A DNA stretch of 64,000 nucleotides from Marinobacter pelagius (GTDB taxonomy: Bacteria > Pseudomonadota > Gammaproteobacteria > Pseudomonadales > Oleiphilaceae). The position numbers and the translations under genes are program-made. The first letter of the stretch is position 1. Every line of letters begins with the position of its first letter. Below the pieces are notes generated by a model. It did not search any database and was not told where the DNA came from. It was given only the letters and a program-made list of their open reading frames with translations. The stretch spans positions 124,001 through 188,000 of the forward strand of contig NZ_QNRO01000003.1 in the NCBI RefSeq assembly GCF_003315345.1. Reading direction: 5' to 3'. Positions 1 through 64,000 of this stretch are shown here, in pieces.

Positions 1-2
1 TT

Positions 3-347
3 GAGGATCTGCAGAACGAATACCTCGTCATCAGCAATCAACCTAATGTCGGTGCGGACCCCCTGCTCCACCTGGCCGCCAGCCACTCGATCTCCATTGC
101 CGGCAAAACCGAGTCGAACATCGGTGCCATTGCAGCCATGGTCGCCAACGGTGTCGGGATCAGCGTGATGAATCCGATCACGGCTACGGATCAGCTGGTA
201 GGCCGCACCGATGTGGTGATGCGGCCTTTCTCACCGAGAATTTCTTTCAGTTTCGGAATGGTCTACCGGGAGGACTGGAAGAACGTACAGGCCCTCGACT
301 CCATTCGCCGGACAGGCAATGAACTTCTGAAAACCTATCCGGACTGA
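3..347 (+). CDS. LysR-family transcriptional regulator, 3' part only
   Basis: The reading frame is open from the window edge to a TGA at 345-347, so only the last 114 residues are present. They read like the second half of a LysR substrate-binding domain: a phrase of the type 'AAMVANGVGISVMNP' (ligand-pocket helix and strand) is followed by the closing strand and helix. The DNA-binding domain lies outside the window, so neither the effector nor the target can be inferred. It converges with the ferritin-like gene on the other strand, 21 bases away. Confidence 0.8.
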   Translation, partial: EDLQNEYLVISNQPNVGADPLLHLAASHSISIAGKTESNIGAIAAMVANGVGISVMNPITATDQLVGRTDVVMRPFSPRISFSFGMVYREDWKNVQALDSIRRTGNELLKTYPD

Positions 348-368
348 GGGCTGGGGCCGGAACCCGGG

Positions 369-659
369 CTAGTCGTGATGGCCAATCGGGCCGTCCTTGA
401 ACAGGAACTCCCGCAGGTACTTGTCCATGGTGGGATCTTTCCGACGGATCCACTCCAGCACCATGGCCGCGTGCTCCTTCTCTTCGTCGCGGTTATGCTC
501 GAGAATCGCCTTGAGCTCGGAATCCTTGCAGGAGGACGCACGCTGGTTGTACCAGTCGACGGCCTCGAACTCCTCCATTAGCGAGCTGATTGCCCGGTGC
601 ATGTCCCTGGTCTCGTCAGACAGCTCTTCGACAGGTTCGTGGTAGCTTTCATTGGCCAT
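369..659 (-). CDS. Encapsulated-ferritin-type (EncFtn) ferroxidase, no cargo-loading tail
   Basis: This 96-residue protein matches the EncFtn family, whose members oxidise Fe(II) as ring-shaped decamers, usually inside encapsulin shells. From memory of the Rhodospirillum rubrum protein, all its metal and entry-site residues align: E29, E30, E32 and W36 in 'MEEFEAVDWY', and E60 and H63 in 'HNRDEEKEHA'. The family normally continues into a linker and a short hydrophobic shell-targeting peptide. Here the protein stops at 'GPIGHHD', directly after the ferritin helices. No encapsulin gene lies beside it: the neighbours are a lipoprotein and a LysR fragment. The start is supported by AAGGA eight bases upstream. 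It probably works as a free, non-encapsulated ferroxidase, but that is inference. Confidence 0.85.
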   Translation of the reverse strand: MANESYHEPVEELSDETRDMHRAISSLMEEFEAVDWYNQRASSCKDSELKAILEHNRDEEKEHAAMVLEWIRRKDPTMDKYLREFLFKDGPIGHHD

Positions 660-770
660 GGTGTGATCCTTTTCTAGGCGGAAATGAGTGGTTTCGCTTG
701 GAAAATCCTCTCTGACAATAGTCCAGAATTGGACACGGGAAAAGCTGACGATGGCGGAGGGGCGGCCGAT

Positions 771-1361
771 TCAGCAGTTGATCGGCGTACTGAATACTCC
801 AGAGGCTTTCCGGAAGATCAGTTCCGGCAGCCCGGTTGGCTCACCATCCAACAGGACTGCGGGGAGCTGGATCCGGTAGACGTCGAAGCCCGGAGGCAGT
901 GGCGTCTCGATCGTGAAATGCCTTGGCAATACCGAAGTGTCGGACACGATCCAACGGAATTTTTTCGTGCCGCTGCCAACCAGCTCGGGGCCAACGGTCA
1001 CCATCGCTGCCTGCGCCGGGCTCCAGGTCCTGGCCGGGCCGAGGTCCCGGAATTCACCGTTGATTGACAGTTGATCGGTCAGAAGGGTGACAACATGACC
1101 GTCAGGGATGTCGATTCCGATTAACAGCGCGGGCCGGTCTGTCTCGCGCTCAATGGATACCTGCAAGGTGATGTCGCCATACTCAAGCAAAACCCGGTCT
1201 TCGGGGCCCGCACTACAGGGGCCTCCTTTGGTCTTGTACCCGGGCGCCACCGGCTCGTAATAGTGCACCGGCGCCATGACACATCCCGCGAGCAAGCCCG
1301 CCGCTGCTATTAAAATTACCCGGATCATCATTCCCATCCGTATGCTCCGCCAGTCAGTCAC
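771..1361 (-). CDS. Hypothetical outer-membrane or periplasmic lipoprotein
   Basis: The N terminus has a short positive stretch, a hydrophobic segment and the lipobox 'LLAGC', so the mature protein should begin at that cysteine and be lipid-anchored. I do not recognise the roughly 170-residue mature domain; it looks like a beta-rich, soluble domain. The start overlaps the 3' end of the upstream YgjV-like gene by 8 bases, so the two are probably cotranscribed. An internal Met at residue 9 would give a more typical short signal sequence. Confidence 0.65.
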   Translation of the reverse strand: MTDWRSIRMGMMIRVILIAAAGLLAGCVMAPVHYYEPVAPGYKTKGGPCSAGPEDRVLLEYGDITLQVSIERETDRPALLIGIDIPDGHVVTLLTDQLSINGEFRDLGPARTWSPAQAAMVTVGPELVGSGTKKFRWIVSDTSVLPRHFTIETPLPPGFDVYRIQLPAVLLDGEPTGLPELIFRKASGVFSTPINC

Positions 1362-1923
1362 TCTGTGAACTGACTATGGCATCGGTTTTCAGATCCGGAT
1401 ACTTTTTTTGCAGCCGGTAGAGCCGGACGATGGTGATGATGTTGGTCACCAGCACCATGGCTTCGGCGAGTGTGCCGCCCACGGAGCCGATGACGATGTT
1501 GTTGAGCATCCAGGCCAGGGCCGCCAGGCCCAGAACAATTCTGAGCGCGATGCCCCGGAGCATGAACATGCCCACGGTGCCGAGCACCGCGGCCGTTAGC
1601 GGGAAGACGTCAGTCAAGGATTTCCAGGTCACCCAGGCCACCACCAGATTCACCGCCAGCATCACCGCCATGATCTGCCAGTTGCCCTGATACTTGCGGG
1701 CGAGCGTGATGCGGACAATCACCAGTACCGTCAGTGCCGAGGCCGTCCAGCTTTCGAAGAAAGCGAACATCAGGGCAAAGGCGACGTTGGCGGAGACCAG
1801 CAACACCATCAACCGGTCGTCGTTCTTGTTGGCGAAGCCGGCAATGCAGAACGCCAGAGCGATCAGACCACAAAGCTGCCCGAGCCCTTCCGCGAGAGAC
1901 ATACCCGCAATCAGGTCAGTCAT
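1354..1923 (-). CDS. YgjV-family inner-membrane protein
   Basis: About 189 residues with six or so hydrophobic helices and few charged residues between them, ending in a short polar tail. Length and composition fit the YgjV family of inner-membrane proteins, whose function is unknown. A GTG codon 18 bases further upstream also opens the frame, but the ATG at 1923 follows GGGGAAAC at suitable distance and is preferred. It lies upstream of, and overlaps, the lipoprotein gene, suggesting a two-gene operon. It is divergent from the deacetylase gene. Confidence 0.65.
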   Translation of the reverse strand: MTDLIAGMSLAEGLGQLCGLIALAFCIAGFANKNDDRLMVLLVSANVAFALMFAFFESWTASALTVLVIVRITLARKYQGNWQIMAVMLAVNLVVAWVTWKSLTDVFPLTAAVLGTVGMFMLRGIALRIVLGLAALAWMLNNIVIGSVGGTLAEAMVLVTNIITIVRLYRLQKKYPDLKTDAIVSSQSD

Positions 1924-2067
1924 GTTTCCCCGGTAATGCACAAGGCGTCATAGCGGTATTCCCCTCTCCCCGAAAAGGGCTCCAGCCTGCCACAATTGGT
2001 AGCATTGAGCCACGATCCGCCGTGTGCCAAAGTCATCTGATCCGTTCAGCGAGGAATCTCCGCCGCC

Positions 2068-3099
2068 ATGAAAACCGTGTTCTCACCCCTGCACAGCCGA
2101 CGCCATGTCAAAACCGAACTGGACGGCGGTCTACTGATCGAGCCCCACGAGAAGCCTTCCCGGGCCGAAACCATCCTGGCGCGGGTGAAGGACCAGGCGC
2201 TCGGGGAAATCCTGGAGCCGGAAGAATTCGGACTGGAACCCATCAAACGGGTCCATACCGCCGATTATGTGAGCTTCCTGGAAACCTGCTGGGACGAGTG
2301 GGTAGCGGCCGGTAAACCCGGCGAGGCCATCCCCACCTTCTGGGTTGGCCGGGGCATGCGGGCCCGGTTGCCGAAAGACATCGACGGCCGCCTCGGCTAT
2401 TACAGTCTCGGCGCCGATACGTCGATCTCCGATGGCACCTGGGAGGCGGCCCGGGCCTCCGCCAATGTCGCCCTCACCGCCCAGAAACTGGTTGCAGGTG
2501 GAGAGCGTGCGGCCTTCGCCCTGTGCCGCCCGCCGGGGCATCATGCCCATGCCGACGTGTTCGGAGGCTACTGTTTCTTCAACAACGCCGCCATTGTCGC
2601 CCAGGCCTTCCGGGACCAGGGCTATGGCAGAGTCGCGGTGCTCGACGTGGATTTTCACCACGGTAACGGCACCCAGTCTATTTTCTATGATCGCAACGAT
2701 GTACTCACCATCAGCCTGCACGGTGATCCGGACCTGGTGTTCCCACACTTTCTGGGATTCGAGGATGAAACCGGAGAGGGCGAAGGCGAAGGCTACAACC
2801 TGAACATCGTCTTTCCGCCTGGCACCCCCTACAGCGTCTGGAACCAGGGTCTGGAGAAGGCCTGCGAACGCATCCAGGCGTTCGCACCGGATGCCCTGGT
2901 GGTGGCGCTCGGCGTCGATACCTTCGAGGAGGATCCGATTTCCTTCTTCAAGCTGACCTCCGGCGATTACCTCAAACTGGGCAAACGCCTGGAGCAGCTG
3001 GGGCTGCCGACGGTATTCACCATGGAGGGCGGTTACGACGTGGACGCCATCGGCGTGAATGCCGTCAATGTCATGCAGGGCTTTGAAGGCAAGGAATGA
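2068..3099 (+). CDS. Acetylpolyamine amidohydrolase-like class II deacetylase
   Basis: A 343-residue histone-deacetylase-fold zinc hydrolase. The catalytic apparatus is complete: tandem histidines H158/H159 in 'RPPGHHA', zinc ligands D195 and H197 in 'LDVDFHHGN' and D284 in 'LGVDTFEEDP', and the transition-state tyrosine Y323 in 'EGGYD'. These positions are the same as those I recall for the Mycoplana acetylpolyamine amidohydrolase, favouring acetylated polyamines or related small amides as substrate over protein. The enzyme should be cytoplasmic, since there is no signal peptide. A GAGGAATC element precedes the ATG. Substrate choice is inferred from the family. Confidence 0.88.
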   Translation: MKTVFSPLHSRRHVKTELDGGLLIEPHEKPSRAETILARVKDQALGEILEPEEFGLEPIKRVHTADYVSFLETCWDEWVAAGKPGEAIPTFWVGRGMRARLPKDIDGRLGYYSLGADTSISDGTWEAARASANVALTAQKLVAGGERAAFALCRPPGHHAHADVFGGYCFFNNAAIVAQAFRDQGYGRVAVLDVDFHHGNGTQSIFYDRNDVLTISLHGDPDLVFPHFLGFEDETGEGEGEGYNLNIVFPPGTPYSVWNQGLEKACERIQAFAPDALVVALGVDTFEEDPISFFKLTSGDYLKLGKRLEQLGLPTVFTMEGGYDVDAIGVNAVNVMQGFEGKE

Positions 3100-3196
3100 G
3101 CAAAGCGGGCAATGGCTTTGGCGGAAATGGTCATTGCCCGTAGGTTGCTAATCAGGGACGATCGGACTCTGATGCCCGAACCCTGGATGAGTCCCT

Positions 3197-3865
3197 ATGG
3201 AACGCTACCTTCAGCCCACCGCCTTCTTCGATTACGAAAAGCCCGAACTCAAGGCCTGGATCGCCCGGCAGCTTGAAGGTGTTTCCGACGACCCGGTGGA
3301 GCAGATCACGGTGCTCTACCTCGCGGTCCGGGACAGCATCAACTACAACCCCTATGTGTTCCGCACCGACCCCACCACCCTGTCCGCCAGCTACGCCCTG
3401 ACCAGCGGCGAGACTTACTGCATTCCCAAGGCCGTCCTCCTCGGCGCCGCCGCCCGGGCCATCGGCATTCCCAGCCGTCTGGGCCTGGCGGATGTGCGCA
3501 ACCACCTCTCCAGCCCCAAACTGATCGAATGGCTGCGCTCGGACATATTCCGGATGCACGGCTTTATCGAGCTCTATCTGAATGACCAGTGGGTAAAGGC
3601 GACCCCGGCGTTCAACAAACAGTTGTGTGAGCTGATGAAGGTGGAGCCGCTGGAGTTTGATGGTGTGAATGACTCGGTGTTCCAGGAATTCACCGAGGAT
3701 GGCCAGGCGCATATGGAGTACATCAACGACCACGGGGTGTTTGACGATGTGCCGCACCAGTTCATTGTGGATGGGGTGCGGGCGGCGTATGGGCATCTGT
3801 TTCCGGAAGATGGGGAGAACCTGGAAGTTGAAGGGAGTCTGGAAAAGGATATTTTCGGGCGGTGA
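3197..3865 (+). CDS. Transglutaminase-like cysteine hydrolase family protein
   Basis: A 222-residue cytoplasmic protein with a transglutaminase-like core. The nucleophile is C75 in 'GETYCIPKA', followed by the helix 'LLGAAARAIGIPSR' typical of this superfamily, and the catalytic histidine is H121 in 'MHGFIELYL'. The usual third residue, an aspartate in a 'vDpT'-like motif, appears as 'KATPAFN', so the third catalytic position may be N140 or absent. Members of this group are usually unassigned proteases or amidases. It follows the deacetylase by 97 bases in the same direction and may share its transcript. Confidence 0.75.
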   Translation: MERYLQPTAFFDYEKPELKAWIARQLEGVSDDPVEQITVLYLAVRDSINYNPYVFRTDPTTLSASYALTSGETYCIPKAVLLGAAARAIGIPSRLGLADVRNHLSSPKLIEWLRSDIFRMHGFIELYLNDQWVKATPAFNKQLCELMKVEPLEFDGVNDSVFQEFTEDGQAHMEYINDHGVFDDVPHQFIVDGVRAAYGHLFPEDGENLEVEGSLEKDIFGR

Positions 3866-3886
3866 GCCCGTGCGAAGAGTGAAAGA

Positions 3887-3978
3887 GGGGTCAGATGAAC
3901 AAGTTCATCAGACCCCGGAGTTTGGGCGCGAGCTTGGGAGTGAAAAAAGGGGTCTGATGAATTTGTTCATCTGACCCC
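3887..3978. repeat. Pair of REP-like 30-bp palindromes
   Basis: Two 30-base units lie at 3887-3916 and 3949-3978. Each runs from GGGGTC to GACCCC around a GATGAAC/GTTCATC core and is itself an imperfect palindrome. The second unit equals the reverse complement of the first at 29 of 30 positions. Both are preceded by GAGTGAAA plus a short purine run. The pair sits between convergent genes (transglutaminase-like and ahpF), as REP elements do, and could act as a bidirectional transcription stop. No RAYT transposase is present in the window. Confidence 0.8.
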
Positions 3979-3993
3979 GTGTTCACGCCGATC

Positions 3994-5562
3994 TCAGTCC
4001 TCCACAGAATTCCGGATCAGAAAGTCAAAGGCACTCAGCGCCGCCTTCGATCCTTCACCCATGGAAATCACGATCTGCTTGTACGGCACGGTGGTGGCAT
4101 CGCCGGCCGCGAAGACACCCGGGATGGAGGTCTCGTTGCGGTCGTTGACGATCACTTCGCCATGCTGGCTCAGTTCGATATCACCCTTGAGCCACTCGGT
4201 GTTCGGGACCAGGCCGATCTGGACGAACACACCTTCCAGCGCCACATGGTGGGACTCACCGGTATTACGGTCGGTGTAAGTCAGACCGTTCACTTTGCCG
4301 TTTTCACCGGTAATCTCGGTGGTCTGGCCGGAGGTGATAATCTCAACGTTCTTCAGGCTGCGTAGCTTCTTCTGCAGCACCTCGTCGGCACGCATCTCGG
4401 CGCCGAACTCGATCAGGGTCACGTGACCCACGATGCCAGCCAGGTCGATGGCCGCTTCCACGCCGGAGTTACCACCGCCGATGACCGCCACGCGCTTGCC
4501 CTTGAACAGGGGGCCGTCACAGTGCGGGCAGTAGGCCACGCCCTTGTTGCGATACTCTTCCTCACCCGGTACGCCCAGCTGACGCCAGCGGGCACCGGTG
4601 GACAGCACCACGGTACGGGATTTCAGAGTGGCACCATTCGCCAGGCGCACCTCGTGCAGACCCCCGGTCTTGGCGGCCGGGATCAGCTTCTCGGCGCGCT
4701 GCATGTTCATGATATCCACGTCGTATTCCTTGACGTGTTGCTCCATGGCAGACACCAGCTTCGGGCCTTCGGTATACGGCACGGAGATCAGGTTTTCGAT
4801 GCCCATGGTGTCCGCCACCTGACCACCGAAACGCTCCGCCGCGATCGCCGTGGAAATACCCTTACGGGCGGCGTAGATCGCGGCAGCAGAGCCGGCCGGG
4901 CCACCACCGATGACCAGCACCTCGAACGGATCTTTCTGGTTGAGCTTCTCTGCTTCCTTCTCGGCGGAACTGGTGTCCAGCCGCGCCACGATCTCTTCCA
5001 GGGTCATACGGCCCTGGCCCCAGGACTCGCCGTTCATGAATACGCTGGGCACCGCCATCACTTCACGCTGTTCCACTTCGTCCTGGAACAGGGCACCATC
5101 GATGGAGGTGTGCTTGATGTTCGGGTTCAGAACAGCCATCAGGTTCAGGGCCTGAACCACGTCCGGGCAGTTCTGGCAGGACAGGGAGAAGTAGGTTTCG
5201 AATTCGAAACTCCCTTCCAGGTCCTTGATCTGCTCGATCAGCTCCTGGGATTCCTTGGACGGATGACCACCCACCTGCAGCAGTGCCAGCACCAGGGAGG
5301 TGAACTCATGGCCCATGGGGATGCCGGCAAACCGGACACCAATGTCACTACCCACCCGGTTGATCGCAAAGGACGGGCGCCGCACGTCCGGGTCTTCCTC
5401 GGTACGCAGGCTGATCTTGGAAGACATCGGCTCGATATCTTCCAGCAGCTCTTTCAGCTCCTGGGACTTCTTGCTGTCGTCGTAGGCCGCCACCAGCTCG
5501 ATCGGCTGCTGCAGTTTTTCCATGTAGGCCTGGAGCTGTTGCTTGATATTGGCATCCAACAT
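3994..5562 (-). CDS. ahpF: Alkyl hydroperoxide reductase subunit F
   Basis: A 522-residue NADH-dependent flavoprotein that recharges the peroxiredoxin AhpC. The N-terminal 200 residues form the double thioredoxin-like domain with the redox pair in 'SCQNCPDVV'. A thioredoxin-reductase-like half follows, with an FAD-binding '[17 protein letters not shown]', the active disulfide in '[10 protein letters not shown]' and an NAD(H)-binding '[10 protein letters not shown]'. The length equals that of the classic enterobacterial protein. It is not adjacent to ahpC, which lies about 3 kb away. An OxyR-like dyad lies 127 bases upstream of the start, suggesting peroxide control. Confidence 0.97.
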
Positions 5563-5688
5563 GTAGGTTTTTCCCCTTGATATGTCGTAAATCTAAGTGT
5601 TTGAATTAAAAATGAATCAGTAATTGAAGATGTGGGTAAGATAAGGATTCGAGGCCTAAGCCTCAAATTAATTGCCCCAAACTGATTG

Positions 5689-5703
5689 ATAGGGCAGCCC
5701 TAT
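5689..5703. promoter_or_regulatory. OxyR-like half-site upstream of ahpF
   Basis: The sequence is ATAG, seven bases, CTAT, which is one half of the tetramer pattern recognised by OxyR (ATAG-N7-CTAT repeated at seven-base spacing). The flanking quarter-sites are not recognisable. The same dyad occurs upstream of ahpC (9291-9305), which strengthens both. It lies 127 bases upstream of the ahpF start, in a 183-base gap that otherwise holds no gene. Confidence 0.45.
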
Positions 5704-5745
5704 AAAGCGGAATGCAGCAATAGCCTGCCACTCCCTGGCAGACGG

Positions 5746-7647
5746 TCAGGCATTGATGAAGGAACGGTGAATGTCACGGCCATAACGCCGGATGATGTCC
5801 ATCTTGGCGGCGTGGAACGCGGCCACGCTCTCCGGCTCCTTCGACCGTGCCAGCTGGTGGCGGGCCAGTTCATCGGAAATCACGTCCATAAACAGCTCCG
5901 CCAGCAGCAGACGCGCGGAATCCCGGAAACGCCCGCGACCGTCCACGTACAGCTGCACGGTCGGTGCCTCGGTATTGATCAGGATCTTGCGCTCCTTCGG
6001 GCTGTATACCGCTCGCTCCAGCTCGTTGTGCAGGGCGCGGAAGTCATAGCCAATGAACATCGCCTCGCCGTGGTCACGGGATGCGGCCCGGTGATTGTGG
6101 CTGGGATGATGCTTGGGCCGATGGTGCCGGTGATGGGCGCCGTGGTCCGCGATCACTACCTCACACCAGGCCCAGTAATGCTGGCTTCGAACGGTAATCT
6201 CACCCCGGTCTCCGACGGAATCTCCGGTGATAGTCCATTCAATGCGATTGCGGTCGGTCAACTGGGACACCGGCACCTCCGTCGGTTTGGTATCCAGCTG
6301 AACCGAATCCGGGAAGCGGTAGCTGATGTGCAACACATCGTCCGGGGCAAAGCTGGCCGGTTTCACCAGCAAGGAGACATGAAACGGATGCCCCGCCTGC
6401 CGGTAATAGAACGGGGTGGTAAAGCGCAGGGCAGGCTCTTCAGGCTCCGGCTCCGATTCCGCCTGAGTATCACCCGCCGGCGGCAAGGAGATGCGCAGAT
6501 CCTGGATTGCGGCCCGGTTCATCCGCTCCAGCAGATGCTCGATCATGTGGTCGGTCCGACCCGATGCGGTCGCATGCTCCAGGTGGCGCAGTTGCTCCCG
6601 CTCTTCCTGTACCGCCGGGCGGAGATACTTGCTGACGGCCCGCCCGAACGCTGCCACAAACGGATCCTTGAGGTTCAGGCCGTCACGCTCGTCACTGATG
6701 ATAGCCAGGCCCTGCCCCAGCTTTTCAGCCAGGGCAGGACAATTCACCTCGCCGAACAGGTATTCCGTGCCCACCTGGTTCTCGAACTCGAACAACTGGC
6801 AATCGAGCACCGCGTTACCGGACAACACCAGCAGCCCGTTGGTGCGCTCGTCACCGTGCAGGGTCAGCTCGGCATTGAGCGCCCGCTTCAGGGTCAAGGT
6901 AAACGGGTAGCTCACCTGTTCGTAGACAAAACTGCACGGCTGCTGTGGCCCCAGCAGCACCCTGGATTCCGGTTCCAGGTAGTGGACCGGCCCCATCCGC
7001 TCCACTTCCTTACCGGCCTGACGGTGTACCAGCTCCACTCGCCGACGCCCGAGGATTTCCCGCAGGTAGATGTTGTGGGACAGGGAGTGCAAAACCGAAC
7101 GGTACTGGGAAATGTGGACCAGGGGATTGTCGATCACGATGGCCACCCGGGTACCATTGGCATCGGTGCCGAGGCGCTCGTAGTCGGTATCCTTCGCCTC
7201 ACGATCGCCTTCACCGTCGTCGTAGAGGTAGCCGCCATCCTCTCCCCGGAACAAATCGACGCGCGTGTAGCGGCCATTATGGAGGGTTTCCAGCCAGCCA
7301 TAACCGAGGCCATAGATCGCCTGTTTAAGACCACGACCGAAGAAGCCCCGGCCGGTTGCTTCACCATTCGCCAGGGGGCTATGGGCACCGCCATAGGTCA
7401 GGCTGGTCAGGGCCTGCTGCCAGGTCATGCCCTCGGCCTGGTCGGCAACTACCAGCATGGCGCCGTTCTGGTGGCGCTCATACTGGATGGTAATGCTGCC
7501 GGTCACCGCAACTCCGGCACGCTCGAGTCGGGAGTAACTGTCATCGCTGTTGGTGATCAGCTCCACCAGCGCCTTTTCCACCGACGCGAACCGGCGGGAA
7601 TCGATATCGATCACCCGTTGATCTACCGGAATTGCGGTAATGCCCAT
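5746..7647 (-). CDS. GHKL-type ATPase of unknown function with His-rich segment
   Basis: A 633-residue protein whose first 120 residues form an Hsp90/MutL/MORC-like ATP-binding domain. The N-box is 'ELITNSDDSY' (E29, N33, D36), the G1 box is a variant 'DQAEGM' around D69-G73, and a glycine-rich lid 'GRGFFGRGLKQA' lies at residues 99-110. The middle part resembles the transducer region that follows such domains. Near residues 510-540 is a histidine-rich run ('HRHHRPKHH') that could bind metal. I do not know its function; relatives act in protein remodelling, DNA repair or defence. GGGGGA precedes the ATG. It lies alone between ahpF and DUF3581. Confidence 0.7.
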   Translation of the reverse strand: MGITAIPVDQRVIDIDSRRFASVEKALVELITNSDDSYSRLERAGVAVTGSITIQYERHQNGAMLVVADQAEGMTWQQALTSLTYGGAHSPLANGEATGRGFFGRGLKQAIYGLGYGWLETLHNGRYTRVDLFRGEDGGYLYDDGEGDREAKDTDYERLGTDANGTRVAIVIDNPLVHISQYRSVLHSLSHNIYLREILGRRRVELVHRQAGKEVERMGPVHYLEPESRVLLGPQQPCSFVYEQVSYPFTLTLKRALNAELTLHGDERTNGLLVLSGNAVLDCQLFEFENQVGTEYLFGEVNCPALAEKLGQGLAIISDERDGLNLKDPFVAAFGRAVSKYLRPAVQEEREQLRHLEHATASGRTDHMIEHLLERMNRAAIQDLRISLPPAGDTQAESEPEPEEPALRFTTPFYYRQAGHPFHVSLLVKPASFAPDDVLHISYRFPDSVQLDTKPTEVPVSQLTDRNRIEWTITGDSVGDRGEITVRSQHYWAWCEVVIADHGAHHRHHRPKHHPSHNHRAASRDHGEAMFIGYDFRALHNELERAVYSPKERKILINTEAPTVQLYVDGRGRFRDSARLLLAELFMDVISDELARHQLARSKEPESVAAFHAAKMDIIRRYGRDIHRSFINA

Positions 7648-7787
7648 AAGCCATCCCCCGTGAATTTCCAGGCCTCTTTTCCACAGTAGGACAAATAGCG
7701 CATTTTGCTATTGATACGGCTCAACTATCATAGGGGGACGAAGAGTTAATCTCCCATTGTCAGCCCCGCGACCCGAAAAGGCGAACC

Positions 7788-8519
7788 ATGTTTCTAGAAC
7801 GTTTCCACTCCCTCCAGGACGGACGTGTCACCATTTCCGCGCTCCAGGCCAGCAAGTTCGCCAAGGAAGTGGCCGGGGACTTCAACCCGATTCATGATCC
7901 CGATGCCCGCCGCTTCTGCGTACCGGGGGATCTACTGTTTGCCGTGGTTGTGTCCCGCTTCGGGCTTTCCCGGAACATGACATTCCGGTTCCGCGCCCTG
8001 GTTGGTGATGGCGTTGAGCTCCTGTTCCGGGAGAATGGGGATGAGACCATCGAAGTCTGTGACGACAATGGCAAGGTCTACCTTGAGGTTACCCGCAGCG
8101 GCGAGCTTACCCGGGACGAGCAGTTCATCGAGGACTTCACCCGTTGCTACGTGGCCGCATCGGGCAAGAACTTCCCGCACACCCTCAAGCCGCTGATGGA
8201 ATCGAATGGCGTCATGTTCAATCCGGATCGCCCCATGGTGATGTATGAGAGCATGAGCCTGGCCCTGGACACAGTGGATGCCTCCTCCCCTGAACTGGAG
8301 CTGAGCAATGCCGACCTGGAAGCCGCCGGTAAACGGGGCAACGTGACGCTGGAATATCTGTTGAAGGCCGATGGCAAGCCGGTAGGCGATGTGACCAAAC
8401 GCCTGGTGCTGAGCGGATTACGGCCCTACTGTCCGGAAGCGATGGCGGAAGTGATCGAGGAATTCTACCGGCTCAAGGCCCGCGGCGCCGATTACGGCAG
8501 CGAGATCGCCAGCTCCTGA
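7788..8519 (+). CDS. DUF3581 family protein
   Basis: A 243-residue soluble protein matching DUF3581, a gammaproteobacterial family with no assigned function. The N-terminal phrase 'GDFNPIHDPDARRFCVPGD' resembles the substrate-binding helix of hotdog-fold dehydratases (compare 'DfNPiH' in MaoC-type enzymes), so a thioester-related role is conceivable but unproven. AAGG precedes the ATG. It is divergent from the GHKL ATPase and converges with ahpC across a strong terminator. Confidence 0.7.
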   Translation: MFLERFHSLQDGRVTISALQASKFAKEVAGDFNPIHDPDARRFCVPGDLLFAVVVSRFGLSRNMTFRFRALVGDGVELLFRENGDETIEVCDDNGKVYLEVTRSGELTRDEQFIEDFTRCYVAASGKNFPHTLKPLMESNGVMFNPDRPMVMYESMSLALDTVDASSPELELSNADLEAAGKRGNVTLEYLLKADGKPVGDVTKRLVLSGLRPYCPEAMAEVIEEFYRLKARGADYGSEIASS

Positions 8520-8533
8520 TACCGGTCAGACAC

Positions 8534-8556
8534 AAAAAACCCCGGCCGGGCCGGGG
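8534..8556 (-). terminator. Rho-independent terminator of ahpC
   Basis: On the minus strand a GC-rich hairpin (CCCCGG/CCGGGG, five-base loop, 8540-8556) is followed by a run of six T. It lies 67 bases past the ahpC stop. A second small hairpin (CCTCGG/CCGAGG) lies at 8559-8574. The plus-strand side has no T-run, so termination is aimed at ahpC. Confidence 0.8.
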
Positions 8557-8622
8557 TTCCTCGGGAATCCGAGGTCCGCAGAGCAGACCTCGCATCCATT
8601 CAGTTTCACCGTTCGGCGAAAC

Positions 8623-9186
8623 TTAGATCTTGCCGACCAGGTCCAGTGACGGAGCCAGGGTCTCTTCGCCTTCTTTCCACTTGGCCGGGCAAACTTCACC
8701 CGGGTTCTTGCGAACGTACTGGGCGGCCTTGATCTTGCGCAGCAGGTCGTCGGCGTCACGGCCGATGCCTTCGGCGGTGATCTCAACGGCCTGGATGATG
8801 CCGTCCGGATCGATCACGAAAGTGGCACGGTCGGCCAGGCCCTGGCCTTCACGCATAACACCGAAGTTGTTGGTGATGGTGCCGGTCTGGTCGCCAACCA
8901 TGTAGTACTGGATCTTGCCGATGGTCTCGGAAGTATCGTGCCACGCCTTGTGGGTGAAGTGGGTGTCGGTGGACACGGAGAACACTTCTACGCCCAGCTT
9001 CTGCAGCTCTTCGTACTTGTCAGCCACGTCGCCCAGCTCGGTCGGACATACGAAAGTGAAGTCGGCCGGGTAGAAGAAAAAGACAGCCCACTTACCTTTT
9101 ACGTCCGCTTCGCTGATCTCAACAAACTCACCGTTCTTGAATGCGGTGGCGTTGAACGGCTTGATCTCGCTGTTAATGATGCCCAT
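8623..9186 (-). CDS. ahpC: Peroxiredoxin, alkyl hydroperoxide reductase subunit C
   Basis: A 187-residue typical 2-Cys peroxiredoxin that reduces hydrogen peroxide and organic hydroperoxides and is regenerated by AhpF. The peroxidatic cysteine is C47 in 'FTFVCPTE' and the resolving cysteine lies in 'GEVCPAKW' near the C terminus. Length and the C-terminal tail match the enterobacterial AhpC group. AGGAG precedes the ATG. It is a single-gene unit with its own terminator and an OxyR-like dyad 105 bases upstream of the start, and is likely to be strongly expressed. Confidence 0.97.
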
Positions 9187-9290
9187 TTAAGATAACTCCT
9201 GTTTGGTGCATTTGAGGGTTGAAGAATTTACGGGACGCAAAGATACGGATTTTTCCGGCTTCGTTTAAATTGATAATTTCCAATCAAGGG

Positions 9291-9305
9291 ATAGGCTCAG
9301 TCTAT
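9291..9305. promoter_or_regulatory. OxyR-like half-site upstream of ahpC
   Basis: This is the same ATAG-N7-CTAT dyad as before ahpF, here with GCTCAGT in the middle. It lies in the 193-base gap between ahpC and the BCCT gene, at a distance suitable for an activator upstream of the ahpC promoter. No clear second dyad is seen, so the full tetramer site is not established. Confidence 0.45.
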
Positions 9306-9379
9306 CCAGACGAAGCCCGGACCAACAACCCGCAGTCATTTCCATCCCGGGAAGTAACTGCGGTTGTTGATATGGGGTC

Positions 9380-10597
9380 TTATCCCGCAAGTTCAATCTT
9401 GTGGAAATCCAGAATATTTTCCTTGGGTGACGATTTGATGGCAGCCACCTCGCTCCGCTTCTTCGCCAGGATGTAGGCAAAGCAGGCGAAATACAGGGCG
9501 ATGACCAGCGCACCAACCCACTGGATACGAAGGAAATCCAGCTGGAACAGCATGGTCAGCCCGACCATGGCCACCAGGTTGAAGATCACGTAGTTCACCC
9601 GGCCCAGGCGCTGGGCGGTCAGGTTCAGGTTGTCCGTATACAGGCGGATCAGCGAATCCAGGGAATTCACCACCATCAGCACACCCACGGAAATCATGGC
9701 AATGTTGGTGAAGGCAGCAATCTGCAGGCCTTCGGCGTGATAGTAATACAGCACGCTGAACCACACCCCGATGGCGATGGACGGTACCACCAGCATGGCA
9801 ATCAGCAGCTGCCAGGTCCGGATACCACTGACGAAACGGGCAGTGAACTGGCCGATCATGATGCTCCATGCAAACCACCAGAACAGGTAGAAGGCGTGGT
9901 AGTCGTTAATCGGCAACACAAACTGGTGAATGTTGCCGAAATACTCGCCCAGCATGCTGGCAGTGCCGAAGAAATCCGCCGGCGAGCCCTTGCCCAGCAC
10001 GAATGCCCGGAACCACATGCCGACAATCAGGGCAATGAACAGCACACTGGAGCCGATGCTGAGAATGCGGATGTACTTCACCTTGGAACTGGAATACACC
10101 GCCAGCGCGATGGCCAGGAACACGATCACGTAGAACGCGGGCACCACGGATTCACCGTCGCCCAGTTGTGGCAGATACCAGGGGAGGTTCACCAGCAGCA
10201 GGTAGGCGGTGAACGCACAGGTGCCGATGATCACCACGTTGTTAACCAGCTTCACCAGCGGGATCTCGAAGAACTTCACCCGCGGCTCAATGATGGCGAA
10301 GTAGAAACAGGTCAGGAAATAGAAGCCCCAGATCAGGAACGCCCAGAAGCCGAACTCGATGGCCAGCGGATTGGCAAAGCCGTACTCCGGGTTTTCGCCA
10401 ACGTTGCCATAGCCGCCGAACTCGGTCAGCGGGAACATGATCAGCCCCACGTCCAGGCCGGAGGTGAACAGGATGGCAATGAAGGTCAGGGTGCGGACCG
10501 GCGTTACGCCGATGCACTGCATATCCCACCATTTGTACAGAATCAGGACAATGGCGGCGAAGGTGAAAATGAGGCCTGTGGATAACCAGAGTGTCAT
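9380..10597 (-). CDS. Short BCCT-family (choline/betaine) transporter
   Basis: A 405-residue polytopic membrane protein with about ten or eleven hydrophobic helices. The segment 'FWWFAWSIMIGQFTARFVSG' resembles the signature helix of betaine/choline/carnitine transporters, and the position after betIBA fits choline uptake. It is shorter than typical BCCT carriers (500 or more residues), lacks the usual long C-terminal osmosensory tail, and is divergent, so substrate and even family placement need care. The ATG at 10597 has GGAGG eight bases upstream; a GTG nine bases earlier also opens the frame but overlaps that site. Confidence 0.65.
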   Translation of the reverse strand: MTLWLSTGLIFTFAAIVLILYKWWDMQCIGVTPVRTLTFIAILFTSGLDVGLIMFPLTEFGGYGNVGENPEYGFANPLAIEFGFWAFLIWGFYFLTCFYFAIIEPRVKFFEIPLVKLVNNVVIIGTCAFTAYLLLVNLPWYLPQLGDGESVVPAFYVIVFLAIALAVYSSSKVKYIRILSIGSSVLFIALIVGMWFRAFVLGKGSPADFFGTASMLGEYFGNIHQFVLPINDYHAFYLFWWFAWSIMIGQFTARFVSGIRTWQLLIAMLVVPSIAIGVWFSVLYYYHAEGLQIAAFTNIAMISVGVLMVVNSLDSLIRLYTDNLNLTAQRLGRVNYVIFNLVAMVGLTMLFQLDFLRIQWVGALVIALYFACFAYILAKKRSEVAAIKSSPKENILDFHKIELAG

Positions 10598-10767
10598 GCG
10601 CTGCACCTCCGGTTGTTTGTCATCATTATAGTGAACAGCATGGGTGTTCCTCCTCTACTTTGTAAGCGCTGCTTCTTTCGAATCGGACACAAACCCAGGA
10701 CTTGCCTATCCGGCGCCCGGAAACGGCGGGATGCCGTCGCGCTGATAGGGAAATCCTGAGGGCTTGC

Positions 10768-10795
10768 AAAACCCCGGGCGCGTTGCACGCCCGGG
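10768..10795 (-). terminator. Probable terminator of the betIBA operon
   Basis: Stem CCCGGGCG/CGCCCGGG with a seven-base loop (10773-10795), followed on the minus strand by GTTTT. It lies 16 bases past the betA stop and separates betIBA from the BCCT gene, so the carrier probably has its own promoter or depends on readthrough. Confidence 0.65.
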
Positions 10796-10810
10796 CGGGA
10801 TGACGACGCG

Positions 10811-12496
10811 CTATGCCAGCGCGCGCTTTGCCTGTCCCGGTCTCTGCCGTGCCTGCCACTGGTCGTCCATTACCACAGGCACTTCAGAAGATTGCAGGGG
10901 CTCCTTGCCCCGGATCAGGTCGGCTGCCCGCTCGGCCACCATGATGGTGGGCGCGTTCAGGTTGCCGTTGGGTATGGTCGGGAAGATGGACGAGTCCACC
11001 ACCCGCAGGTTCTTGATGCCGCGTACCCGGGTCTCCGGATCCACGACTGCCAGTTCATCGGTGCCCATCTTGCAGGAGCAGGACGGGTGATAGGCGCTTT
11101 CCACCGCCTGGCGCACGAAGGCGTCGATTTCCTCGTCGCTCTGGACCTCGGCACCGGGCTGGATTTCCGCGCCCCGGTATTCGTCCATGGCCGGCTGGTT
11201 GATGATTTCCCGGGTCAGACGGACACAATCCCGGAAGCCTTCCAGGTCGGCTTCGTGCTCCAGGTAATTGAAGCGAATGCGAGGCGCCTGCTTCGGATCG
11301 GCGGACTGCACGTGCACAAACCCGCGGCTCTTCGGTTTGTTGTGACCGATGTGCAGCTGGAAGCCGTCGCCATCGAAGGCCTCTTTGCCGTCATAGCGCA
11401 TGGCCGCCGGCAGGAAGTGGTATTGCAGGTCCGGCCACTCCACACCCGCTTTGGAACGGATGAAGCCGCAGGACTCGAAGTGGTTGGTGGCTCCCAGGCC
11501 GTCCTTGCGAAGGATCCAGCGCACCCCGATCTTGAGCTTGTTCCACCAGTCCAGTTTGCGGTTCAGGGACACCGGCTGGTTGCAGCGGAACTGGAAGTAG
11601 AATTCCAGATGGTCCTGCAGATTCTCACCCACGCCGGGCAGCTCGTGCTGCACCTCGATACCGGCCTGCTCCAGCACCTCGCGCTTGCCGATACCGGACA
11701 GTTGCAACAGGTGCGGAGAACCGATGGAACCGGCGGAGAGAATCACTTCGCGGCTGGCCTGTACCTCGTGGACCTTGCCACCTTGCTCGTAACGCACGCC
11801 GGTGGCAGTCTTGCCTTCCAGCAATACCTTGTGAACCAGGGCGTGGGTGACCACGGTCAGGTTATCCCGCCCCATGGCCGGGCGCAGATAGGCGTTGGCG
11901 GTGGACCAGCGACGGCCGTTCTTGACCGTCATGTGCATGGCACCGAAGCCCTCCTGCTGGGCGCCGTTGTAGTCGGCGGTTTCGAAATAACCGGCATCGG
12001 AACCCGCCTTGATAAAGGCCCTGTACAGCGGGTTCTGCATGTTGTTGCCGTTATTCACGCCCAGCGGTCCGGAATCGCCCCGGTAGTCATTGCCGTCAAA
12101 GGCCCAGGACTCCGCCTTTTTGAAATAAGGCAGGACGTTCTGGTAATTCCAGCCGTTGGCACCTTCGGACTGCCATTCGTCAAAATCCCGGGCATGACCG
12201 CGGACATAAACCATGCCATTGATGGACGACGAGCCGCCGAGCACCTTGCCCCGGGGACAATGCATGCGGCGGTTGTCCAGGTAGGGCTCCGGTTCGGTCT
12301 CGAACTGCCAGGCATACTTTTTGGTGTTCATGGGAATGGACAGGGCCGTGGGCATCTGGATAAAGATGCTCTTGTCGCTGCCGCCGGTCTCCAGCAGCAG
12401 CACCTTGTTCTGGCCATCCTCGGTGAGACGGTTGGCCAGCACACAACCGGCCGAGCCCGCGCCCACGATGATGTAGTCGTATTGATTTTCTTTCAT
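10811..12496 (-). CDS. betA: Choline dehydrogenase (GMC oxidoreductase)
   Basis: A 561-residue membrane-associated flavoprotein that oxidises choline to betaine aldehyde and onward, feeding electrons to the respiratory chain. The N-terminal dinucleotide fold '[17 protein letters not shown]' binds FAD, and the GMC signature '[18 protein letters not shown]' follows. The conserved active-site histidine region 'HPSCSCKMG' lies near residue 465. Length is normal for BetA. It is the last gene of betI-betB-betA, 27 bases after betB, with GAGGAG before its ATG. Confidence 0.95.
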
Positions 12497-12523
12497 ACGC
12501 GTTCTCCTCTGTGGCCCGCGGGC

Positions 12524-13993
12524 TTAAAACGGGGCGTCGAGATCTTCCATGCCCACATACACCGACTTGATCTGGGTGTAGTGCGCAATGGTCTCGCGCC
12601 CGTTTTCCCGGCCGATGCCCGAGAGCTTGTAGCCGCCCACCGGCATTTCCGCCGGCGAGGCGCCGTAACTGTTGATCCAGCAGATGCCCGCCTGGATCTG
12701 ATGGATAACCCGGTGCGCCCGGCGGATGTCGTTGGTAAACACGCCGGCGGCCAGACCGGTCTCGGTGTTGTTGGCGCGGGCAATCACCTCGTCCTCGTCG
12801 GAGAAGGTCAGTACCGACATCACCGGCCCGAAGATCTCTTCCTGCACGATGGCCATGTCATCGGTGCAGTCGGTGAAGATGGTAGGCTCCACGAAATAGC
12901 CACCTTTGGAATCATCCGGCTCGAAGGCCCGGCCTCCGTGGCTCAGGGTGGCGCCTTCAGAAAGCCCCTTGGCAATATAATCCAGCACCAGGTCCTGATG
13001 CTTTTTGGAGATCAGGGCGCCGAAGTTGGTGTCCGGATTCATCGGGTCACCCGGCTTGATGTTCTTGCGGGTCCGCTCCAGAAGGCGCTCCATGAACTGC
13101 GGGTAGATATCCTCGTGCACGAACACCCGGGTACCGTTGGTGCAGATTTCGCCTTGGGTGTAGAAGTTGCCCACCATGGCGGCGGAGATGGCGTTCTCCA
13201 GGTCGGCGTCGTCAAAGACAATCAGTGGGGACTTGCCGCCGAGTTCCATGGTGACGTCCTTCAGAGTGGACGATGCCGCTGACATTACCTTCTTGCCGGT
13301 GGCAACTTCGCCGGTGAACGACACCTTGGCGATGTCCGGGTGGTGGGTCAGCCACTGGCCGACTTCCGCCTCACCCTGGACCACGTTGAACACGCCAGCC
13401 GGCACACCGGCCTCGACAAAGATTTCCGCCAACTTCACCGCGCCCATCGGGGTTTCCTCGGAGGGTTTGAAGATCATGGCGTTGCCGCAGGCCAGCGCCG
13501 GAGCTGACTTCCAGCACGCGATCTGGATCGGGTAGTTCCAGGCACCGATGCCGGCGCAGATACCCAGCGGCTCGCGGCGGGTGTAGTAGAAATCGCCACC
13601 CAGATCCTGCTGGTTGCCCTCGATGGAGGGCGCCAGGCCGGCGAAGAATTCGATGGCGTCCGCGCCGGTGACCACATCCACGGCCTCCGCTTCCTGCCAG
13701 GGCTTGCCGGTATCCCGAACTTCCGCGGCCGCCAGCTCGTCGTTGCGCTCACGCAGTAAGGCCACCGCCTTCAACAGGATGCGGCTGCGCTCGATGGCCG
13801 GCATGGCGGACCACTGGGCAAAACCGGCCCGGGCACTTTCCATGGCCGCCTGCTGGATGGCCTCATCCGCCACTTCCACCTCGTAGATGACCTGGCCGGT
13901 GGCCGGGTTGACCACCGGGAAGGTCTCGCCGCTGGTGTTGGCCAGGAAACGGCCGTGCACAAAGTTCTGAACCACAGGTACGTTGTTGGACAT
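12524..13993 (-). CDS. betB: Betaine aldehyde dehydrogenase
   Basis: A 489-residue NAD(P)-dependent aldehyde dehydrogenase that converts betaine aldehyde to glycine betaine, the osmoprotectant. The general-base motif '[12 protein letters not shown]' and the nucleophile in '[10 protein letters not shown]' are intact, and length is typical. The frame could open at a TTG that overlaps the betI stop, but the ATG at 13993 with GAGG upstream is the likelier start. It sits directly after betI and before betA in one operon. Confidence 0.95.
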
Positions 13994-14007
13994 AGTGACC
14001 GGTAACC

Positions 14008-14616
14008 TCAATTCGCTGAATTCGTTGCCCCGGCCTTGGCCAGGGTGTCGTGAATAAACTGTTTGGTGAGCCGCTCGCCCGCCTCGAAGCTTTCCATCGG
14101 GTCCAGGCTCAGGGCACTTCGCAGCCAGAAACCGTCAATCATCGCAGCGGTCTGGCGCGCGGCCTCCGTGGCCTGCCCCGCCGGCAACACCTGGGCAAAG
14201 GAATAGCGCAGGTTGCTGTACAGCCGGGCGTTGTTGATCTGCTGCAGTCGCTTGAGCCCCGGCTCATGCATGGAGCGGGACCAGAAGCTCAGCCAGGTCT
14301 TGGCGGCCAGGGCCGAGCGCTGGAATTCGGAGAAGTTGGCTTCCACGATGCAATCGAGCCGCTGCTCCGGCGAGCCATCGGTTTTCGCCATGCGCTCACG
14401 CAGTTCCTTGCCCAGCTGCTCGAGCAGGTAACGCAAGGCCGCCTCGATCAGGCCCTGCTTGCCCCCGAAGTAATGACTGATGATCCCCGAGGACATCCCC
14501 GCCCGCTTGCTGATGCTGACAATGGTGGTGTTCTGCATGCCCAGCTCGGCAATGGACTCCATGGTGGCGTCGATGAGCTGCTGCTTGCGGGTATCTTTCA
14601 TTCCAACTTTTGGCAT
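14008..14616 (-). CDS. betI: Choline-responsive TetR-family repressor
   Basis: A 202-residue TetR-type repressor. The helix-turn-helix is at residues 26-50 ('[20 protein letters not shown]'), and the C-terminal ligand domain matches BetI in length and pattern. BetI represses the bet genes until choline is present. A perfect 20-base palindrome lies 66 bases upstream of its start, as expected for autoregulation of betIBA. The position as first gene of the operon supports the assignment. Confidence 0.93.
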
Positions 14617-14682
14617 GGCGATTCCGCGTGTTCCCGATGATTTCCGTGTCGAAAACAGGCTCTGATCTCTGCCTGTTTTTTA

Positions 14683-14702
14683 TTAATTGAACGTTCAATT
14701 AA
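14683..14702. promoter_or_regulatory. BetI operator candidate, perfect 20-bp palindrome
   Basis: TTAATTGAACGTTCAATTAA is a perfect inverted repeat in the AT-rich region in front of betI. TetR-type repressors bind such dyads, and BetI sites in other genera have similar TTGAACGTTCAA cores. It lies where it could block the betIBA promoter. Confidence 0.8.
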
Positions 14703-14743
14703 AATAAAGGCTACAGAAAGGTGACAGGAATTTCAAATTTGCT

Positions 14744-14773
14744 CAAAAAAAGAGCGGCCGTTATTGGCCGCTC
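14744..14773 (-). terminator. Terminator of the sigma/anti-sigma operon
   Basis: Stem GAGCGGCC/GGCCGCTC with a six-base loop (14752-14773), followed on the minus strand by a run of seven T. The stop codon of the anti-sigma gene lies in the loop, so translation ends inside the terminator hairpin. Confidence 0.8.
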
Positions 14774-15486
14774 CACTCTTTCCCGATCAGGGTTCTTTCC
14801 GCATCAGGGCCAATGGGCGGCCCTTCCATGAGTCGATTCAGCGTCTCATCCAGGACGCGACCTCCAGTCGCGGTCTGATAGGTCTCCGGTGAGGCGTTTA
14901 CCTCCACATCGACTCTCGCCACCTGTTGCCAGTCACCGGCACCGGTGCGGCAGGCAATCTGTTCGGAGGCATGGTCAGCCTTCTGTACCAGGTACTGCCG
15001 ACACCAGTCTCCGTCCTGGTTCCGGAAGGTCAGCCTCGGCGTCACGGTGGTTTCGTCAATGGCATGGGGCTCACCGCTCGGACGCGTCTCCAGGGCCTGT
15101 GCCACTTCCGCCCAGCCGGCCTCTTCGCCGGGGCCGGGCACGGCCAGCCACTGGGCGAGGGCAAACCCGGCAATTACGGCCGCGGCGACGACTTTCCCGG
15201 TGTGCTCCCGCACCCGGCGCCACCCGGGGAAGGCAATGACATTGTCCGGCCCGCCGCCGGCACCTGCGGACGGCTCATCCCCCAGCAGCCGGGTCACGGT
15301 TTCCGGCATAGGCCGCTCATCGATCGCGCCATAGCGGGCCTGCAGTTCGGCATCCACCGACGCCAGTTCCGCCAGACGATCGGCCAGAGCCGGGTCGGCG
15401 GCCAGCTGGTCACGCACCGCCTGCATCTCCGCCTCGGGCAGTTCATGGTCCAGGAAGGCAGACAGGGTCTCGTCGGTAATCTTCAT
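14761..15486 (-). CDS. Membrane-anchored anti-sigma factor
   Basis: A 241-residue single-pass protein. The N-terminal cytoplasmic part begins 'MKITDETLSAFLDHELPEAE', the usual opening of the anti-sigma domain that clamps an ECF sigma factor; no zinc-ligand motif of the HxxxCxxC type is seen. One hydrophobic helix at about residues 99-118 crosses the membrane, leaving a periplasmic domain of about 120 residues with two cysteines. Its ATG overlaps the sigma stop (ATGA), so the pair is translationally coupled. Release probably involves proteolysis or a periplasmic ligand; this is inference. Confidence 0.82.
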   Translation of the reverse strand: MKITDETLSAFLDHELPEAEMQAVRDQLAADPALADRLAELASVDAELQARYGAIDERPMPETVTRLLGDEPSAGAGGGPDNVIAFPGWRRVREHTGKVVAAAVIAGFALAQWLAVPGPGEEAGWAEVAQALETRPSGEPHAIDETTVTPRLTFRNQDGDWCRQYLVQKADHASEQIACRTGAGDWQQVARVDVEVNASPETYQTATGGRVLDETLNRLMEGPPIGPDAERTLIGKEWSGQ

Positions 15487-15974
15487 GATTCGGTCCTCAT
15501 ACTTACGGGTGCCAGCGCCTCGCTCAATGCCGATCGTGCCCGGGCGAGCCGGCTCATCACCGTACCCCTGGGTACCGACAGGATCTCGGCCACCGCCTGA
15601 TAAGACAGACCCTGTATGGCCACCAGGGAAATGATCTGGCGCTGATCTTCCGGCAGTCGGGCCATGGCCGCATCCACCCGGTTCCATTCGATTTTCCGGG
15701 TGGTCTGACGTTCGCCGTCAACAACCTGGCCGTCGGTCAGCTCAGGCTGCTCCGCCGCCTCCCGGCGAACCTTTCGGGCCCGGCATTCGTCTATCCAGAC
15801 ATTCCGGCAGACCCGGAACGACCACTTGGTCAGGTCCGCGTCCCGTGGTATGTCCCGGGCCAGCAACCGTTCCACCGTATTCTGGAGTAGGTCGTCGGCA
15901 TCGGGCATGGAGCCGGTGAGCGAGTAGGCAAAGCGTCTGAGCCTGGGCAATAGTTCGGTGATTTCCTGTTGCAT
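15483..15974 (-). CDS. ECF-type RNA polymerase sigma factor
   Basis: A 163-residue ECF sigma factor with region 2 (about residues 8-75, including 'DADDLLQNTVERLLAR' and 'FRVCRNVWIDECR') and region 4 (about 100-155, with 'LSYQAVAEILSVPRGTVMSRL'). It is followed by its anti-sigma gene with a four-base overlap. A promoter of the form GGAAT-N15-TCGTT lies 29 bases before its ATG. The same motif precedes the divergent protease gene and, with TCGTC, the Ala-rich gene, which indicates autoregulation and a small local regulon. Confidence 0.9.
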   Translation of the reverse strand: MQQEITELLPRLRRFAYSLTGSMPDADDLLQNTVERLLARDIPRDADLTKWSFRVCRNVWIDECRARKVRREAAEQPELTDGQVVDGERQTTRKIEWNRVDAAMARLPEDQRQIISLVAIQGLSYQAVAEILSVPRGTVMSRLARARSALSEALAPVSMRTES

Positions 15975-16002
15975 AGCGCTCTTTGCTGATACGTGTTAAC
16001 AG

Positions 16003-16030
16003 TACAACGAGCCAGAAACCGTTTTATTCC
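16003..16030 (-). promoter_or_regulatory. ECF promoter of the sigma/anti-sigma operon
   Basis: Minus strand: GGAAT at 16030-16026, fifteen bases, then TCGTTGTA ending at 16003. Spacing and sequence match the divergent promoter at 16041-16068 exactly in form. The start codon follows 29 bases later. Assignment to the adjacent sigma factor is by analogy with autoregulated ECF systems. Confidence 0.7.
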
Positions 16031-16040
16031 ATCGAAGGGC

Positions 16041-16068
16041 GGAATTTTTCCCCGACCCGGTCGTTATA
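16041..16068 (+). promoter_or_regulatory. ECF promoter of the S8 protease gene
   Basis: Plus strand: GGAAT at 16041-16045, fifteen bases, then TCGTTATA at 16061-16068. Transcription should begin near 16075. That makes the upstream ATG at 16073 an unlikely start and favours the ATG at 16103. The motif is back-to-back with the sigma-operon promoter, ten bases apart. Confidence 0.72.
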
Positions 16069-16102
16069 TCGAATGAAACACTTCCGAATCTGGACAGACA
16101 CG

Positions 16103-17437
16103 ATGAAGCACTTCCGAAAGATCCATTGGCTCCCCGCGCTCGCCCTGGCCTCGCTCGCCACCCCGGTGCTGGCGCTGGGTACCGGCAGCGTGCTGGACGG
16201 GGCGGCCGGGCCCGTAACCCGACAGGTGGAACAGAGCGCAGAACGTCTGGTGGAGCGGAGGATGGCCCGGCAGGTCGAGGAGCGGGTAGAAACCGTGTCC
16301 GAATCCTTCCGTAACCCGCTTGAAAACCTGCCCGCGGAGCTTCCTGTCCTGACGAAACAGGGCGAGGTGGCGTTCACCGAGGTTGCCGTCGAAGATGGCG
16401 GGCGTGCGGTGGAACGCCAGTGGCTGCTCACCGGCACGGACGAGGAAATCGCGCGACTCGACCAACCGGGCATTACGCTGCTCAAGCGTCAGGAACTGGC
16501 GGGACTGGGCCTGAACCTTGTCCGCTTCCGGGTATCACCGGAGCTGGACTCGCGGCAAGCACTGCAAGCAATCCTGCCAAAGCTTGTGGACCGGCTGGAC
16601 CGTAACCATATCTACAGCCCCCAGGCTGACGAACCGCCGCCGGAGCCGCAGGCGCGGTCACCCCGGTGGCAGAGCCTGTGCTCTTCCCCGGTGCGGGTCG
16701 GTATGGTGGATACCTCAATTGCCACCGGGCATCCTTCATTCCGGCAGGCCCGCGTCGTGCAGTCCCGTTTCCTGGACGTCGACGGAGCGAAAGGCCAGCT
16801 CTCGGAGCCACGCGCCCACGGGACCGCCGTCGCAAGCCTGATGGTGGGCGACCTCGGCAATGACTCGCCGGCCCGGCTTCCGAGCGCTACGCTGTTCAAC
16901 GCGTCGGTGTTCTATGACCGGAACCGGAACCTGTCCGGCGCCACCCTGGGGCATCTCCTGGAGGGCCTGAACTGGCTGTCGGAGCAGGATATTTCCGTCC
17001 TGAACATCAGCCTGACGGGGCCGGATAACCGGGTACTGGCGACGGTTATCCGCAACCTGCTGGATCGTGGCCTTGTGCTGGTGGCGGCGGTCGGCAACCA
17101 GGGCCCGGCGGCGCCGCCGCTGTATCCGGCAGCCTATCCCGGGGTTGTCGGTGTTACCGCGGTGGACGACTCGAATGAGCTCTATCGGTGGGCCAATCGT
17201 GGCGAGCAGGTGATGTTTGCGGCCCGGGGGGTATCGGTTCCGGTCGCCGCTCCGGAGGGCGGCCGGGTCTCTGACAGCGGCACTTCCCTGGCGGCACCGG
17301 TGGTCACGGCGGCCCTGGCCTGCCGGCTCCGTGAGGCTTCTGCCGAGCAGGCAATCGAGGCACTTATCGGGACAGCCCGGGATCTTGGCGAACCTGGCCG
17401 TGACCGGAGTTTCGGCCACGGCCTGCTGGATTACTGA
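16103..17437 (+). CDS. Secreted subtilisin-like (S8) serine protease
   Basis: From the ATG at 16103 the protein has 444 residues: a signal peptide ('LPALALASLATPVLALG'), an N-terminal region of about 170 residues rich in Arg/Glu that may be a propeptide, and a subtilase domain. The triad is Asp in 'GMVDTSIATGHP', His in 'AHGTAVASLMVG' and Ser in 'SDSGTSLAAPV', with the oxyanion Asn in 'AAVGNQGP'. The frame is open further upstream, and an ATG at 16073 starts a near-duplicate 'MKHFR', but the ECF promoter places transcription start between the two. It should act in the periplasm or outside the cell. It is divergent from the sigma/anti-sigma operon and could cleave the anti-sigma factor or damaged envelope proteins. 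Confidence 0.85.
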   Translation: MKHFRKIHWLPALALASLATPVLALGTGSVLDGAAGPVTRQVEQSAERLVERRMARQVEERVETVSESFRNPLENLPAELPVLTKQGEVAFTEVAVEDGGRAVERQWLLTGTDEEIARLDQPGITLLKRQELAGLGLNLVRFRVSPELDSRQALQAILPKLVDRLDRNHIYSPQADEPPPEPQARSPRWQSLCSSPVRVGMVDTSIATGHPSFRQARVVQSRFLDVDGAKGQLSEPRAHGTAVASLMVGDLGNDSPARLPSATLFNASVFYDRNRNLSGATLGHLLEGLNWLSEQDISVLNISLTGPDNRVLATVIRNLLDRGLVLVAAVGNQGPAAPPLYPAAYPGVVGVTAVDDSNELYRWANRGEQVMFAARGVSVPVAAPEGGRVSDSGTSLAAPVVTAALACRLREASAEQAIEALIGTARDLGEPGRDRSFGHGLLDY

Positions 17438-17447
17438 GCCTTCCCGG

Positions 17448-18416
17448 TCAGAAACCGGCCCGCAGGGTGACGCCGGCCACGGTCTTGTCATAGTCGGCCG
17501 AGTCCACGTTGGAGGTATAGTTACCGTAGGAAATGCTGGGCTCAACACTGACCACCTCGGTCAGGCCGATGCGCCAACCCGCCTCCAGGATCCGGGCCTG
17601 ATCCACGCGCTGGCTGGAACTGCGCTCGGTAAGGTCACCAGTGAGCGGATCCGTCAGCAACGGATCGCTGCTGGTGATGGTCACCGCCTCGTATTCCCGG
17701 TCCTCGAAGCGCCAGCCCAGGCGGAACCGGTTGTCCTCGCCGGCCAACGTAAACTTGTGCACCAGGCTGACGCGGACCCGGATCAGGCGGTTGTCATAGG
17801 CATCAGCCTCGGCGTCCTCGCGGTCGCCGTCCAACCCAACCAGTAAATGGCTTCGCGCTTCGTTGAAAAAGAAAAACGAGTCCAGGCTGGCGCCTTTGAT
17901 GTCCGAGTCCCGGGCGCTGCTGTCCTCGAAGTCCTTGGATTTGTCCTGCACGCTCGCCAGCAGGTAGACATCGTCACCCACCAGACGCCCCAGATAGACA
18001 CTCGCCCGCCGATAATCCAGGAAAGGGTCGGAACCCAGTGTGGCATGGGAGAAATGGTAGCTCGCCCCGACAGTGACCGGATCGAAGTCGTAACTGATGT
18101 CGGCAGACGCCAGGTGGATGTCCTGATCAAACCGGTCAAAAGTCTGGTACCGGCGACCGGACACCGAATACCCCAGAGTGACATTCAGTCGTTCTGCCGG
18201 CTTGAGGATACCTTCCAGACCGGCATCGAACACCCAGGCCTCGTCACTCTCGCCGGAAGAGGCATTCAGTTCGTCCACGGTCAGGTTGCTGTCGTGCTCA
18301 TAGCCGCCTTCCAGATGGCCGTTCAGTTCAGCCTTGTCCGCCGCCTCGACCACCAGAACCGGAGACATCAGTCCCACTGCCAGGGACAGGGTGGAGATTC
18401 GCTGTATCAAACGCAT
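17448..18416 (-). CDS. Putative outer-membrane beta-barrel protein
   Basis: A 322-residue protein with a signal peptide ending in 'VVEAADK', many alternating amphipathic strands and a C-terminal phenylalanine ('TLRAGF'), the usual signal for insertion by the BAM complex. The general pattern resembles surface beta-barrel proteins with no assigned family. It lies downstream of the Ala-rich gene on the same strand but is separated from it by a strong terminator, so it may be transcribed by readthrough or from an unseen promoter. It converges with the S8 protease gene, 10 bases apart. Confidence 0.7.
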   Translation of the reverse strand: MRLIQRISTLSLAVGLMSPVLVVEAADKAELNGHLEGGYEHDSNLTVDELNASSGESDEAWVFDAGLEGILKPAERLNVTLGYSVSGRRYQTFDRFDQDIHLASADISYDFDPVTVGASYHFSHATLGSDPFLDYRRASVYLGRLVGDDVYLLASVQDKSKDFEDSSARDSDIKGASLDSFFFFNEARSHLLVGLDGDREDAEADAYDNRLIRVRVSLVHKFTLAGEDNRFRLGWRFEDREYEAVTITSSDPLLTDPLTGDLTERSSSQRVDQARILEAGWRIGLTEVVSVEPSISYGNYTSNVDSADYDKTVAGVTLRAGF

Positions 18417-18434
18417 ATCGGCTCCTCTCTGTCA

Positions 18435-18464
18435 GAAAAAAGCCGGGCCTGAAACGGCCCGGCT
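18435..18464 (-). terminator. Terminator after the Ala-rich protein gene
   Basis: Stem AGCCGGGCC/GGCCCGGCT with a six-base loop, followed on the minus strand by TTTTTT. It lies 18 bases past the Ala-rich gene stop and 18 bases before the beta-barrel start, so it would attenuate any joint transcript. Confidence 0.82.
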
Positions 18465-18481
18465 GCTCTCGGATCACGCCT

Positions 18482-18994
18482 TTACAACAGGCCGCCGCCA
18501 GCGGAACCCTGCACCGTACCTTTCACGGTGTTACGGACTTCGCTTTTGACGCTATCGGAGACTGACGTGCCGATCTGCTGATTGGTTTCAGCCTGGATTT
18601 CGGCATTTCGGGCCTTGTTCATGCGTTCGCCGGCGGCTTCACGCTGCTCGGCGGCAGTGTCGGTTGCCGCATCCGCTGTAGCATTGGCGGTGCCACGAAC
18701 CTTCTGACCCGCCTCGACACCGGCACGGACGGCGGTGTTGGCCTTCTGGCGCGCCTCGTTGCTGGCCGCCTGACCCTGTTCGGACGCCTCGTCCCGAACA
18801 GCCTGGCCGTTGACACTGCCCTCGGCAGAGGCAGAACCACTGCCCTGGGCAGAAACACCATTCTGGGCGCTGGCCTCAGCGCTCATGCTGGTGTCGGCCT
18901 GCATATCGGCATTGGCAGCACCGGAGCCTTCGGCCGCAAACGCAGCGGTGGAAAGGATGGAACAGATTGCGAGGGTCAGTACCTGCTTTTTCAT
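18482..18994 (-). CDS. Secreted Ala/Ser/Glu-rich low-complexity protein
   Basis: A 170-residue protein with a clear signal peptide ('LAICSILSTAAFAAEG'). The mature part is very rich in Ala, Ser, Gly, Glu and Gln, with heptad-like stretches ('ASNEARQKANTAVRAGVEAG') that suggest an extended, helical or disordered chain, and a glycine-rich end. I do not recognise a family. AGGAGG precedes the ATG. A GGAAT-N15-TCGTC promoter lies 47-72 bases upstream of the start, so it probably belongs to the adjacent ECF regulon. A role as an envelope or surface stress protein is a guess. Confidence 0.75.
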   Translation of the reverse strand: MKKQVLTLAICSILSTAAFAAEGSGAANADMQADTSMSAEASAQNGVSAQGSGSASAEGSVNGQAVRDEASEQGQAASNEARQKANTAVRAGVEAGQKVRGTANATADAATDTAAEQREAAGERMNKARNAEIQAETNQQIGTSVSDSVKSEVRNTVKGTVQGSAGGGLL

Positions 18995-19040
18995 GATTTC
19001 GTCCTCCTGTTTTACCCTTTTCGGGTGGCTTTCATCAGGA

Positions 19041-19066
19041 GGACGATTCAGCGAAGAATTTATTCC
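19041..19066 (-). promoter_or_regulatory. Third ECF-type promoter, before the Ala-rich gene
   Basis: Minus strand: GGAAT at 19066-19062, fifteen bases, TCGTC at 19046-19042. The -35 element and spacing are identical to the two promoters around 16.0 kb; the -10 differs only in its last base. It overlaps the 3' end of the small gene upstream. Confidence 0.65.
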
Positions 19067-19272
19067 TTACGGCGGTAATTCGGATCCGTCCAGCACTTCG
19101 GCAGGGGTTCACCGGAGGGGAAAACCAGTTCGGATTTCTGGAAAGATTCCGGGTCCTGGGCTTCTTCCCCATAGTGAAGACTGCCCCTGATGGAATCCAG
19201 GTGAGGGTCGAACAGAGCGGCGCTATCCAGCACTTCGATCAAGTGCCCGGTGGCTTTCTCGGCAACGAACAT
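19060..19272 (-). CDS. Small conserved hypothetical protein
   Basis: A 70-residue soluble, acidic protein with no signal peptide or membrane helix and one cysteine near the end. AGAAGGAG precedes the ATG. I do not recognise the family and give no function. Its last seven bases overlap the promoter of the following Ala-rich gene. Confidence 0.55.
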   Translation of the reverse strand: MFVAEKATGHLIEVLDSAALFDPHLDSIRGSLHYGEEAQDPESFQKSELVFPSGEPLPKCWTDPNYRRKE

Positions 19273-19331
19273 GGACGAACTCCTTCTCTGGGGGATTATC
19301 CCTAAACTTAACAGAAGACCCGCCAGTCTGC

Positions 19332-19655
19332 TTATTTACGGTCAGCGGTCTGTTTCCTGGGCCGGCCGTAGAGGGCTCTCAGCTCGTCCTTGGCCTGCTC
19401 CAGCCGCTTGCGCTGGTCGTCTGGCAAATGTTTGCCGGCGCGGTTGATATAAAACGTCAGCATCGACATCGCCGAGCGATACGGTTCAGATTTACGGCGC
19501 CCGCTCTGCTCTGCTGACCGGCTGAGTGAAAGCGCGATCTCCTTCGGATCCTCCAGCGTGAACACACCTGCCTGGAGATCCAGCGAATCGCTGGTTTCCG
19601 TTACCTTCTGCGACCAGTTGTCGGAAGAGTCCGGCTTGTCTGCTTCTGATGCCAT
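19332..19655 (-). CDS. DUF3175 family protein
   Basis: A 107-residue soluble protein matching DUF3175: 'WSQKVTETSDSLDLQAGVFT', 'AEQSGRRKSEPYRSAMSML' and 'FYINRAGKHLP' are the family's landmarks. Function is unknown. The frame opens ten codons earlier, but the ATG at 19655 has GGGAGG six bases upstream and is preferred. It is divergent from the DUF4396 gene. Confidence 0.82.
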   Translation of the reverse strand: MASEADKPDSSDNWSQKVTETSDSLDLQAGVFTLEDPKEIALSLSRSAEQSGRRKSEPYRSAMSMLTFYINRAGKHLPDDQRKRLEQAKDELRALYGRPRKQTADRK

Positions 19656-19774
19656 TCGTTCCTCCCATCCGTATAGCCCGGCCAACGTTTTGACCGAGCT
19701 GGTTGAAAAGTGGGCTATCCGGTTCCATGGTCACAGACAGTAGGCACAAACTCTCCGGACAGGACCCTTCTTCC

Positions 19775-20458
19775 ATGAGTATTGACCAGATTCAGACCCT
19801 GATCGACAGCTGGAGCGGACTCGGTATCTGGCTCGCACTCGTTGCTGCCAGTGTAGCGTGGGTTGTGTACGATCTGCGCACCAACAACAGCCACATTGCC
19901 TCCATGATGCAATGGGTCTGGACCCTCACAGTTCTGTATTCCGGGCCCATCGGTGTCCTGATCTACCGTTACTCGGGGCGTCAACAGATTCCGACAGACA
20001 GCCTGTCCCGGAAAGGCTTCCGCTCCGTGGCCCACTGCTATTCCGGCTGCGGCATTGGCGAGATCCTGGGTGTGATTATCTCCGTGGGCCTGTTCGCAAT
20101 GGGGAACTTCTGGGCCGCTGTCATCACCTTCACCCTGGCCTATATCTTCGGCTTTGCCCTGAACATCGGCCCGATGATGCAGAACGGAATGGCCTTCAAG
20201 GAAGCCTTCAAGGGCGCATTCGTGGCCGAGACTATTTCCATCGTGGTGATGGAATCGGTGGCCATCACTACCGATCTGTATCTCGGCGGCAAGTCCACCA
20301 TGGGCGACGCCCTGTTCTGGTCATCCCTCTACGTATCCCTGTCCCTCGGCCTTTTCGCGGCCTGGCCCGCCAATCTGTTGCTGATCAAGTATGGCCTCAA
20401 GGGCGGCATGGGGGATCCGCGAGACACCGACGCGGCAGCGCATGCGCACTGTCACTAG
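19775..20458 (+). CDS. DUF4396 membrane protein
   Basis: A 227-residue polytopic inner-membrane protein with about six helices and a His-rich C terminus ('AAAHAHCH'). The motif 'SVAHCYSGCGIGEILG', with closely spaced His and Cys residues next to a helix, is typical of DUF4396 and could bind a metal. The frame opens 72 bases upstream, but the ATG at 19775 better fits the family start and places the first helix normally. Function unknown. Confidence 0.75.
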   Translation: MSIDQIQTLIDSWSGLGIWLALVAASVAWVVYDLRTNNSHIASMMQWVWTLTVLYSGPIGVLIYRYSGRQQIPTDSLSRKGFRSVAHCYSGCGIGEILGVIISVGLFAMGNFWAAVITFTLAYIFGFALNIGPMMQNGMAFKEAFKGAFVAETISIVVMESVAITTDLYLGGKSTMGDALFWSSLYVSLSLGLFAAWPANLLLIKYGLKGGMGDPRDTDAAAHAHCH

Positions 20459-20548
20459 TCCCGCCGGAGCCAGCGCGGCAAAAATGGTGTGGAAGGAAGG
20501 TCCGGCCTCGTGCACCATTGACGTTGGTTCCGCGTGAGGGTCACGGAT

Positions 20549-20719
20549 ATGCCTCTGATTGGATGGATCATCATTTTGCTCGCGCTCGCCTTGATTGTCG
20601 GCAGCCTCATGTTGCTGCGCGATTCCGCCCATATGCGCATCCCACCGGAGAAACTGGAGAAGATCCGCAAACGCAAGACGGAGATGGAGGAAAAAGACAA
20701 AGCCGAGGGTAATGATTGA
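20549..20719 (+). CDS. DUF2897 small membrane protein
   Basis: A 56-residue protein with one N-terminal membrane helix ('GWIIILLALALIVGSLMLL') followed by a charged, Lys/Glu-rich cytoplasmic tail. This matches DUF2897, a short family of unknown function. The ATG at 20549 follows GAGGG by eight bases; a GTG five codons earlier lies within that site and is rejected. It follows DUF4396 by 90 bases. Confidence 0.75.
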   Translation: MPLIGWIIILLALALIVGSLMLLRDSAHMRIPPEKLEKIRKRKTEMEEKDKAEGND

Positions 20720-20733
20720 GTAACGGAGCTCAA

Positions 20734-20859
20734 CTAACGAAAAAGAAAAGCCGCCAGATAGACCAGCACAACCCTGGCGAGAAACCACGCAATACCCGCC
20801 CCGAGAAGTGCGCCCCAGTTGAAGAAGGCACTGCGACAAACCATCGCAGGCTCTGCCAT
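20734..20859 (-). CDS. Possible 41-residue membrane protein
   Basis: The frame can open at 20928, but the internal ATG at 20859 has GGAGG ten bases upstream and gives a compact protein with one hydrophobic helix and a short Cys-containing N terminus. It is convergent with DUF2897. There is no family match that I know, so it stays tentative. Confidence 0.4.
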   Translation of the reverse strand: MAEPAMVCRSAFFNWGALLGAGIAWFLARVVLVYLAAFLFR

Positions 20860-20948
20860 ACCTTCTATCCTCCAAGCATAATCGTTATTCTCGTTTTCGC
20901 CGGTGAACGCCGGCAAATCCGGATCCACAACAACAATGGTTACTAGCT

Positions 20949-21901
20949 ATGAAACGTCCCGTCAGAATCGCCATCACCGGCGCCGCCGGCAGTATCAGCC
21001 ACTCCCTGCTGTTCAAGATCGCCACCGGTGAAATGATCGGCCGGGATCAGCCGGTTATTCTGCAATTGATTGAGATGCCGCAGGCAATGGAGCCGTTGCG
21101 CGGTATTGCCATGGAGCTGGAGGACTGCGCGTTCCCGCTGCTGCACAGCATCAGTCTGCATGACAACTTCGAGGAAGGGGTGGTCGGTGCTCACTACGTG
21201 CTGCTGATCGGCGCCAAGCCGCGGGGGCCGGGCATGGAGCGCAGCGAACTGATTGCCAGCAACGCACCGATCTTCGCCCACCAGGGTCGGGCCATCAACA
21301 AGCTGGCCAACCATACCGGTGCCAACCCAAAGGATATCCGCCGCATCACAGTCTGGGGCAACCACTCCCCACCCAGTTCCCGGATCTGCACCACTCCACC
21401 ATTTACGGCGAGCCGGCGTTGCCACAGGTGGATCAGGACTGGTACCGGGACACCTTCATCGAAAAGATCCAGAAGCGCGGCTCGGCCATCATCGACGCCC
21501 GCGGCCATTCCAGTGCCGCCTCGGCCGCCCAGGCCATCATCCATCACATGCACGACTGGATTAACGGTACACCCGAGAACGACTGGGTAAGTATGGGCAT
21601 TGTCAGCGATGGCAGCTACGGGATCGAGAAAGGCATCATCTATTCTTTCCCGGTGCGCTGTGACTATGGTCGCTACCAGATAGTCCAGGGGCTGGAGATC
21701 GGCGAATTCGCCCGGGAAAAGATGACTCTGTCCGAGCAGGAACTGCTCAAAGAGATGGACACGGTGAAAAACCTGCTGCCAAAGGAAACCGGGGAGTCCC
21801 ATCGCAACCTCTCGGTCTGCCTGCGCTCGGGCACCACGCTCTACGACGACGGCATTTCATTGCCCAAGAAGCAATACCTGCAAACCGATCGGGTGCGTTG
21901 A
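20949..21901 (+). pseudogene. Decayed malate dehydrogenase paralogue
   Basis: The N-terminal 110 residues clearly resemble NAD-dependent malate dehydrogenase ('ITGAAGSISHSLLFKIA', 'GAKPRGPGMERSEL'). Two lesions follow. First, after 'QGRAIN' about 40 residues are missing, including the usual 'GNPANTNA' and 'DHNRA' segments that bind cofactor and substrate. Second, at the run of four C at 21367-21370, one C appears to have been lost: the frame after 'WGNHSP' must shift to continue as 'TQFPDLHHS' and 'SDGSYGIEKG' to 21901. The C-terminal tail of about 30 residues is also unusual. Such a product could not be active, so it is called a pseudogene; a sequencing error would explain only the frameshift. 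Confidence 0.85.
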
Positions 21902-22209
21902 TGCCCCATGGGCCCGGGGTCAGTCTCTTTGGCCTCATCTTTCTGGCCGTCGGTCTTGGCGTCCTGGCCCTCGGCCCCTTTCACACCCTGTACGAACACG
22001 CCGTCAGCGCGGACTGGCGACAAGTGCCCGCAACCCTCGAGAGCGTCAACGTACGCAGTAACAGCGGTTCCGGCCCGACTGATCCCATTTTCAGACGCCC
22101 GGGCCCGAATTCGCTCATTATTCAATCAAAACCCGCGTTCCCCCTGCCCAGCTGCTATATTTCCGTAGGGATTGCTCAAATCTTAACCGTCGCGATCACC
22201 CCTACTTAA
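21901..22209 (+). pseudogene. Fragment of a DUF3592-like membrane protein
   Basis: The ATG overlaps the stop of the decayed malate dehydrogenase. The first 60 residues look like a real N terminus, with one membrane helix and a 'WRQVPATLESVNV' stretch seen at the start of DUF3592 proteins. After about residue 60 the sequence loses family character and the frame ends soon, as if the rest had been deleted. Together with the neighbouring pseudogene this marks a decaying locus. Confidence 0.4.
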
Positions 22210-22237
22210 GGAAATGTCTGAACAAGGGAGTTCATGC

Positions 22238-22615
22238 ATGCAGCCACACATCCGTTTCTCACGCCCCCTCATCATTCTTGGACTCGCAGTGACCCTCGCG
22301 GCCTGCGCGGGTCCCGGACCCCGTCCGGACAGTGATTTGCAGTTGGCCACCGGGTCCATCACCCAGGCAGAAGCTGCCGATGCCCGTCAGTTCGAGCCGG
22401 TTCTGCTGAACCAGGCACAGAACAAGGTGGCCGATGCCCGCGAACTGATCGATCGGGAAGAATACAGGGAAGCCGAGCGCTTGCTGGAGCAGGCCGCGGT
22501 GGACGCACAGTTGGCCGGAGCACGCTCCGAGACCGAAAAAGCCAGGCGCGCCGTGGAGGAGATCAATGCCAACATTGAGAACCTCCGCAGACAGCTGGAA
22601 ATGGACCAACAGTGA
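22238..22615 (+). CDS. DUF4398 lipoprotein
   Basis: A 125-residue lipoprotein: signal sequence with lipobox 'LAAC', then a helical domain of the DUF4398 type rich in Ala, Glu and Arg, probably a coiled coil. AAGGGAG precedes the ATG at 22238. It is followed after 22 bases by an OmpA-family protein whose own N-terminal region is similar, so the two likely form one envelope complex encoded by one operon. Confidence 0.78.
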   Translation: MQPHIRFSRPLIILGLAVTLAACAGPGPRPDSDLQLATGSITQAEAADARQFEPVLLNQAQNKVADARELIDREEYREAERLLEQAAVDAQLAGARSETEKARRAVEEINANIENLRRQLEMDQQ

Positions 22616-22637
22616 GCCCTGAAAGGAGATCGACACC

Positions 22638-23423
22638 ATGAATCGCACACTATCCCTGATAACCACGGTCGGGCTGTCGGCGCTGATGTTTGGCTGTGCC
22701 AGTGCCCCGGAGCAGAACGCCAAAATCGAAGAAGCCCGCATGATCTACAACGAGATCGAGGAAGATCCCTACGTTGCCCGCAGCGGCTCCAGCCAGCTCC
22801 GCAGTGCCCGGACCGAACTGGATCGGGCGCAAGCCTTGCTGGAGGATGACGAGGATCTAGTGCGGGTTGAGCACGCCGCCTATCTCGCCAAGCGCCACGC
22901 GGAGATTGCGGAACAGCAGGGCCTGCGCGCCGAGCTGGAAGAGGAAATCAGCTCCGCCGAAAAACGTCGCCAGGACATCATGCTGCAACTGAAATCCAAC
23001 GAGGCGGAAGCCCTCCGTGCTCAAATGGAAGCGCTCCAGGCCGAGAAGACCGAGCGCGGCATGGTGCTGACCCTCGGCGATGTCCTGTTCGACCTCAACA
23101 AGGCCGACCTGAAGCCAGCCGGCATGCGCACGGTACAGCGGTTGTCAGACTTCATGCTCCAGTATGAAGACCGCCGGGTAAGGGTCGAAGGCTATACCGA
23201 CAGCACCGGCTCAGAGTCGTATAACCAGGATCTGTCCGAACGTCGGGCCATGGCCGTGCGCGATGCGCTGATGGCCGAGGGGGTAGCCCGCAGCCGGGTG
23301 GAAGTCATGGGTTATGGCGAGGCCTATCCCGTGGCTAGCAATGACACCAGTGCCGGGCGACAGCAGAACCGGCGGGTGGAGATCGTCATTTCCGACGAGA
23401 ACGGCGTGATTCAGACACGCTGA
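22638..23423 (+). CDS. OmpA-family peptidoglycan-binding lipoprotein
   Basis: A 261-residue lipoprotein (lipobox 'MFGC'). After the lipid anchor comes a DUF4398-like helical region (about 25-145), then an OmpA C-terminal domain (about 148-255) with 'LGDVLFDLNKADLKP', 'VEGYTDSTGSESYNQDLSERRA' shortened here to its core 'GYTDSTGS', and 'GRQQNRRVEI'. The conserved Asp and Arg that hold diaminopimelate are present, so it should bind peptidoglycan. It pairs with the preceding DUF4398 lipoprotein. Confidence 0.88.
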   Translation: MNRTLSLITTVGLSALMFGCASAPEQNAKIEEARMIYNEIEEDPYVARSGSSQLRSARTELDRAQALLEDDEDLVRVEHAAYLAKRHAEIAEQQGLRAELEEEISSAEKRRQDIMLQLKSNEAEALRAQMEALQAEKTERGMVLTLGDVLFDLNKADLKPAGMRTVQRLSDFMLQYEDRRVRVEGYTDSTGSESYNQDLSERRAMAVRDALMAEGVARSRVEVMGYGEAYPVASNDTSAGRQQNRRVEIVISDENGVIQTR

Positions 23424-23426
23424 GGC

Positions 23427-23828
23427 TTATTTCCGGGGCGGTCCTGGCCTGACCAGAAACCAACTGGCCAGGACCACGCCCCCGAATACCGTATAGGTGA
23501 GGATAAACACCCACTCCGGGGCACTGTAATACAGAAGGGATTGCAGCCAGTGCTGGATGAACGAGCCCTCATAGCCGGCCGCGCCGGCTCGCTCCCTCAG
23601 TTCCATTTCCCAGACGGTCAGCGGGCACAGCACGCCAAGCCAGGCCTGGAGCACAACAATGCCGATTACCACCAGATGAGTGACCCGGAACCAGAAATTC
23701 CGCACCCAGCGCCAATGCAGCAAACGGCCCAGGAAAACCGCCGCCAGCCCGAAAATGACAAAAACCACCAGCAGTACATGCAGGACCAGCAGCGAATCCG
23801 CCAGCAGGAGATACAGCTCAGGGGACAT
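23427..23828 (-). CDS. DUF2784 membrane protein
   Basis: A 133-residue protein with four membrane helices and the landmarks of DUF2784: 'LHVLLVVFVIFG', 'WRWVRNFWFRVTHL' and 'CPLTVWEMELRERAG'. Function unknown. It converges with the OmpA-family gene with only three bases between stops. Confidence 0.8.
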   Translation of the reverse strand: MSPELYLLLADSLLVLHVLLVVFVIFGLAAVFLGRLLHWRWVRNFWFRVTHLVVIGIVVLQAWLGVLCPLTVWEMELRERAGAAGYEGSFIQHWLQSLLYYSAPEWVFILTYTVFGGVVLASWFLVRPGPPRK

Positions 23829-23899
23829 GAGAGCCCCGTTTTTTCAGCGGCATCATGGCAACAGTCACAGCCTCCGGAAACCGTGAGTCAGCCCCTACT

Positions 23900-24709
23900 T
23901 TACCGGCCCACCCGCCAGTAAAACATCCCGGACTGCTTTCCAAGAATGGTTGCCTCAAAGCGGGTCCGGGCGGCCTGCCCCGCCAGTCCATAACACACAT
24001 GCAGCGGAAGCAAGTGTTCCTCACGGGGGTGACAGAACCGGGCATAGGGTGCCTGGTCCCAATGCTTCAGAAGGTCAGTCCGTTCGACTTCACTGATTGC
24101 CGCATTGGTACAGGTATCCTCCAGCCAGGCCTCGAAGGCCCGGTTTCGTGCCTGGATCTCCGGGGTCGCGGAGGCGAAAAACGCCCGCATGTTATGGAAG
24201 GAGAAGCCGGAGCCGATGACCAGCAGGTTGTCGTAGTCCAGTGCCTGCAAGGCCCGGCCAATGGCCAGATGGGCCTCCGCATCCAGACTGTTCACCAGTG
24301 ACAGCTGCACACACGGAATATCCGCCTGCGGATACATCAGTTTCAACGGTACAAACAGGCCGTGATCAAACCCCCGCCGATCGTCCAGCCTCGCCGGTAT
24401 TCCAGCCTGCTCCAGGGCCGAATGAATCTGCCCCGCAAGCGCCGGCTCACCAGGACAGGGATACTCGATGGCGTAGGATTCGGGGGGGAATCCATAGTAA
24501 TCGTAGATCAGCGGCGGGTTGGCTCCCGCCGTGACCGTCGGCACCGCTTCTTCCCAGTGGGCGCTGACCACCAGGATCGCCGACGGCTTACGCAGCTTGC
24601 CGGCAATTTCGGTGAGCCGATCCACTATCTCGCGATGGCCAGGGTCTCCCAGCAGCGGCATCGGCCCGCCACCGTGAGAAATGAACAAGACATCGGTCGT
24701 TCTCTGCAT
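23900..24709 (-). CDS. Extradiol ring-cleavage (DODA-type) dioxygenase
   Basis: A 269-residue class III extradiol dioxygenase family protein similar to YgiD/DODA. Metal-site histidines lie in 'FISHGGGPM' and 'VVSAHWEEA', and another conserved His in 'FDHGLFVPL'. The frame runs 57 codons further upstream, but the ATG at 24709 has GGGAG eight bases before it and gives the family's N terminus. Cofactor and aromatic substrate cannot be read from sequence. It lies downstream of doxX on the same strand, 67 bases away, and both are divergent from a LysR gene, a common arrangement. Confidence 0.85.
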   Translation of the reverse strand: MQRTTDVLFISHGGGPMPLLGDPGHREIVDRLTEIAGKLRKPSAILVVSAHWEEAVPTVTAGANPPLIYDYYGFPPESYAIEYPCPGEPALAGQIHSALEQAGIPARLDDRRGFDHGLFVPLKLMYPQADIPCVQLSLVNSLDAEAHLAIGRALQALDYDNLLVIGSGFSFHNMRAFFASATPEIQARNRAFEAWLEDTCTNAAISEVERTDLLKHWDQAPYARFCHPREEHLLPLHVCYGLAGQAARTRFEATILGKQSGMFYWRVGR

Positions 24710-24776
24710 GTTTGTCACTCCCGAACCTGAGCTCCCGGGCAACTCCAGGAGCACCTTTTGTTCTGAATATCGCCGA

Positions 24777-25256
24777 TTATGCCGCGAGAGGCTTGCGGTA
24801 CGCAGCTCCGCGACCGAGTCGCTCAAGCAGCACGTTATCCAGGGCGTAGCGTCCACCACCCTGAATCGCCAGGGCCACACTGACCACGAACAGGGTCAGG
24901 GCATACTCATAGCCGTTGTTGGACATAAACAGGCCGTTACCGATGTGAACCGCGAAGATCGCCACCAGCATGGCAATGGCGCTGACCAGCGCCGCCGGGC
25001 GGGTCAGCAAGCCCAGGGCCAGGGCCAGACCGCCGAAGAACTCGGCACTACCGGCCATCAGTGCCATCAGGTAGCCCGGCTCCAGGCCGATGCTGGCCAT
25101 CCACTGACCGGTGCCTTCCAGACCATAGCCGCCAAACCAGGCAAACAGTTTCTGCGCGCCGTGGGCCGCCAGAATGAGCCCGACCGGTACCCGCAGGACC
25201 AGCGCCGCAAAGCCGCCGGTGGAACCGAAAAGCGCCTGTGCAAATTGAGTGTTCAT
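24777..25256 (-). CDS. DoxX-family membrane protein
   Basis: A 159-residue protein with four hydrophobic helices and the DoxX landmarks 'GLILAAHGAQKLFAWFGG' and 'EFFGGLALALGLLTRPAAL'. The family is often linked to quinone or thiol oxidoreduction, without firm function. GAGGTGA precedes the ATG at 25256. It is the promoter-proximal gene of the divergent DoxX-dioxygenase unit. Confidence 0.85.
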   Translation of the reverse strand: MNTQFAQALFGSTGGFAALVLRVPVGLILAAHGAQKLFAWFGGYGLEGTGQWMASIGLEPGYLMALMAGSAEFFGGLALALGLLTRPAALVSAIAMLVAIFAVHIGNGLFMSNNGYEYALTLFVVSVALAIQGGGRYALDNVLLERLGRGAAYRKPLAA

Positions 25257-25367
25257 AAGGGTCACCTCGAATCTTTCGCTATTGATGGGTTCTGAAGCGC
25301 CGCTCCAGAAGATGGGACCACTTTACTATCGCCGGATCGAAAGACTAAGGTGGGCAGTGTTGGCTTA

Positions 25368-25388
25368 TTATCAACCATATGTTGATAA
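25368..25388. promoter_or_regulatory. LysR-type operator between doxX and the LysR gene
   Basis: A perfect inverted repeat, TTATCAAC and GTTGATAA around a five-base centre, lies 31 bases before the LysR start and 112 bases before doxX. A dyad of this size in the shared promoter is typical of a LysR regulator that represses itself and controls the divergent genes. Confidence 0.72.
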
Positions 25389-25418
25389 TTGCAGATAACA
25401 ACAAGGCAGGACGACCCA

Positions 25419-26327
25419 ATGGACCGTATCGACGCCATGCGCGCCTTTGTCACCGTGGTGAACGAAGGCACTTTCACCCGCGCTGCGGACCGGCTGGAGA
25501 TGTCACCTCAGCTGGTCAGCAAGTACGTTTCCCAACTGGAACAGCACCTGGGCGTACGCCTCCTCAACCGAACCACGCGGAAGCTTCATCTGACCGAAGC
25601 CGGCATCCGCTACCATCAGCGCGCCGAACAGGTGCTCACCGATATCGACGATCTGGAAAACCAGCTGGGCGACCTGCAGACCGAGGCCCGGGGCCTGTTA
25701 CGCATCAGTGCCCCGGTGTCCTTTGCCATCCGCCACATGGCTCCCTTACTGACCGGGTTCCAGAACGCCCATCCCGCCGTCGACATCGACCTGCAACTGA
25801 ACGACCGCAAAGTGGATATTGTCGAGGAAGGCTTTGATGTGGCCTTGCGCATCGGCCACCTGAAGAGTTCGTCGCTGATCGCCAGGCGCATCGCACCGGT
25901 CCGGCTGGTGCTGTGCGCCTCGCCGGACTACCTGAAACAGCACGGTATCCCTCAGCGCCCGGAGGACCTCGAGCATCATCGTTATCTGCGCTACAGCTAT
26001 ATGGATCAGGACGCCACCGGACAGGTTCACCGGTGGCTGAGGAGCGCGGGGAAACATTCGGAGGGTGACATGGTCAGCAACAACGGCGACGTGCTGGTGG
26101 AAGCCGCCATTGCCGGCGCCGGAATCGCGCTGCAGCCCACCTTCATCGCAGGCTCTGCAATTCGGGACGGAAAACTGCAGGTTATCCTGCCGGACCACGA
26201 ACCGGCACCAATGGCGCTGTTCGCGGTGTTCGCGCACCGGCAGCTGCTGGCCAGCAAGGTGCGCAGCTTTGTCGACTTTCTCGACGGCTACTTCGGCGAA
26301 CCGCCCTACTGGGATCGCTTCGAGTGA
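25419..26327 (+). CDS. LysR-family transcriptional regulator
   Basis: A 302-residue LysR protein: winged helix-turn-helix at about residues 5-62 ('FTRAADRLEMSPQLVSKYV') and a substrate-binding domain of about 210 residues. Its sequence fits the group that regulates DoxX-type oxidoreductase clusters. The ATG at 25419 follows AGGA. It is divergent from doxX and the dioxygenase gene with a perfect dyad between them, so it probably controls them; the inducer, perhaps an aromatic or quinone, is unknown. Confidence 0.9.
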   Translation: MDRIDAMRAFVTVVNEGTFTRAADRLEMSPQLVSKYVSQLEQHLGVRLLNRTTRKLHLTEAGIRYHQRAEQVLTDIDDLENQLGDLQTEARGLLRISAPVSFAIRHMAPLLTGFQNAHPAVDIDLQLNDRKVDIVEEGFDVALRIGHLKSSSLIARRIAPVRLVLCASPDYLKQHGIPQRPEDLEHHRYLRYSYMDQDATGQVHRWLRSAGKHSEGDMVSNNGDVLVEAAIAGAGIALQPTFIAGSAIRDGKLQVILPDHEPAPMALFAVFAHRQLLASKVRSFVDFLDGYFGEPPYWDRFE

Positions 26328-26370
26328 ACTAAAGTGACTGCACTGGTGTGAAACTCCCGGACAGAAACCA

Positions 26371-27603
26371 ATGGCCAACGACCCTCTCGCACTTGGGCAA
26401 CTCTACCAGCAACAGTCCCGACGGGTGCTCGCAACGCTGATCCGCCTGCTCGGCGATTTTGCGCTGGCCGAGGAGGCTATGCAGGAGGCCTTCACCGCCG
26501 CTATCCGCCAATGGCCGGAGGAAGGCACCCCCGACAACCCGACCGCCTGGCTGATTCGTGCTGGTCAACGCAGGGGCATCGACCAGATCCGGCGCAAGCA
26601 GACCGCCCGGCAGTATTCCCATCTTCTGGCAAACGGTGAGGACGTTGCTCCCGAGCCCGATGAGCAATCCATCGCAGATGACCAGCTCCGGCTGCTGTTC
26701 ACCTGCTGCCACCCCGGCCTTTCCATAGATGCCCGGGTAGCCCTGACACTTCGGGAAATGTGCGGACTGACTACCGAGCAGGTAGCCAGTGGCCTGCTTC
26801 AGAAGCCGGCCACCCTGGCCCAACGCATCGTGCGCGCCAAGAAAAAGATCCGGGAAGCGGGAATCCCCTACGAGATTCCGGGCGCGAAAGAGCTTCCGCA
26901 GCGTTTGCCGGATGTGCTTCGAGTCGTATACCTCGTCTTCAATGAAGGCTACTCCCGAAGCGACGGAGAGTCGGTCGTAGACATCAGTCTCGCCAATAAG
27001 GCAATCCGACTTGCCGAGGAGCTTGGCGGCATGCTGCCGCAGGGGGAGGTATTCGGATTACTTGCGCTGATGCGACTGCAGCACTCCCGACGCCACGCGC
27101 GCCAGGACGCCGAAGGGGAACTGGTGACCCTCGAAGATCAGGATCGTAGCCGCTGGGACCAGCAAGACATCCGTCAGGGGCTGCAGTACCTTGAACTCGC
27201 CCTGACCGCTTCCCCCACCGGCCCCTACACCCTGCAGGCCTCCATCGCTGCCGTGCATGCCCAAGCGCTTCAGGCCGATACCACCGACTGGGCGCGAATT
27301 GTCCGGCTTTACGATGCGCTTTACCGCCAACAACCCTCTCCGATAATCGCACTCAACCGGGCGGTCGCCGTTGCCATGCGTGACACGCCGGCAGATGGAC
27401 TTCGGCTGCTTGAGGCCCTCATCCCGGAAAAAGCAATTCTCAATTACCACCTGTTCCATGCCGTGCGGGCCGATCTCTATCGCCGCGCCGGTGACACGAA
27501 AGCCGCAGCAACGGCCTACCAACGCGCCATAGAGCTGACCAGCCAGGGCCCCGAGCAACGTTTCCTTCAACGCAGGTTGGCAGCACTCGGGCCCATTACC
27601 TGA
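26371..27603 (+). CDS. ECF42-type sigma factor with C-terminal TPR-like extension
   Basis: A 410-residue sigma factor. Region 2 ('FALAEEAMQEAFTAAIRQW') and region 4 ('LTTEQVASGLLQKPATLAQRI') occupy the first 180 residues. A long helical extension with TPR-like repeats follows ('RADLYRRAGDTKAAATAYQ'), which is the mark of the ECF42 group. No anti-sigma gene is next to it; the group is thought to be controlled by the extension. Two genes downstream encode the YCII/DGPF and VOC proteins that accompany ECF42 factors. A promoter-like TGTCGA-N17-CGAC lies just after its stop, before the first of them. Confidence 0.9.
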   Translation: MANDPLALGQLYQQQSRRVLATLIRLLGDFALAEEAMQEAFTAAIRQWPEEGTPDNPTAWLIRAGQRRGIDQIRRKQTARQYSHLLANGEDVAPEPDEQSIADDQLRLLFTCCHPGLSIDARVALTLREMCGLTTEQVASGLLQKPATLAQRIVRAKKKIREAGIPYEIPGAKELPQRLPDVLRVVYLVFNEGYSRSDGESVVDISLANKAIRLAEELGGMLPQGEVFGLLALMRLQHSRRHARQDAEGELVTLEDQDRSRWDQQDIRQGLQYLELALTASPTGPYTLQASIAAVHAQALQADTTDWARIVRLYDALYRQQPSPIIALNRAVAVAMRDTPADGLRLLEALIPEKAILNYHLFHAVRADLYRRAGDTKAAATAYQRAIELTSQGPEQRFLQRRLAALGPIT

Positions 27604-27619
27604 AAAAAGTTTCCGATGT

Positions 27620-27646
27620 TGTCGATTGCCGTTGGTGCCGGACGAC
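27620..27646 (+). promoter_or_regulatory. ECF42-type promoter before the VOC/YCII genes
   Basis: TGTCGA at 27620-27625, seventeen bases, CGAC at 27643-27646. From memory of published ECF42 work, the group recognises TGTCGA near -35 and CGA near -10. The ATG of the VOC gene follows 34 bases later. No such motif is seen in front of the sigma gene itself. Confidence 0.65.
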
Positions 27647-27679
27647 TCAGTCATATAACCACCAACGGAGAATCATCAG

Positions 27680-28147
27680 ATGAACAAAATCCTTGAGGCC
27701 GCGGCGGATACTGCCGCCGAAAACAGCCAATTGCCACGGGAAATGAACATACATGTGGCATTTCCCGGAACCTGCCGTGAGGCCATGGAATTCTATTCCG
27801 AAGTCACCGGCGGCCTCCTGGAGGCCATGATTACCTATGGCGAGACCCCTGCCGCGGAAGAAGTGTCCGCTGACATGCATGATCGGATCGTCCATGCCTC
27901 CGTTAACCTCAGAGGACGAAGGCTGATGGGCGCTGATTGCCTCGAATATCAGCAGCCTGAGGGCGCCCAGATTCACCTGGAATACGACCGCGAGGATCAG
28001 GCGGAAAGGGTCTTCCGAGCGCTTTCCGATGGGGGCCAGGTAATCATGCCTTTCGAGCAGACCTTCTGGGCCCATCGCTTCGGCATGACCCGTGACCGGT
28101 ACGGGCTTCAGTGGATGATCAGCTGCGGACTCGAGCAGTGCACGTAA
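27680..28147 (+). CDS. VOC-superfamily (PhnB/glyoxalase-like) protein
   Basis: A 155-residue VOC-fold protein of the PhnB type, with 'MNIHVAFPGTCREAMEFYSE' and 'GMTRDRYGLQWMISC' as landmarks (shown as the family's start and end). The N-terminal 20 residues are an extension rich in Ala. PhnB-like proteins lack most glyoxalase metal ligands and have no established reaction. It is the first gene after the ECF42-type promoter and is followed after 18 bases by the YCII protein. Confidence 0.82.
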   Translation: MNKILEAAADTAAENSQLPREMNIHVAFPGTCREAMEFYSEVTGGLLEAMITYGETPAAEEVSADMHDRIVHASVNLRGRRLMGADCLEYQQPEGAQIHLEYDREDQAERVFRALSDGGQVIMPFEQTFWAHRFGMTRDRYGLQWMISCGLEQCT

Positions 28148-28165
28148 CAACAAAAGGAGCAGACC

Positions 28166-28525
28166 ATGAAATACGTTGCCCTGGTTTATTACCAGGAAAG
28201 CATCATCAATGCGATGACCGATCAGGAATGGCATGACCTCAACCAGGAATGCGTGGCCGGCGTCGAGCGGTTGTCAGCCCAGGGTCATTTCGTGACCGGT
28301 CAGCCCCTGCAACCGGTGGATACCGCAACCACCGTTCGCGTCCGGAATGAGGAGGTGCTGATCACTGATGGACCCTTCGCGGAAACCAAGGAACAACTTG
28401 CGGGGTTCTACCTGCTCGAAGCCAGGGATCTGAACGAGGCGATCCAACTGGCAAGCCGTATTCCACCGGCACGATTCGGCAGTATCGAAGTGCGACCGGC
28501 TCGGGAACTGCCTCCCAAGGATTGA
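28166..28525 (+). CDS. YCII-family DGPF-domain protein
   Basis: A 119-residue protein with 'MKYVALVYYQE' at the start and the defining 'DGPFAETKEQLAGFYLLEA' motif. DGPF proteins are the constant partners of ECF42 sigma factors; their biochemical role is unknown. AAAGGAG precedes the ATG. It ends the ECF42 cluster, and a stem-loop follows. Confidence 0.9.
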   Translation: MKYVALVYYQESIINAMTDQEWHDLNQECVAGVERLSAQGHFVTGQPLQPVDTATTVRVRNEEVLITDGPFAETKEQLAGFYLLEARDLNEAIQLASRIPPARFGSIEVRPARELPPKD

Positions 28526-28531
28526 GAGGTT

Positions 28532-28558
28532 GCAGGTCAGCCCCGAGGGCTGACTTGC
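28532..28558. terminator. Stem-loop between convergent genes
   Basis: GTCAGCCC/GGGCTGAC with a three-base loop, extended by GCA/TGC, lies between the YCII gene and the OsmC-YcaO gene. No T-run follows on either strand, so termination is plausible but weak evidence. Confidence 0.5.
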
Positions 28559-28565
28559 CTATGCT

Positions 28566-30758
28566 TCAGACCTTGAGGCCCGCTGCCCGCACCCGGGCCG
28601 CGTGCAGCTTCTTGTAGCTCTCGACCAGGCGCAAGTGCTTGTCGAGGCCTTCCAGCTGCATGTTGGTCGGGGTCAGGCCGTGGAAGCGCACGGTGCCCTC
28701 CACCGAGCCGACCACTGCGTCCATGGTCTCGTCCCCGAACATGCGGCGGAAGTTGACGATGTAATCGTCCAGTTCCAGCTCGTCATCCAGGGTCACTTCC
28801 AGCACCGCTTGCATGGCCTGATAGAACAGGCCGCGTTCGACGGTGTTGTCGTTGAACTGCAGGAACATCTCGACAAATTCCAGCGCTTCCTCATGCCAGC
28901 CCAGGGCCAGGCAGATCAGCAGCTTGAGCTCCAGGATGGTCAGCTGCCCCCACACGGTGTTTTCATCAAACTCCACGCCGATCAGATTGATGATGGTCAT
29001 GTAGTTATCGAGCTGGCTCGCTTCCAGTCGCTCCGCCAGGTCCGCCAGCTGCTCGTCACTCAGGGAGTGCAGGTTGAGGATGTCTTCCCGGTAGTCCAGG
29101 GCCATGTTGGTGTTGTCCCAGATCAGGTCCTCCACCGGATAGACCTCCGAGTAGCCCGGCACCAGAATGCGGCAGGTCGGGGCGCCAAGATCCTCATGCA
29201 CCGCCACGTAAACTTCCTTGCCCAGGTCCGCGAGGATACCGAAGAGCAGATCGGCCTCTTCCTCATTGCTGCCGGAGAAGTTCCAGTCACTGAACTCGTA
29301 GTCGGACTTCGCGCTGAAGAAGCGCCAGGACACCACCCCCGTGGAGTCGATGAAGTGCTCCACGTAATTGTTCGGTTCGGATACCGCCAGACTGTTGAAC
29401 GTGGGCGGCGGCACATCGTTCAGGCCCTCGAAGCTGCGGCCCTGCATCAGCTCGGTCAGGCTGCGCTCCAGGGCCACATGGAAGCTTGGATGGGCCCCGA
29501 AGGAGGCGAACACGCCGCCGGTTTTCGGGTTCATCAGGGTCACACACATTACCGGGAACCGACCGCCCAGGGAGGCATCCTTCACCAGCACCGGGAAGCC
29601 CTGGGCTTCCAGCGCCTCGATGGCTTCCACGATCTCGGGATAGCGCGCCAGCACATGCCGGGGCACATCCGGCAGGACAATCTCTTCCTCGATGATCTGC
29701 TTCTTCACCGCACGCTCGAAAATCTCGGACAGGCACTGCACCTTGGCCTCGGCCAGAGTGTTACCGGCACTCATGCCGTTGCTCAGGAACAGGTTTTCAA
29801 TCAGGTTGGAGGGGAAATACACCACCTCACCGTCGGACTGGCGCACGAACGGCAGGGAGCAGATACCCCGGTCCACGCGGCCGGAGTTGGTGTCGATCAG
29901 GTTGGAACCACCAAGCTCCCCCTCCGGGTTATAGATAGTCAGGCAGTGGTCGTCCAGGATGCCTTCGGGCAGCTCGTCATCCGGGCCCGGCTGGAACCAC
30001 TTCTCGTCCGGGTAGTGCACAAACCCGGCGTTGGCGATGTCCTCGCCGAAGAACTGGTCGTTGTAGAAGAAGTTGCAGTTCAGCCGCTCGATGAACTCGC
30101 CCAGGGCGGAACACAGGGCGCTCTCCTTGGTGGCACCCTTGCCGTTGGTAAAGCACATGGGCGAGGCGGCATCTCGGATGTGCAGCGACCACACGTGGGG
30201 CACGATGTTGCGCCAGGAGGCAATCTCGATCTTCATGCCCAGCTCACGCAGGATGCCGGTCATTCTGGCGATGGTCTGCTCCAGGGGTGCGTCCTTGCCC
30301 TCGATGAAGGTGTGGTGCTCGCTGTCCGGCTCCACCATCAGCAGCGCCTGGGCGTCCTCATCCAGACTTTCCACGGTCTCGATTTCGAAGTTCGGGCCGG
30401 TCTGCACCACCTTCTTGACGGTACAGCGGTCGATGGAACGCAGGATCCCTTGCCGGTCTTTCTCCGGCAGGTCCTCGGGCAGCTCTACCTGGATCTTGAA
30501 GATCTGGTTGTACCGGTTCTCCGGGTCCACGATGTTGTTCTGGGACAGCCGGATGTTGTCGGTGGGAATATTGCGCGCCAGGCAATACACCCGAACGAAA
30601 TAGGCCGCACACAGGGCTGAGGATGCCAGGAAGTAGTCGAAAGGACTCGGCGCCGAGCCATCACCCTTGTACCGGATGGGCTGATCGGTGACGACGGTGA
30701 AGTCGTCGAACTTGGCTTCAAGGCGGAGGTTGTCGAGAAAATTGACTTTGATTTCCAT
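28566..30758 (-). CDS. OsmC-YcaO fusion protein
   Basis: A 730-residue protein with two parts. Residues 1-150 form an OsmC-like domain, with 'SAPSPFDYFLASSALCAAYF' carrying a Cys at the usual peroxidatic position and 'DRCTVKK' carrying the second. Residues from about 160 form a YcaO domain, with the ATP-binding region around 'ESALCSALGEFIERL' and a C-terminal TPR-like helical part ('LLICLALGWHEEALEFVEMF') as in E. coli YcaO, which helps RimO methylthiolate ribosomal protein S12. The fusion joins thiol-peroxide chemistry to a YcaO ATPase. It is divergent from a VOC gene. Function of the fusion is unknown to me. Confidence 0.9.
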   Translation of the reverse strand: MEIKVNFLDNLRLEAKFDDFTVVTDQPIRYKGDGSAPSPFDYFLASSALCAAYFVRVYCLARNIPTDNIRLSQNNIVDPENRYNQIFKIQVELPEDLPEKDRQGILRSIDRCTVKKVVQTGPNFEIETVESLDEDAQALLMVEPDSEHHTFIEGKDAPLEQTIARMTGILRELGMKIEIASWRNIVPHVWSLHIRDAASPMCFTNGKGATKESALCSALGEFIERLNCNFFYNDQFFGEDIANAGFVHYPDEKWFQPGPDDELPEGILDDHCLTIYNPEGELGGSNLIDTNSGRVDRGICSLPFVRQSDGEVVYFPSNLIENLFLSNGMSAGNTLAEAKVQCLSEIFERAVKKQIIEEEIVLPDVPRHVLARYPEIVEAIEALEAQGFPVLVKDASLGGRFPVMCVTLMNPKTGGVFASFGAHPSFHVALERSLTELMQGRSFEGLNDVPPPTFNSLAVSEPNNYVEHFIDSTGVVSWRFFSAKSDYEFSDWNFSGSNEEEADLLFGILADLGKEVYVAVHEDLGAPTCRILVPGYSEVYPVEDLIWDNTNMALDYREDILNLHSLSDEQLADLAERLEASQLDNYMTIINLIGVEFDENTVWGQLTILELKLLICLALGWHEEALEFVEMFLQFNDNTVERGLFYQAMQAVLEVTLDDELELDDYIVNFRRMFGDETMDAVVGSVEGTVRFHGLTPTNMQLEGLDKHLRLVESYKKLHAARVRAAGLKV

Positions 30759-30933
30759 AGCGGGAGCACCAGGCTTGGAGAATTTCGGCGAGCCGTCAAG
30801 CTAAAATGCGCTATTATCCAGTTTTTGCAAGGCCCCGTCTCTCCGTAATACTGCGACGGAGTAGGGACGACTAATCTTTTCATCGCACCCTTCGTAAATA
30901 CGGTGCTGAATCAATCAACGAGGAGAAAACATT

Positions 30934-31305
30934 ATGATCTTCTACGTCACCCTCGGTGTCAGTGACATGGAACGGGCAAAGGCCTTCTACAGCGACTTGC
31001 TGGGCGATCTGGGCGCCAAGGTCCTGCTGGACATGGGACGCATTGCCTTCATCGGCAAAAGCATGCGCGAACCGATGCTGGCGGTGTGCATTCCCTTTAA
31101 CGAAGAGCCCAACCACCCGGGCAACGGCAACATGCTGGCGATCCACCCCGGCCCCAAAGAAGCGGTCGATGCCCACTACAAAAAGGCCATCGAACTGGGC
31201 GCCACCTGTGACGGCGAGCCGGGACAACGGATTCCGGGACAGTTCTATGGGGCCTACGTGAAAGACCCGGACGGCAACAAGCTGGCGTTTTACCACTTCG
31301 GCTGA
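30934..31305 (+). CDS. VOC-family (glyoxalase-like) protein
   Basis: A 123-residue single-module VOC protein: 'FYVTLGVSDMERAKAFYSDL' at the start and 'AYVKDPDGNKLAFYHFG' at the end. Only some of the metal ligands of true glyoxalase I are evident, so substrate is unassigned. GAGGAG precedes the ATG. It is divergent from the OsmC-YcaO fusion, which suggests a shared stress response. Confidence 0.82.
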   Translation: MIFYVTLGVSDMERAKAFYSDLLGDLGAKVLLDMGRIAFIGKSMREPMLAVCIPFNEEPNHPGNGNMLAIHPGPKEAVDAHYKKAIELGATCDGEPGQRIPGQFYGAYVKDPDGNKLAFYHFG

Positions 31306-31335
31306 GCCGACTGAAAAGCTTTCAACAGGCGCGTA

Positions 31336-32079
31336 TCAAACCGCCACTTGTGGCGAAAACCGACGGTCCCAGGTTCGTTCCAGTGCCTCGAACAGACTGT
31401 CGGTTGCCAGCGCCAGCAAGCCGATCAGGATCGCCCCCTGCAGCACATATGCGGTGTTGCCGTTGACCAGTCCGGCAATGACCGGATCGCCCAACGTTCG
31501 GGCACCGATGGTGGAGCCAATGGCTGCGGTGGCGATGTTGATGGTGACCGAGGTGCGGATGCCGGCAAGAATCACCCTGCCCGCCAGGGGCAGTTCGGCC
31601 CGCACCAGTACCTGCAGGGGTGACATGCCCATTCCCCTGGCCGCCTCCTTCACGGCAGGGCTGATGCCTTCCAGGCCCGCCAGGGTGTTACGCAGAATCG
31701 GCAGCAAGCCATAGAGCATCAGGGCAACCAGTATCGGCGCTTCCCCGAAACCGAGAACCGGCACCGCCAGCGCCAGCACCGCGACCGGCGGGAAGGTCTG
31801 GCCGATGGACGCCACCTGACTGACCAGCGGCAGGAAATCGCGGCCCGAGGGACGGGTGGCGAAAATGCCGCCGGCCACGGCGACCAGGGTGCCCACCGCC
31901 GCGGAGATCAGGACCAGTAGCAAATGGTTCTGCAGGAGGAACAGAAAACTCTCCCGCTCATAGATCACCTGCTGTTTGTCCGGCTGCACCCAGTGAAACA
32001 GCGGCTCCAGTGCCGGCATACCGGCGCTCAGTCCGCACAGGAGAACGGCCAGCAGGACAGGCGGCAACCAGAGTCGCAT
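31336..32079 (-). CDS. yehW: Osmoprotectant ABC transporter permease, YehW type
   Basis: A 247-residue inner-membrane permease with about six helices and the EAA-loop 'EAARGMGMSPLQVLVRAELP' for contact with the ATPase. It is the fourth gene of a binding protein-permease-ATPase-permease set in the order yehZ-yehY-yehX-yehW, as in the YehZYXW (OsmF) glycine betaine system. Its ATG overlaps the ATPase stop by one base (TGATG). Confidence 0.85.
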   Translation of the reverse strand: MRLWLPPVLLAVLLCGLSAGMPALEPLFHWVQPDKQQVIYERESFLFLLQNHLLLVLISAAVGTLVAVAGGIFATRPSGRDFLPLVSQVASIGQTFPPVAVLALAVPVLGFGEAPILVALMLYGLLPILRNTLAGLEGISPAVKEAARGMGMSPLQVLVRAELPLAGRVILAGIRTSVTINIATAAIGSTIGARTLGDPVIAGLVNGNTAYVLQGAILIGLLALATDSLFEALERTWDRRFSPQVAV

Positions 32080-33026
32080 CAGGCGCCTTCCTGAATCAGT
32101 CGTTCACGGGTAATCACTCCCGTCTCCTCCCCTCGGGCATTGAAGACGGGCACCTGCTCCGCCCCCTGCCAGAGCATGACCGACAGCGCCAGACGAAGAT
32201 TGTCCTCTTCCTTGAGCCCCTCCGCCCCCGGTTCCGGGCGTTTCGGCGCCGGATGGGCCTGCATCAGCTGCCGCACCGGGCGCAGGCTCATCAGTTTCAG
32301 GCCCCGGTCCTGTTTGCCCACCAGGTTCTCGACAAACTCAGACGCCGGCCGCCGGAGGATGTTCTCGGGGGTGTCGTGCTGGATGATGCGCCCCTGGTCC
32401 ATCACCGCAATACGGGTCGCCAGTTTCAGAGCCTCATCAATGTCATGGGTGACGAAAACGGTGGTTTTGCGGACCTGCTTCTGGATGCGCAGCATCTCCA
32501 GCTGAAGATTCTCCCGGGTGATCGCATCCAGCGCACCGAAGGGCTCATCCATCAACAGGATGTTCGGGTCTGCCGCCAGCGCCCGGGCCACCCCTACCCG
32601 CTGCGCCTGACCGCCGGACAGTTGCTGGGGGTATTTATTGGCGTGGGTGGCCGGGTCGAGATCCAGCAGGGTCATCAGCTCGTGGACCCGCGCGTCGATC
32701 CGGTCCCGGGGCCACTTCAATAACTGGGGCACCATGGCGATGTTCCGCGCCACCGTCCAATGGGGGAACAGGCCCGTGCCCTGGATCACGTACCCCATGT
32801 TCAGCCGCAGCTGCTCCGCATTCATGGTGGTGATGTCTTCCCCGTCCACCAGGATCTCGCCTTCACTGTGGGGCAACAGGCGGTTGATCATCCGCAGCGT
32901 GGTGGATTTGCCGCAGCCGGAACTGCCCACCAGGACGCAGACCTCGCCGGTTTCGATGGTCAGGTTGATGTTATCCACCGCGACGGTAGGACCGAAGCGC
33001 CGGGTGACATGTTTCAGTTCGATCAT
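32079..33026 (-). CDS. yehX: Osmoprotectant ABC transporter ATP-binding protein, YehX type
   Basis: A 315-residue ABC ATPase: Walker A 'GSSGCGKST', signature 'LSGGQAQR', Walker B 'ILLMDEPFG' and switch 'VFVTHD'. The C-terminal 80 residues read like a CBS-type regulatory region, as in OpuCA/YehX proteins. It lies between the two permease genes. Substrate is probably glycine betaine or a related solute. Confidence 0.9.
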   Translation of the reverse strand: MIELKHVTRRFGPTVAVDNINLTIETGEVCVLVGSSGCGKSTTLRMINRLLPHSEGEILVDGEDITTMNAEQLRLNMGYVIQGTGLFPHWTVARNIAMVPQLLKWPRDRIDARVHELMTLLDLDPATHANKYPQQLSGGQAQRVGVARALAADPNILLMDEPFGALDAITRENLQLEMLRIQKQVRKTTVFVTHDIDEALKLATRIAVMDQGRIIQHDTPENILRRPASEFVENLVGKQDRGLKLMSLRPVRQLMQAHPAPKRPEPGAEGLKEEDNLRLALSVMLWQGAEQVPVFNARGEETGVITRERLIQEGA

Positions 33027-33046
33027 CCGGACAAATCCTCTTCCTG

Positions 33047-34234
33047 TCAGGCCGTGGCCGGGGTCGGCTTCAGGCTGGCAGCGAGCATGGTGAATACGGC
33101 ATCGGCCAGCAGGGCAAGCGCAATGGTGGGCAAGGCCCCGAGCAACACCAGATCCATCGCCGCCTGACCGAGCCCCTGGAAAATAAAACTGCCAAAGCCG
33201 CCGGCACCGATCAGGGCCGCCACCGCCGTCAGACCGATGGCCTGAATGGTGGTAATGCGCACCCCCTCAATGATGACCGGCAGCGCCAGCGGTAACTTGA
33301 GCTTGAAAAACAGCTGGCGCTCATTCATGCCCATACCCCGGCCAGCATCGGCCAGGTTCTCGGGCACTTCGGTGAGCGCGACAAAGGTGTTGCGAACCAT
33401 CGGCAGCAGACTGTAGGCGACCAGGGCCAGCAACGCGGGCGTCCAGCCGATCCCCCGGATACCCAGCGTTTCCAGGACCGGGAAGGCCGCCACCAGGGCG
33501 CTCAGCGGTGCAATCAGCAAACCGAACACCGCCAGGCTGGGAATGGTCTGGAGAAAACTCACCAGACCGAGGATGGGCCGCTGCCAGCCGGGACTGCGCA
33601 TCATTTTCAGTGCCAGACCAAACGCCAGAACGGCACTGATGGCCACCGCCCCGAACGCCAGCGCCAGATGCGTCCAGAACGCCTGCTCGAACTTGGCCGG
33701 CCGCGCGTTGAATTCCCGCACCAGCGACAGGCTCTCGAGGCCTTCGCTCTGCAGGAATATCAGCCAACTGCCACCAATCACAACCACCAGCAGGAGCTCC
33801 AGCCCCCGCCGGCTCCCGAGCCGCCCCAGAGTCTCGATCAACATCAGGAACAAAAAAAACAACAGGCACCAGAAACCCGCACCAATGGACGAGCGGGCAA
33901 AGGGGGAATCCTCCGGCAGATGCCGGCTCGCAAACACATCCAACAAGAGGGGCAGCAGTGCCAACGAGAGGCCAAGCAGGGCGAGCTGGATCAGGTAGCG
34001 GCCACGGAGATTCAGGAAGGCGAGCAGAATGGAGCCGGCCAGCGTCGACGTGACCAGGGCCGCGCCGCCCCAGCCAACCGCCGAGACCAGGCCATGGCCG
34101 GTGCCGGGCACGATGCGATTGGGCTGGATGGTGCCAACGTCCAGAAGCCAGACCAGGGCCAGGGCCAGCAACCCCAGCGCGGGAATGACACGGTTCGGCA
34201 TAAGCTGACTGGATTCGGAGCGGCTAACCGACAA
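33047..34234 (-). CDS. yehY: Osmoprotectant ABC transporter permease, YehY type
   Basis: A 395-residue permease, longer than the other one because of about five extra N-terminal helices, as in E. coli YehY (about 385 residues). The permease core at the C-terminal half has the loop 'DAGRGMGMNERQLFFKLKLP'. It follows the binding-protein gene by three bases and precedes the ATPase gene by 20. Confidence 0.88.
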   Translation of the reverse strand: MSVSRSESSQLMPNRVIPALGLLALALVWLLDVGTIQPNRIVPGTGHGLVSAVGWGGAALVTSTLAGSILLAFLNLRGRYLIQLALLGLSLALLPLLLDVFASRHLPEDSPFARSSIGAGFWCLLFFLFLMLIETLGRLGSRRGLELLLVVVIGGSWLIFLQSEGLESLSLVREFNARPAKFEQAFWTHLALAFGAVAISAVLAFGLALKMMRSPGWQRPILGLVSFLQTIPSLAVFGLLIAPLSALVAAFPVLETLGIRGIGWTPALLALVAYSLLPMVRNTFVALTEVPENLADAGRGMGMNERQLFFKLKLPLALPVIIEGVRITTIQAIGLTAVAALIGAGGFGSFIFQGLGQAAMDLVLLGALPTIALALLADAVFTMLAASLKPTPATA

Positions 34235-34237
34235 ACC

Positions 34238-35161
34238 TCACTCCCGGGCCAGGGAATCCAGGTAGTCCCGCGCCACTGTCTGGGCGGGCACACCATTTAC
34301 CGCAACCTGGCCGTTCAGGCGCTGCAGGGTTTCCAGATCCAGGGATTCGAAGATGGGCTCCAGCACCTCCCGGATCTGCGGGTAGGTTTCCAGCACCTCG
34401 GCACGGACGATGGGCGCCGGCTGGTACACCGGCTGAACGCCCAGGGTGTCTTCCATCACCTTCAGATCCAGCGCGTCCAGACCGCCATCGGTGCCATAGG
34501 TCATGGCGCCGTTGACGTCGTTGTTGTTCAGAGCCGCTGCCCGGAGGGTGGCGGCGGTGTTGCCACCGGACAGAATCAGCAGCTGATCGGACGCCAGCTC
34601 GAAGCCATACGCTTCCTGAAACGCGGGCAAGGCGCTGGCTGATTCCACAAACTCGGCACTGGCCGCAAACTTGAAGGCACCACCGTCATTGATGTACCCG
34701 GCCAGGTCTTCCAGGGTCTTCAGGCTGTTCTCCCGCGCCAGGTCCCCGCGCACACTCATGGCCCAGGTGTTGTTGGCCTGCGCCGGTGTCAGCCAGACGA
34801 TGTTGTGCGCTTCCTCATCGAGACGGGCGGCCTGCTCGTAGGCCTTGTCCGCGTCTTTCCAGATGTCGCGATCGGCCTGGTCATGGAAGAACGCCGCGTT
34901 GCCGGTGTACTCCGGGTAGACATCGATTTCGCCCGCCTTGATGGCGTTGCGCACGATGCTCGTGCCCCCGAGCTGAAGGCGATTTTCCACCGGAATGCCG
35001 GCCTCTTCCAGGGACTGCAGTACCATCTGGCCCAATACGGCGCCTTCGGTATCGATCTTGGATGACACCACCACCGGGTCGGCGGCCATGGCCGGCGCAG
35101 TGATCAACATGGCGGTCAGTGCCGCAGCGCGGCGAAAACGGGAGATGGGGAACACGGCCAT
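34238..35161 (-). CDS. yehZ: Osmoprotectant-binding protein, YehZ/OsmF type
   Basis: A periplasmic binding protein of about 307 residues with signal peptide 'LTAMLITAPAMAADP' and a type 2 binding-protein fold of the glycine betaine/choline group ('EIDVYPEYTGN' is a family landmark). The ATG at 35161 lies almost on top of an AGAGG element; a GTG six bases downstream has ideal spacing to it and may be the true start. It begins the yehZYXW operon and is divergent from the TauD-like gene. Confidence 0.88.
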   Translation of the reverse strand: MAVFPISRFRRAAALTAMLITAPAMAADPVVVSSKIDTEGAVLGQMVLQSLEEAGIPVENRLQLGGTSIVRNAIKAGEIDVYPEYTGNAAFFHDQADRDIWKDADKAYEQAARLDEEAHNIVWLTPAQANNTWAMSVRGDLARENSLKTLEDLAGYINDGGAFKFAASAEFVESASALPAFQEAYGFELASDQLLILSGGNTAATLRAAALNNNDVNGAMTYGTDGGLDALDLKVMEDTLGVQPVYQPAPIVRAEVLETYPQIREVLEPIFESLDLETLQRLNGQVAVNGVPAQTVARDYLDSLARE

Positions 35162-35357
35162 TCCTCTTGGTCGTTTGGCTGAATTTGGAATCCAAAGGCT
35201 GTCGCAACATGCGAACGCACGTTGCAGCCACAACCATTCAGTCTATGGCACGCACATACGAAGGCAAGGCGGAATTGGTCTTTCAACGCCCCAAAGGGGT
35301 TGTGTACAAAACACAGTGCGTTAGTCTGATCATGAATTAACCAGCAAGGGAGTCAGG

Positions 35358-36440
35358 ATGATGGGCCAGACATCGGAAGACACCACCCGCAACAAGGCAC
35401 CGACCATACCCTCGCTGGACCCTGATCGGGTCTCCCTGATCGAAGAAGCAGGGCTGACGCTCAAACAACTGGAGCCTCTCGGCGTCAAGATCTACGGCGC
35501 CGATGTTCGCTCCGATCTGCCCGAACCCATCATCGAAGCGTTGGAGCAGGAAATGGCGAATCGGGGGTTCATCGTCTTCAAACACCAGCGCGATCTCTCC
35601 CCCGAGGAACTGATCAACGCCAGCAAATGGTGGGGCGCTCGCGAAATCCACTCCACCCATGGCATCCATCCGGCGACGCCGGACAGGAACAGACACATCT
35701 TCCGTTGCTCCAATAACAGCCGCTACGGCATTCTGGGGGTTGGCCCCCAGTGGCACAATGACGGCAGCTTCGAAGCCGCAACGTTTTCGCATTCAGCCTA
35801 TTACATGGCCCGGGCGCCCGAGCATGGCGGCGGCACACACTTTGCCCACCAGGGCGCTGGCTTTGATGCGCTGCCAAAAGAAAAACAGGATTTCTGGCAA
35901 CGCCTCGTATCCGTGAATTCAGCCTCCTGCGTGACCCACCCCGTTGTCCACACCCATCCCATTTCCGGACGAAAAAGCGTGTGGCTGCATCTGGGAATGA
36001 CCGGTGCGGTTCTTGAGCGACTACCGGAGTACGGACTCTCGATTGAAGAACTGCAGACATTGCCAGCAACGGCCGACAATTTGCGTTTGTTGACTCCGGA
36101 CGAGATGAAGCAGCTTTTCAACGACTATAACGATTTGCTGAACGAGTCCTTCGAAAAAGGTTACGGGATCCGTTACCACTATGACACCGGGGATCTGCTC
36201 TTTATCGATAACTGGGCGGTGGCTCACCGGGCATCACCGGAAGCCCACATGCCAGCCGAGCAGCAGGGGTTACGAATCATGGATCGAGTGACGATCAAGG
36301 CGAGACAGAACCTGGCACCGCACTTCGGGTTGCCCACCTACATCAATATGAACGGGCCTCATCCGTTCAACAAGGATGGTGTCTGGCAAACGGGTGGCGT
36401 TGGCTTTCGGTGGAAGGATGATATCCGGATGCAGAACTGA
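35358..36440 (+). CDS. TauD/TfdA-family Fe(II)/2-oxoglutarate dioxygenase
   Basis: A 360-residue non-haem iron dioxygenase. The facial triad is H133 and D135 in 'QWHNDGSF' and H290 in 'WAVAHRAS'; the 2-oxoglutarate arginine is in 'LRIMDRVTIK'. The protein is longer than taurine dioxygenase, so the substrate is open. Two ATG codons are in tandem; GGGAG precedes them. The divergent betaine-type transporter hints at a small amine or betaine substrate, which is inference only. Confidence 0.85.
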   Translation: MMGQTSEDTTRNKAPTIPSLDPDRVSLIEEAGLTLKQLEPLGVKIYGADVRSDLPEPIIEALEQEMANRGFIVFKHQRDLSPEELINASKWWGAREIHSTHGIHPATPDRNRHIFRCSNNSRYGILGVGPQWHNDGSFEAATFSHSAYYMARAPEHGGGTHFAHQGAGFDALPKEKQDFWQRLVSVNSASCVTHPVVHTHPISGRKSVWLHLGMTGAVLERLPEYGLSIEELQTLPATADNLRLLTPDEMKQLFNDYNDLLNESFEKGYGIRYHYDTGDLLFIDNWAVAHRASPEAHMPAEQQGLRIMDRVTIKARQNLAPHFGLPTYINMNGPHPFNKDGVWQTGGVGFRWKDDIRMQN

Positions 36441-36522
36441 GGCGGGAAGCTCTTGCTTGCCCGGTTTCAGTGAATCCGGCCCAGCTACCTCCGGCAACAG
36501 CCACTGGTTAAGTGATGGTAGC

Positions 36523-36924
36523 TCAAGTTGGCAATCCCTCGAACTTTGGCACCTCCCCTAACCCATCATCCCAAGCAGCTTTGCCGGATGAAAAGATATG
36601 CGCAGTTGGCACCACAGTGATTTCAGTATCCAAACACCCTGCGGGAACGACAAGCAAACCTGCAATCTGAGTGTTTGGCAATGCTGAACCACACAACTTA
36701 CAAAAGCTTTTGTTGTGACGAGTACCTGGAAGCGTAAAGGAAGTCACAGCATCTGCACCCGACTGCCAGACCAATTTCGCTGAGTGCGAGAATAGATTTG
36801 CTGCATGGGCCGAGCCTGTATCTTTTTGGCAATGCCGACAATGGCACAGGTAAAAGCTGTCGAACTCACCTTTTACCTCAAAGCTCACGGTACCACACAG
36901 ACAAGAACCGAAATGATCAGCCAT
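36523..36924 (-). CDS. GFA-family (CENP-V/Gfa-like) zinc protein
   Basis: A 133-residue protein with the Cys pattern of the GFA family: 'GSCLCGTVSFEVKG', 'CHCRHCQKDTGS' and 'FCKLCGSALP'. These cysteines bind zinc; relatives were described as S-hydroxymethylglutathione synthases, but that activity is uncertain for the family. AAGGAG precedes the ATG at 36924. Base composition is less GC-rich than the flanks, as for the three genes that follow. Confidence 0.88.
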   Translation of the reverse strand: MADHFGSCLCGTVSFEVKGEFDSFYLCHCRHCQKDTGSAHAANLFSHSAKLVWQSGADAVTSFTLPGTRHNKSFCKLCGSALPNTQIAGLLVVPAGCLDTEITVVPTAHIFSSGKAAWDDGLGEVPKFEGLPT

Positions 36925-36959
36925 CAGAACTCCTTCCATGGACTGTGGGTGAAAACACA

Positions 36960-36988
36960 TAACGCCTTGGCTGTGCAGCCGATTGTTA
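36960..36988. other. Small imperfect hairpin, resembles a reduced attC core
   Basis: The gap between the GFA and TrmH genes holds TAAC/GTTA and GGCTG/CAGCC arms separated by unpaired GCCTT and GATT. Arm layout and the GTTAAAT/GGCGTTA edges resemble integron attC core sites, but at 29 bases it is shorter than known attC sites. It may be chance or a transcription signal. Confidence 0.25.
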
Positions 36989-37071
36989 AATCCTTTTTTT
37001 ATACCTCATACGGAGGCCTTTTCTCGCAGGATTCCGAGACCCGATGACCGGATCTGTGAGCGGCGTCGAGG

Positions 37072-37818
37072 CTAGCGATTCAGTTCGTACGCGCACATAT
37101 TGACGGCCGTGGCCAAATTCAGCGATTCAAGAACGCCGGCCCCTTTAATGGAATACGCGGTCACATCAAGCCTGGCCAGTTCGTCGTGGGGAACTCCGCG
37201 CGCTTCATTGCCAAATATAAAGCACTGTTGCGTTGTAAAGCTTTCACTGGAGAGTGGTGCTCCGGCAATATCCAGGCACGCAAAGTGATCAAAGCGCGTT
37301 TTCAGCTCGTTGATACTCACATCCAATTCAATGGGCACATGGAAAATCGCCCCCATACTCGCACGCACCACTTTTGGGTTATAGGGGTCCACACTGTTGG
37401 GGCTTAATACGCAGCGAAAACCGCCGAACCAGGCCAAAGTTCGCAAAATGGTACCCAGGTTGCCCGGGTCCTGAACTTCGTATAAATAAATGGTTTTTTC
37501 GTGGGGTGTTTCACCCGCATCAACAGAAGGCGCAGAGAGCGGCTCAGCGGGAAGAAATGGCACCACCGCAACAATGCCCTGCGGAGTCTGCGTATCGGCA
37601 ATCTTTTGCATTTGCTTGTCAGTAATACGTACCTGTTCCAGCGATGTCGCCACGTCGCCGTAGCTTTCACTGACATAAACTTTCGCCTGCCGGAATGCAG
37701 GAATAGCTCTGGCCGCCTTTTCCAGCTCCAGGATCAGGTGCTCGCCTTCCACCAAAAAACAGCCCAGATCTTTGCGGCCTTTCTTCTTATGCAGCTTTTT
37801 TATGTCATCCAGTTTCAT
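37072..37818 (-). CDS. TrmH (SpoU)-family RNA 2'-O-methyltransferase
   Basis: A 248-residue SPOUT-fold methyltransferase. Motif 1 is 'VQDPGNLGTILRT', motif 2 'FIFGNEARGVP' and motif 3 'SLNLATAVNMCAYE'. These hold the knot that binds S-adenosylmethionine. An N-terminal RNA-binding region of about 90 residues ('LGCFLVEGEH') is present. Whether it targets tRNA or rRNA cannot be told. It is in the GC-poorer block with rlmE and rluF. Confidence 0.88.
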   Translation of the reverse strand: MKLDDIKKLHKKKGRKDLGCFLVEGEHLILELEKAARAIPAFRQAKVYVSESYGDVATSLEQVRITDKQMQKIADTQTPQGIVAVVPFLPAEPLSAPSVDAGETPHEKTIYLYEVQDPGNLGTILRTLAWFGGFRCVLSPNSVDPYNPKVVRASMGAIFHVPIELDVSINELKTRFDHFACLDIAGAPLSSESFTTQQCFIFGNEARGVPHDELARLDVTAYSIKGAGVLESLNLATAVNMCAYELNR

Positions 37819-37941
37819 CGCGCGTTACTCACACCAATAAGCCACTGAATACTAGCATGGATCGGGATTTTCCCATGTTACAGCCCCCTGCCGGAGCAGG
37901 TATAATTCGCGCACACTTCAGGTTCTATTCAGAGCAATGAC

Positions 37942-38562
37942 ATGGCCAGATCCAAAAGCAGCCAGCAATGGCTTGATGAGCACGTCAATGATGTGTATGT
38001 GAAACGCGCGCAAGCTGATGGCTATCGCTCCCGCGCCAGCTACAAGCTGCTTGAGCTGATTGAGAAAGACAAGCTGGTTCGCCCCGGCATGGTGGCCATG
38101 GACCTTGGCAGTGCACCGGGCGGCTGGTCGCAGGTATTGGCGACCAGGGTCGGCGCCAAGGGCCGCGTGATCGCCTCCGATATTCTGCCCATGGATGCCA
38201 TAGCGGGTGTGGACTTCATCCAGGGAGACTTTACCGAAGACGAGGTCTTTGACGACATCATGGCCACCCTGGACAACGCCCCGGTGGACCTGGTGGTCTC
38301 GGACATGGCCCCCAACATAAGCGGTATCAATGTGGCCGACCAGGCAGCGTCCATGTATCTGGTGGAGCTGGCCCTGGATATGGCTCGCCAGGTCCTGAAG
38401 CCCGGCGGCTGTTTTGTCGCCAAGGTGTTTCAGGGGGTGGGCTATGACGAATACCTCAAAGACGTGCGTTCGTCGTTCAGCAAGGTCTTGATTCGCAAAC
38501 CCGATGCGTCACGCGCCCGCTCCCGCGAGGTCTATGTGGTGGCCAAAGGCTTCAAAGGCTAG
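37942..38562 (+). CDS. rlmE: 23S rRNA U2552 2'-O-methyltransferase
   Basis: A 206-residue RlmE/FtsJ protein. The K-D-K-E catalytic set is visible in '[13 protein letters not shown]', 'VVSDMAPN', 'FVAKVFQG' and '[10 protein letters not shown]', and the S-adenosylmethionine loop is '[11 protein letters not shown]'. It methylates U2552 in the A-loop of 23S rRNA, a late step of 50S assembly. In most gammaproteobacteria rlmE is next to ftsH; here it is not, so this may be a relocated or second copy. Its stop interlocks with that of rluF in CTAG. Confidence 0.92.
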
Positions 38563-39542
38563 CCACGCGCTTTCTTGACGCTTGGCTTCCTTGGCCGTTT
38601 TGACTTCGGCCCTGTGTTTTTACCGCCGGGTTTCCCACCCGGCCGGTTTATGTCACCGCCCTTGCCCGGTTTCTTATGTTTGCCGGATGGTTTCCCGGGC
38701 TTATGCCTGCCTTTGGGTTTAACGCCAGTTTTCTGGGCTTTAGGTGGGTCGCCACGTTTCGGACCGGACTTCTTACTGGCTGACCGTTTTTGCGTGGTTT
38801 TATGCCCGGCAGGCGCCTCAGAAGAGGAGTCTTTAATGGCGTCCATAATGCCATTCAGCTCTTTTTGCGTGAGGTCGCGCCACTCACCAACGGCCAGGCC
38901 TTTGAGATCCACATTCATGATGCGAACACGTTCCAGCGTGACTACATCGTAACCAAAGTGTTCGCACATACGGCGAATCTGGCGGTTCAAGCCCTGTACC
39001 AGGGTGATTCTGAAAACCTTAGCGGACTCCTGTTGCACCTTACACTTCTTGGTCATGGTGCCCAGAATCGGCACCCCGTTGGCCATCCCTTCAATAAAGC
39101 CCTTGGTAATGGGCTTGTTCACTTCCACCAGATATTCTTTTTCATGGTCATTGCCAGCGCGCAGAATCTTGTTCACCAGATCGCCGTTACTGGTTAAAAA
39201 AATCAGGCCCTGGGAATCCTTATCCAGGCGACCGATCGGGAAAATTCGGGTACCGTGGCCCACGAAGCGCTGGATGTTATTGGGCTCACTGCTGTCTGTC
39301 GTGCTGACAACGCCCACGGGTTTATTCAGTGCAATGAAAACGAAGTCGTCGGGCTCTGGCGGCTCGATCAGCTGCCCGTTAACCTTTACCGTATCACCGG
39401 GCGTGACCAGATCGCCCACCTCAGCACGCCGGCCATTCAGAGATACGTTGCCCTGTTCAATGTAACGGTCCGCTTCGCGGCGCGAGCACATACCGCTGCT
39501 GCTGATGTATTTATTGAGGCGGGTCGACGAGGCATTCAACAT
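38559..39542 (-). CDS. rluF: 23S rRNA pseudouridine(2604) synthase
   Basis: A 327-residue RsuA-family pseudouridine synthase. An S4-like domain opens it ('[20 protein letters not shown]'), and the catalytic aspartate is in '[10 protein letters not shown]'. The sequence '[13 protein letters not shown]' and '[20 protein letters not shown]' match RluF, which modifies 23S U2604. The last 95 residues are a Lys/Gly/Pro/Arg-rich tail, probably disordered and RNA-binding. The frame opens 48 bases earlier, but the ATG at 39542 gives the family N terminus. Confidence 0.92.
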
Positions 39543-39590
39543 AGGTAATGACTTATCTTGATGATTGGCTTGGAAAATAAAACTGCGCAC

Positions 39591-39955
39591 AGCACCCGGC
39601 TAAGACGGCACCACGCTCGCAGCTAGTCACCCGCCTATCTTATGGTATTCCCACCTTCTGCTCTATGGGCGTCGCTTGGAACCGATAGTTATGTTTCGAC
39701 ATTTTTAGCGACGAGACCTACGTAAGGCTTCTGACACAAAGCCACCCAAAAGACTGAAGCCTTTGCCATTAACGCCCCCCATTGCTGGGTGCCGGAGCGA
39801 AGCGCAGGTCGCGTGCAACCAAGACGAGAAGCCACGAAACAAAGGCGACCACGATCGCGGATTGATCGGCTTTCTTTCCAACCCTATCAGAGAGTTACAC
39901 GGATTTTTTATGCAACTTTCGGAGTTTTGCGAACGCGTTCGTTTAACTCCGGTTC
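39591..39955. other. 365-base gap without a convincing gene
   Basis: An 84-codon frame at 39705-39959 (minus) has no coding character. The stretch contains CGAACGCGTTCG, a perfect 12-base palindrome near 39928-39939, and TTAACGCCCC followed by GGAGCGAAGCGCAGG, which recalls the centres of some chromosomal integron attC sites. No complete attC fold was found. It separates the GC-poorer RNA-modification block from the CLCA_X gene and could be a scar of its insertion. Confidence 0.35.
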
Positions 39956-40729
39956 TCAATGCTCGGTGCGCTGCAGGACCCGGCCCAGGTTATGGAAGTA
40001 ATTCCGGAAGGCTTGGTTAATCCGCTCGCGCTGCTCACCCTGTGGATAAAGCCCCAGCTTTGCCTCTTCCGATTCCCGGGTTCCACGCACCAGAAACGCA
40101 TTCTTACAGTTGGCGTCCTGCACAAAGGCTTCAAAGGCCCGGGCGCACAGCTCCTCCGGCTGGCTGTAGTAGTGCACCCCGGCGGCCTTGTCGGCTTTCG
40201 CAGATTTTCGGAACAGGTCGCTGGGTTCGGTGCCTGCCTCGTTGAGCAATACGGTCCGGTAGCAGGTCTGCAGGCGCTCGTTCAGGGGATGGGCGATGGC
40301 GTCCTCGCGGGTGAGCCAGAGTTTGGAGGCAAACTCGCCTTTGCCGGTGCCTGTGAATAACTTGTCGGCGATGTAGTGGTCGAAGGCGTGGAACCACTCG
40401 TGGGCAATGCTGCCGGGGCCGGCGTTCTTGGCCAGGGCGAAGCTACGGGTGGCGGGGCTGTAGTGGGCCGAAACGCCGGGCCGGCCGCCGATGCCGTACT
40501 GCAGTGCCAGGGTGCCGCGCAGGGAGATGAGGGTTTCCGTGCCACCGAGGATGGTCATGAGGTCGCACAGGGCATCATAGAAGAGCCCGGCGCTGCGCTG
40601 TTTTTCCGGTTCGGTCACCCAGCGGCCAATCTCCACGGTGCGGAACTGGAAACGGCGGCGAACGTCCAGGAAGGTGACGGCGGTATCGCCCCGGTGATCG
40701 GGGCCTCGGCGGTAGAAGGTTCTTGGCAT
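39956..40729 (-). CDS. CLCA_X-family putative zinc metallopeptidase
   Basis: A 257-residue protein matching the CLCA_X family: 'MPRTFYRRGPDHRGD' at the start, 'ISLRGTLALQYGIGGR', and the zinc motif HEWFH in 'SIAHEWFHAFDHYIADK'. The motif suggests a peptidase, but no activity is known to me. Seven codons upstream a TTG also opens the frame; the ATG at 40729 matches the family. It is divergent from the enoyl-CoA hydratase gene. Confidence 0.82.
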   Translation of the reverse strand: MPRTFYRRGPDHRGDTAVTFLDVRRRFQFRTVEIGRWVTEPEKQRSAGLFYDALCDLMTILGGTETLISLRGTLALQYGIGGRPGVSAHYSPATRSFALAKNAGPGSIAHEWFHAFDHYIADKLFTGTGKGEFASKLWLTREDAIAHPLNERLQTCYRTVLLNEAGTEPSDLFRKSAKADKAAGVHYYSQPEELCARAFEAFVQDANCKNAFLVRGTRESEEAKLGLYPQGEQRERINQAFRNYFHNLGRVLQRTEH

Positions 40730-40779
40730 GGGCCAATCATAGGGAGACAATCGCTCTGAATCTACAGAACAAGGAATCC

Positions 40780-41586
40780 ATGATGACCCAACTGCCCCAG
40801 CTGACCGACGCCCTGCTCACCCTGGAAGACGGCGTGGCGGTGCTGACCCTGAACCGGCACGACCTGCGCAATGCCCTCACCGGCTCGAACCTGATTGATG
40901 ACATCGTCACCACCGCCGAATGGGTCAATCACTGCCAGGAGGTCTCGGTACTGGTAATCACCGGGGCCGGCTCGGCGTTCAGTGCCGGCGGCAACGTCCG
41001 GGACATGGCCACCCGCAGCGGCGATTTCGCCGGTGAGCCGGCCGAGTGTGCCGAGCGCTATCGCAAGGGCATCCAGCGCATTCCACTGGCGATGCAGGCG
41101 GTGGAGGTACCGGTCATTGCCGCGGTGAACGGGCCAGCCATTGGCGCGGGTTTTGATCTGGCCAATATGGCGGATATCCGCATTGCCGCCGATTCCGCCA
41201 AATTCGGGGAAACCTTCCTGAACCTGGGCATCATTCCCGGCGATGGCGGGGCCTGGTTCATGCAGCGGTTGATTGGTTACCAGCGTGCCTTCGAACTGAC
41301 GCTGACGGGCCGCATCGTGGATGCCGCCGAAGCCAGGGAACTGGGCATCGTCATGGACGTGGTACCGGCCGATGATCTGATGCCGGCAACCCTGAAGATG
41401 GCGATGAAAATGGCCAATCAGCCGCCCAAGGCCACACGGCTCACTAAGCGCCTGATGAAGATGGCCCAGCGCACCGAGCTGAAGGATTTCCTGGATATCT
41501 GCGCCTGTTTCCAGGGCATGTGCCACAATGAGCCGGAGCACCTGGACGCGGTGAACCGGATGCTGGAGGCCATGGCCCGGAAATAA
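40780..41586 (+). CDS. Enoyl-CoA hydratase/isomerase family protein
   Basis: A 268-residue crotonase-fold protein with the oxyanion-hole segments 'AFSAGGNVRDM' and 'AAVNGPAIGAGFDLA'. The later acidic region 'FGETFLNLGIIPGDGGAWFM' carries an acidic residue typical of hydratases of this subgroup. AAGGA precedes the ATG. The exact acyl-CoA substrate is unknown. It converges with nrdB. Confidence 0.88.
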   Translation: MMTQLPQLTDALLTLEDGVAVLTLNRHDLRNALTGSNLIDDIVTTAEWVNHCQEVSVLVITGAGSAFSAGGNVRDMATRSGDFAGEPAECAERYRKGIQRIPLAMQAVEVPVIAAVNGPAIGAGFDLANMADIRIAADSAKFGETFLNLGIIPGDGGAWFMQRLIGYQRAFELTLTGRIVDAAEARELGIVMDVVPADDLMPATLKMAMKMANQPPKATRLTKRLMKMAQRTELKDFLDICACFQGMCHNEPEHLDAVNRMLEAMARK

Positions 41587-41592
41587 CCCATC

Positions 41593-41622
41593 CGGAGCTG
41601 CCCGACAGATCGGGCAGCTCCG
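41593..41622. terminator. Bidirectional stem-loop between convergent genes
   Basis: A perfect 13-base stem, CGGAGCTGCCCGA and its complement, with a four-base loop lies between the hydratase and nrdB stops. It lacks a T-run on either side, so it may work as a terminator for both or protect 3' ends. Confidence 0.7.
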
Positions 41623-41637
41623 ACCTTCCCTACGGGC

Positions 41638-42696
41638 TTACCACTCCAGCTGCGCGCCGGTCTGGTACTCGATCACCCGGGTCTCGAAGAAGTTCTTCTC
41701 CTTGCGCAGAGTGGCCTGCTCATCCAGCCAGGGCGAGACGTTCTTCGCCCCCGGGAACGGTTCTTCCAGCCCCACGGTGCGGGCCCGCCGGTTGGCCACG
41801 AAGCGGAACTGCTCGCTGTGATATTCCGCCGAATAACCCAGGATGGGATCCCGCAGGATGTAGTTGGCGTAGGCGGTTTCCGCCGCCTCGGATTCGTCCC
41901 ACATCTCGCGCACGGCTTTCGGGTCCAGGGTGATGTTTTCTTCCTCGAGGATCTGGTTCACCACTTTCAGGCCAAAGGAGAAGTGCATCGCCTCGTCCCG
42001 AAGGATGTACTGCAGCTGCTCTCCGGTGCCGCGCATCAGGCCCCGGCGCTGGAGGGCGAAGATGGGGCTGAAGCCGTTATAGAACCAGGCACCCTCGAAC
42101 ACGGCCGCAAAGAACAGGTAGGACATGACAAATTCCTGCAGGTCGTCCGGGTTGCGCAGGTTCATGTCGGGGCGCATGGCGGCATCGAGCCGGCGATTGG
42201 CCATCCTGATCTTGCCGTGGATCTCCGGCACCACGCGATAGCGGTTGTAGATCTCGCTCTGGTCCAGATTCAGGGTTTCGATGCAGTGCTGGTAGGCCCA
42301 GGTGTGCATGGATTCCTCGTACACCTGCCGGGCCTGGTAGATCTGCAGCTCCGGCGCACTCATCTTCTCCATCACCGCCAGGCCGATGTTGCGCATGGCC
42401 AGGATGTCGGAGGTGGTGAGATAGGCCAGCACGTTCTCGTACACGTGTTTCTCCGCCGGGTTCAGGCGGTGATGGTAGTCGTGGACGTCCTGGGCCATGT
42501 TCACGTCCAGCGGGGTCCAGTGGTTCTTGTTGGCATTCATGAAGTACTCCCAGGCCCAGGGGTACTTGAACGGTGCCAGTTGGTTGATGTCGGTCTCGCC
42601 GTTGATGACCCGCTTGTCGTCTACGTTGACCGGAGCCGGGCCATTTTGGGTGGCTGCCTTGGATTCGGTTTTTGGTTCGTCGTCCCAGTTCAGCAT
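41638..42696 (-). CDS. nrdB: Class Ia ribonucleotide reductase, beta subunit
   Basis: A 352-residue R2 protein that holds the diiron-tyrosyl radical for NrdA. The ligand helices are visible: 'YLTTSDILAMRN', 'EESMHTWAYQH' with Glu, His and the radical-site Tyr, and 'RDEAMHFSFG'. The conserved C-terminal tail needed to dock to NrdA is present. It lies 194 bases after nrdA on the same strand with a long palindromic element between, so its expression may be tuned separately. Confidence 0.95.
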   Translation of the reverse strand: MLNWDDEPKTESKAATQNGPAPVNVDDKRVINGETDINQLAPFKYPWAWEYFMNANKNHWTPLDVNMAQDVHDYHHRLNPAEKHVYENVLAYLTTSDILAMRNIGLAVMEKMSAPELQIYQARQVYEESMHTWAYQHCIETLNLDQSEIYNRYRVVPEIHGKIRMANRRLDAAMRPDMNLRNPDDLQEFVMSYLFFAAVFEGAWFYNGFSPIFALQRRGLMRGTGEQLQYILRDEAMHFSFGLKVVNQILEEENITLDPKAVREMWDESEAAETAYANYILRDPILGYSAEYHSEQFRFVANRRARTVGLEEPFPGAKNVSPWLDEQATLRKEKNFFETRVIEYQTGAQLEW

Positions 42697-42721
42697 TGGT
42701 ATCTACCTCTGATTCTGTAGC

Positions 42722-42863
42722 CTGCCAGGCTGGTGGTTGAACCGGTCTGGTATCCCCTCCCGAAAACCGCCCGCGAATACGTCCCTGTAGGGCTTGGCTG
42801 TAGCCATCCATGGCTACAGACATTTTCGGCAGGGGATACCAGCCCGGTTCTCCAGGCTTGGCA
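42722..42863. repeat. Long palindromic element between nrdA and nrdB
   Basis: Arms of 20 bases at 42747-42766 (CTGGTATCCCCT start) and 42823-42842 pair with one mismatch. Outer arms CTGCCA.../...TGGCAG and GAACCGG/CCGGTTC extend it to about 140 bases, and the centre holds TGTAGCCAT/ATGGCTACA. I recall the core (ACGTCCCTGTAGGGCTTGGC) as a common intergenic repeat in Marinobacter and Halomonas genomes, but could not check copy number. It could fold in the nrdA-nrdB mRNA. Confidence 0.8.
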
Positions 42864-42890
42864 GTTATAGTCTCTTGTGTATGTCAGTAG

Positions 42891-45653
42891 TTACTGACAC
42901 GCTTCGCAGTCGGGGTTATCGATGGCACACACCTTCGGCTGCAGCGCGGCCACCGGGGCGGTTTTCTCGGCGCCGGTGGCCCCCAGGGAACGCAGGTAAT
43001 AGGTGGTCTTGAGCCCACGCTCCCACGCCAGCTGATACAGGGCATCAAGCTTCTTGCCGCTGGGTTCGGCCATGTACAGGTTCAGGCTCTGGGCCTGGTC
43101 GAGCCATTTCTGGCGCCGGGCAGCGGCTTCCACCAGCCACCGGGCGTCGATCTCGAAGGCGGTGGCGTAGCGAGCTTTCAGTTCTGCCGGGATGCGGTCG
43201 ATCTGCTGGACCGAGCCGTCGAAGTACTTGAGGTCGTTGACCATGACATTGTCCCAGAGGCCCTCGGCCTTGAGGTCGCGCACCAGGGAGGGATTCACCA
43301 CCGTGAACTCGCCGGAGAGGTTCGATTTGACGAACAGGTTCTGGTACGCCGGTTCGATGGACTGGGACACGCCGACGATGTTGGAGATGGTGGCGGTCGG
43401 GGCGATGGCCATGACGTTGCTGTTACGCATGCCGTTTTTGGCGATCAGCTTGCGCACCGGGCTCCAGTCGAGGCGCGCGTCGGTATTGACCGAACAATCC
43501 CCTTCCCGGCGGTTGTCTTTCAGCAGACTGAGGGAATCGATGGGCAGGATGCCCTGATCCCAGAGCGAGCCCTCGTAGGTCTCGTAGGCACCCCGCTCAC
43601 CCGCCAGGGTGGCCGAGGCGCGGATGGCGAAGTAGCTGAGCTGCTCCATGGCGACATCGGCAAATTCCACCGCTTCCGGGCTGGAGTACGGCAGGCCCAG
43701 CTGGTAGAGGGCATCTTGAAAGCCCATCAGGCCCAGGCCCACCGGGCGATGCCTGAGGTTGGAATTGCGGGCCTGGGGCACGGCGTAGTAGTTGATGTCG
43801 ATGACGTTATCGAGCATCCGTACAGCGGTGGTGACCGTCCGCTCCAGGCGCTGCACGTCCAGTTCGCCCCCGACAATGTGGGCGGCCAGGTTGACTGAGC
43901 CCAGGTTACACACGGCGATTTCATCCTCGCTCGTGTTCAGGGTGATTTCGGTGCACAGGTTGGAGCTGTGGACCACGCCCTGGTGCTGCTGGGGCGAGCG
44001 CAGGTTGCAAGGGTCCTTGAAGGTGATCCAGGGGTGGCCGGTCTCGAACAGCACGGTGAGCATCTTGCGCCACAGCTGTTTGGCGGGGACTTTTTTGAAC
44101 AGCTTGAATTTGCCCTGCTCCGCCAGGGCTTCGTAATGCTGGTAACGCTCGCGGAACGCATTGCCGTAAAGGTCGTGCAGGTCCGGCACGTCACTGGGGG
44201 AAAACAGCGTCCAGTCCCGGTCCTCGCGCATGCGTTCGATCAACAGGTCCGGCACCCAGTTGGCAGTGTTCATGTCGTGAGTGCGGCGGCGTTCGTCGCC
44301 GGTGTTCTTGCGCAGTTCCAGGAATTCCTCGATGTCCAGGTGCCAGCTTTCCAGGTAGGCGCACACCGCGCCCTTGCGCTTGCCCCCCTGATTGACGGCC
44401 ACGGCGGTGTCGTTCACCACTTTCAGGAACGGCACCACGCCCTGGCTCTGGCCGTTGGTACCCTTGATGTGGGAACCCAGCGCCCGTACCGGTGTCCAGT
44501 CGTTGCCCAGGCCCCCGGCCCACTTGGACAGCATGGCGTTGTCGCGAATGGCGCCGTAGATGCTCTCCAGGTCGTCCTGCACGGTGGTCAGGTAGCAGGA
44601 GGACAGCTGGGAGTGGCGGGTGCCGCTGTTGAACAGAGTGGGCGTGCTGGCCATATAGTCGAAGCTGGACAGCAACTCGTAGAACTCGATGGCCCGTTCG
44701 TTCGGGTCGTCTTCCCGCAGCGCCAGGCCCATGGCCACGCGCATGAAGAACACCTGGGGCAGCTCCAGCCGGGCCTTGTTCCAGTGCAGGAAGTAGCGGT
44801 CGTACAGGGTCTGCAGGCCAAGGAAGCCAAACTGGTGATCGCGCTCGGGCTTCAGGGCCTCGCCGAGGCGTTCCAGATCAAAGGCCGCCAGGGCTTCGTC
44901 CAGCAACTCGTGGCGGATGCCGGCGTGGATGAAGGCGGCCAGGGCCTGTGGATACACCTCCGCCAGCGTTTGATTCCGGTGCAGGTCCAGGGCTTCGGCG
45001 GCCTCGAGGCGCAGCTGTTCCAGCAGCAGGCGGGCGGTCACGGCGCTGTAATCGGGCTCCTGCTCGATCCGGCTGCGGGCGGTCATGACCAGTGCCGAGA
45101 GCACTTCGGTTTCTTCGATGCCGTCGTACAGGTTACGCAGGGCGTCTTCCACCAGGGATTCGCCGTCAATGCCGTCCAGGCCGGTGGCGGCCTGTTCCAC
45201 CTGCAGCTTCATCAGTCCCAGGTCCAGCGGGGCGATGCTGCCGTCGACCTTTTTCACGGTCAGGTGCGGGTGGGCCTCCATGGGTTCTTCCACGGCGCGT
45301 TTGCGGGCGTGTTCTTCCCGGTACAGCACATAGGCCCGGGCCACTTTCTGTTCCTCGGCCCGCATCAGGGCCAGTTCCACCTGGTCCTGGATATCCTCGA
45401 TATGAACCTTGCCGCCGGCTTTCAGGCGCCGGCTGATGGCCTGGACCACCTGTTCGGTGACCCGGTGCACGGCATCGTTGATGCGGGCGGAACCGGCGGC
45501 CTTGTCACCTTCCACGGCAAGGAAGGCTTTGGTGACGGCAACACTGATTTTGGCCGGATTGAATCCAACCAGGGTGCCGTTGCGTTTAATTACCTGAAGG
45601 GATTGGGTATCGGTGGAAGCTGCCGGCGGTTCGGCGAAGGCGGTGGCTGTCAT
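42891..45653 (-). CDS. nrdA: Class Ia ribonucleotide reductase, alpha subunit
   Basis: A 920-residue R1 protein that reduces ribonucleoside diphosphates. It has two N-terminal ATP-cone regions (about 15-105 'VIKRNGTLVGFNPAKISVAV' and about 115-205 'KKVDGSIAPLDL'), the catalytic barrel with 'SNLCTEITLNTS', and the C-terminal redox cysteines in 'CEACQ'. The doubled cone resembles Pseudomonas NrdA. The frame extends 32 codons upstream, but the ATG at 45653 with AGGAGAG before it is the start. It is preceded by a cobalamin riboswitch. Confidence 0.95.
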   Translation of the reverse strand: MTATAFAEPPAASTDTQSLQVIKRNGTLVGFNPAKISVAVTKAFLAVEGDKAAGSARINDAVHRVTEQVVQAISRRLKAGGKVHIEDIQDQVELALMRAEEQKVARAYVLYREEHARKRAVEEPMEAHPHLTVKKVDGSIAPLDLGLMKLQVEQAATGLDGIDGESLVEDALRNLYDGIEETEVLSALVMTARSRIEQEPDYSAVTARLLLEQLRLEAAEALDLHRNQTLAEVYPQALAAFIHAGIRHELLDEALAAFDLERLGEALKPERDHQFGFLGLQTLYDRYFLHWNKARLELPQVFFMRVAMGLALREDDPNERAIEFYELLSSFDYMASTPTLFNSGTRHSQLSSCYLTTVQDDLESIYGAIRDNAMLSKWAGGLGNDWTPVRALGSHIKGTNGQSQGVVPFLKVVNDTAVAVNQGGKRKGAVCAYLESWHLDIEEFLELRKNTGDERRRTHDMNTANWVPDLLIERMREDRDWTLFSPSDVPDLHDLYGNAFRERYQHYEALAEQGKFKLFKKVPAKQLWRKMLTVLFETGHPWITFKDPCNLRSPQQHQGVVHSSNLCTEITLNTSEDEIAVCNLGSVNLAAHIVGGELDVQRLERTVTTAVRMLDNVIDINYYAVPQARNSNLRHRPVGLGLMGFQDALYQLGLPYSSPEAVEFADVAMEQLSYFAIRASATLAGERGAYETYEGSLWDQGILPIDSLSLLKDNRREGDCSVNTDARLDWSPVRKLIAKNGMRNSNVMAIAPTATISNIVGVSQSIEPAYQNLFVKSNLSGEFTVVNPSLVRDLKAEGLWDNVMVNDLKYFDGSVQQIDRIPAELKARYATAFEIDARWLVEAAARRQKWLDQAQSLNLYMAEPSGKKLDALYQLAWERGLKTTYYLRSLGATGAEKTAPVAALQPKVCAIDNPDCEACQ

Positions 45654-45796
45654 GGTGCTCTCCTGAGTTCGCGTTGGTTCCATTTCACCTTCGCGAATGC
45701 AGGGGCACACTTTGCCTGGAGGAAAGGCAACGGGAACCGGTCTGCTCACCCTGAGTCGCGAAGGTGCAGTCCAGAAGCCAGTGTTACAGGCTTCTG

Positions 45797-45982
45797 CTCC
45801 CTGGCAGGTCTTCGGACTCAGGGGCGTGAATCAGTGATTCGGCCTTGCGTGGCGACTTCCCAGTGTGGAGCCTCTGATTACCTCAGGAGGCTCCTTGCCA
45901 GTGTCATCGTGCCACGCTCGTTCCCCAATACCGCTGCGCGTCAGTTCCGGACTCTCACCGGATTCCCGATTACCTGAGGCGA
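45797..45982 (-). promoter_or_regulatory. Cobalamin (B12) riboswitch in the nrdA leader
   Basis: On the minus strand the leader contains the conserved cobalamin aptamer pieces in order: GGGAATCCGGTGAGAGTCCGG, GCGCAGCGGTATTGGGGA, CACTGGCAAGG, ACACTGGGAAGTCG and GAGTCCGAAGACCTGCCA. Each is close to the Rfam-type consensus I know. The aptamer ends about 140 bases before the nrdA ATG. Between them are a stem CAGAAGCC/GGCTTCTG (45772-45796) and an 11-base inverted repeat CACCTTCGCGA (45686-45696 with 45756-45766) close to the start codon, which may be the expression platform. B12 should repress nrdAB. Confidence 0.92.
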
Positions 45983-46112
45983 TCAGAGAATGATCACAAC
46001 ATCTGGTAGTTGACCAAGGATTGAAACACTATATACACGTAACAGGATCGGGACAAGGCACTTTTCCGCCCTCAACCTGTCTTCGTTGACACATCATCAC
46101 AAGGGGTAGGCC

Positions 46113-46832
46113 ATGAAATCTCGCTGGTACTGGCTGGCCGGCATTACTGTCTCAGCGGTGTTAGGCGCCCAGGCCCTGGCCGTCAACAATCCGATACCGC
46201 CTTTCTCGCAGATCCAGTCGCTGGAGCAAGGCTGGGAGCCGCTTCAGTTCCCGAAAATCGAGCAGCACACCCGATATGAACTCGTGCAAGAGGATGGCCA
46301 ACAGGTGGTCAGGGCCACTACCGAGGGTGGCGCCTCCGGGCTGATTACCCGACTGAACCTGGACCCGGATCGCAGCGTGAAGCTGGCCTGGCAGTGGAAG
46401 GTGTCGAACGTGTTCGAAGGCGGCAACGCCCGGGAAAAATCCGGCGATGACTACCCGGCCCGGATCTACGTGGCCTTCGAATTCCAGCCGGAAGACGCCG
46501 GCTTCTTCGAGCGGGCCAAACGCAAGGCAGTGGAAGTGCTGTTCGGGGAGACCCTGCCCGGCAATGCCCTCAACTACATCTGGGCCAACAAGCTGCCCGA
46601 GGGTGAGTTCATCGCCAACTCCTACACCGACCGGACCATGATGGTGGCGGTGAACTCCGGCGGCAATCAGGTCGGCCAATGGGTCAGCGTGGAACGGGAC
46701 ATCGCGGCGGACTACCGGAAGGCCTTCGGCGAGGACCCACCACCAGTGGTGGGCATTGCCATCATGTCGGATTCGGACAACACCGGAGAGCGGGCGACAG
46801 CCTGGTACCGGGATCTGGCCCTCAGGCCCTGA
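46113..46832 (+). CDS. DUF3047 exported protein
   Basis: A 239-residue exported protein with signal peptide 'VSAVLGAQALAVN' and the DUF3047 landmarks 'LAWQWKVSNVFEG', 'YPARIYVAFEF' and 'GIAIMSDSDNTG'. Function unknown. AAGGGG precedes the ATG. It is divergent from nrdA, starting about 130 bases beyond the riboswitch. Confidence 0.85.
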   Translation: MKSRWYWLAGITVSAVLGAQALAVNNPIPPFSQIQSLEQGWEPLQFPKIEQHTRYELVQEDGQQVVRATTEGGASGLITRLNLDPDRSVKLAWQWKVSNVFEGGNAREKSGDDYPARIYVAFEFQPEDAGFFERAKRKAVEVLFGETLPGNALNYIWANKLPEGEFIANSYTDRTMMVAVNSGGNQVGQWVSVERDIAADYRKAFGEDPPPVVGIAIMSDSDNTGERATAWYRDLALRP

Positions 46833-46844
46833 ACAAACCGGAGC

Positions 46845-47681
46845 TCAGCGGTAGGCTTCCGGAAAACCGGGAATCACGTAGCCATGGCCGTTTGGGTAAA
46901 TGGCCGGTAGTTCACCCCGCTGCACCAGGCGCAGGTAGGCATCATCGAACTCTTCCCGGAGAAGCGCCGCCCGCGGGTTGGCGAGGGAGAACAACCAGGC
47001 TGCGGTTCGGGAGCGGACTTCCGATTCCTTCACAACACTGTCGGACGGTTCCGTCAGGATTTCCTGTACCGGTGCATGGTAATCCAGAACGTAGTCGCCC
47101 CTCCGGCGCTTGAGCATATCGATGGCCGCCCGGTGATTCGGAGCCTCGGTGACCAGGATCTGGTCCGACTCCCGCAGCCACTGGATCATGCCGGCGTAGG
47201 TGTAGCCTCCGATCACGATCACGGTCTTGCCCTGGAGGTCATTGAAATGTTTCAGGGGCGGATTGCCCTCCAGATACCAGGCGCTGAGCTGCACGCTGAG
47301 CGGTTGGGCCCAGCTTTCCAGGACTTCCCCTTCAAGTTGGGGAATGTTGGTCAGCCCGGGCCAGGCATCCACCGTCCCATTTTTCAGGTAGAGGTAGATC
47401 CGGCTGATGGGCAGAAACAGGAATTCAGGCTCATAGCCGGCCTCTTCAACAACCTTACGGGTCATCTCGATGATCAGGCCGGAGGCCTCACCGGACTCCG
47501 TGTGATGGGCAAAGGGCGGGAATTCATTGTAGGCAATGGTAACAACCCGACCTTTTCCGCCGGTCTCAGCCATTGAGGAGGAGGCAACGATGGCCAACAG
47601 GGCCATGCTCACCCAGACACAAAACCGGACCGTAAACCGAACCTCCCGAAATCCGGAGGACAACTTCGCGCGACTATTCAT
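46845..47681 (-). CDS. Periplasmic solute-binding protein (amino-acid type fold)
   Basis: A 278-residue protein with a signal peptide ('MALLAIVASSSMAET') and the PBPb fold: 'AYNEFPPFAHHTESGEASGL' near the N terminus and 'ITTV'-like second-domain strands ('KTVIVIGGYTYAGMIQWL'). No permease or ATPase gene is near, so it is orphan and may serve sensing rather than transport. It is convergent with DUF3047, 12 bases apart. Confidence 0.82.
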   Translation of the reverse strand: MNSRAKLSSGFREVRFTVRFCVWVSMALLAIVASSSMAETGGKGRVVTIAYNEFPPFAHHTESGEASGLIIEMTRKVVEEAGYEPEFLFLPISRIYLYLKNGTVDAWPGLTNIPQLEGEVLESWAQPLSVQLSAWYLEGNPPLKHFNDLQGKTVIVIGGYTYAGMIQWLRESDQILVTEAPNHRAAIDMLKRRRGDYVLDYHAPVQEILTEPSDSVVKESEVRSRTAAWLFSLANPRAALLREEFDDAYLRLVQRGELPAIYPNGHGYVIPGFPEAYR

Positions 47682-47769
47682 GATCTCCAGTTCTGCAAAT
47701 TTCTCTGCAGCCTAGAGTACCAGAACTTCCGGAGTCTGCACTGACGCGTGGCGCAATTTCGGCGATACG

Positions 47770-49275
47770 TCAGATATGGTAAACCACGAAATACAGGCCG
47801 ATCCCGCCCATCACCAGGGTGTAGGGCAGCGCCATCCAGACCATCCGACCGTAGGACAACCGCACCAGCGGAGCAATCGCGGAAGTCAGCAGGAACAGGA
47901 AGGCGGCCTGGCCGTTGGGGGTTGCCACGCTGGGCAAGTTGGTGCCGGTGTTGATAGCAACCGCCAGGTCCCGGAAATGCTCGACACTGATGGCACCGGA
48001 ATCCAGGGCCTGTTTGACTTCGCTGATGTAGACCGTGGCCACGAATACGTTGTCACTGATCATGGAGAGCAAACCGTTGGCCAGGAAGAACATGCCCGGC
48101 TGTTCGCTTTGCGGCAGGGAAAGCACGTAGTCAATAATCGGCTTGAACAGGTGCTGCTCGTGGATAACGGCAACCACGGCAAAAAACACCACCAGCAGTG
48201 AAGTGAACGGCAGGGATTCCTGGAACGCCTTGCCGATCTGGTGTTCGTCGGTGATGCCGGTGAAAGAGGTCACCAGGATAATCACCAACAGGCCGATCAG
48301 TCCCACCTCCGCCAGGTGGAAGGCCAAACCAATGACCAGAATCGCTGCGGCGGCAGCCTGGACCCACAGCGCGGCCTGATCGGCCTTGGTGCGCTTGTTG
48401 CGCTCATTCTCGGCAAATTCTTCCAGTACCCGGCGTACCGGCTTGGGCAAACGGCCGCCATAGCCGAACCAGCGCAGCTTCTCCAGAGCCCAGCAGGTTA
48501 CCAGACCAGCGGCCAGCACCGGCAGGCTCACCGGCGCCATGCTCAGGAAGAAACTGGCAAAGTCCCAGCCTACCACCTTGGCGATAAGAAGGTTCTGCGG
48601 CTCACCGACCATCGTGGTCACACCACCGAGGGCGGTACCCACGGCACCGTGCATCAGCAAGCTACGCAGAAACGCCCGGAAGTTCTCCAGATCTTCCCGG
48701 TGCAGTTCGATCACTTCCTCGTCACTGTTGGCGTTGTGGTCGGAGTGCTGGTAGCCCTTGCCGGACGCCACCTTGTGGTAAACGGAATAGAAACCGACGG
48801 CCACCGAGATGATCACGGCGGTGACAGTCAGGGCGTCCAGAAAGGCTGAAAGCACCGCAGCCGCGCCACAGAACAGCAGGGATAACGCCGATTTCGAACG
48901 GACCCCCACCAGGATTTGGGTGAAGGTCACCAGCAGCAGTTCCTTCATGAAATAGATGCCGGCCACCATGAACATCAGCAGCAGGATCACCGGGAAGTTG
49001 GTCAGTACCTCCAGATACACCGCATCCGGCGTGGTCAGCCCGATCAACAGGGCCTCCACCGCCAGCAGGCCACCCGGCAGCAACGGATAGCATTTCAGCG
49101 CCATGGCCAGGGTGAAAATGAACTCGGCGATCAGCAACCACCCCGCCACCCCCGGGCCAAGCACGTACATCACAATCGGATTGGCGATCAGGAACAGCAG
49201 AATGGCCTGCTTGTACCAGACAGGCGCCTTGCCAAGGAAATTGTGGGTAAAGCCGGAAAACACGGTAGTGGGCAT
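47770..49275 (-). CDS. nhaB: Na+/H+ antiporter NhaB
   Basis: A 501-residue antiporter with about 12 membrane helices and NhaB landmarks: '[21 protein letters not shown]', '[19 protein letters not shown]' and '[11 protein letters not shown]'. It exchanges cytoplasmic Na+ for protons and supports growth at high salt. Length fits. Its 5' neighbour region (49276-49537) is AT-rich and holds a strong stem-loop. Confidence 0.95.
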
Positions 49276-49471
49276 TGCAGAGATCTTCTGAGCAAACGGA
49301 TTGTTGGAATTATGTGGCTAAAGGCCCGAATCTTCCTTGATATTTATGTACCGGGGTATGATCCGAAGGTACATTTTTTGACCGCATTTGGTCTTAATAA
49401 CAACAAGAAAGACCGGCTGCCCTCGCCGACCCCGAATATTTTCGTAATATTACTAAATATAGCCCGATTGG

Positions 49472-49511
49472 GCGACCGCATTTTAACCGATTTCCGGCAA
49501 AATGCGGTCGC
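49472..49511. terminator. Strong stem-loop between gcdH and nhaB
   Basis: A perfect 13-base stem GCGACCGCATTTT with its complement and a 14-base loop lies 27 bases past the gcdH stop on the minus strand. The T-rich end of each arm is inside the stem, and no T-run follows outside, so it is a probable but atypical terminator. The rest of the 262-base gap is AT-rich and should hold the nhaB promoter. Confidence 0.55.
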
Positions 49512-49537
49512 TTTCTGAAAAAATGATAAAAAAGATG

Positions 49538-50719
49538 TCAGAAGAAGGCCTGGATTCCGGTCTGGGCACGGCCCAGGATCAGGGCATGGACATCGTGGGT
49601 GCCTTCGTAGGTGTTCACCACTTCCAGGTTCACCAGGTGGCGGGCCACCCCGAACTCATCGCTGATGCCATTACCACCGAGCATGTCCCGGGCCATTCGG
49701 GCGATATCCAGGGCCTTGCCACAGGAATTGCGCTTCATGATCGAGGTGATTTCCACCGCGGCCGTGCCCTCGTCTTTCATGCGGCCGAGGCGCAGGCAGC
49801 CCTGCAGGGCCAGGGTGATGTCGGTCTGCATGTCCGCCAGCTTCTTCTGGATCAGCTGGTTGGCGGCCAACGGACGGCCGAATTGTTTGCGATCCAGCAC
49901 ATACTGACGGGCGGTGTGCCAGCAATCCTCGGCCGCGCCCAGGGCACCCCAGGAAATGCCATAGCGAGCTGAGTTCAGGCAGGTGAACGGACCTTTGAGA
50001 CCCCGCACGTCCGGGAAAGCGTTTTCCTCCGGGACAAACACCCCGTCCATGACAATCTCACCGGTGATCGAGGCCCGCAACCCTACCTTACCATGAATGG
50101 CCGGGGCACTCAGACCTTCCCAGCCCTTCTCCAGCACAAAGCCCCGGATCTGGCCTTCGTCGTCCTTGGCCCAGACTACGAACACGTCGGCGATCGGGCT
50201 GTTGGTGATCCACATCTTGCTGCCGGTCAGGCTATAACCGCCGTCCACCTTGCGGGCCCGGGTCGCCATGTTGCCGGGATCGGAGCCGTGGTCCGGCTCG
50301 GTCAGGCCGAAGCAGCCAATCCACTCACCGGAGGCCAGTTTCGGCAGGTACTTCTGGCGGGTTTCCTCGTTGCCGAATTCGTAGATGGGCACCATCACCA
50401 GAGACGACTGCACACTCATCATGGAACGGTAACCGGAGTCGACCCGCTCCACCTCGCGGGCAATGAGGCCGTAGCACACGTAGTTCAGGCCGCTGCCGCC
50501 ATACTGCTCGGGAATGGTGGCGCCGAGCAGTCCGGTCTCGCCCATTTCCCGGAAGATCTCCGGATCGGTCTTTTCATTGCGGAAGGCTTCCAGTACCCGC
50601 GGCCGGAGCTTGCTTTCGGCAAACTGGCGGGCACTGTCGCGCACCATGCGCTCTTCTTCGGTCAGCTGCTGGTCCAGCAACAGGGGGTCTTCCCAGTTGA
50701 AACTTGCTTGGTTGGCCAT
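49538..50719 (-). CDS. gcdH: Glutaryl-CoA dehydrogenase
   Basis: A 393-residue acyl-CoA dehydrogenase that oxidises and decarboxylates glutaryl-CoA to crotonyl-CoA. The catalytic base is E372 in 'YEGTHDVH', as in GcdH, and '[15 protein letters not shown]' is the FAD-contact signature. Glutaryl-CoA arises from pimeloyl-CoA by beta-oxidation, so it closes the cyclohexanecarboxylate route encoded next to it. It follows badK by 66 bases on the same strand. Confidence 0.93.
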
Positions 50720-50785
50720 GGTTGGTCTCCACTCAATTCCGGTATCACGGTTATATGACAGTTTCTGGCAGATACGTTCAGGATA

Positions 50786-51562
50786 TCAGCGGTGCTTCCA
50801 TTGCGGTTGGCGTTTTTCGAGGAACGCACTCATGCCCTCATGACGATCCTCACTGGCGAAACTGGACCACAGCAACCGGCGCTCGTACTCCACGCCCGCC
50901 GCCAGGGTCGTCTCGAAGGCCTGATTGACCGCCTCCTTGTTGATCATGGTCGCCATCTGCGAGTACCCCGCGATTTCTGCCGCCACCGCCAGGGCGGTCT
51001 CGATCAGTTCGCCCGCCGGGACGATCCGGCTCACCAGGCCATTGCGCTCGGCTTCTTCGGCATCCATGGTGCGCCCGGTCAGGCACAGGTCCATGGTCTT
51101 GGCCTTGCCAATGGCCCGGGCCAGGCGCTGGGTGCCCCCGGCTCCGGGCAGAGTGCCGATTTTTACTTCGGGCTGACCGAAACGGGCGGTATCGGCGGCA
51201 ATCAGCAGGTCACACATCATCGCCAGCTCACAGCCGCCGCCGAGGGCCAGCCCCGCCACGGCCGCAATCACCGGCTTGCGGCACCGGGTTACGGTTTCCC
51301 AGTTGGCGGAAATGAAGCGCTCCCGGTAAGCCCTTGAGAAATCCAGGGCATGGACTTCGGTTATATCCGCACCGGCGGCAAAGGCCTTCTCGTTCCCGGT
51401 GATGACAAGGGCCCGGATGCTGTCGTCTTTTTCGAGGGCCTCCAGAGCCGAGGTCAGCTCGTTCATCAAGGCATTGTTCAGTGCGTTATGCACCTTCGGC
51501 CGGTTAAGCCGGATGAGCGCGACGGCTTCGCGCTTTTCAAGCAATATATTGCTGTATTCCAT
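50786..51562 (-). CDS. badK: Cyclohex-1-ene-1-carboxyl-CoA hydratase (BadK-like)
   Basis: A 258-residue crotonase. Oxyanion segments are '[11 protein letters not shown]' and '[15 protein letters not shown]', and both catalytic glutamates are present ('[15 protein letters not shown]' region). Sequence and length resemble Rhodopseudomonas BadK as I recall it ('[15 protein letters not shown]', '[16 protein letters not shown]'). With aliA, badH, badI and aliB across the divergent promoter, it should hydrate cyclohexene-1-carboxyl-CoA. A short-chain enoyl-CoA hydratase is the alternative. Confidence 0.78.
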
Positions 51563-51596
51563 AACCGCCCTCTCTAAGAGATCCGCCCTTATTCCT

Positions 51597-51614
51597 TTTA
51601 TATCTCGATATAAA
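51597..51614. promoter_or_regulatory. Operator candidate between badK and aliA
   Basis: TTTATATC-TC-GATATAAA is an inverted repeat with perfect eight-base arms in the AT-rich divergent promoter, 35 bases before badK. MarR-type repressors bind dyads of this size, and a MarR gene ends the aliA operon, so it is the likely BadR site. Confidence 0.6.
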
Positions 51615-51772
51615 GACTTTCCTGATTGAAAATAGAGTACACTCCGTTATTTTTTGAAGCAATATGTTGACATATTATTTCAGGCGGGCGTATTTTGGAA
51701 TGGACGACACAATGACCCGTATCTGCAGTCAGGTCCCCAACAACAACAAACCGGACACAACAGGTGAATCAG

Positions 51773-53437
51773 ATGGACACAGGCATCACTCTCAATCCGG
51801 AACGCCGCACCGCCATGATCGAGAGCGGCGCATGGAACGACAAATGCATTACCGATTACCTGGACCAGGCGGTGGCCAGCACTCCGGACCAGGAAGCCAT
51901 CGTCGGTTACCAGGTCACCAGCGATACCCGCACCGCCCTCAGCTATCGGGAACTCAATGACAAGGTCACCCGTATGGCGGCAGGCCTGGCGGCCATGGGC
52001 ATTGGCAAAGGCGACGTGGTGGCATGCCAGCTGCCGAACTGGTGGCAGACCACGGCCCTGCACCTGGCCTGCATGCGCATCGGCGCCATCCTGAACCCGC
52101 TCATGCCCATCTTCCGGGAGCGTGAACTGCGCTTCATGCTCAAGCATGGCGAAGCCAAACTGCTGGTAATTCCCAAGGTCTTCCGGGGCTTCGATTACGA
52201 GGCCATGATCGACGGTATCCGCGCCGAACTACCCAATCTGGAAACCCTGTTGGTGATCGGCGGCGAAGGCGAACGCAGCTTTGAACAGCGCCTCGTAGAG
52301 ACCGCCTGGGAAGAAAAACAGGACACCAAGGCCCTGTTTGCCGAGCGCCAGCTCACCGCCGACGACGCTATCCAGATCCTCTACACCTCCGGTACCACCG
52401 GCGAGCCCAAGGGCGTCATGCACACCTCGAACACCCTGTTCTCGAATGTGCGGCCCTACGCCGAGCGCCTGCACCTGAGTTCGGATGACAAGGTGCTGAT
52501 GGCCTCCCCGGTGGCCCACCAGACCGGCTTCATGTACGGCATCATGATGCCGGTTTACCTGGGCACCACCGCCATCCTCCAGGACATCTGGGACGCAGAA
52601 TACGTCTGCAAGGTGATTGCTGCCGAGAAGCCGGCCTTCACCATGGCCGCCACACCGTTCCTTGCGGACCTGGTCAAAACCGCTCCCAAGCACGAGGGCG
52701 AACTGGATTCCCTGCGGATCTTCGTCTCCGCCGGCGCACCGATCCCCAGTGCCGTGGTTGAGCAGGCCGGCAAGGTGCTGAAGGCAAAGATTGTCTCAGC
52801 CTGGGGCATGACCGAAAACGGTGCCGTCACCATGACCTGCCCGGAAGATCCCGCCGAGCGGGCCAGCCAGTCCGACGGAAAGGCCCTGCCCTGGATGGAA
52901 GTGAAGGTCACCGACTTCCAGGGCAACGAACTGCCGGCCGGAGAGGAAGGCAGCCTGCTGGTTCGGGGCTCCAGCCTGTTCGCGGGCTATCTTAAGCGAC
53001 CCGAGCTGTATGGCGTGGACAAGGACGGCTGGTTCAATACCGGTGACCTCGCCCGCATGGACAAGGACGGCTACATCCGCATCACCGGCCGCACCAAGGA
53101 CGTGGTGATCCGCGGTGGCGAGAACATCCCGGTGGTCGAGGTGGAGAACCTGCTTTACAAATATCCGGGCATCGTCGATGTCGCCCTGGTGGGCTGCCCC
53201 GACGAACGCTTGGGCGAGCGCCTGTGTGCCTACGTGACCCTGGACGAGAACGCCACCGACCTGACCCTGGACCAGATCAAGGCCTACCTGACCGAACAGC
53301 AACTGTCCAAAAACTACCTGCCGGAATACCTGGAAGTGATCGAGGCCATGCCCCGCACTGCTTCCGGCAAGATCCAGAAATTCAAGCTGCGCGAGCAGGC
53401 CAAAGCGGTTCACATCGAACCGGCCAGGCGCGGCTGA
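51773..53437 (+). CDS. aliA: Cyclohexanecarboxylate-CoA ligase
   Basis: A 554-residue AMP-forming acyl-CoA synthetase. The phosphate loop is 'LYTSGTTGEPKGVMH', with 'GMTENGAVT' and 'WFNTGDLARMD' and the C-terminal lysine in 'PRTASGKIQKFKL'. It activates the acid to its CoA thioester, the first step of the pathway. The match to AliA rather than a fatty-acid ligase rests mainly on its neighbours (badH, badI, aliB). The ATG at 51773 with AGGTGA upstream is preferred over a GTG three codons earlier. Confidence 0.85.
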   Translation: MDTGITLNPERRTAMIESGAWNDKCITDYLDQAVASTPDQEAIVGYQVTSDTRTALSYRELNDKVTRMAAGLAAMGIGKGDVVACQLPNWWQTTALHLACMRIGAILNPLMPIFRERELRFMLKHGEAKLLVIPKVFRGFDYEAMIDGIRAELPNLETLLVIGGEGERSFEQRLVETAWEEKQDTKALFAERQLTADDAIQILYTSGTTGEPKGVMHTSNTLFSNVRPYAERLHLSSDDKVLMASPVAHQTGFMYGIMMPVYLGTTAILQDIWDAEYVCKVIAAEKPAFTMAATPFLADLVKTAPKHEGELDSLRIFVSAGAPIPSAVVEQAGKVLKAKIVSAWGMTENGAVTMTCPEDPAERASQSDGKALPWMEVKVTDFQGNELPAGEEGSLLVRGSSLFAGYLKRPELYGVDKDGWFNTGDLARMDKDGYIRITGRTKDVVIRGGENIPVVEVENLLYKYPGIVDVALVGCPDERLGERLCAYVTLDENATDLTLDQIKAYLTEQQLSKNYLPEYLEVIEAMPRTASGKIQKFKLREQAKAVHIEPARRG

Positions 53438-53472
53438 TCCCTTTGATTGAACAGCAACAGGAGCACGTCATC

Positions 53473-54240
53473 ATGAGAGGCCTGAACGGAAAAACTGTCA
53501 TCGTCACCGGCGGCGGGGGCGGGATTGGCCGCGCCGTGTGCCAGCGCTTTGCCGAGGAAGGCAGTCTGGTTGCGGTGCTGGACCGGGACGAGAGTGCGGC
53601 CCGGGGCACCGCTGACCTGATTTCCGAAGCCGGCGGCACCGCTCGTGCCTATGCCGCGGACATCACCGATTACGCCGCGATCACCAAGACCGTGGCCGCC
53701 ATCGAGAGTGATCTGGGTGTGCCAACGGTACTGGTGAACAACGCTGGTTTCGACCGCTTCATCCCGTTCCTCAAGACCGAACCGAAACTGTGGGAGCAGC
53801 TGATCGCAGTGAACCTGACCGGCGCCCTGAACATGCACCACGTGGTGCTGCCGAAGATTGTGGCAGCCGGCGGCGGCAAGGTCATTAACGTGGCCTCCGA
53901 TGCGGCCCGGGTCGGCTCCTCCGGTGAATCCGTCTACGCCGCCTGCAAGGCCGGCCTGGTGGGCTTCAGCAAGACCGTGGCCCGGGAGCTGGCCACCAAG
54001 AATGTGTGTCTGAACGTGGTCTGCCCCGGTCCCACCGACACCGCGCTGCTCAAGGGCGTAGCGGAATCCGCACCCAACCCGGAGAAGCTGCTGGAAGCGT
54101 TCCGCAACGCCGTGCCCATGAAACGCCTGGCCCAGCCGGAGGATTACCCCGGCATCATTGCCCTGCTGGCCAGTGACGACGCCAACTTCATTACCGGCCA
54201 GGTCATCAGTGTGTCCGGCGGCCTGACCATGGCCGGCTAA
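53473..54240 (+). CDS. badH: 2-hydroxycyclohexanecarboxyl-CoA dehydrogenase
   Basis: A 255-residue short-chain dehydrogenase, the same length as BadH. The NAD-binding 'TGGGGGIGRAV', 'LVNNAGFDRF' and catalytic 'YAACKAG' (Tyr and Lys, with Ser in 'NVASDAA') are intact. It oxidises 2-hydroxycyclohexanecarboxyl-CoA to the 2-keto thioester, the substrate of BadI encoded next. Confidence 0.88.
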   Translation: MRGLNGKTVIVTGGGGGIGRAVCQRFAEEGSLVAVLDRDESAARGTADLISEAGGTARAYAADITDYAAITKTVAAIESDLGVPTVLVNNAGFDRFIPFLKTEPKLWEQLIAVNLTGALNMHHVVLPKIVAAGGGKVINVASDAARVGSSGESVYAACKAGLVGFSKTVARELATKNVCLNVVCPGPTDTALLKGVAESAPNPEKLLEAFRNAVPMKRLAQPEDYPGIIALLASDDANFITGQVISVSGGLTMAG

Positions 54241-54271
54241 CGCCCACTTTCAAAAACACGGAGACCCAGAC

Positions 54272-55054
54272 ATGACTTACGAAGACATCCTGTACGACGA
54301 AACCGACGGCGTCGCCACCATCACCATCAACCGCCCGGACCGCTACAACGCCTTCCGCGGCCAGACCTGCATGGAACTCATCGATGCCTTCCACCGCGCC
54401 GGCTGGAACAAGGACATCGGCGTGATCGTCTTCACCGGCGCCGGCGAGAAGGCCTTCTGCACCGGTGGCGACCAGGGCGCCCACGAGGGCCAGTACGACG
54501 GCCGCGGCCTGATCGGCCTGCCGGTGGAAGAACTTCAGCGCCTGATCCGGGAAGTGCCCAAGCCGGTGATTGCCCGGGTCAACGGTTTCGCCATCGGCGG
54601 TGGCCACGTCCTGCACGTGATCTGCGACCTGAGCATCGCCTCGGAAACCGCCATCTTCGGCCAGGTCGGACCGAAAGTGGGCTCGGTGGATCCCGGCTTC
54701 GGCACCGCCTACCTGGCGCGGGTCGTGGGTGAGAAGCGGGCCCGGGAAATCTGGTACCTGTGCCGCAAGTACAGTGCTCAGCAGGCACTGGACTGGGGCC
54801 TGGTGAACGCCGTGGTGCCGCCGGAGCAGCTGGACGAGGAAGTGCGCAAGTGGTGTGACGAGATCCTGGAGAAGAGCCCCACCGCCCTGACCATCGCCAA
54901 GCGCTCGTTCAACGCCGACAGCGACAACATCGCCGGCATCGGTGCCCTCGGCATGCAGGCTCTGAGCCTGTATTACGACACCGACGAGTCCAGGGAAGGC
55001 GTCAACGCCTTCAAGGAAAAGCGCAAGCCGGAATTCCGCAAGTACTACAAGTAA
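54272..55054 (+). CDS. badI: 2-ketocyclohexanecarboxyl-CoA hydrolase (ring cleavage)
   Basis: A 260-residue crotonase-fold enzyme like BadI and MenB. It has 'CTGGDQGAHEGQYDG' and 'ARVNGFAIGGGHVLHV', and 'GPKVGSVDPGFGTAYLAR' matches the MenB/BadI group. It opens the ring to pimeloyl-CoA. It lies 31 bases after badH and 24 before aliB. Confidence 0.9.
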   Translation: MTYEDILYDETDGVATITINRPDRYNAFRGQTCMELIDAFHRAGWNKDIGVIVFTGAGEKAFCTGGDQGAHEGQYDGRGLIGLPVEELQRLIREVPKPVIARVNGFAIGGGHVLHVICDLSIASETAIFGQVGPKVGSVDPGFGTAYLARVVGEKRAREIWYLCRKYSAQQALDWGLVNAVVPPEQLDEEVRKWCDEILEKSPTALTIAKRSFNADSDNIAGIGALGMQALSLYYDTDESREGVNAFKEKRKPEFRKYYK

Positions 55055-55078
55055 CGGCCCGATAGCCCGGAGAACACC

Positions 55079-56218
55079 ATGAATTTCGCATTCAACGAAG
55101 AACAAAACGCGATCCGCGAGGTTGTGGCCCGCTTCAGCGCCGAGGTGCTGGCTCCGGGCTATCGCAAGCGGGACCGGGAAGGCGTGATCGAGCGGGATGT
55201 GATCCGCCAGCTTGGCGAAATGGGCCTGCTCGGTGGCGAACTGCCCGAGGAATTCGGAGGCAGCGGCATGGATTGCGTCACCAGCGGCCTGATCATCGAG
55301 GAAATCTCCAAAGGGGATTTCAACGTGGGCTACATTCCCCTGCTGACCTCCCTGAACGGCCAGATCATTGCCAGCCACGCCGCGCCGGACCTGGCCAAAG
55401 AGTGGCTGCACGGCATGACCTCCGGCCAGAAGGTGGCGTGCATTGCCCTGACCGAGCCCCACGGTGGTTCCGATGCCGCCAACCTGCGCCTGAAGGCGGA
55501 GAAAAAGGGCGACGTCTTCGTACTCAACGGCGAGAAAACCTCCATCTCCATGGCCGACCAGGCCGATGTGGCGGTGGTGTTCGCCCGCACCGGTACGGTG
55601 GAGCAACAGGCCTCCGGCATCAGCGCGTTCCTGGTGCCCATGGATAGCCCGGGCATCAGCACTACCCGGTTCGAGGACAATGGCCAGCGGGCCATCGGCC
55701 GCGGCTCCATCTTCTTCGACAACGTGGAAGTGCCCGCCAGCCACATGATGGGTGAGGAAGGCAAAGGCTTCAAACAGGTCATGCAGGGGTTTGATTACAG
55801 CCGCGCCCTGATCGGGTTGCAGTGTCTGGCGGTGGCCCAGCAATCCCTGGAGGAAACCTGGCAGTGGCTGACCGAGCGCACAGCCTTCGGCCAGAACCTG
55901 TCCGCCTTCCAGGGCCTGACCCATCCACTGGCGGAATACCAGACCTACGTTCATGCCGCGCGCATGCAGTGCTACCATGCGCTCTGGCTCAAGGACAACA
56001 ACCTGCCCCATAACGCCGAAGCCGCCATGAACAAGTGGTGGGGCCCCAAGCTCGCCTTCGATGTGGTGAAACAGTGCCTGCTGGCCCATGGCCACACCGG
56101 CTGGGGTGAAGACCTGCCCTTTGCCCAGCGGTTGCGGGATGTCCTTGGTCTGCAGATTGGTGACGGTACCGCGCAGATCATGAAGAACATCATCGCGCGC
56201 GAGTATCTGCCCAGGTGA
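55079..56218 (+). CDS. aliB: Cyclohexanecarboxyl-CoA dehydrogenase
   Basis: A 379-residue acyl-CoA dehydrogenase that makes cyclohex-1-ene-1-carboxyl-CoA. The FAD signature is 'ACIALTEPHGGSDAAN'. At the usual catalytic-base position the sequence is 'GDGTAQIMK', so D362 replaces the common glutamate. Its place as fourth gene of aliA-badH-badI-aliB assigns the function; the Asp may be normal for this subgroup. Confidence 0.85.
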   Translation: MNFAFNEEQNAIREVVARFSAEVLAPGYRKRDREGVIERDVIRQLGEMGLLGGELPEEFGGSGMDCVTSGLIIEEISKGDFNVGYIPLLTSLNGQIIASHAAPDLAKEWLHGMTSGQKVACIALTEPHGGSDAANLRLKAEKKGDVFVLNGEKTSISMADQADVAVVFARTGTVEQQASGISAFLVPMDSPGISTTRFEDNGQRAIGRGSIFFDNVEVPASHMMGEEGKGFKQVMQGFDYSRALIGLQCLAVAQQSLEETWQWLTERTAFGQNLSAFQGLTHPLAEYQTYVHAARMQCYHALWLKDNNLPHNAEAAMNKWWGPKLAFDVVKQCLLAHGHTGWGEDLPFAQRLRDVLGLQIGDGTAQIMKNIIAREYLPR

Positions 56219-56301
56219 CGCACCCCATGTCCTCCGCGATTCGGGGTGCCGGCAACCGTCTGCCCTGGCCTGAGAGCCAGGGCAGCACCACAGGAGCACA
56301 G

Positions 56302-56799
56302 ATGATCGTTAACGAATCCGGAGGCGTACCCAACCGACTGTTTTTCCGGCTGTTCCAGACCGGAAACATCCTGCAGCGCCAGGTCCAGAACGAAATGGGC
56401 ATCAGCGCCGTGCAGTGGGCGGTGCTGGGGACGCTGTCACGGGAGGGGTTCGAGGAAGGCACCTCCTTCAACCAGCTCAAGGAATATCTGTATGTCAGCC
56501 GCCAGAACCTGGACGGCGTGCTCAAACGCATGGAGCGGGACGGCCACGTGGTGCGGATTCCCGATCCCCAGGACCGCCGGGCGCGGCTGGTGGTGTTGAC
56601 CGAATCCGGCCGGGCCTTCTGGAATCAGCTGCAGGACACCATCACCGAGTTCTACCGCCAGGCCCTGCAGGGCATGAGCTTTGATGACGGCGTCAGCCTG
56701 CTGCATCTGCTCAAGAAACTCCAGGAGGGCCTGTCCAATGTATCTCTGGCCTCCGAAGCCGGGGACAGCACCCAGGGGACTGCGAACCCTGCTGGCTGA
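56302..56799 (+). CDS. badR: MarR-family regulator (BadR-like)
   Basis: A 165-residue MarR protein with a winged helix at about residues 45-105 ('SFNQLKEYLYVSRQNLDGVL', 'VRIPDPQDRRARLVVLTESG'). It is encoded last in the aliA operon with CAGGAG before its ATG at 56302. BadR represses such genes until an alicyclic CoA intermediate appears; by analogy this protein should bind the dyad at 51597-51614. Confidence 0.8.
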   Translation: MIVNESGGVPNRLFFRLFQTGNILQRQVQNEMGISAVQWAVLGTLSREGFEEGTSFNQLKEYLYVSRQNLDGVLKRMERDGHVVRIPDPQDRRARLVVLTESGRAFWNQLQDTITEFYRQALQGMSFDDGVSLLHLLKKLQEGLSNVSLASEAGDSTQGTANPAG

Positions 56800-56844
56800 G
56801 GCTTCGGGCGTTGCGCTCAACCGGTAAAACGGTTGGCTCTTGCG

Positions 56845-56880
56845 CCCATCCCCGCCTGCTGGAATGGGATGGGTCTTTTT
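56845..56880 (+). terminator. Rho-independent terminator of the ali/bad operon
   Basis: CCCATCCC/GGGATGGG stem with a 13-base loop is followed by TCTTTTT on the plus strand, 46 bases past the MarR gene. It meets the stop of the HAMP-protein gene on the other strand. Confidence 0.75.
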
Positions 56881-57644
56881 CAGATCCGACGCTGCAACTC
56901 GGAAATCTTGCGATGCAGCAACTGGTTCAACTCTTCCAATTCCTGCAACCGCTCATTCTGCCGGTCCCGCTCCCAGTTCGTCTGTTCCACCAGGCGATCG
57001 ATTTCATGGGCCAGATCCGCCACCTCATCCGACATCGGATCCTGAATCCTGGTGCGGACTTCGCCGGAACCAACCCGCTCCACCACCTGCCGCATGTGGT
57101 TCAGCCGTCGGACCAGGTAGTAGCCGGCAGCAATCGAGAAAATGGCGGCCAACAAAACCTCGATGGTGGCAATCAGCAGACTACGATCGCGTAAGGAAGC
57201 TATGCCCTGCTTCTGATTCCGCAGATCAAGACCAATCTCGATCCACCCGTAATTCAGACCCGCTTTGACAATCGTCGCCTTGGCCATGTACAGGTCCGGC
57301 AGGCTTTCCAGGTTTTTGGATTCCCGGAAAGGTTTGAGTAATGCATCCGAGTTGCCGGCTTCGGCAAGCAGATGGCCCTCATAATCCACAACCCTCGCAA
57401 ACGCGGTTCCGGGCGTTCTGGACGCAGCATCGACAAAGGATTGCAAAGCACCCAGATCGAGCGACAGCACATCGTCAGCGGCCGTTGCGGCAAATACCCG
57501 GGCAATGGATTCAGCCCGGCGCTCCACTTCCTCGGTTGTTGACCGAGTGATGAACTGGAATACCGAGTACAGCAGGATCATCAGCATCACGATTTCGATC
57601 AGGCCAATGCCAATGACGGCCTGGGTTCGAAGGGATAACTTCAA
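56880..57644 (-). CDS. Two-helix membrane sensor with HAMP domain, no output domain
   Basis: A 254-residue protein: TM1 at about 10-31, a periplasmic region of about 120 residues, TM2 at about 163-183, a HAMP domain at about 185-235 ('RRLNHMRQVVERVGSGEVRT') and a coiled-coil end ('NERLQELEELNQLLHRKISE'). No kinase, GGDEF or chemotaxis output follows, so it must signal through a partner. The start is a TTG that overlaps the stop of the PhnD-like gene (TTGA), with GGGGG before it. Fourth gene of the 60.9-56.9 kb module. Confidence 0.8.
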   Translation of the reverse strand: MKLSLRTQAVIGIGLIEIVMLMILLYSVFQFITRSTTEEVERRAESIARVFAATAADDVLSLDLGALQSFVDAASRTPGTAFARVVDYEGHLLAEAGNSDALLKPFRESKNLESLPDLYMAKATIVKAGLNYGWIEIGLDLRNQKQGIASLRDRSLLIATIEVLLAAIFSIAAGYYLVRRLNHMRQVVERVGSGEVRTRIQDPMSDEVADLAHEIDRLVEQTNWERDRQNERLQELEELNQLLHRKISELQRRI

Positions 57645-58495
57645 GGTGCCCCCGATGTCTCGATAAATTCAAGGCCCAATGCCCGGATGTCATTCCAATC
57701 CGAATCTTCTGCCCGAATGAGTCGCTCAAGATTGGCACGCGCCAGCAGTGAGCGTCCCTCATCGCTGTCCGCCAACCCGATCAGCAAATTTCGGAAGGCT
57801 TCTTTACGACGGTCATCCAGGTTCGGATGCGCTGCGAAAGCATGGGGCGTGAAGCCCTCCGATCGCCACAGGACCCGGACTCCGCTGAGACCCTCTTTCA
57901 AAGCTGAATTGAACGTGCGCTCGATACCACCACCGGCCGCCGCGAAGCCTTTGCTGACATTCAGGTAGACTGACTCGTGGGAACCCACGAACCTGGGCTG
58001 ATAGTCGATGCCCAGTCGCTCCAGCTCTGCCCGCACCAGGATGGTGGCGGCGAATGCGGCCGGTGCCGGAAAGGCGATGGTTTTGCCTCCGAGGTCTTCC
58101 AGGCTCTCGGCTACCGTGTTTTCAGGGACCACGACCAGGCCATGGATACGCTTGTCGCCCTCCCGGACAATGGCCCGGTAACCGGGAGTCTGACTGAACT
58201 CCACGTAGTGATAGGGGTTCATATAGGCAATGTCGTAGTGCCCTTCCAGGACCCGCTGCTCGAACGTGGGAATGTCCGGAGCGGTCATGAACCGGACCGG
58301 CACGCCCATTCGGTCTGAGAGGTAACGCATCAACGGTGTCCACTGGTCCGCCAGCCGGCTGGCGGACTCCTGGGGTACAATGCCGAAGGTCAGAACCCGG
58401 GCGTCCCGGATCTCATTGGAGGCTTGCGCGCTCGCAGCACCGGAAGTGACGGCAAGGGCGACAAGCAACAACCTGATCAATGCTGTGATCCGCAT
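57641..58495 (-). CDS. PhnD-like periplasmic binding protein
   Basis: A 284-residue protein with a signal peptide ('LLVALAVTSGAASAQAS') and the fold of phosphate/phosphonate-binding PhnD ('FGIVPQESASRLADQWTPL', 'GHYDIAYMNPYHYVE'). No transporter permease or ATPase gene is nearby, so it probably presents a ligand to the adjacent HAMP or EAL protein rather than to a transporter. Ligand unknown; many PhnD-like proteins in signalling operons bind other oxyanions. Confidence 0.85.
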   Translation of the reverse strand: MRITALIRLLLVALAVTSGAASAQASNEIRDARVLTFGIVPQESASRLADQWTPLMRYLSDRMGVPVRFMTAPDIPTFEQRVLEGHYDIAYMNPYHYVEFSQTPGYRAIVREGDKRIHGLVVVPENTVAESLEDLGGKTIAFPAPAAFAATILVRAELERLGIDYQPRFVGSHESVYLNVSKGFAAAGGGIERTFNSALKEGLSGVRVLWRSEGFTPHAFAAHPNLDDRRKEAFRNLLIGLADSDEGRSLLARANLERLIRAEDSDWNDIRALGLEFIETSGAP

Positions 58496-58504
58496 AAGGT
58501 GTAC

Positions 58505-60451
58505 TCAATAGTCCGTAAAGGGAGCCAGCTGCCTGGAAGTCTCGGTGGGATAACCGGTTTTCGGGTCCATCAGCAGTGCCATATAGTCATTGAAGGGCAT
58601 CGGTCGATGCGCGTGATAGCCCTGGATCAGGGACCCGCCCAGCTCTGATACTTTCTGCCACTGGGGTTCGTTTTCCACCCCTTCAATCACGCTCTTCATG
58701 TAAGCCTGATCGGCCATCGCAATAATGGAGCCGAGGAAGCGGGATTTGTCCTCATCCAGTTCGATGCCATCAACGAAACAGCGATCAATCTTGACCCGGT
58801 CGACCTTCAGTTCACGAACATACTCCAGGGAAGAGTGACCCGTTCCGAAATCATCCAGGGCAAAGATCACGCCCTGCTCATGGAGGCGGTCGATCAGCTG
58901 ATTGATCCGCTCGAATTCGAGGGCGGCGTTGTCCTCGGTAATTTCCATACACAAGGTTGAGGCCGGAATGCCCTGCTCTATCAGCAGGTTCTTCACGTCC
59001 GCCACCAGATGATCACCGAGCATCGCCGGATTCAGGTTGATGGAGAGCGTGCCCCGATAACCCAGATCCCGGTATAGCTGCCGGGTTTCCCGGGCAATCT
59101 GTCGGAACAACCACTGACCGAATTCGACTCCAAGCCCGAAGTGTTCGCACAGATCCACCACCCGGTTCGGCGGCACAAACCCGATGTTGTCATCGCGACA
59201 CCGCAGCAGCACCTCCGCGCCAGTGACCAGGTGGCGATTCTCGACACTGACGATCGGCTGGTAGACGAGGCTCAGACGCAGGGGGCCCGGTTCACCTTTC
59301 AGGAACTTGCGAAGACCCGTGAAAATCTGCCGCTCCTCTTCAATCTGTCGGCGCAGGTCCTCGTTGTTGATGGAGTAGCTCACGCCTTTCAGATGGGCCT
59401 GCGCCAAACCACGATGGGCCTGCTGGTAACGGGTATTCCAGTCCGGACAATTGCCCTCGCACGGGGGGTCTACCCCGAAAACCGCCGAGATCGGTACGTC
59501 GGACTCGTGAATGCGCCAATCGAAAGTCGTGGCTGTCACCAGCTCTTCAATCATTTCTTCAATGGTCTCATGCTGTCCCGGAGCAAGAAGAAGGACGTAT
59601 TCGCTCAGGCCCAGCTGAATGACCTCATCCTCTGTCCCCAGATGTGCCTTGAGCTTGCCGGCGAAAAGCCGGGCCAGCTCTATCGCCGCCTCGTTTCCGT
59701 ATTCGCTCAGTACCAGCTGAAACTGCCGGATTTCGCATATAACGATCATTCTGGCCGGATCGACGCCACGTATTGACGCCAGATAGTTACTGTTGGGCAG
59801 GCCGGTGACAGGATCCGTCCGGGATTGCTTGCGCACAAACAGGAAGGCAAATGCCATGTACAGGAACACGATAACCAGAGCCGCCAGCGTGAAGAAACGG
59901 AGATTGGCAAGACGGTTCCGGGAAGCCTCCACACCAATCATGAGTTGCCCGGTTTCATCCCCCACGAAATTATCGATGACCAATTGCTGAATGGCGGCTT
60001 TCTGACGGTTCCATTCCGTCGCAACAGCGGACCAATCCGCAATCGGATTTTCAAGACGGGTAGCAAAGGATGGCTCCAGCGCTTTGAGGCTGGTGAACAA
60101 TGCCGTCAGTCGCTGCTTGTTATCCTGATGACGCCGAGTCGGCAGAGACTCCTTACTGGTAAGGAGGTAATCGTAACGGCTCCAGAGTACATCGTACCGC
60201 AGCATGAATTCCTCAGGATCGCCGACACCGGCAGCCATCAGCGCCATTTCCCGATCAAAGGCACTGGCTTCGTTGCCCAGTTGGGCAAGGTTCCACGACC
60301 CCATCCGCATGGCACTGAGAGAAATCGTCTCGAGCTTGCGATCTTCCAGATAGGTATAGAAGCTCGCGGAAACCAGGCACAGTACTGTGACGAACAGAAA
60401 AATGATGGTGGTGCGCGAGAACAGGCGCGCCAGTACGGAATCTGTGTTCAC
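58505..60451 (-). CDS. Membrane GGDEF-EAL protein, degenerate GGDEF
   Basis: A 648-residue protein with TM1 (about 15-35), a periplasmic domain of about 145 residues, TM2 (about 187-206), a GGDEF domain with 'GLSEYVLLL' in place of GGDEF, and an EAL domain from about 400. EAL residues are largely intact: 'EVLLR' for EALLR, 'DDFGTGHSS', 'IEGVEN' and 'QGYHAHRPM', so c-di-GMP phosphodiesterase activity is plausible and cyclase activity is not. The start is a GTG one base after the molybdopterin-fold gene stop. Second gene of the module. Confidence 0.9.
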   Translation of the reverse strand: MNTDSVLARLFSRTTIIFLFVTVLCLVSASFYTYLEDRKLETISLSAMRMGSWNLAQLGNEASAFDREMALMAAGVGDPEEFMLRYDVLWSRYDYLLTSKESLPTRRHQDNKQRLTALFTSLKALEPSFATRLENPIADWSAVATEWNRQKAAIQQLVIDNFVGDETGQLMIGVEASRNRLANLRFFTLAALVIVFLYMAFAFLFVRKQSRTDPVTGLPNSNYLASIRGVDPARMIVICEIRQFQLVLSEYGNEAAIELARLFAGKLKAHLGTEDEVIQLGLSEYVLLLAPGQHETIEEMIEELVTATTFDWRIHESDVPISAVFGVDPPCEGNCPDWNTRYQQAHRGLAQAHLKGVSYSINNEDLRRQIEEERQIFTGLRKFLKGEPGPLRLSLVYQPIVSVENRHLVTGAEVLLRCRDDNIGFVPPNRVVDLCEHFGLGVEFGQWLFRQIARETRQLYRDLGYRGTLSINLNPAMLGDHLVADVKNLLIEQGIPASTLCMEITEDNAALEFERINQLIDRLHEQGVIFALDDFGTGHSSLEYVRELKVDRVKIDRCFVDGIELDEDKSRFLGSIIAMADQAYMKSVIEGVENEPQWQKVSELGGSLIQGYHAHRPMPFNDYMALLMDPKTGYPTETSRQLAPFTDY

Positions 60452-60452
60452 G

Positions 60453-60917
60453 TCAGTTCAACTCAATCTGGTCCAGTTGCCAGACCATGAACCGGTGATA
60501 GTCCCCATGATCCAGTTCCGGACGCTCGGACAACGGAAGAATGATCCAGAAGGGTCCGCGATTACGAACCGACATGCTCCTGCCATCCATTCGGGTCGCG
60601 ATGATCGCATCCAGTTCCAGAACCTCGGCCAGTGTGCCTTTCACTTGGTAGTCATTCAGGGCGCGGAGGGTCAGCTGCGTCTGGTCATCGATACCGAAAG
60701 TATCGAGCACCCGCTTCAGGGTCGGCCCGGTGAACTCAACCGTGCCGTCGTAATAGGGACTGGACGTGGTAACCGTGGTTTGCGGGAAGGTCTCCAGCTC
60801 ATCCCGGTCCAGGACCAGAACTTTTGAGCCGCTCCTGACCACCAGTTCCGGGGCCGCCTGAGCAACAGTTGAAAACACAATGACAAGGAGGAAAACGATC
60901 AGGGGAAAAGCTTTCAT
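60453..60917 (-). CDS. Periplasmic molybdopterin-oxidoreductase-fold protein
   Basis: A 154-residue exported protein: signal peptide 'LVIVFSTVAQAAPEL', then a small domain of the sulfite-oxidase/molybdopterin-binding type ('FPQTTVTTSSPYYDGTVEFTG' region and 'VRNRGPFWIILPL'). The conserved Cys that ligates molybdenum in active enzymes is not seen, so it may be a ligand or redox sensor rather than a catalyst. The ATG at 60917 gives the signal peptide; the frame opens earlier. First gene of the module with EAL, PhnD-like and HAMP genes. Confidence 0.8.
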   Translation of the reverse strand: MKAFPLIVFLLVIVFSTVAQAAPELVVRSGSKVLVLDRDELETFPQTTVTTSSPYYDGTVEFTGPTLKRVLDTFGIDDQTQLTLRALNDYQVKGTLAEVLELDAIIATRMDGRSMSVRNRGPFWIILPLSERPELDHGDYHRFMVWQLDQIELN

Positions 60918-61155
60918 AGGCGGTCCGGATGATTTCAGAAGCTGTACACAATTCGTCCGGCGATGATACTGAGCGACCTCACGGGAGGCCATAGGACCAA
61001 CGTAAACTCCTGAAAACACAATGTAAAATTTGTAAAATTCAATAACAGCTATAGATTTTAGTCTTATAATTCAACAAATTAATCGTTGCTGATATTGAAA
61101 CGGTTCAGCTAGGTAATTACCGCGACCCGGAGTTGGGAAACGGCACCGGCCCTAT

Positions 61156-62109
61156 TCAGGGCCGGAATCCCGCCAGGAAACACCGGTAATGCTCCAGCAC
61201 CGGCCCGCTCCCACAGGCCCTCAGCCGGACTTCCTGGCCCGGCAGGCATTGCGCCAGCCTTGAGGCCGACAACGGAGACAGGGCCCCGAGCCGCGGGTAA
61301 CCGCCGATGGTCTGGCGGTCATTGAGCAGTGCAATGGGCTGACCATCCGGTGGTACCTGGACGCCGCCCAGGTTGATGCCCTCGGAGATCAGGGAACCAA
61401 TCCGGCACTGCAGCTTCGGACCCAGCAGGCGCACGCCCATGCGATCGGCCCGATCGTCCACCCGCCACCAGGTATTGAAGGCATCGTACAGACTGCGGCC
61501 GGTGAACTCCCCGATCTGGGCACCGGGTAGGAGTTCCAGAACTGGTGACTCCCGAAAATCCATCCGGACATCATCCGGCGCCTCGCTCATCCCCTCTGCC
61601 GGCTTGCCATCGGGGGTATAAATCGCCAGCCGGTCGCCATCTGCCAGCTTGCTGCCCCAGCCGTCGAAGCCGCCCAGCTGCTCGCGGCCAACCGTGGCAA
61701 CGCTGCCCATCACCGGTTCGGCGGCAAAGCCACCCCGAACCGACAGGTAGGCCCGCAGTCCGCTCACGGGCGAGGCAAAGGCAAGTTTCTGGCCCTCTTT
61801 CCAGGTGATCCGTTGCCACAAAGGCACCGGTTGCCCGTCGAGGGTGGCGCCGAGATCGGCGCCGGCGATGGCGATATCCAGATCCCGCTCGGCCACCAGC
61901 TGCAGCCCGCCAAAGGTGATCTCCAGGCTCGCCGAGCCCCAGGGGTTACCCGCCAGGTAATTGGCCCAGGCCCAGGAATACAGATCCGCCGGTCCTCCCT
62001 GGGTCACCCCCAGGTGGCGGACGCCGAAACGGCCAAGATCCTGCAGCAGCGCCAACGGTCCGGACCGGTGGACCCGGATCGCGGATTCCATTTTGCGTTG
62101 TGCTGTCAT
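61156..62109 (-). CDS. pxpC: 5-oxoprolinase subunit C
   Basis: A 317-residue PxpC/KipA protein of the biotin-dependent-carboxyltransferase-like family ('GPLALLQDLGRFGVRHLGVTQGG'). With PxpA and PxpB it hydrolyses 5-oxoproline to glutamate using ATP, removing a by-product of glutamine and peptide decay. Its ATG overlaps the pxpB stop (ATGA). The 240-base gap before the molybdopterin-fold gene is AT-rich and holds that module's promoter region. Confidence 0.92.
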   Translation of the reverse strand: MTAQRKMESAIRVHRSGPLALLQDLGRFGVRHLGVTQGGPADLYSWAWANYLAGNPWGSASLEITFGGLQLVAERDLDIAIAGADLGATLDGQPVPLWQRITWKEGQKLAFASPVSGLRAYLSVRGGFAAEPVMGSVATVGREQLGGFDGWGSKLADGDRLAIYTPDGKPAEGMSEAPDDVRMDFRESPVLELLPGAQIGEFTGRSLYDAFNTWWRVDDRADRMGVRLLGPKLQCRIGSLISEGINLGGVQVPPDGQPIALLNDRQTIGGYPRLGALSPLSASRLAQCLPGQEVRLRACGSGPVLEHYRCFLAGFRP

Positions 62110-62834
62110 CCCGCTGCCTCCATGGGCGTGGTGTCACCGCCCTGACGTTCGAATTCCTCACGACTGACGGATACGAAGCGTACTTCATCCCCCACTCTCA
62201 GCAGGCTGAAACCCTCTCGCTCCCGGTCAAACAGCCGGGCACTGGTGCGGCCGAGCAGATTCCAGCCCCCGGGGGTGGCCGTCGGATAGGCGGCCGTCTG
62301 ACGCGCGGCAATGGCAACACTGCCCACCGGCACCTTCTTGCGCGGGGTATCCAGCCTGGGGCATTCCAGCCGTGGATCAATCAGCCCCATGAAGGCAAAG
62401 CCAGGAGCAAAGCCCAGGGCGAAGACACGGTAGGTTTTGCTGCTGTGGCAGTCGATGACCTCTGCCACGGTCATGCCGGTGTGTTCGGCAACTCGGTCCA
62501 GGTCCGGCCCGACGCTGGGGTCATAGAACGTGGGCAACTCGTGAACCTGACCGGTACCCATGTGCTCGTCCGGTTCCAGCTCCACCAGTAAGTCGGTGAT
62601 TTTTTGCCGCGCGTCAGACGGAGACAGCCGGACAGGATCGAAGACCACCAGCAGGGTGGTGTAGGACGGCACCAGGTCGACCAGGGCGTCACCAAACGCC
62701 GATTCGCACTGGCGGGCCAGGGCTGTAATCCAGGGCAGATTGGCCTCGTCGATCTGTTCGAACAACCGAACCATCCAACCATCGAGACCGGCGGATTCGA
62801 GGCGGGGCAAGGCGTTGGCCGGGTTACCTGTCAT
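62106..62834 (-). CDS. pxpB: 5-oxoprolinase subunit B
   Basis: A 242-residue PxpB/KipI protein with '[21 protein letters not shown]' (family landmark split around 'GFAPGF') and '[19 protein letters not shown]'. The ATG at 62834 overlaps the pxpA stop by four bases, so pxpA-pxpB-pxpC are translationally coupled. Confidence 0.92.
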
Positions 62835-63586
62835 GCCCGGTTTCCCAATGCCAGGATCGCTTCGCGGATCGACTGGATCGCGGCGATGGATTCGTTGTTG
62901 TCCCCATGCACACACAGGGTATCGGCGTTCAACACGATCTCGCTGCCGTCAATGGCGGTCAGCGGTTCGCCCTTGGCAATCTTCACGGCCTGCTCCAGGA
63001 TCTCGTCCGGATCTTCATGGACTGCCCCGGGGATGCGCCGGGATACCAGACGACCTTCCCCGTCATAGGCACGGTCGGCGAAGGCCTCGAACCACAGCTT
63101 GATGCCGTAGCGATCCGCGATTTCCCGGGCCATGGAGGTATCACAGGAGGCCATGGTCATCAAAGGCAGGTTGCCATCGAAATCCTTGACCGCCTTGACC
63201 ACGGCCTCGAACAGGCCGGGATCCTTGATCATGTCGTTGTAAAGGGCCCCGTGGGGTTTCACGTAGTGGATACGCGTGCCCTCGGCCTGGCAAATGCCGG
63301 ACAGGGCGCCGATCTGGTACAGCACCAGATCCTCCACTTCGTCCGGCGAGCAGGCGATGGAGCGGCGGCCAAAACCCACGAGGTCCGGGTAGGACGGATG
63401 GGCCCCCACCTTCACATCATGCTGTTTCGCCAGCCGCACCGTGCGCCGGATAACGTGTGGGTCGGAGGCGTGGAAGCCACAGGCCACGTTGGCCAGATCG
63501 ACATGGGGCATGACGTGCTCATCCATGCCCATGACCCAGGGGCCGAAGCTCTCCCCCATGTCGGCGTTAATCATCAGAGATCTCAT
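62831..63586 (-). CDS. pxpA: 5-oxoprolinase subunit A (LamB/YcsF family)
   Basis: A 251-residue LamB/YcsF protein: '[14 protein letters not shown]' at the start and '[10 protein letters not shown]' and 'VGAHPSYPD' in the body, all family landmarks. GAGAGGG precedes the ATG at 63586, which overlaps the stop of an upstream membrane-protein gene (ATGA), so four genes form one operon. Confidence 0.93.
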
Positions 63587-64000
63587 TTTCCCTCTCCCGT
63601 CTGCAGTGCGCGATAACGCCACTGGCTGATGACAAAAATACCCATACTCACCATTATCGAGGCAAGCAGGGAGATGGCAAAGGTGGCCATGGGCGGCACA
63701 GTGCCCACCGTCAGGGCCAGCGCCAACGCAAAAGCCACCAGACTGAGCATGCCTTTCTGGGCCATGCTGACCGTTGCCCTGGCCACTTCAGCGCCGTAGC
63801 GCTCGTATAACGTCCAGCCAATGGTGAACAACCCCACCGGGAACCCCACCAGCATACCGGAAAGCAACGGGCCGGATTTCGCTGCCACCGTGGTGGCCAC
63901 GCTGACCAGAATTCCCGCCAACAACCCCCGAAACAGCAAATCAAACCACCCGGACCGGGCAACCACCACGGTCTGACCCAGTTTCAGGGCCCGACGTATG
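63583..64000 (-). CDS. Membrane protein in the pxp operon, 5' end beyond window
   Basis: The frame is open to the window edge, so the start is not visible; at least 138 residues are present. There are about four hydrophobic helices with a short polar C-terminal tail. I do not recognise the family; the gene is coupled to pxpA by ATGA and could be a 5-oxoproline carrier, which is a guess from context. Confidence 0.65.

What the first reader, a model, noticed from the sequence alone, without database searches (positions are those of the whole stretch)
14744..19066. A local ECF regulon: three matching promoters, protease and secreted protein
GGAAT-N15-TCGTT occurs divergently before the sigma/anti-sigma operon and the S8 protease gene, and GGAAT-N15-TCGTC before the Ala-rich secreted protein. 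The exact 15-base spacing in all three is unlikely to be chance. The system joins a sigma factor, its membrane anti-sigma factor, a secreted protease and a surface-type protein, and looks like an undescribed envelope response.
Basis: partly seen in the sequence, partly recalled or inferred. Interest (0 to 1): 0.68.

Follow-up and report, generated by a model that had tools for sequence, protein, structure and literature searches.

The report
Self-contained ECF26 secreted-protein regulon
A Marinobacter genome carries a compact five-gene cassette in which one sigma factor of a known group appears to switch on itself, a secreted protease, and a secreted repeat protein with a barrel protein, through one conserved promoter motif.

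Summary
GGAAT-N15-TCGTY occurs three times in the window, all in this locus. In 38 other Marinobacter loci, 111 of 115 GGAAT-N16-CGTY sites lie in the same three promoters: sigma 37/38, S8 protease 38/38, Ala-rich gene 36/36. The OMP is in all 40 sigma-bearing genomes of the genus and in 1 of the 84 others. No further target was found.

The kind is not undescribed. GGAAT/CGTC is the published ECF26 consensus, and a divergent serine protease induced by ECF26 sigma RpoE6 is published for Sinorhizobium meliloti.

Not found in my paper searches: the barrel plus a secreted protein with a four-residue hydrophobic period, in one clade; a small secreted low-complexity protein behind an ECF26-type motif in up to 37 of 80 relative loci; and a cysteine pair in the anti-sigma's periplasmic part that goes with the S8 protease (66 of 67 loci with S8, 3 of 13 without), which suggests a disulfide switch. 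Signal and output remain inferred.

The parts
14751..14774 (-). terminator-like hairpin with T tail at the end of the anti-sigma gene
   Evidence: 3 such sites in the region, shuffles give mean 3.8, so the scan alone is not evidence
14761..15495 (-). anti-sigma factor gene (244 aa); N-terminal sigma-binding type region, one hydrophobic stretch near residues 98-120, periplasmic part with Cys165 and Cys182
   Evidence: (sub-threshold), homologues in 41 of 124 genomes, Cys pair, model
15483..15974 (-). ECF sigma factor gene (163 aa), ECF26-like
16006..16030 (-). promoter motif of the sigma/anti-sigma operon, GGAAT-N15-TCGTT
   Evidence: same place in 37 of 38 relatives
16041..16065 (+). promoter motif of the S8 gene, GGAAT-N15-TCGTT
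   Evidence: same place in 38 of 38 relatives
16103..17437 (+). secreted S8 (subtilisin-type) protease gene; Asp, His, Ser motifs present
   Evidence: start chosen by signal-peptide-like N-terminus and distance from the motif
17448..18416 (-). outer-membrane barrel protein (OMP) gene, modelled with 14 strands; no motif of its own
18441..18464 (-). terminator-like hairpin with T tail between the Ala-rich and OMP genes
   Evidence: a comparable hairpin with T tail in 32 of 35 relatives examined
18482..18994 (-). Ala-rich secreted protein gene (170 aa) with a C-terminal tail of V/I/L every fourth residue
19042..19066 (-). promoter motif of the Ala-rich (and by read-through OMP) gene, GGAAT-N15-TCGTC
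   Evidence: same place in 36 of 36 relatives

Best explanation
This is a self-contained regulon of an ECF26-type sigma factor. At rest the membrane anti-sigma holds the sigma factor; a periplasmic signal releases it. RNA polymerase with the sigma factor then reads three promoters GGAAT-N16-CGTY: its own operon (which also renews the anti-sigma), the divergent S8 protease gene, and the Ala-rich secreted protein gene, with read-through past a hairpin into the OMP gene, so that the secreted protein is made in excess over its barrel partner. The output is a secreted repeat protein plus a subtilisin that acts on exported protein at the cell surface. Shown by comparison: the three promoters, the gene set, its joint presence and absence. 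Inferred from S. meliloti homologues: that the sigma factor drives these promoters. Inferred from sequence and models only: read-through, the disulfide switch in the anti-sigma, and that protease, barrel and repeat protein work together.
For: 111 of 115 motif sites in 38 relatives lie in the three promoters, with the spacing fixed while the spacer sequence varies. Sigma in 40, anti-sigma in 40 plus a relic, OMP in 40 plus one of 124 genomes, the same 40. Sigma-bearing genomes have on average 2.65 sites of a stringent form against 0.98 in the others, and the outside sites looked at are mostly in coding frames. S. meliloti RpoE6 induces the homologous protease gene (log2 4.7), and the published promoter maps to the homologous place without mismatch. 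A hairpin with T tail stands between Ala and OMP in 32 of 35 relatives.
Against: No expression data for any Marinobacter. S. meliloti rpoE6's own mapped promoter has RpoD/RpoH-like motifs, not this one, so self-activation is not shown for the best-studied relative. G008 keeps Ala and OMP with the motif but has lost sigma, anti-sigma and S8. The hairpin could end transcription fully and OMP could have a promoter of another kind; the terminator scan in the window is not above shuffles. The joint function of OMP, S8 and repeat protein rests on co-occurrence only.
Confidence: 0.75

Rival explanations
1. The S8 protease is the site-1 protease of the anti-sigma: the sigma factor raises its own activator and so makes a self-sustaining envelope-stress switch.
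For: S8 is next to the pair in 67 of 80 relative loci and is co-regulated. The cysteine-bearing anti-sigma type is found in 66 of 67 loci with S8 and 3 of 13 without, as a protease-substrate link would give, though common descent gives it too.
Against: A first-cleaving protease is usually present before the signal (established knowledge of DegS-type systems), whereas this one is a target gene. Loci with S8 also tend to carry a secreted low-complexity protein behind the motif (35 of 67 against 2 of 13), an alternative substrate.
Confidence: 0.2
2. The sigma factor serves a wider regulon and the cassette is only its local part.
Against: With a more stringent pattern, 8 of 10 outside sites lie in frames of 236 codons or more and 2 have no ORF of 80 codons within 250 nt; the excess over sigma-free genomes is about 1.7 sites, close to the two cassette sites of that form. 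Weaker sites were not scanned.
Confidence: 0.15
3. The five genes are neighbours by chance and only some belong together.
For: OMP has no motif; the OMP and the period-4 protein are largely limited to one clade of the sigma relatives.
Against: Same order in 38 loci with changing outer neighbours, joint presence in 124 genomes, and a deletion scar in G089 that runs from the Ala promoter into the anti-sigma gene.
Confidence: 0.03

Closest known systems
S. meliloti RpoE6-EcfR6-SMa0142 (group ECF26 with divergent serine protease)
   Same: Sigma 42% identical over 151 aa, S8 36% over 346 aa; same divergent layout; GGAATA/CGTT promoter before the protease gene, induced by RpoE6; a small secreted low-complexity protein behind a motif.
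   Different: No OMP found there; (SSN)n instead of a period-4 Ala-rich protein; anti-sigma has its own promoter inside rpoE6; rpoE6's own promoter is of another type.
S. meliloti RpoE1/RpoE4 and Starkeya SigE (ECF26, sulfite response)
   Same: Published consensus GGAAT/CGTC (PMC6527743, passages); RpoE1 operon also holds a secreted protein (PMC3511301, passages).
   Different: Their targets are sulfite oxidation genes; no such genes in this cassette.
CymA and OmpG (14-strand monomeric porins)
   Same: Model of the OMP fits CymA with Z 22.9, 3.3 A over 274 residues, and OmpG with Z about 21.
   Different: 8-11% identity; a shared fold says nothing of function.
E. coli RpoE-RseA-DegS (recalled; one passage in PMC8103513)
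   Same: Sigma, membrane anti-sigma, serine protease.
   Different: DegS is an HtrA-type sensor protease; here an S8 protease that is itself a target, and no PDZ domain was found by Pfam.

Membership tests
ECF26 sigma group | Sigma factor related to ECF26 members | tested here: met
   42% identity to RpoE6; in the tree 6 of 7 own ECFs included fall apart from the window sigma and the relatives (99/98), the seventh sits on a very long branch; long branches make details unsure. The official ECF group models were not available.
ECF26 sigma group | Promoter -35 GGAAT(A), -10 CGTC/CGTT | tested here: met
   consensus from PMC6527743 and PMC6180224
ECF26 sigma group | Membrane anti-sigma downstream in the same operon (COG5662 type in the literature) | tested here: met
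   Adjacent, overlapping ORF; homologous to anti-sigmas beside the relatives, 67 of 80 at E<1e-8. COG membership itself was not tested.
Protease-linked ECF26 (RpoE6-like) | Divergent S8 protease gene with its own motif | tested here: met
   in relatives 53 of 80 divergent and adjacent, 36 of these 53 with an S8-directed motif
Sulfite-regulator ECF26 (RpoE1/RpoE4/SigE-like) | Sulfite oxidation genes as targets | tested here: not met
   None among the genes of the cassette
RpoE/DegS-type envelope stress response | Protease that cleaves the anti-sigma on a signal | not testable with these tools
   needs a cleavage assay
CymA/OmpG-type porin | 14-strand monomeric barrel fold | tested here: met
   model with 14 strands, mean pLDDT 85, Z 22.9 to CymA
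CymA/OmpG-type porin | Sequence kinship and channel function | tested here: inconclusive
   8% identity, no Pfam hit; function not tested

The most novel reading that the evidence does not exclude
The anti-sigmas of protease-linked ECF26 systems are periplasmic thiol/disulfide sensors. Cys165 and Cys182 are both present in 105 of 106 homologues and lie on the two strands of one predicted hairpin (164-171, 176-183), at positions that should face each other. Opening of that disulfide by sulfite, another nucleophile or a reductant would free the sigma factor. In the marine branch the response would be to coat the cell with a secreted period-4 repeat protein that the barrel exports or anchors and the subtilisin trims.
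Probability: 0.25. Interest if true: 0.7.

Novelty: new variant of a known kind. Interest (0 to 1): 0.5.

Why it matters
Apart from the sulfite regulators, ECF26 members lack a known role: PMC6180224 says that microarrays failed to define one for RpoE6. A nearly closed five-gene version, present in 39 of 124 genomes of one genus and absent from most of the rest, is a small model. The conserved cysteine pair names a class of signal to test, and the recurring secreted protein suggests that the common output of protease-linked ECF26 systems is a secreted low-complexity protein.

Tried and rejected
RNA switch in the Ala-rich leader: bases after the -10 complement the Shine-Dalgarno region. My bracket string was one column off (51.9% of cells paired); the tool's +1 slide, the register I meant, has 94.7% paired and 0 two-sided changes, so no covariation. 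In S. meliloti the two ECF26 starts printed in lower case (SMa0142, SMc04049) lie 9 and 10 nt after CGTY, so most of the first arm would not be in the RNA. Not claimed.

Wider regulon: see the rival explanation. Of 14 outside sites fetched from relatives, 11 lie in frames of 239 codons or more, 2 are relics of the cassette (G056, G089), 1 (L198) lies in no long frame and has no ORF after it. A weight-matrix scan of the genome was not possible.

Defence system: PADLOC gave only subtilase and partial IetS hits for S8, nothing for the OMP or Ala-rich protein.

Anti-sigma fold: Foldseek found nothing at E <= 0.001 and the sequence profile found no PDB chain below E 0.05. No conclusion.

Universal cysteine pair in all relatives: not so. 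Of 11 weaker anti-sigma hits left out, 3 have the pair, 7 lack it and 1 is cut by a contig end; 2 of the 80 loci had no hit. The pair goes with S8 instead; L115, the one S8 locus without it, has a split frame.

Azospirillum RpoE6 (PMC12826043, passages) bears the same name, but its passages show a small 98-aa anti-sigma and flagellar targets. SMa0142 overexpression gave no fixation defect in a screen (PMC8175422, passage).

Papers: searches listed none that I could see to describe the OMP/secreted-protein cassette or the cysteine pair. Of PMC6180224 I read sections 6 and 7; of PMC3511301, PMC6527743, PMC8999054, PMC10880074, PMC7406223, PMC8103513, PMC12826043 and PMC8175422 passages only. The 2021 ECF reclassification paper is not held, so its group descriptions are unseen.

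The secreted-protein screen is a crude hydrophobicity and entropy rule; by eye some hits (L099, L117, L139, L150) look spurious, and genes with unusual starts are missed.
Full report
WHAT WAS CLAIMED AND CHECKED. GGAAT-N15-TCGTY occurs three times in the window: before sigma/anti-sigma, before the divergent S8 gene and before the Ala-rich gene; 0 of 100 shuffles reached three. The whole genome has 23 matches. Pfam and NCBIfam confirm an ECF sigma factor and an S8 peptidase. The anti-sigma has only sub-threshold hits; the OMP and Ala-rich proteins have no Pfam hit.

FOOTPRINT. Of 124 genomes of the genus, 40 have the sigma factor at E <= 1e-20. Three of these loci reappear under Marinobacter names. 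One of the 40, G014, has only a distant second system and G026 has both, so 39 have the cassette type. I fetched 40 loci: 38 of the cassette type (the window is the 39th) and the 2 second systems. All 38 have anti-sigma and S8, 37 the OMP, 36 the Ala-rich gene; the misses are L069 (no Ala) and L070 (neither), both on short contigs, and L031 shows Ala and OMP only in part because of a run of N. GGAAT-N16-CGTY stands before sigma in 37 of 38 (L031 has one changed base), before S8 in 38 of 38, before Ala in 36 of 36; with C or T required before CGTY the counts are 37, 32 and 32. The 38 loci hold 115 such sites in 1,202,100 bases counting both strands, and 111 are these promoters. None of the 39 OMP genes listed has the motif in the 110 bases before it, though for L031, L068 and L069 the true upstream was not visible. 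Between the Ala and OMP genes a perfect stem of 7 or more with a T tail is found in 32 of 35 loci examined; not in L055, L058, L059.

THE UNIT. The order is anti-sigma and sigma (-), S8 (+), OMP (-), Ala (-), with different outer neighbours. The OMP is in 41 of 124 genomes: the 40 with sigma, plus G008. The anti-sigma is in 41: the same 40, plus a fragment in G089. G008 keeps Ala and OMP with the motif beside the bet genes but has no sigma, anti-sigma or S8 there. G089 keeps the Ala promoter directly followed by anti-sigma residues 189-237; G056 keeps only the promoter, near the bet genes. So part of the patchy distribution is loss, in G089 as a block.

LOCALITY. With GGAATAA-N13-YCGTY the 40 sigma-bearing genomes average 2.65 sites and the 84 others 0.98 (the 84 include G008, G056 and G089). 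In the own genome GGAATWW-N13-YCGTY has 13 matches; 8 of the 10 outside the cassette lie in frames of 236 codons or more and 2 have no ORF of 80 codons within 250 nt.

KINSHIP. The 80 best named relatives (of 570 confirmed) are mostly Gamma- and Alphaproteobacteria. S8 is in the locus in 67 of 80, divergent and adjacent in 53 of 80; of these 53, 31 have a sigma-directed and 36 an S8-directed motif, 46 either; four scrambled patterns gave 0 or 1. Published work calls this ECF26: consensus GGAAT/CGTC (PMC6527743, passages); a divergent serine protease 'widely conserved' and induced by RpoE6 (PMC6180224, sections 6 and 7). The published upstream sequences of SMa0142, ecfR6, SMa0148 and rpoE6 are found without mismatch in an S. 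meliloti pSymA record; SMa0139 is not (best 7 mismatches). The rpoE6 one is not of this motif type. In the sigma tree the window groups with the relatives and apart from 6 of 7 own ECFs; long branches make details unsure.

WHAT SEEMS NEW. First, the OMP: 15 of 17 named loci of one supported clade (99/93) have it, 4 of the 15 (L082, L084, L085, L088) in other arrangements; outside that clade 1 of 63 has it. The Marinobacter second systems L064/L065 have one too. It is modelled as a 14-strand barrel, nearest to CymA and OmpG in fold. Second, the secreted protein: 13 of these 17 have one behind a motif. In 12 of 14 tested (window and these 13) the tail has V/I/L every fourth residue beyond shuffles (P <= 0.007); L084 and L085 do not. 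In the genus P < 0.01 holds for 31 of 35. Across the 80 loci, 37 have a secreted-like low-complexity ORF behind a motif, against 0 to 2 loci for nine control patterns, which however have far fewer sites (3 to 24 against 221); 35 of 67 loci with S8 and 2 of 13 without. In S. meliloti such an (SSN)n gene with its own motif lies where the record annotates a hypothetical protein on the other strand. Third, the anti-sigma: both cysteines in 105 of 106 homologues chosen at E < 1e-8, the exception being a split frame. They stay invariant in 41 aligned sequences down to 23% identity. Among the 80 named loci the pair is in 66 of 67 with S8 and in 3 of 13 without. The model puts them on two strands of one hairpin; the distance could not be measured.

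READING. I hold the circuit as likely and the joint surface function as unproven. The disulfide switch is a bold, testable reading, suggested by the sulfite response of RpoE1/RpoE4 (PMC3511301, abstract and passages). Against sulfite for this branch: the same paper says that preliminary data show no induction of rpoE6 by sulfite-generating compounds.

VERDICT. A real, conserved and compact regulon: a known group of sigma factor with a new accessory set. Interest 0.5.

Noticed in passing
L164:6322-6755 (S. meliloti pSymA, CP073679.1): A secreted (SSN)n repeat protein gene with its own ECF26-type motif lies on the strand opposite to the annotated hypothetical protein (6305-6694, -).
   Followed up: partly
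L186:4673-4873; L185:8285; L165:8672-10288: Remains of the cassette: a deletion scar (G089), a lone promoter (G056), and an Ala-OMP pair without sigma, anti-sigma and S8 (G008).
   Followed up: yes
L064, L065: A second, distant system in two Marinobacter genomes with sigma, anti-sigma and OMP in one row and S8 convergent; motif with one more base of spacing before sigma.
   Followed up: partly
L071-L150, about 330-520 bases after the start of the sigma match: A motif pointing at the anti-sigma gene inside the 3' part of the sigma gene in 21 of 80 named loci, 0 of 17 of the OMP clade; four scrambled patterns gave 0, 0, 1, 0.
   Followed up: partly
L164:6945-7658 and similar genes in L095, L098, L103, L121, L122, L128, L137: A DUF6065 protein (SMa0148 in S. 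meliloti, strongest RpoE6 target in Table 1 of PMC6180224) recurs behind the motif in rhizobial loci (Pfam run on the S. meliloti one only).
   Followed up: no
18995-19045 (-): Bases after the -10 of the Ala promoter are complementary to the Shine-Dalgarno region and conserved in 17 aligned loci, without covariation.
   Followed up: partly
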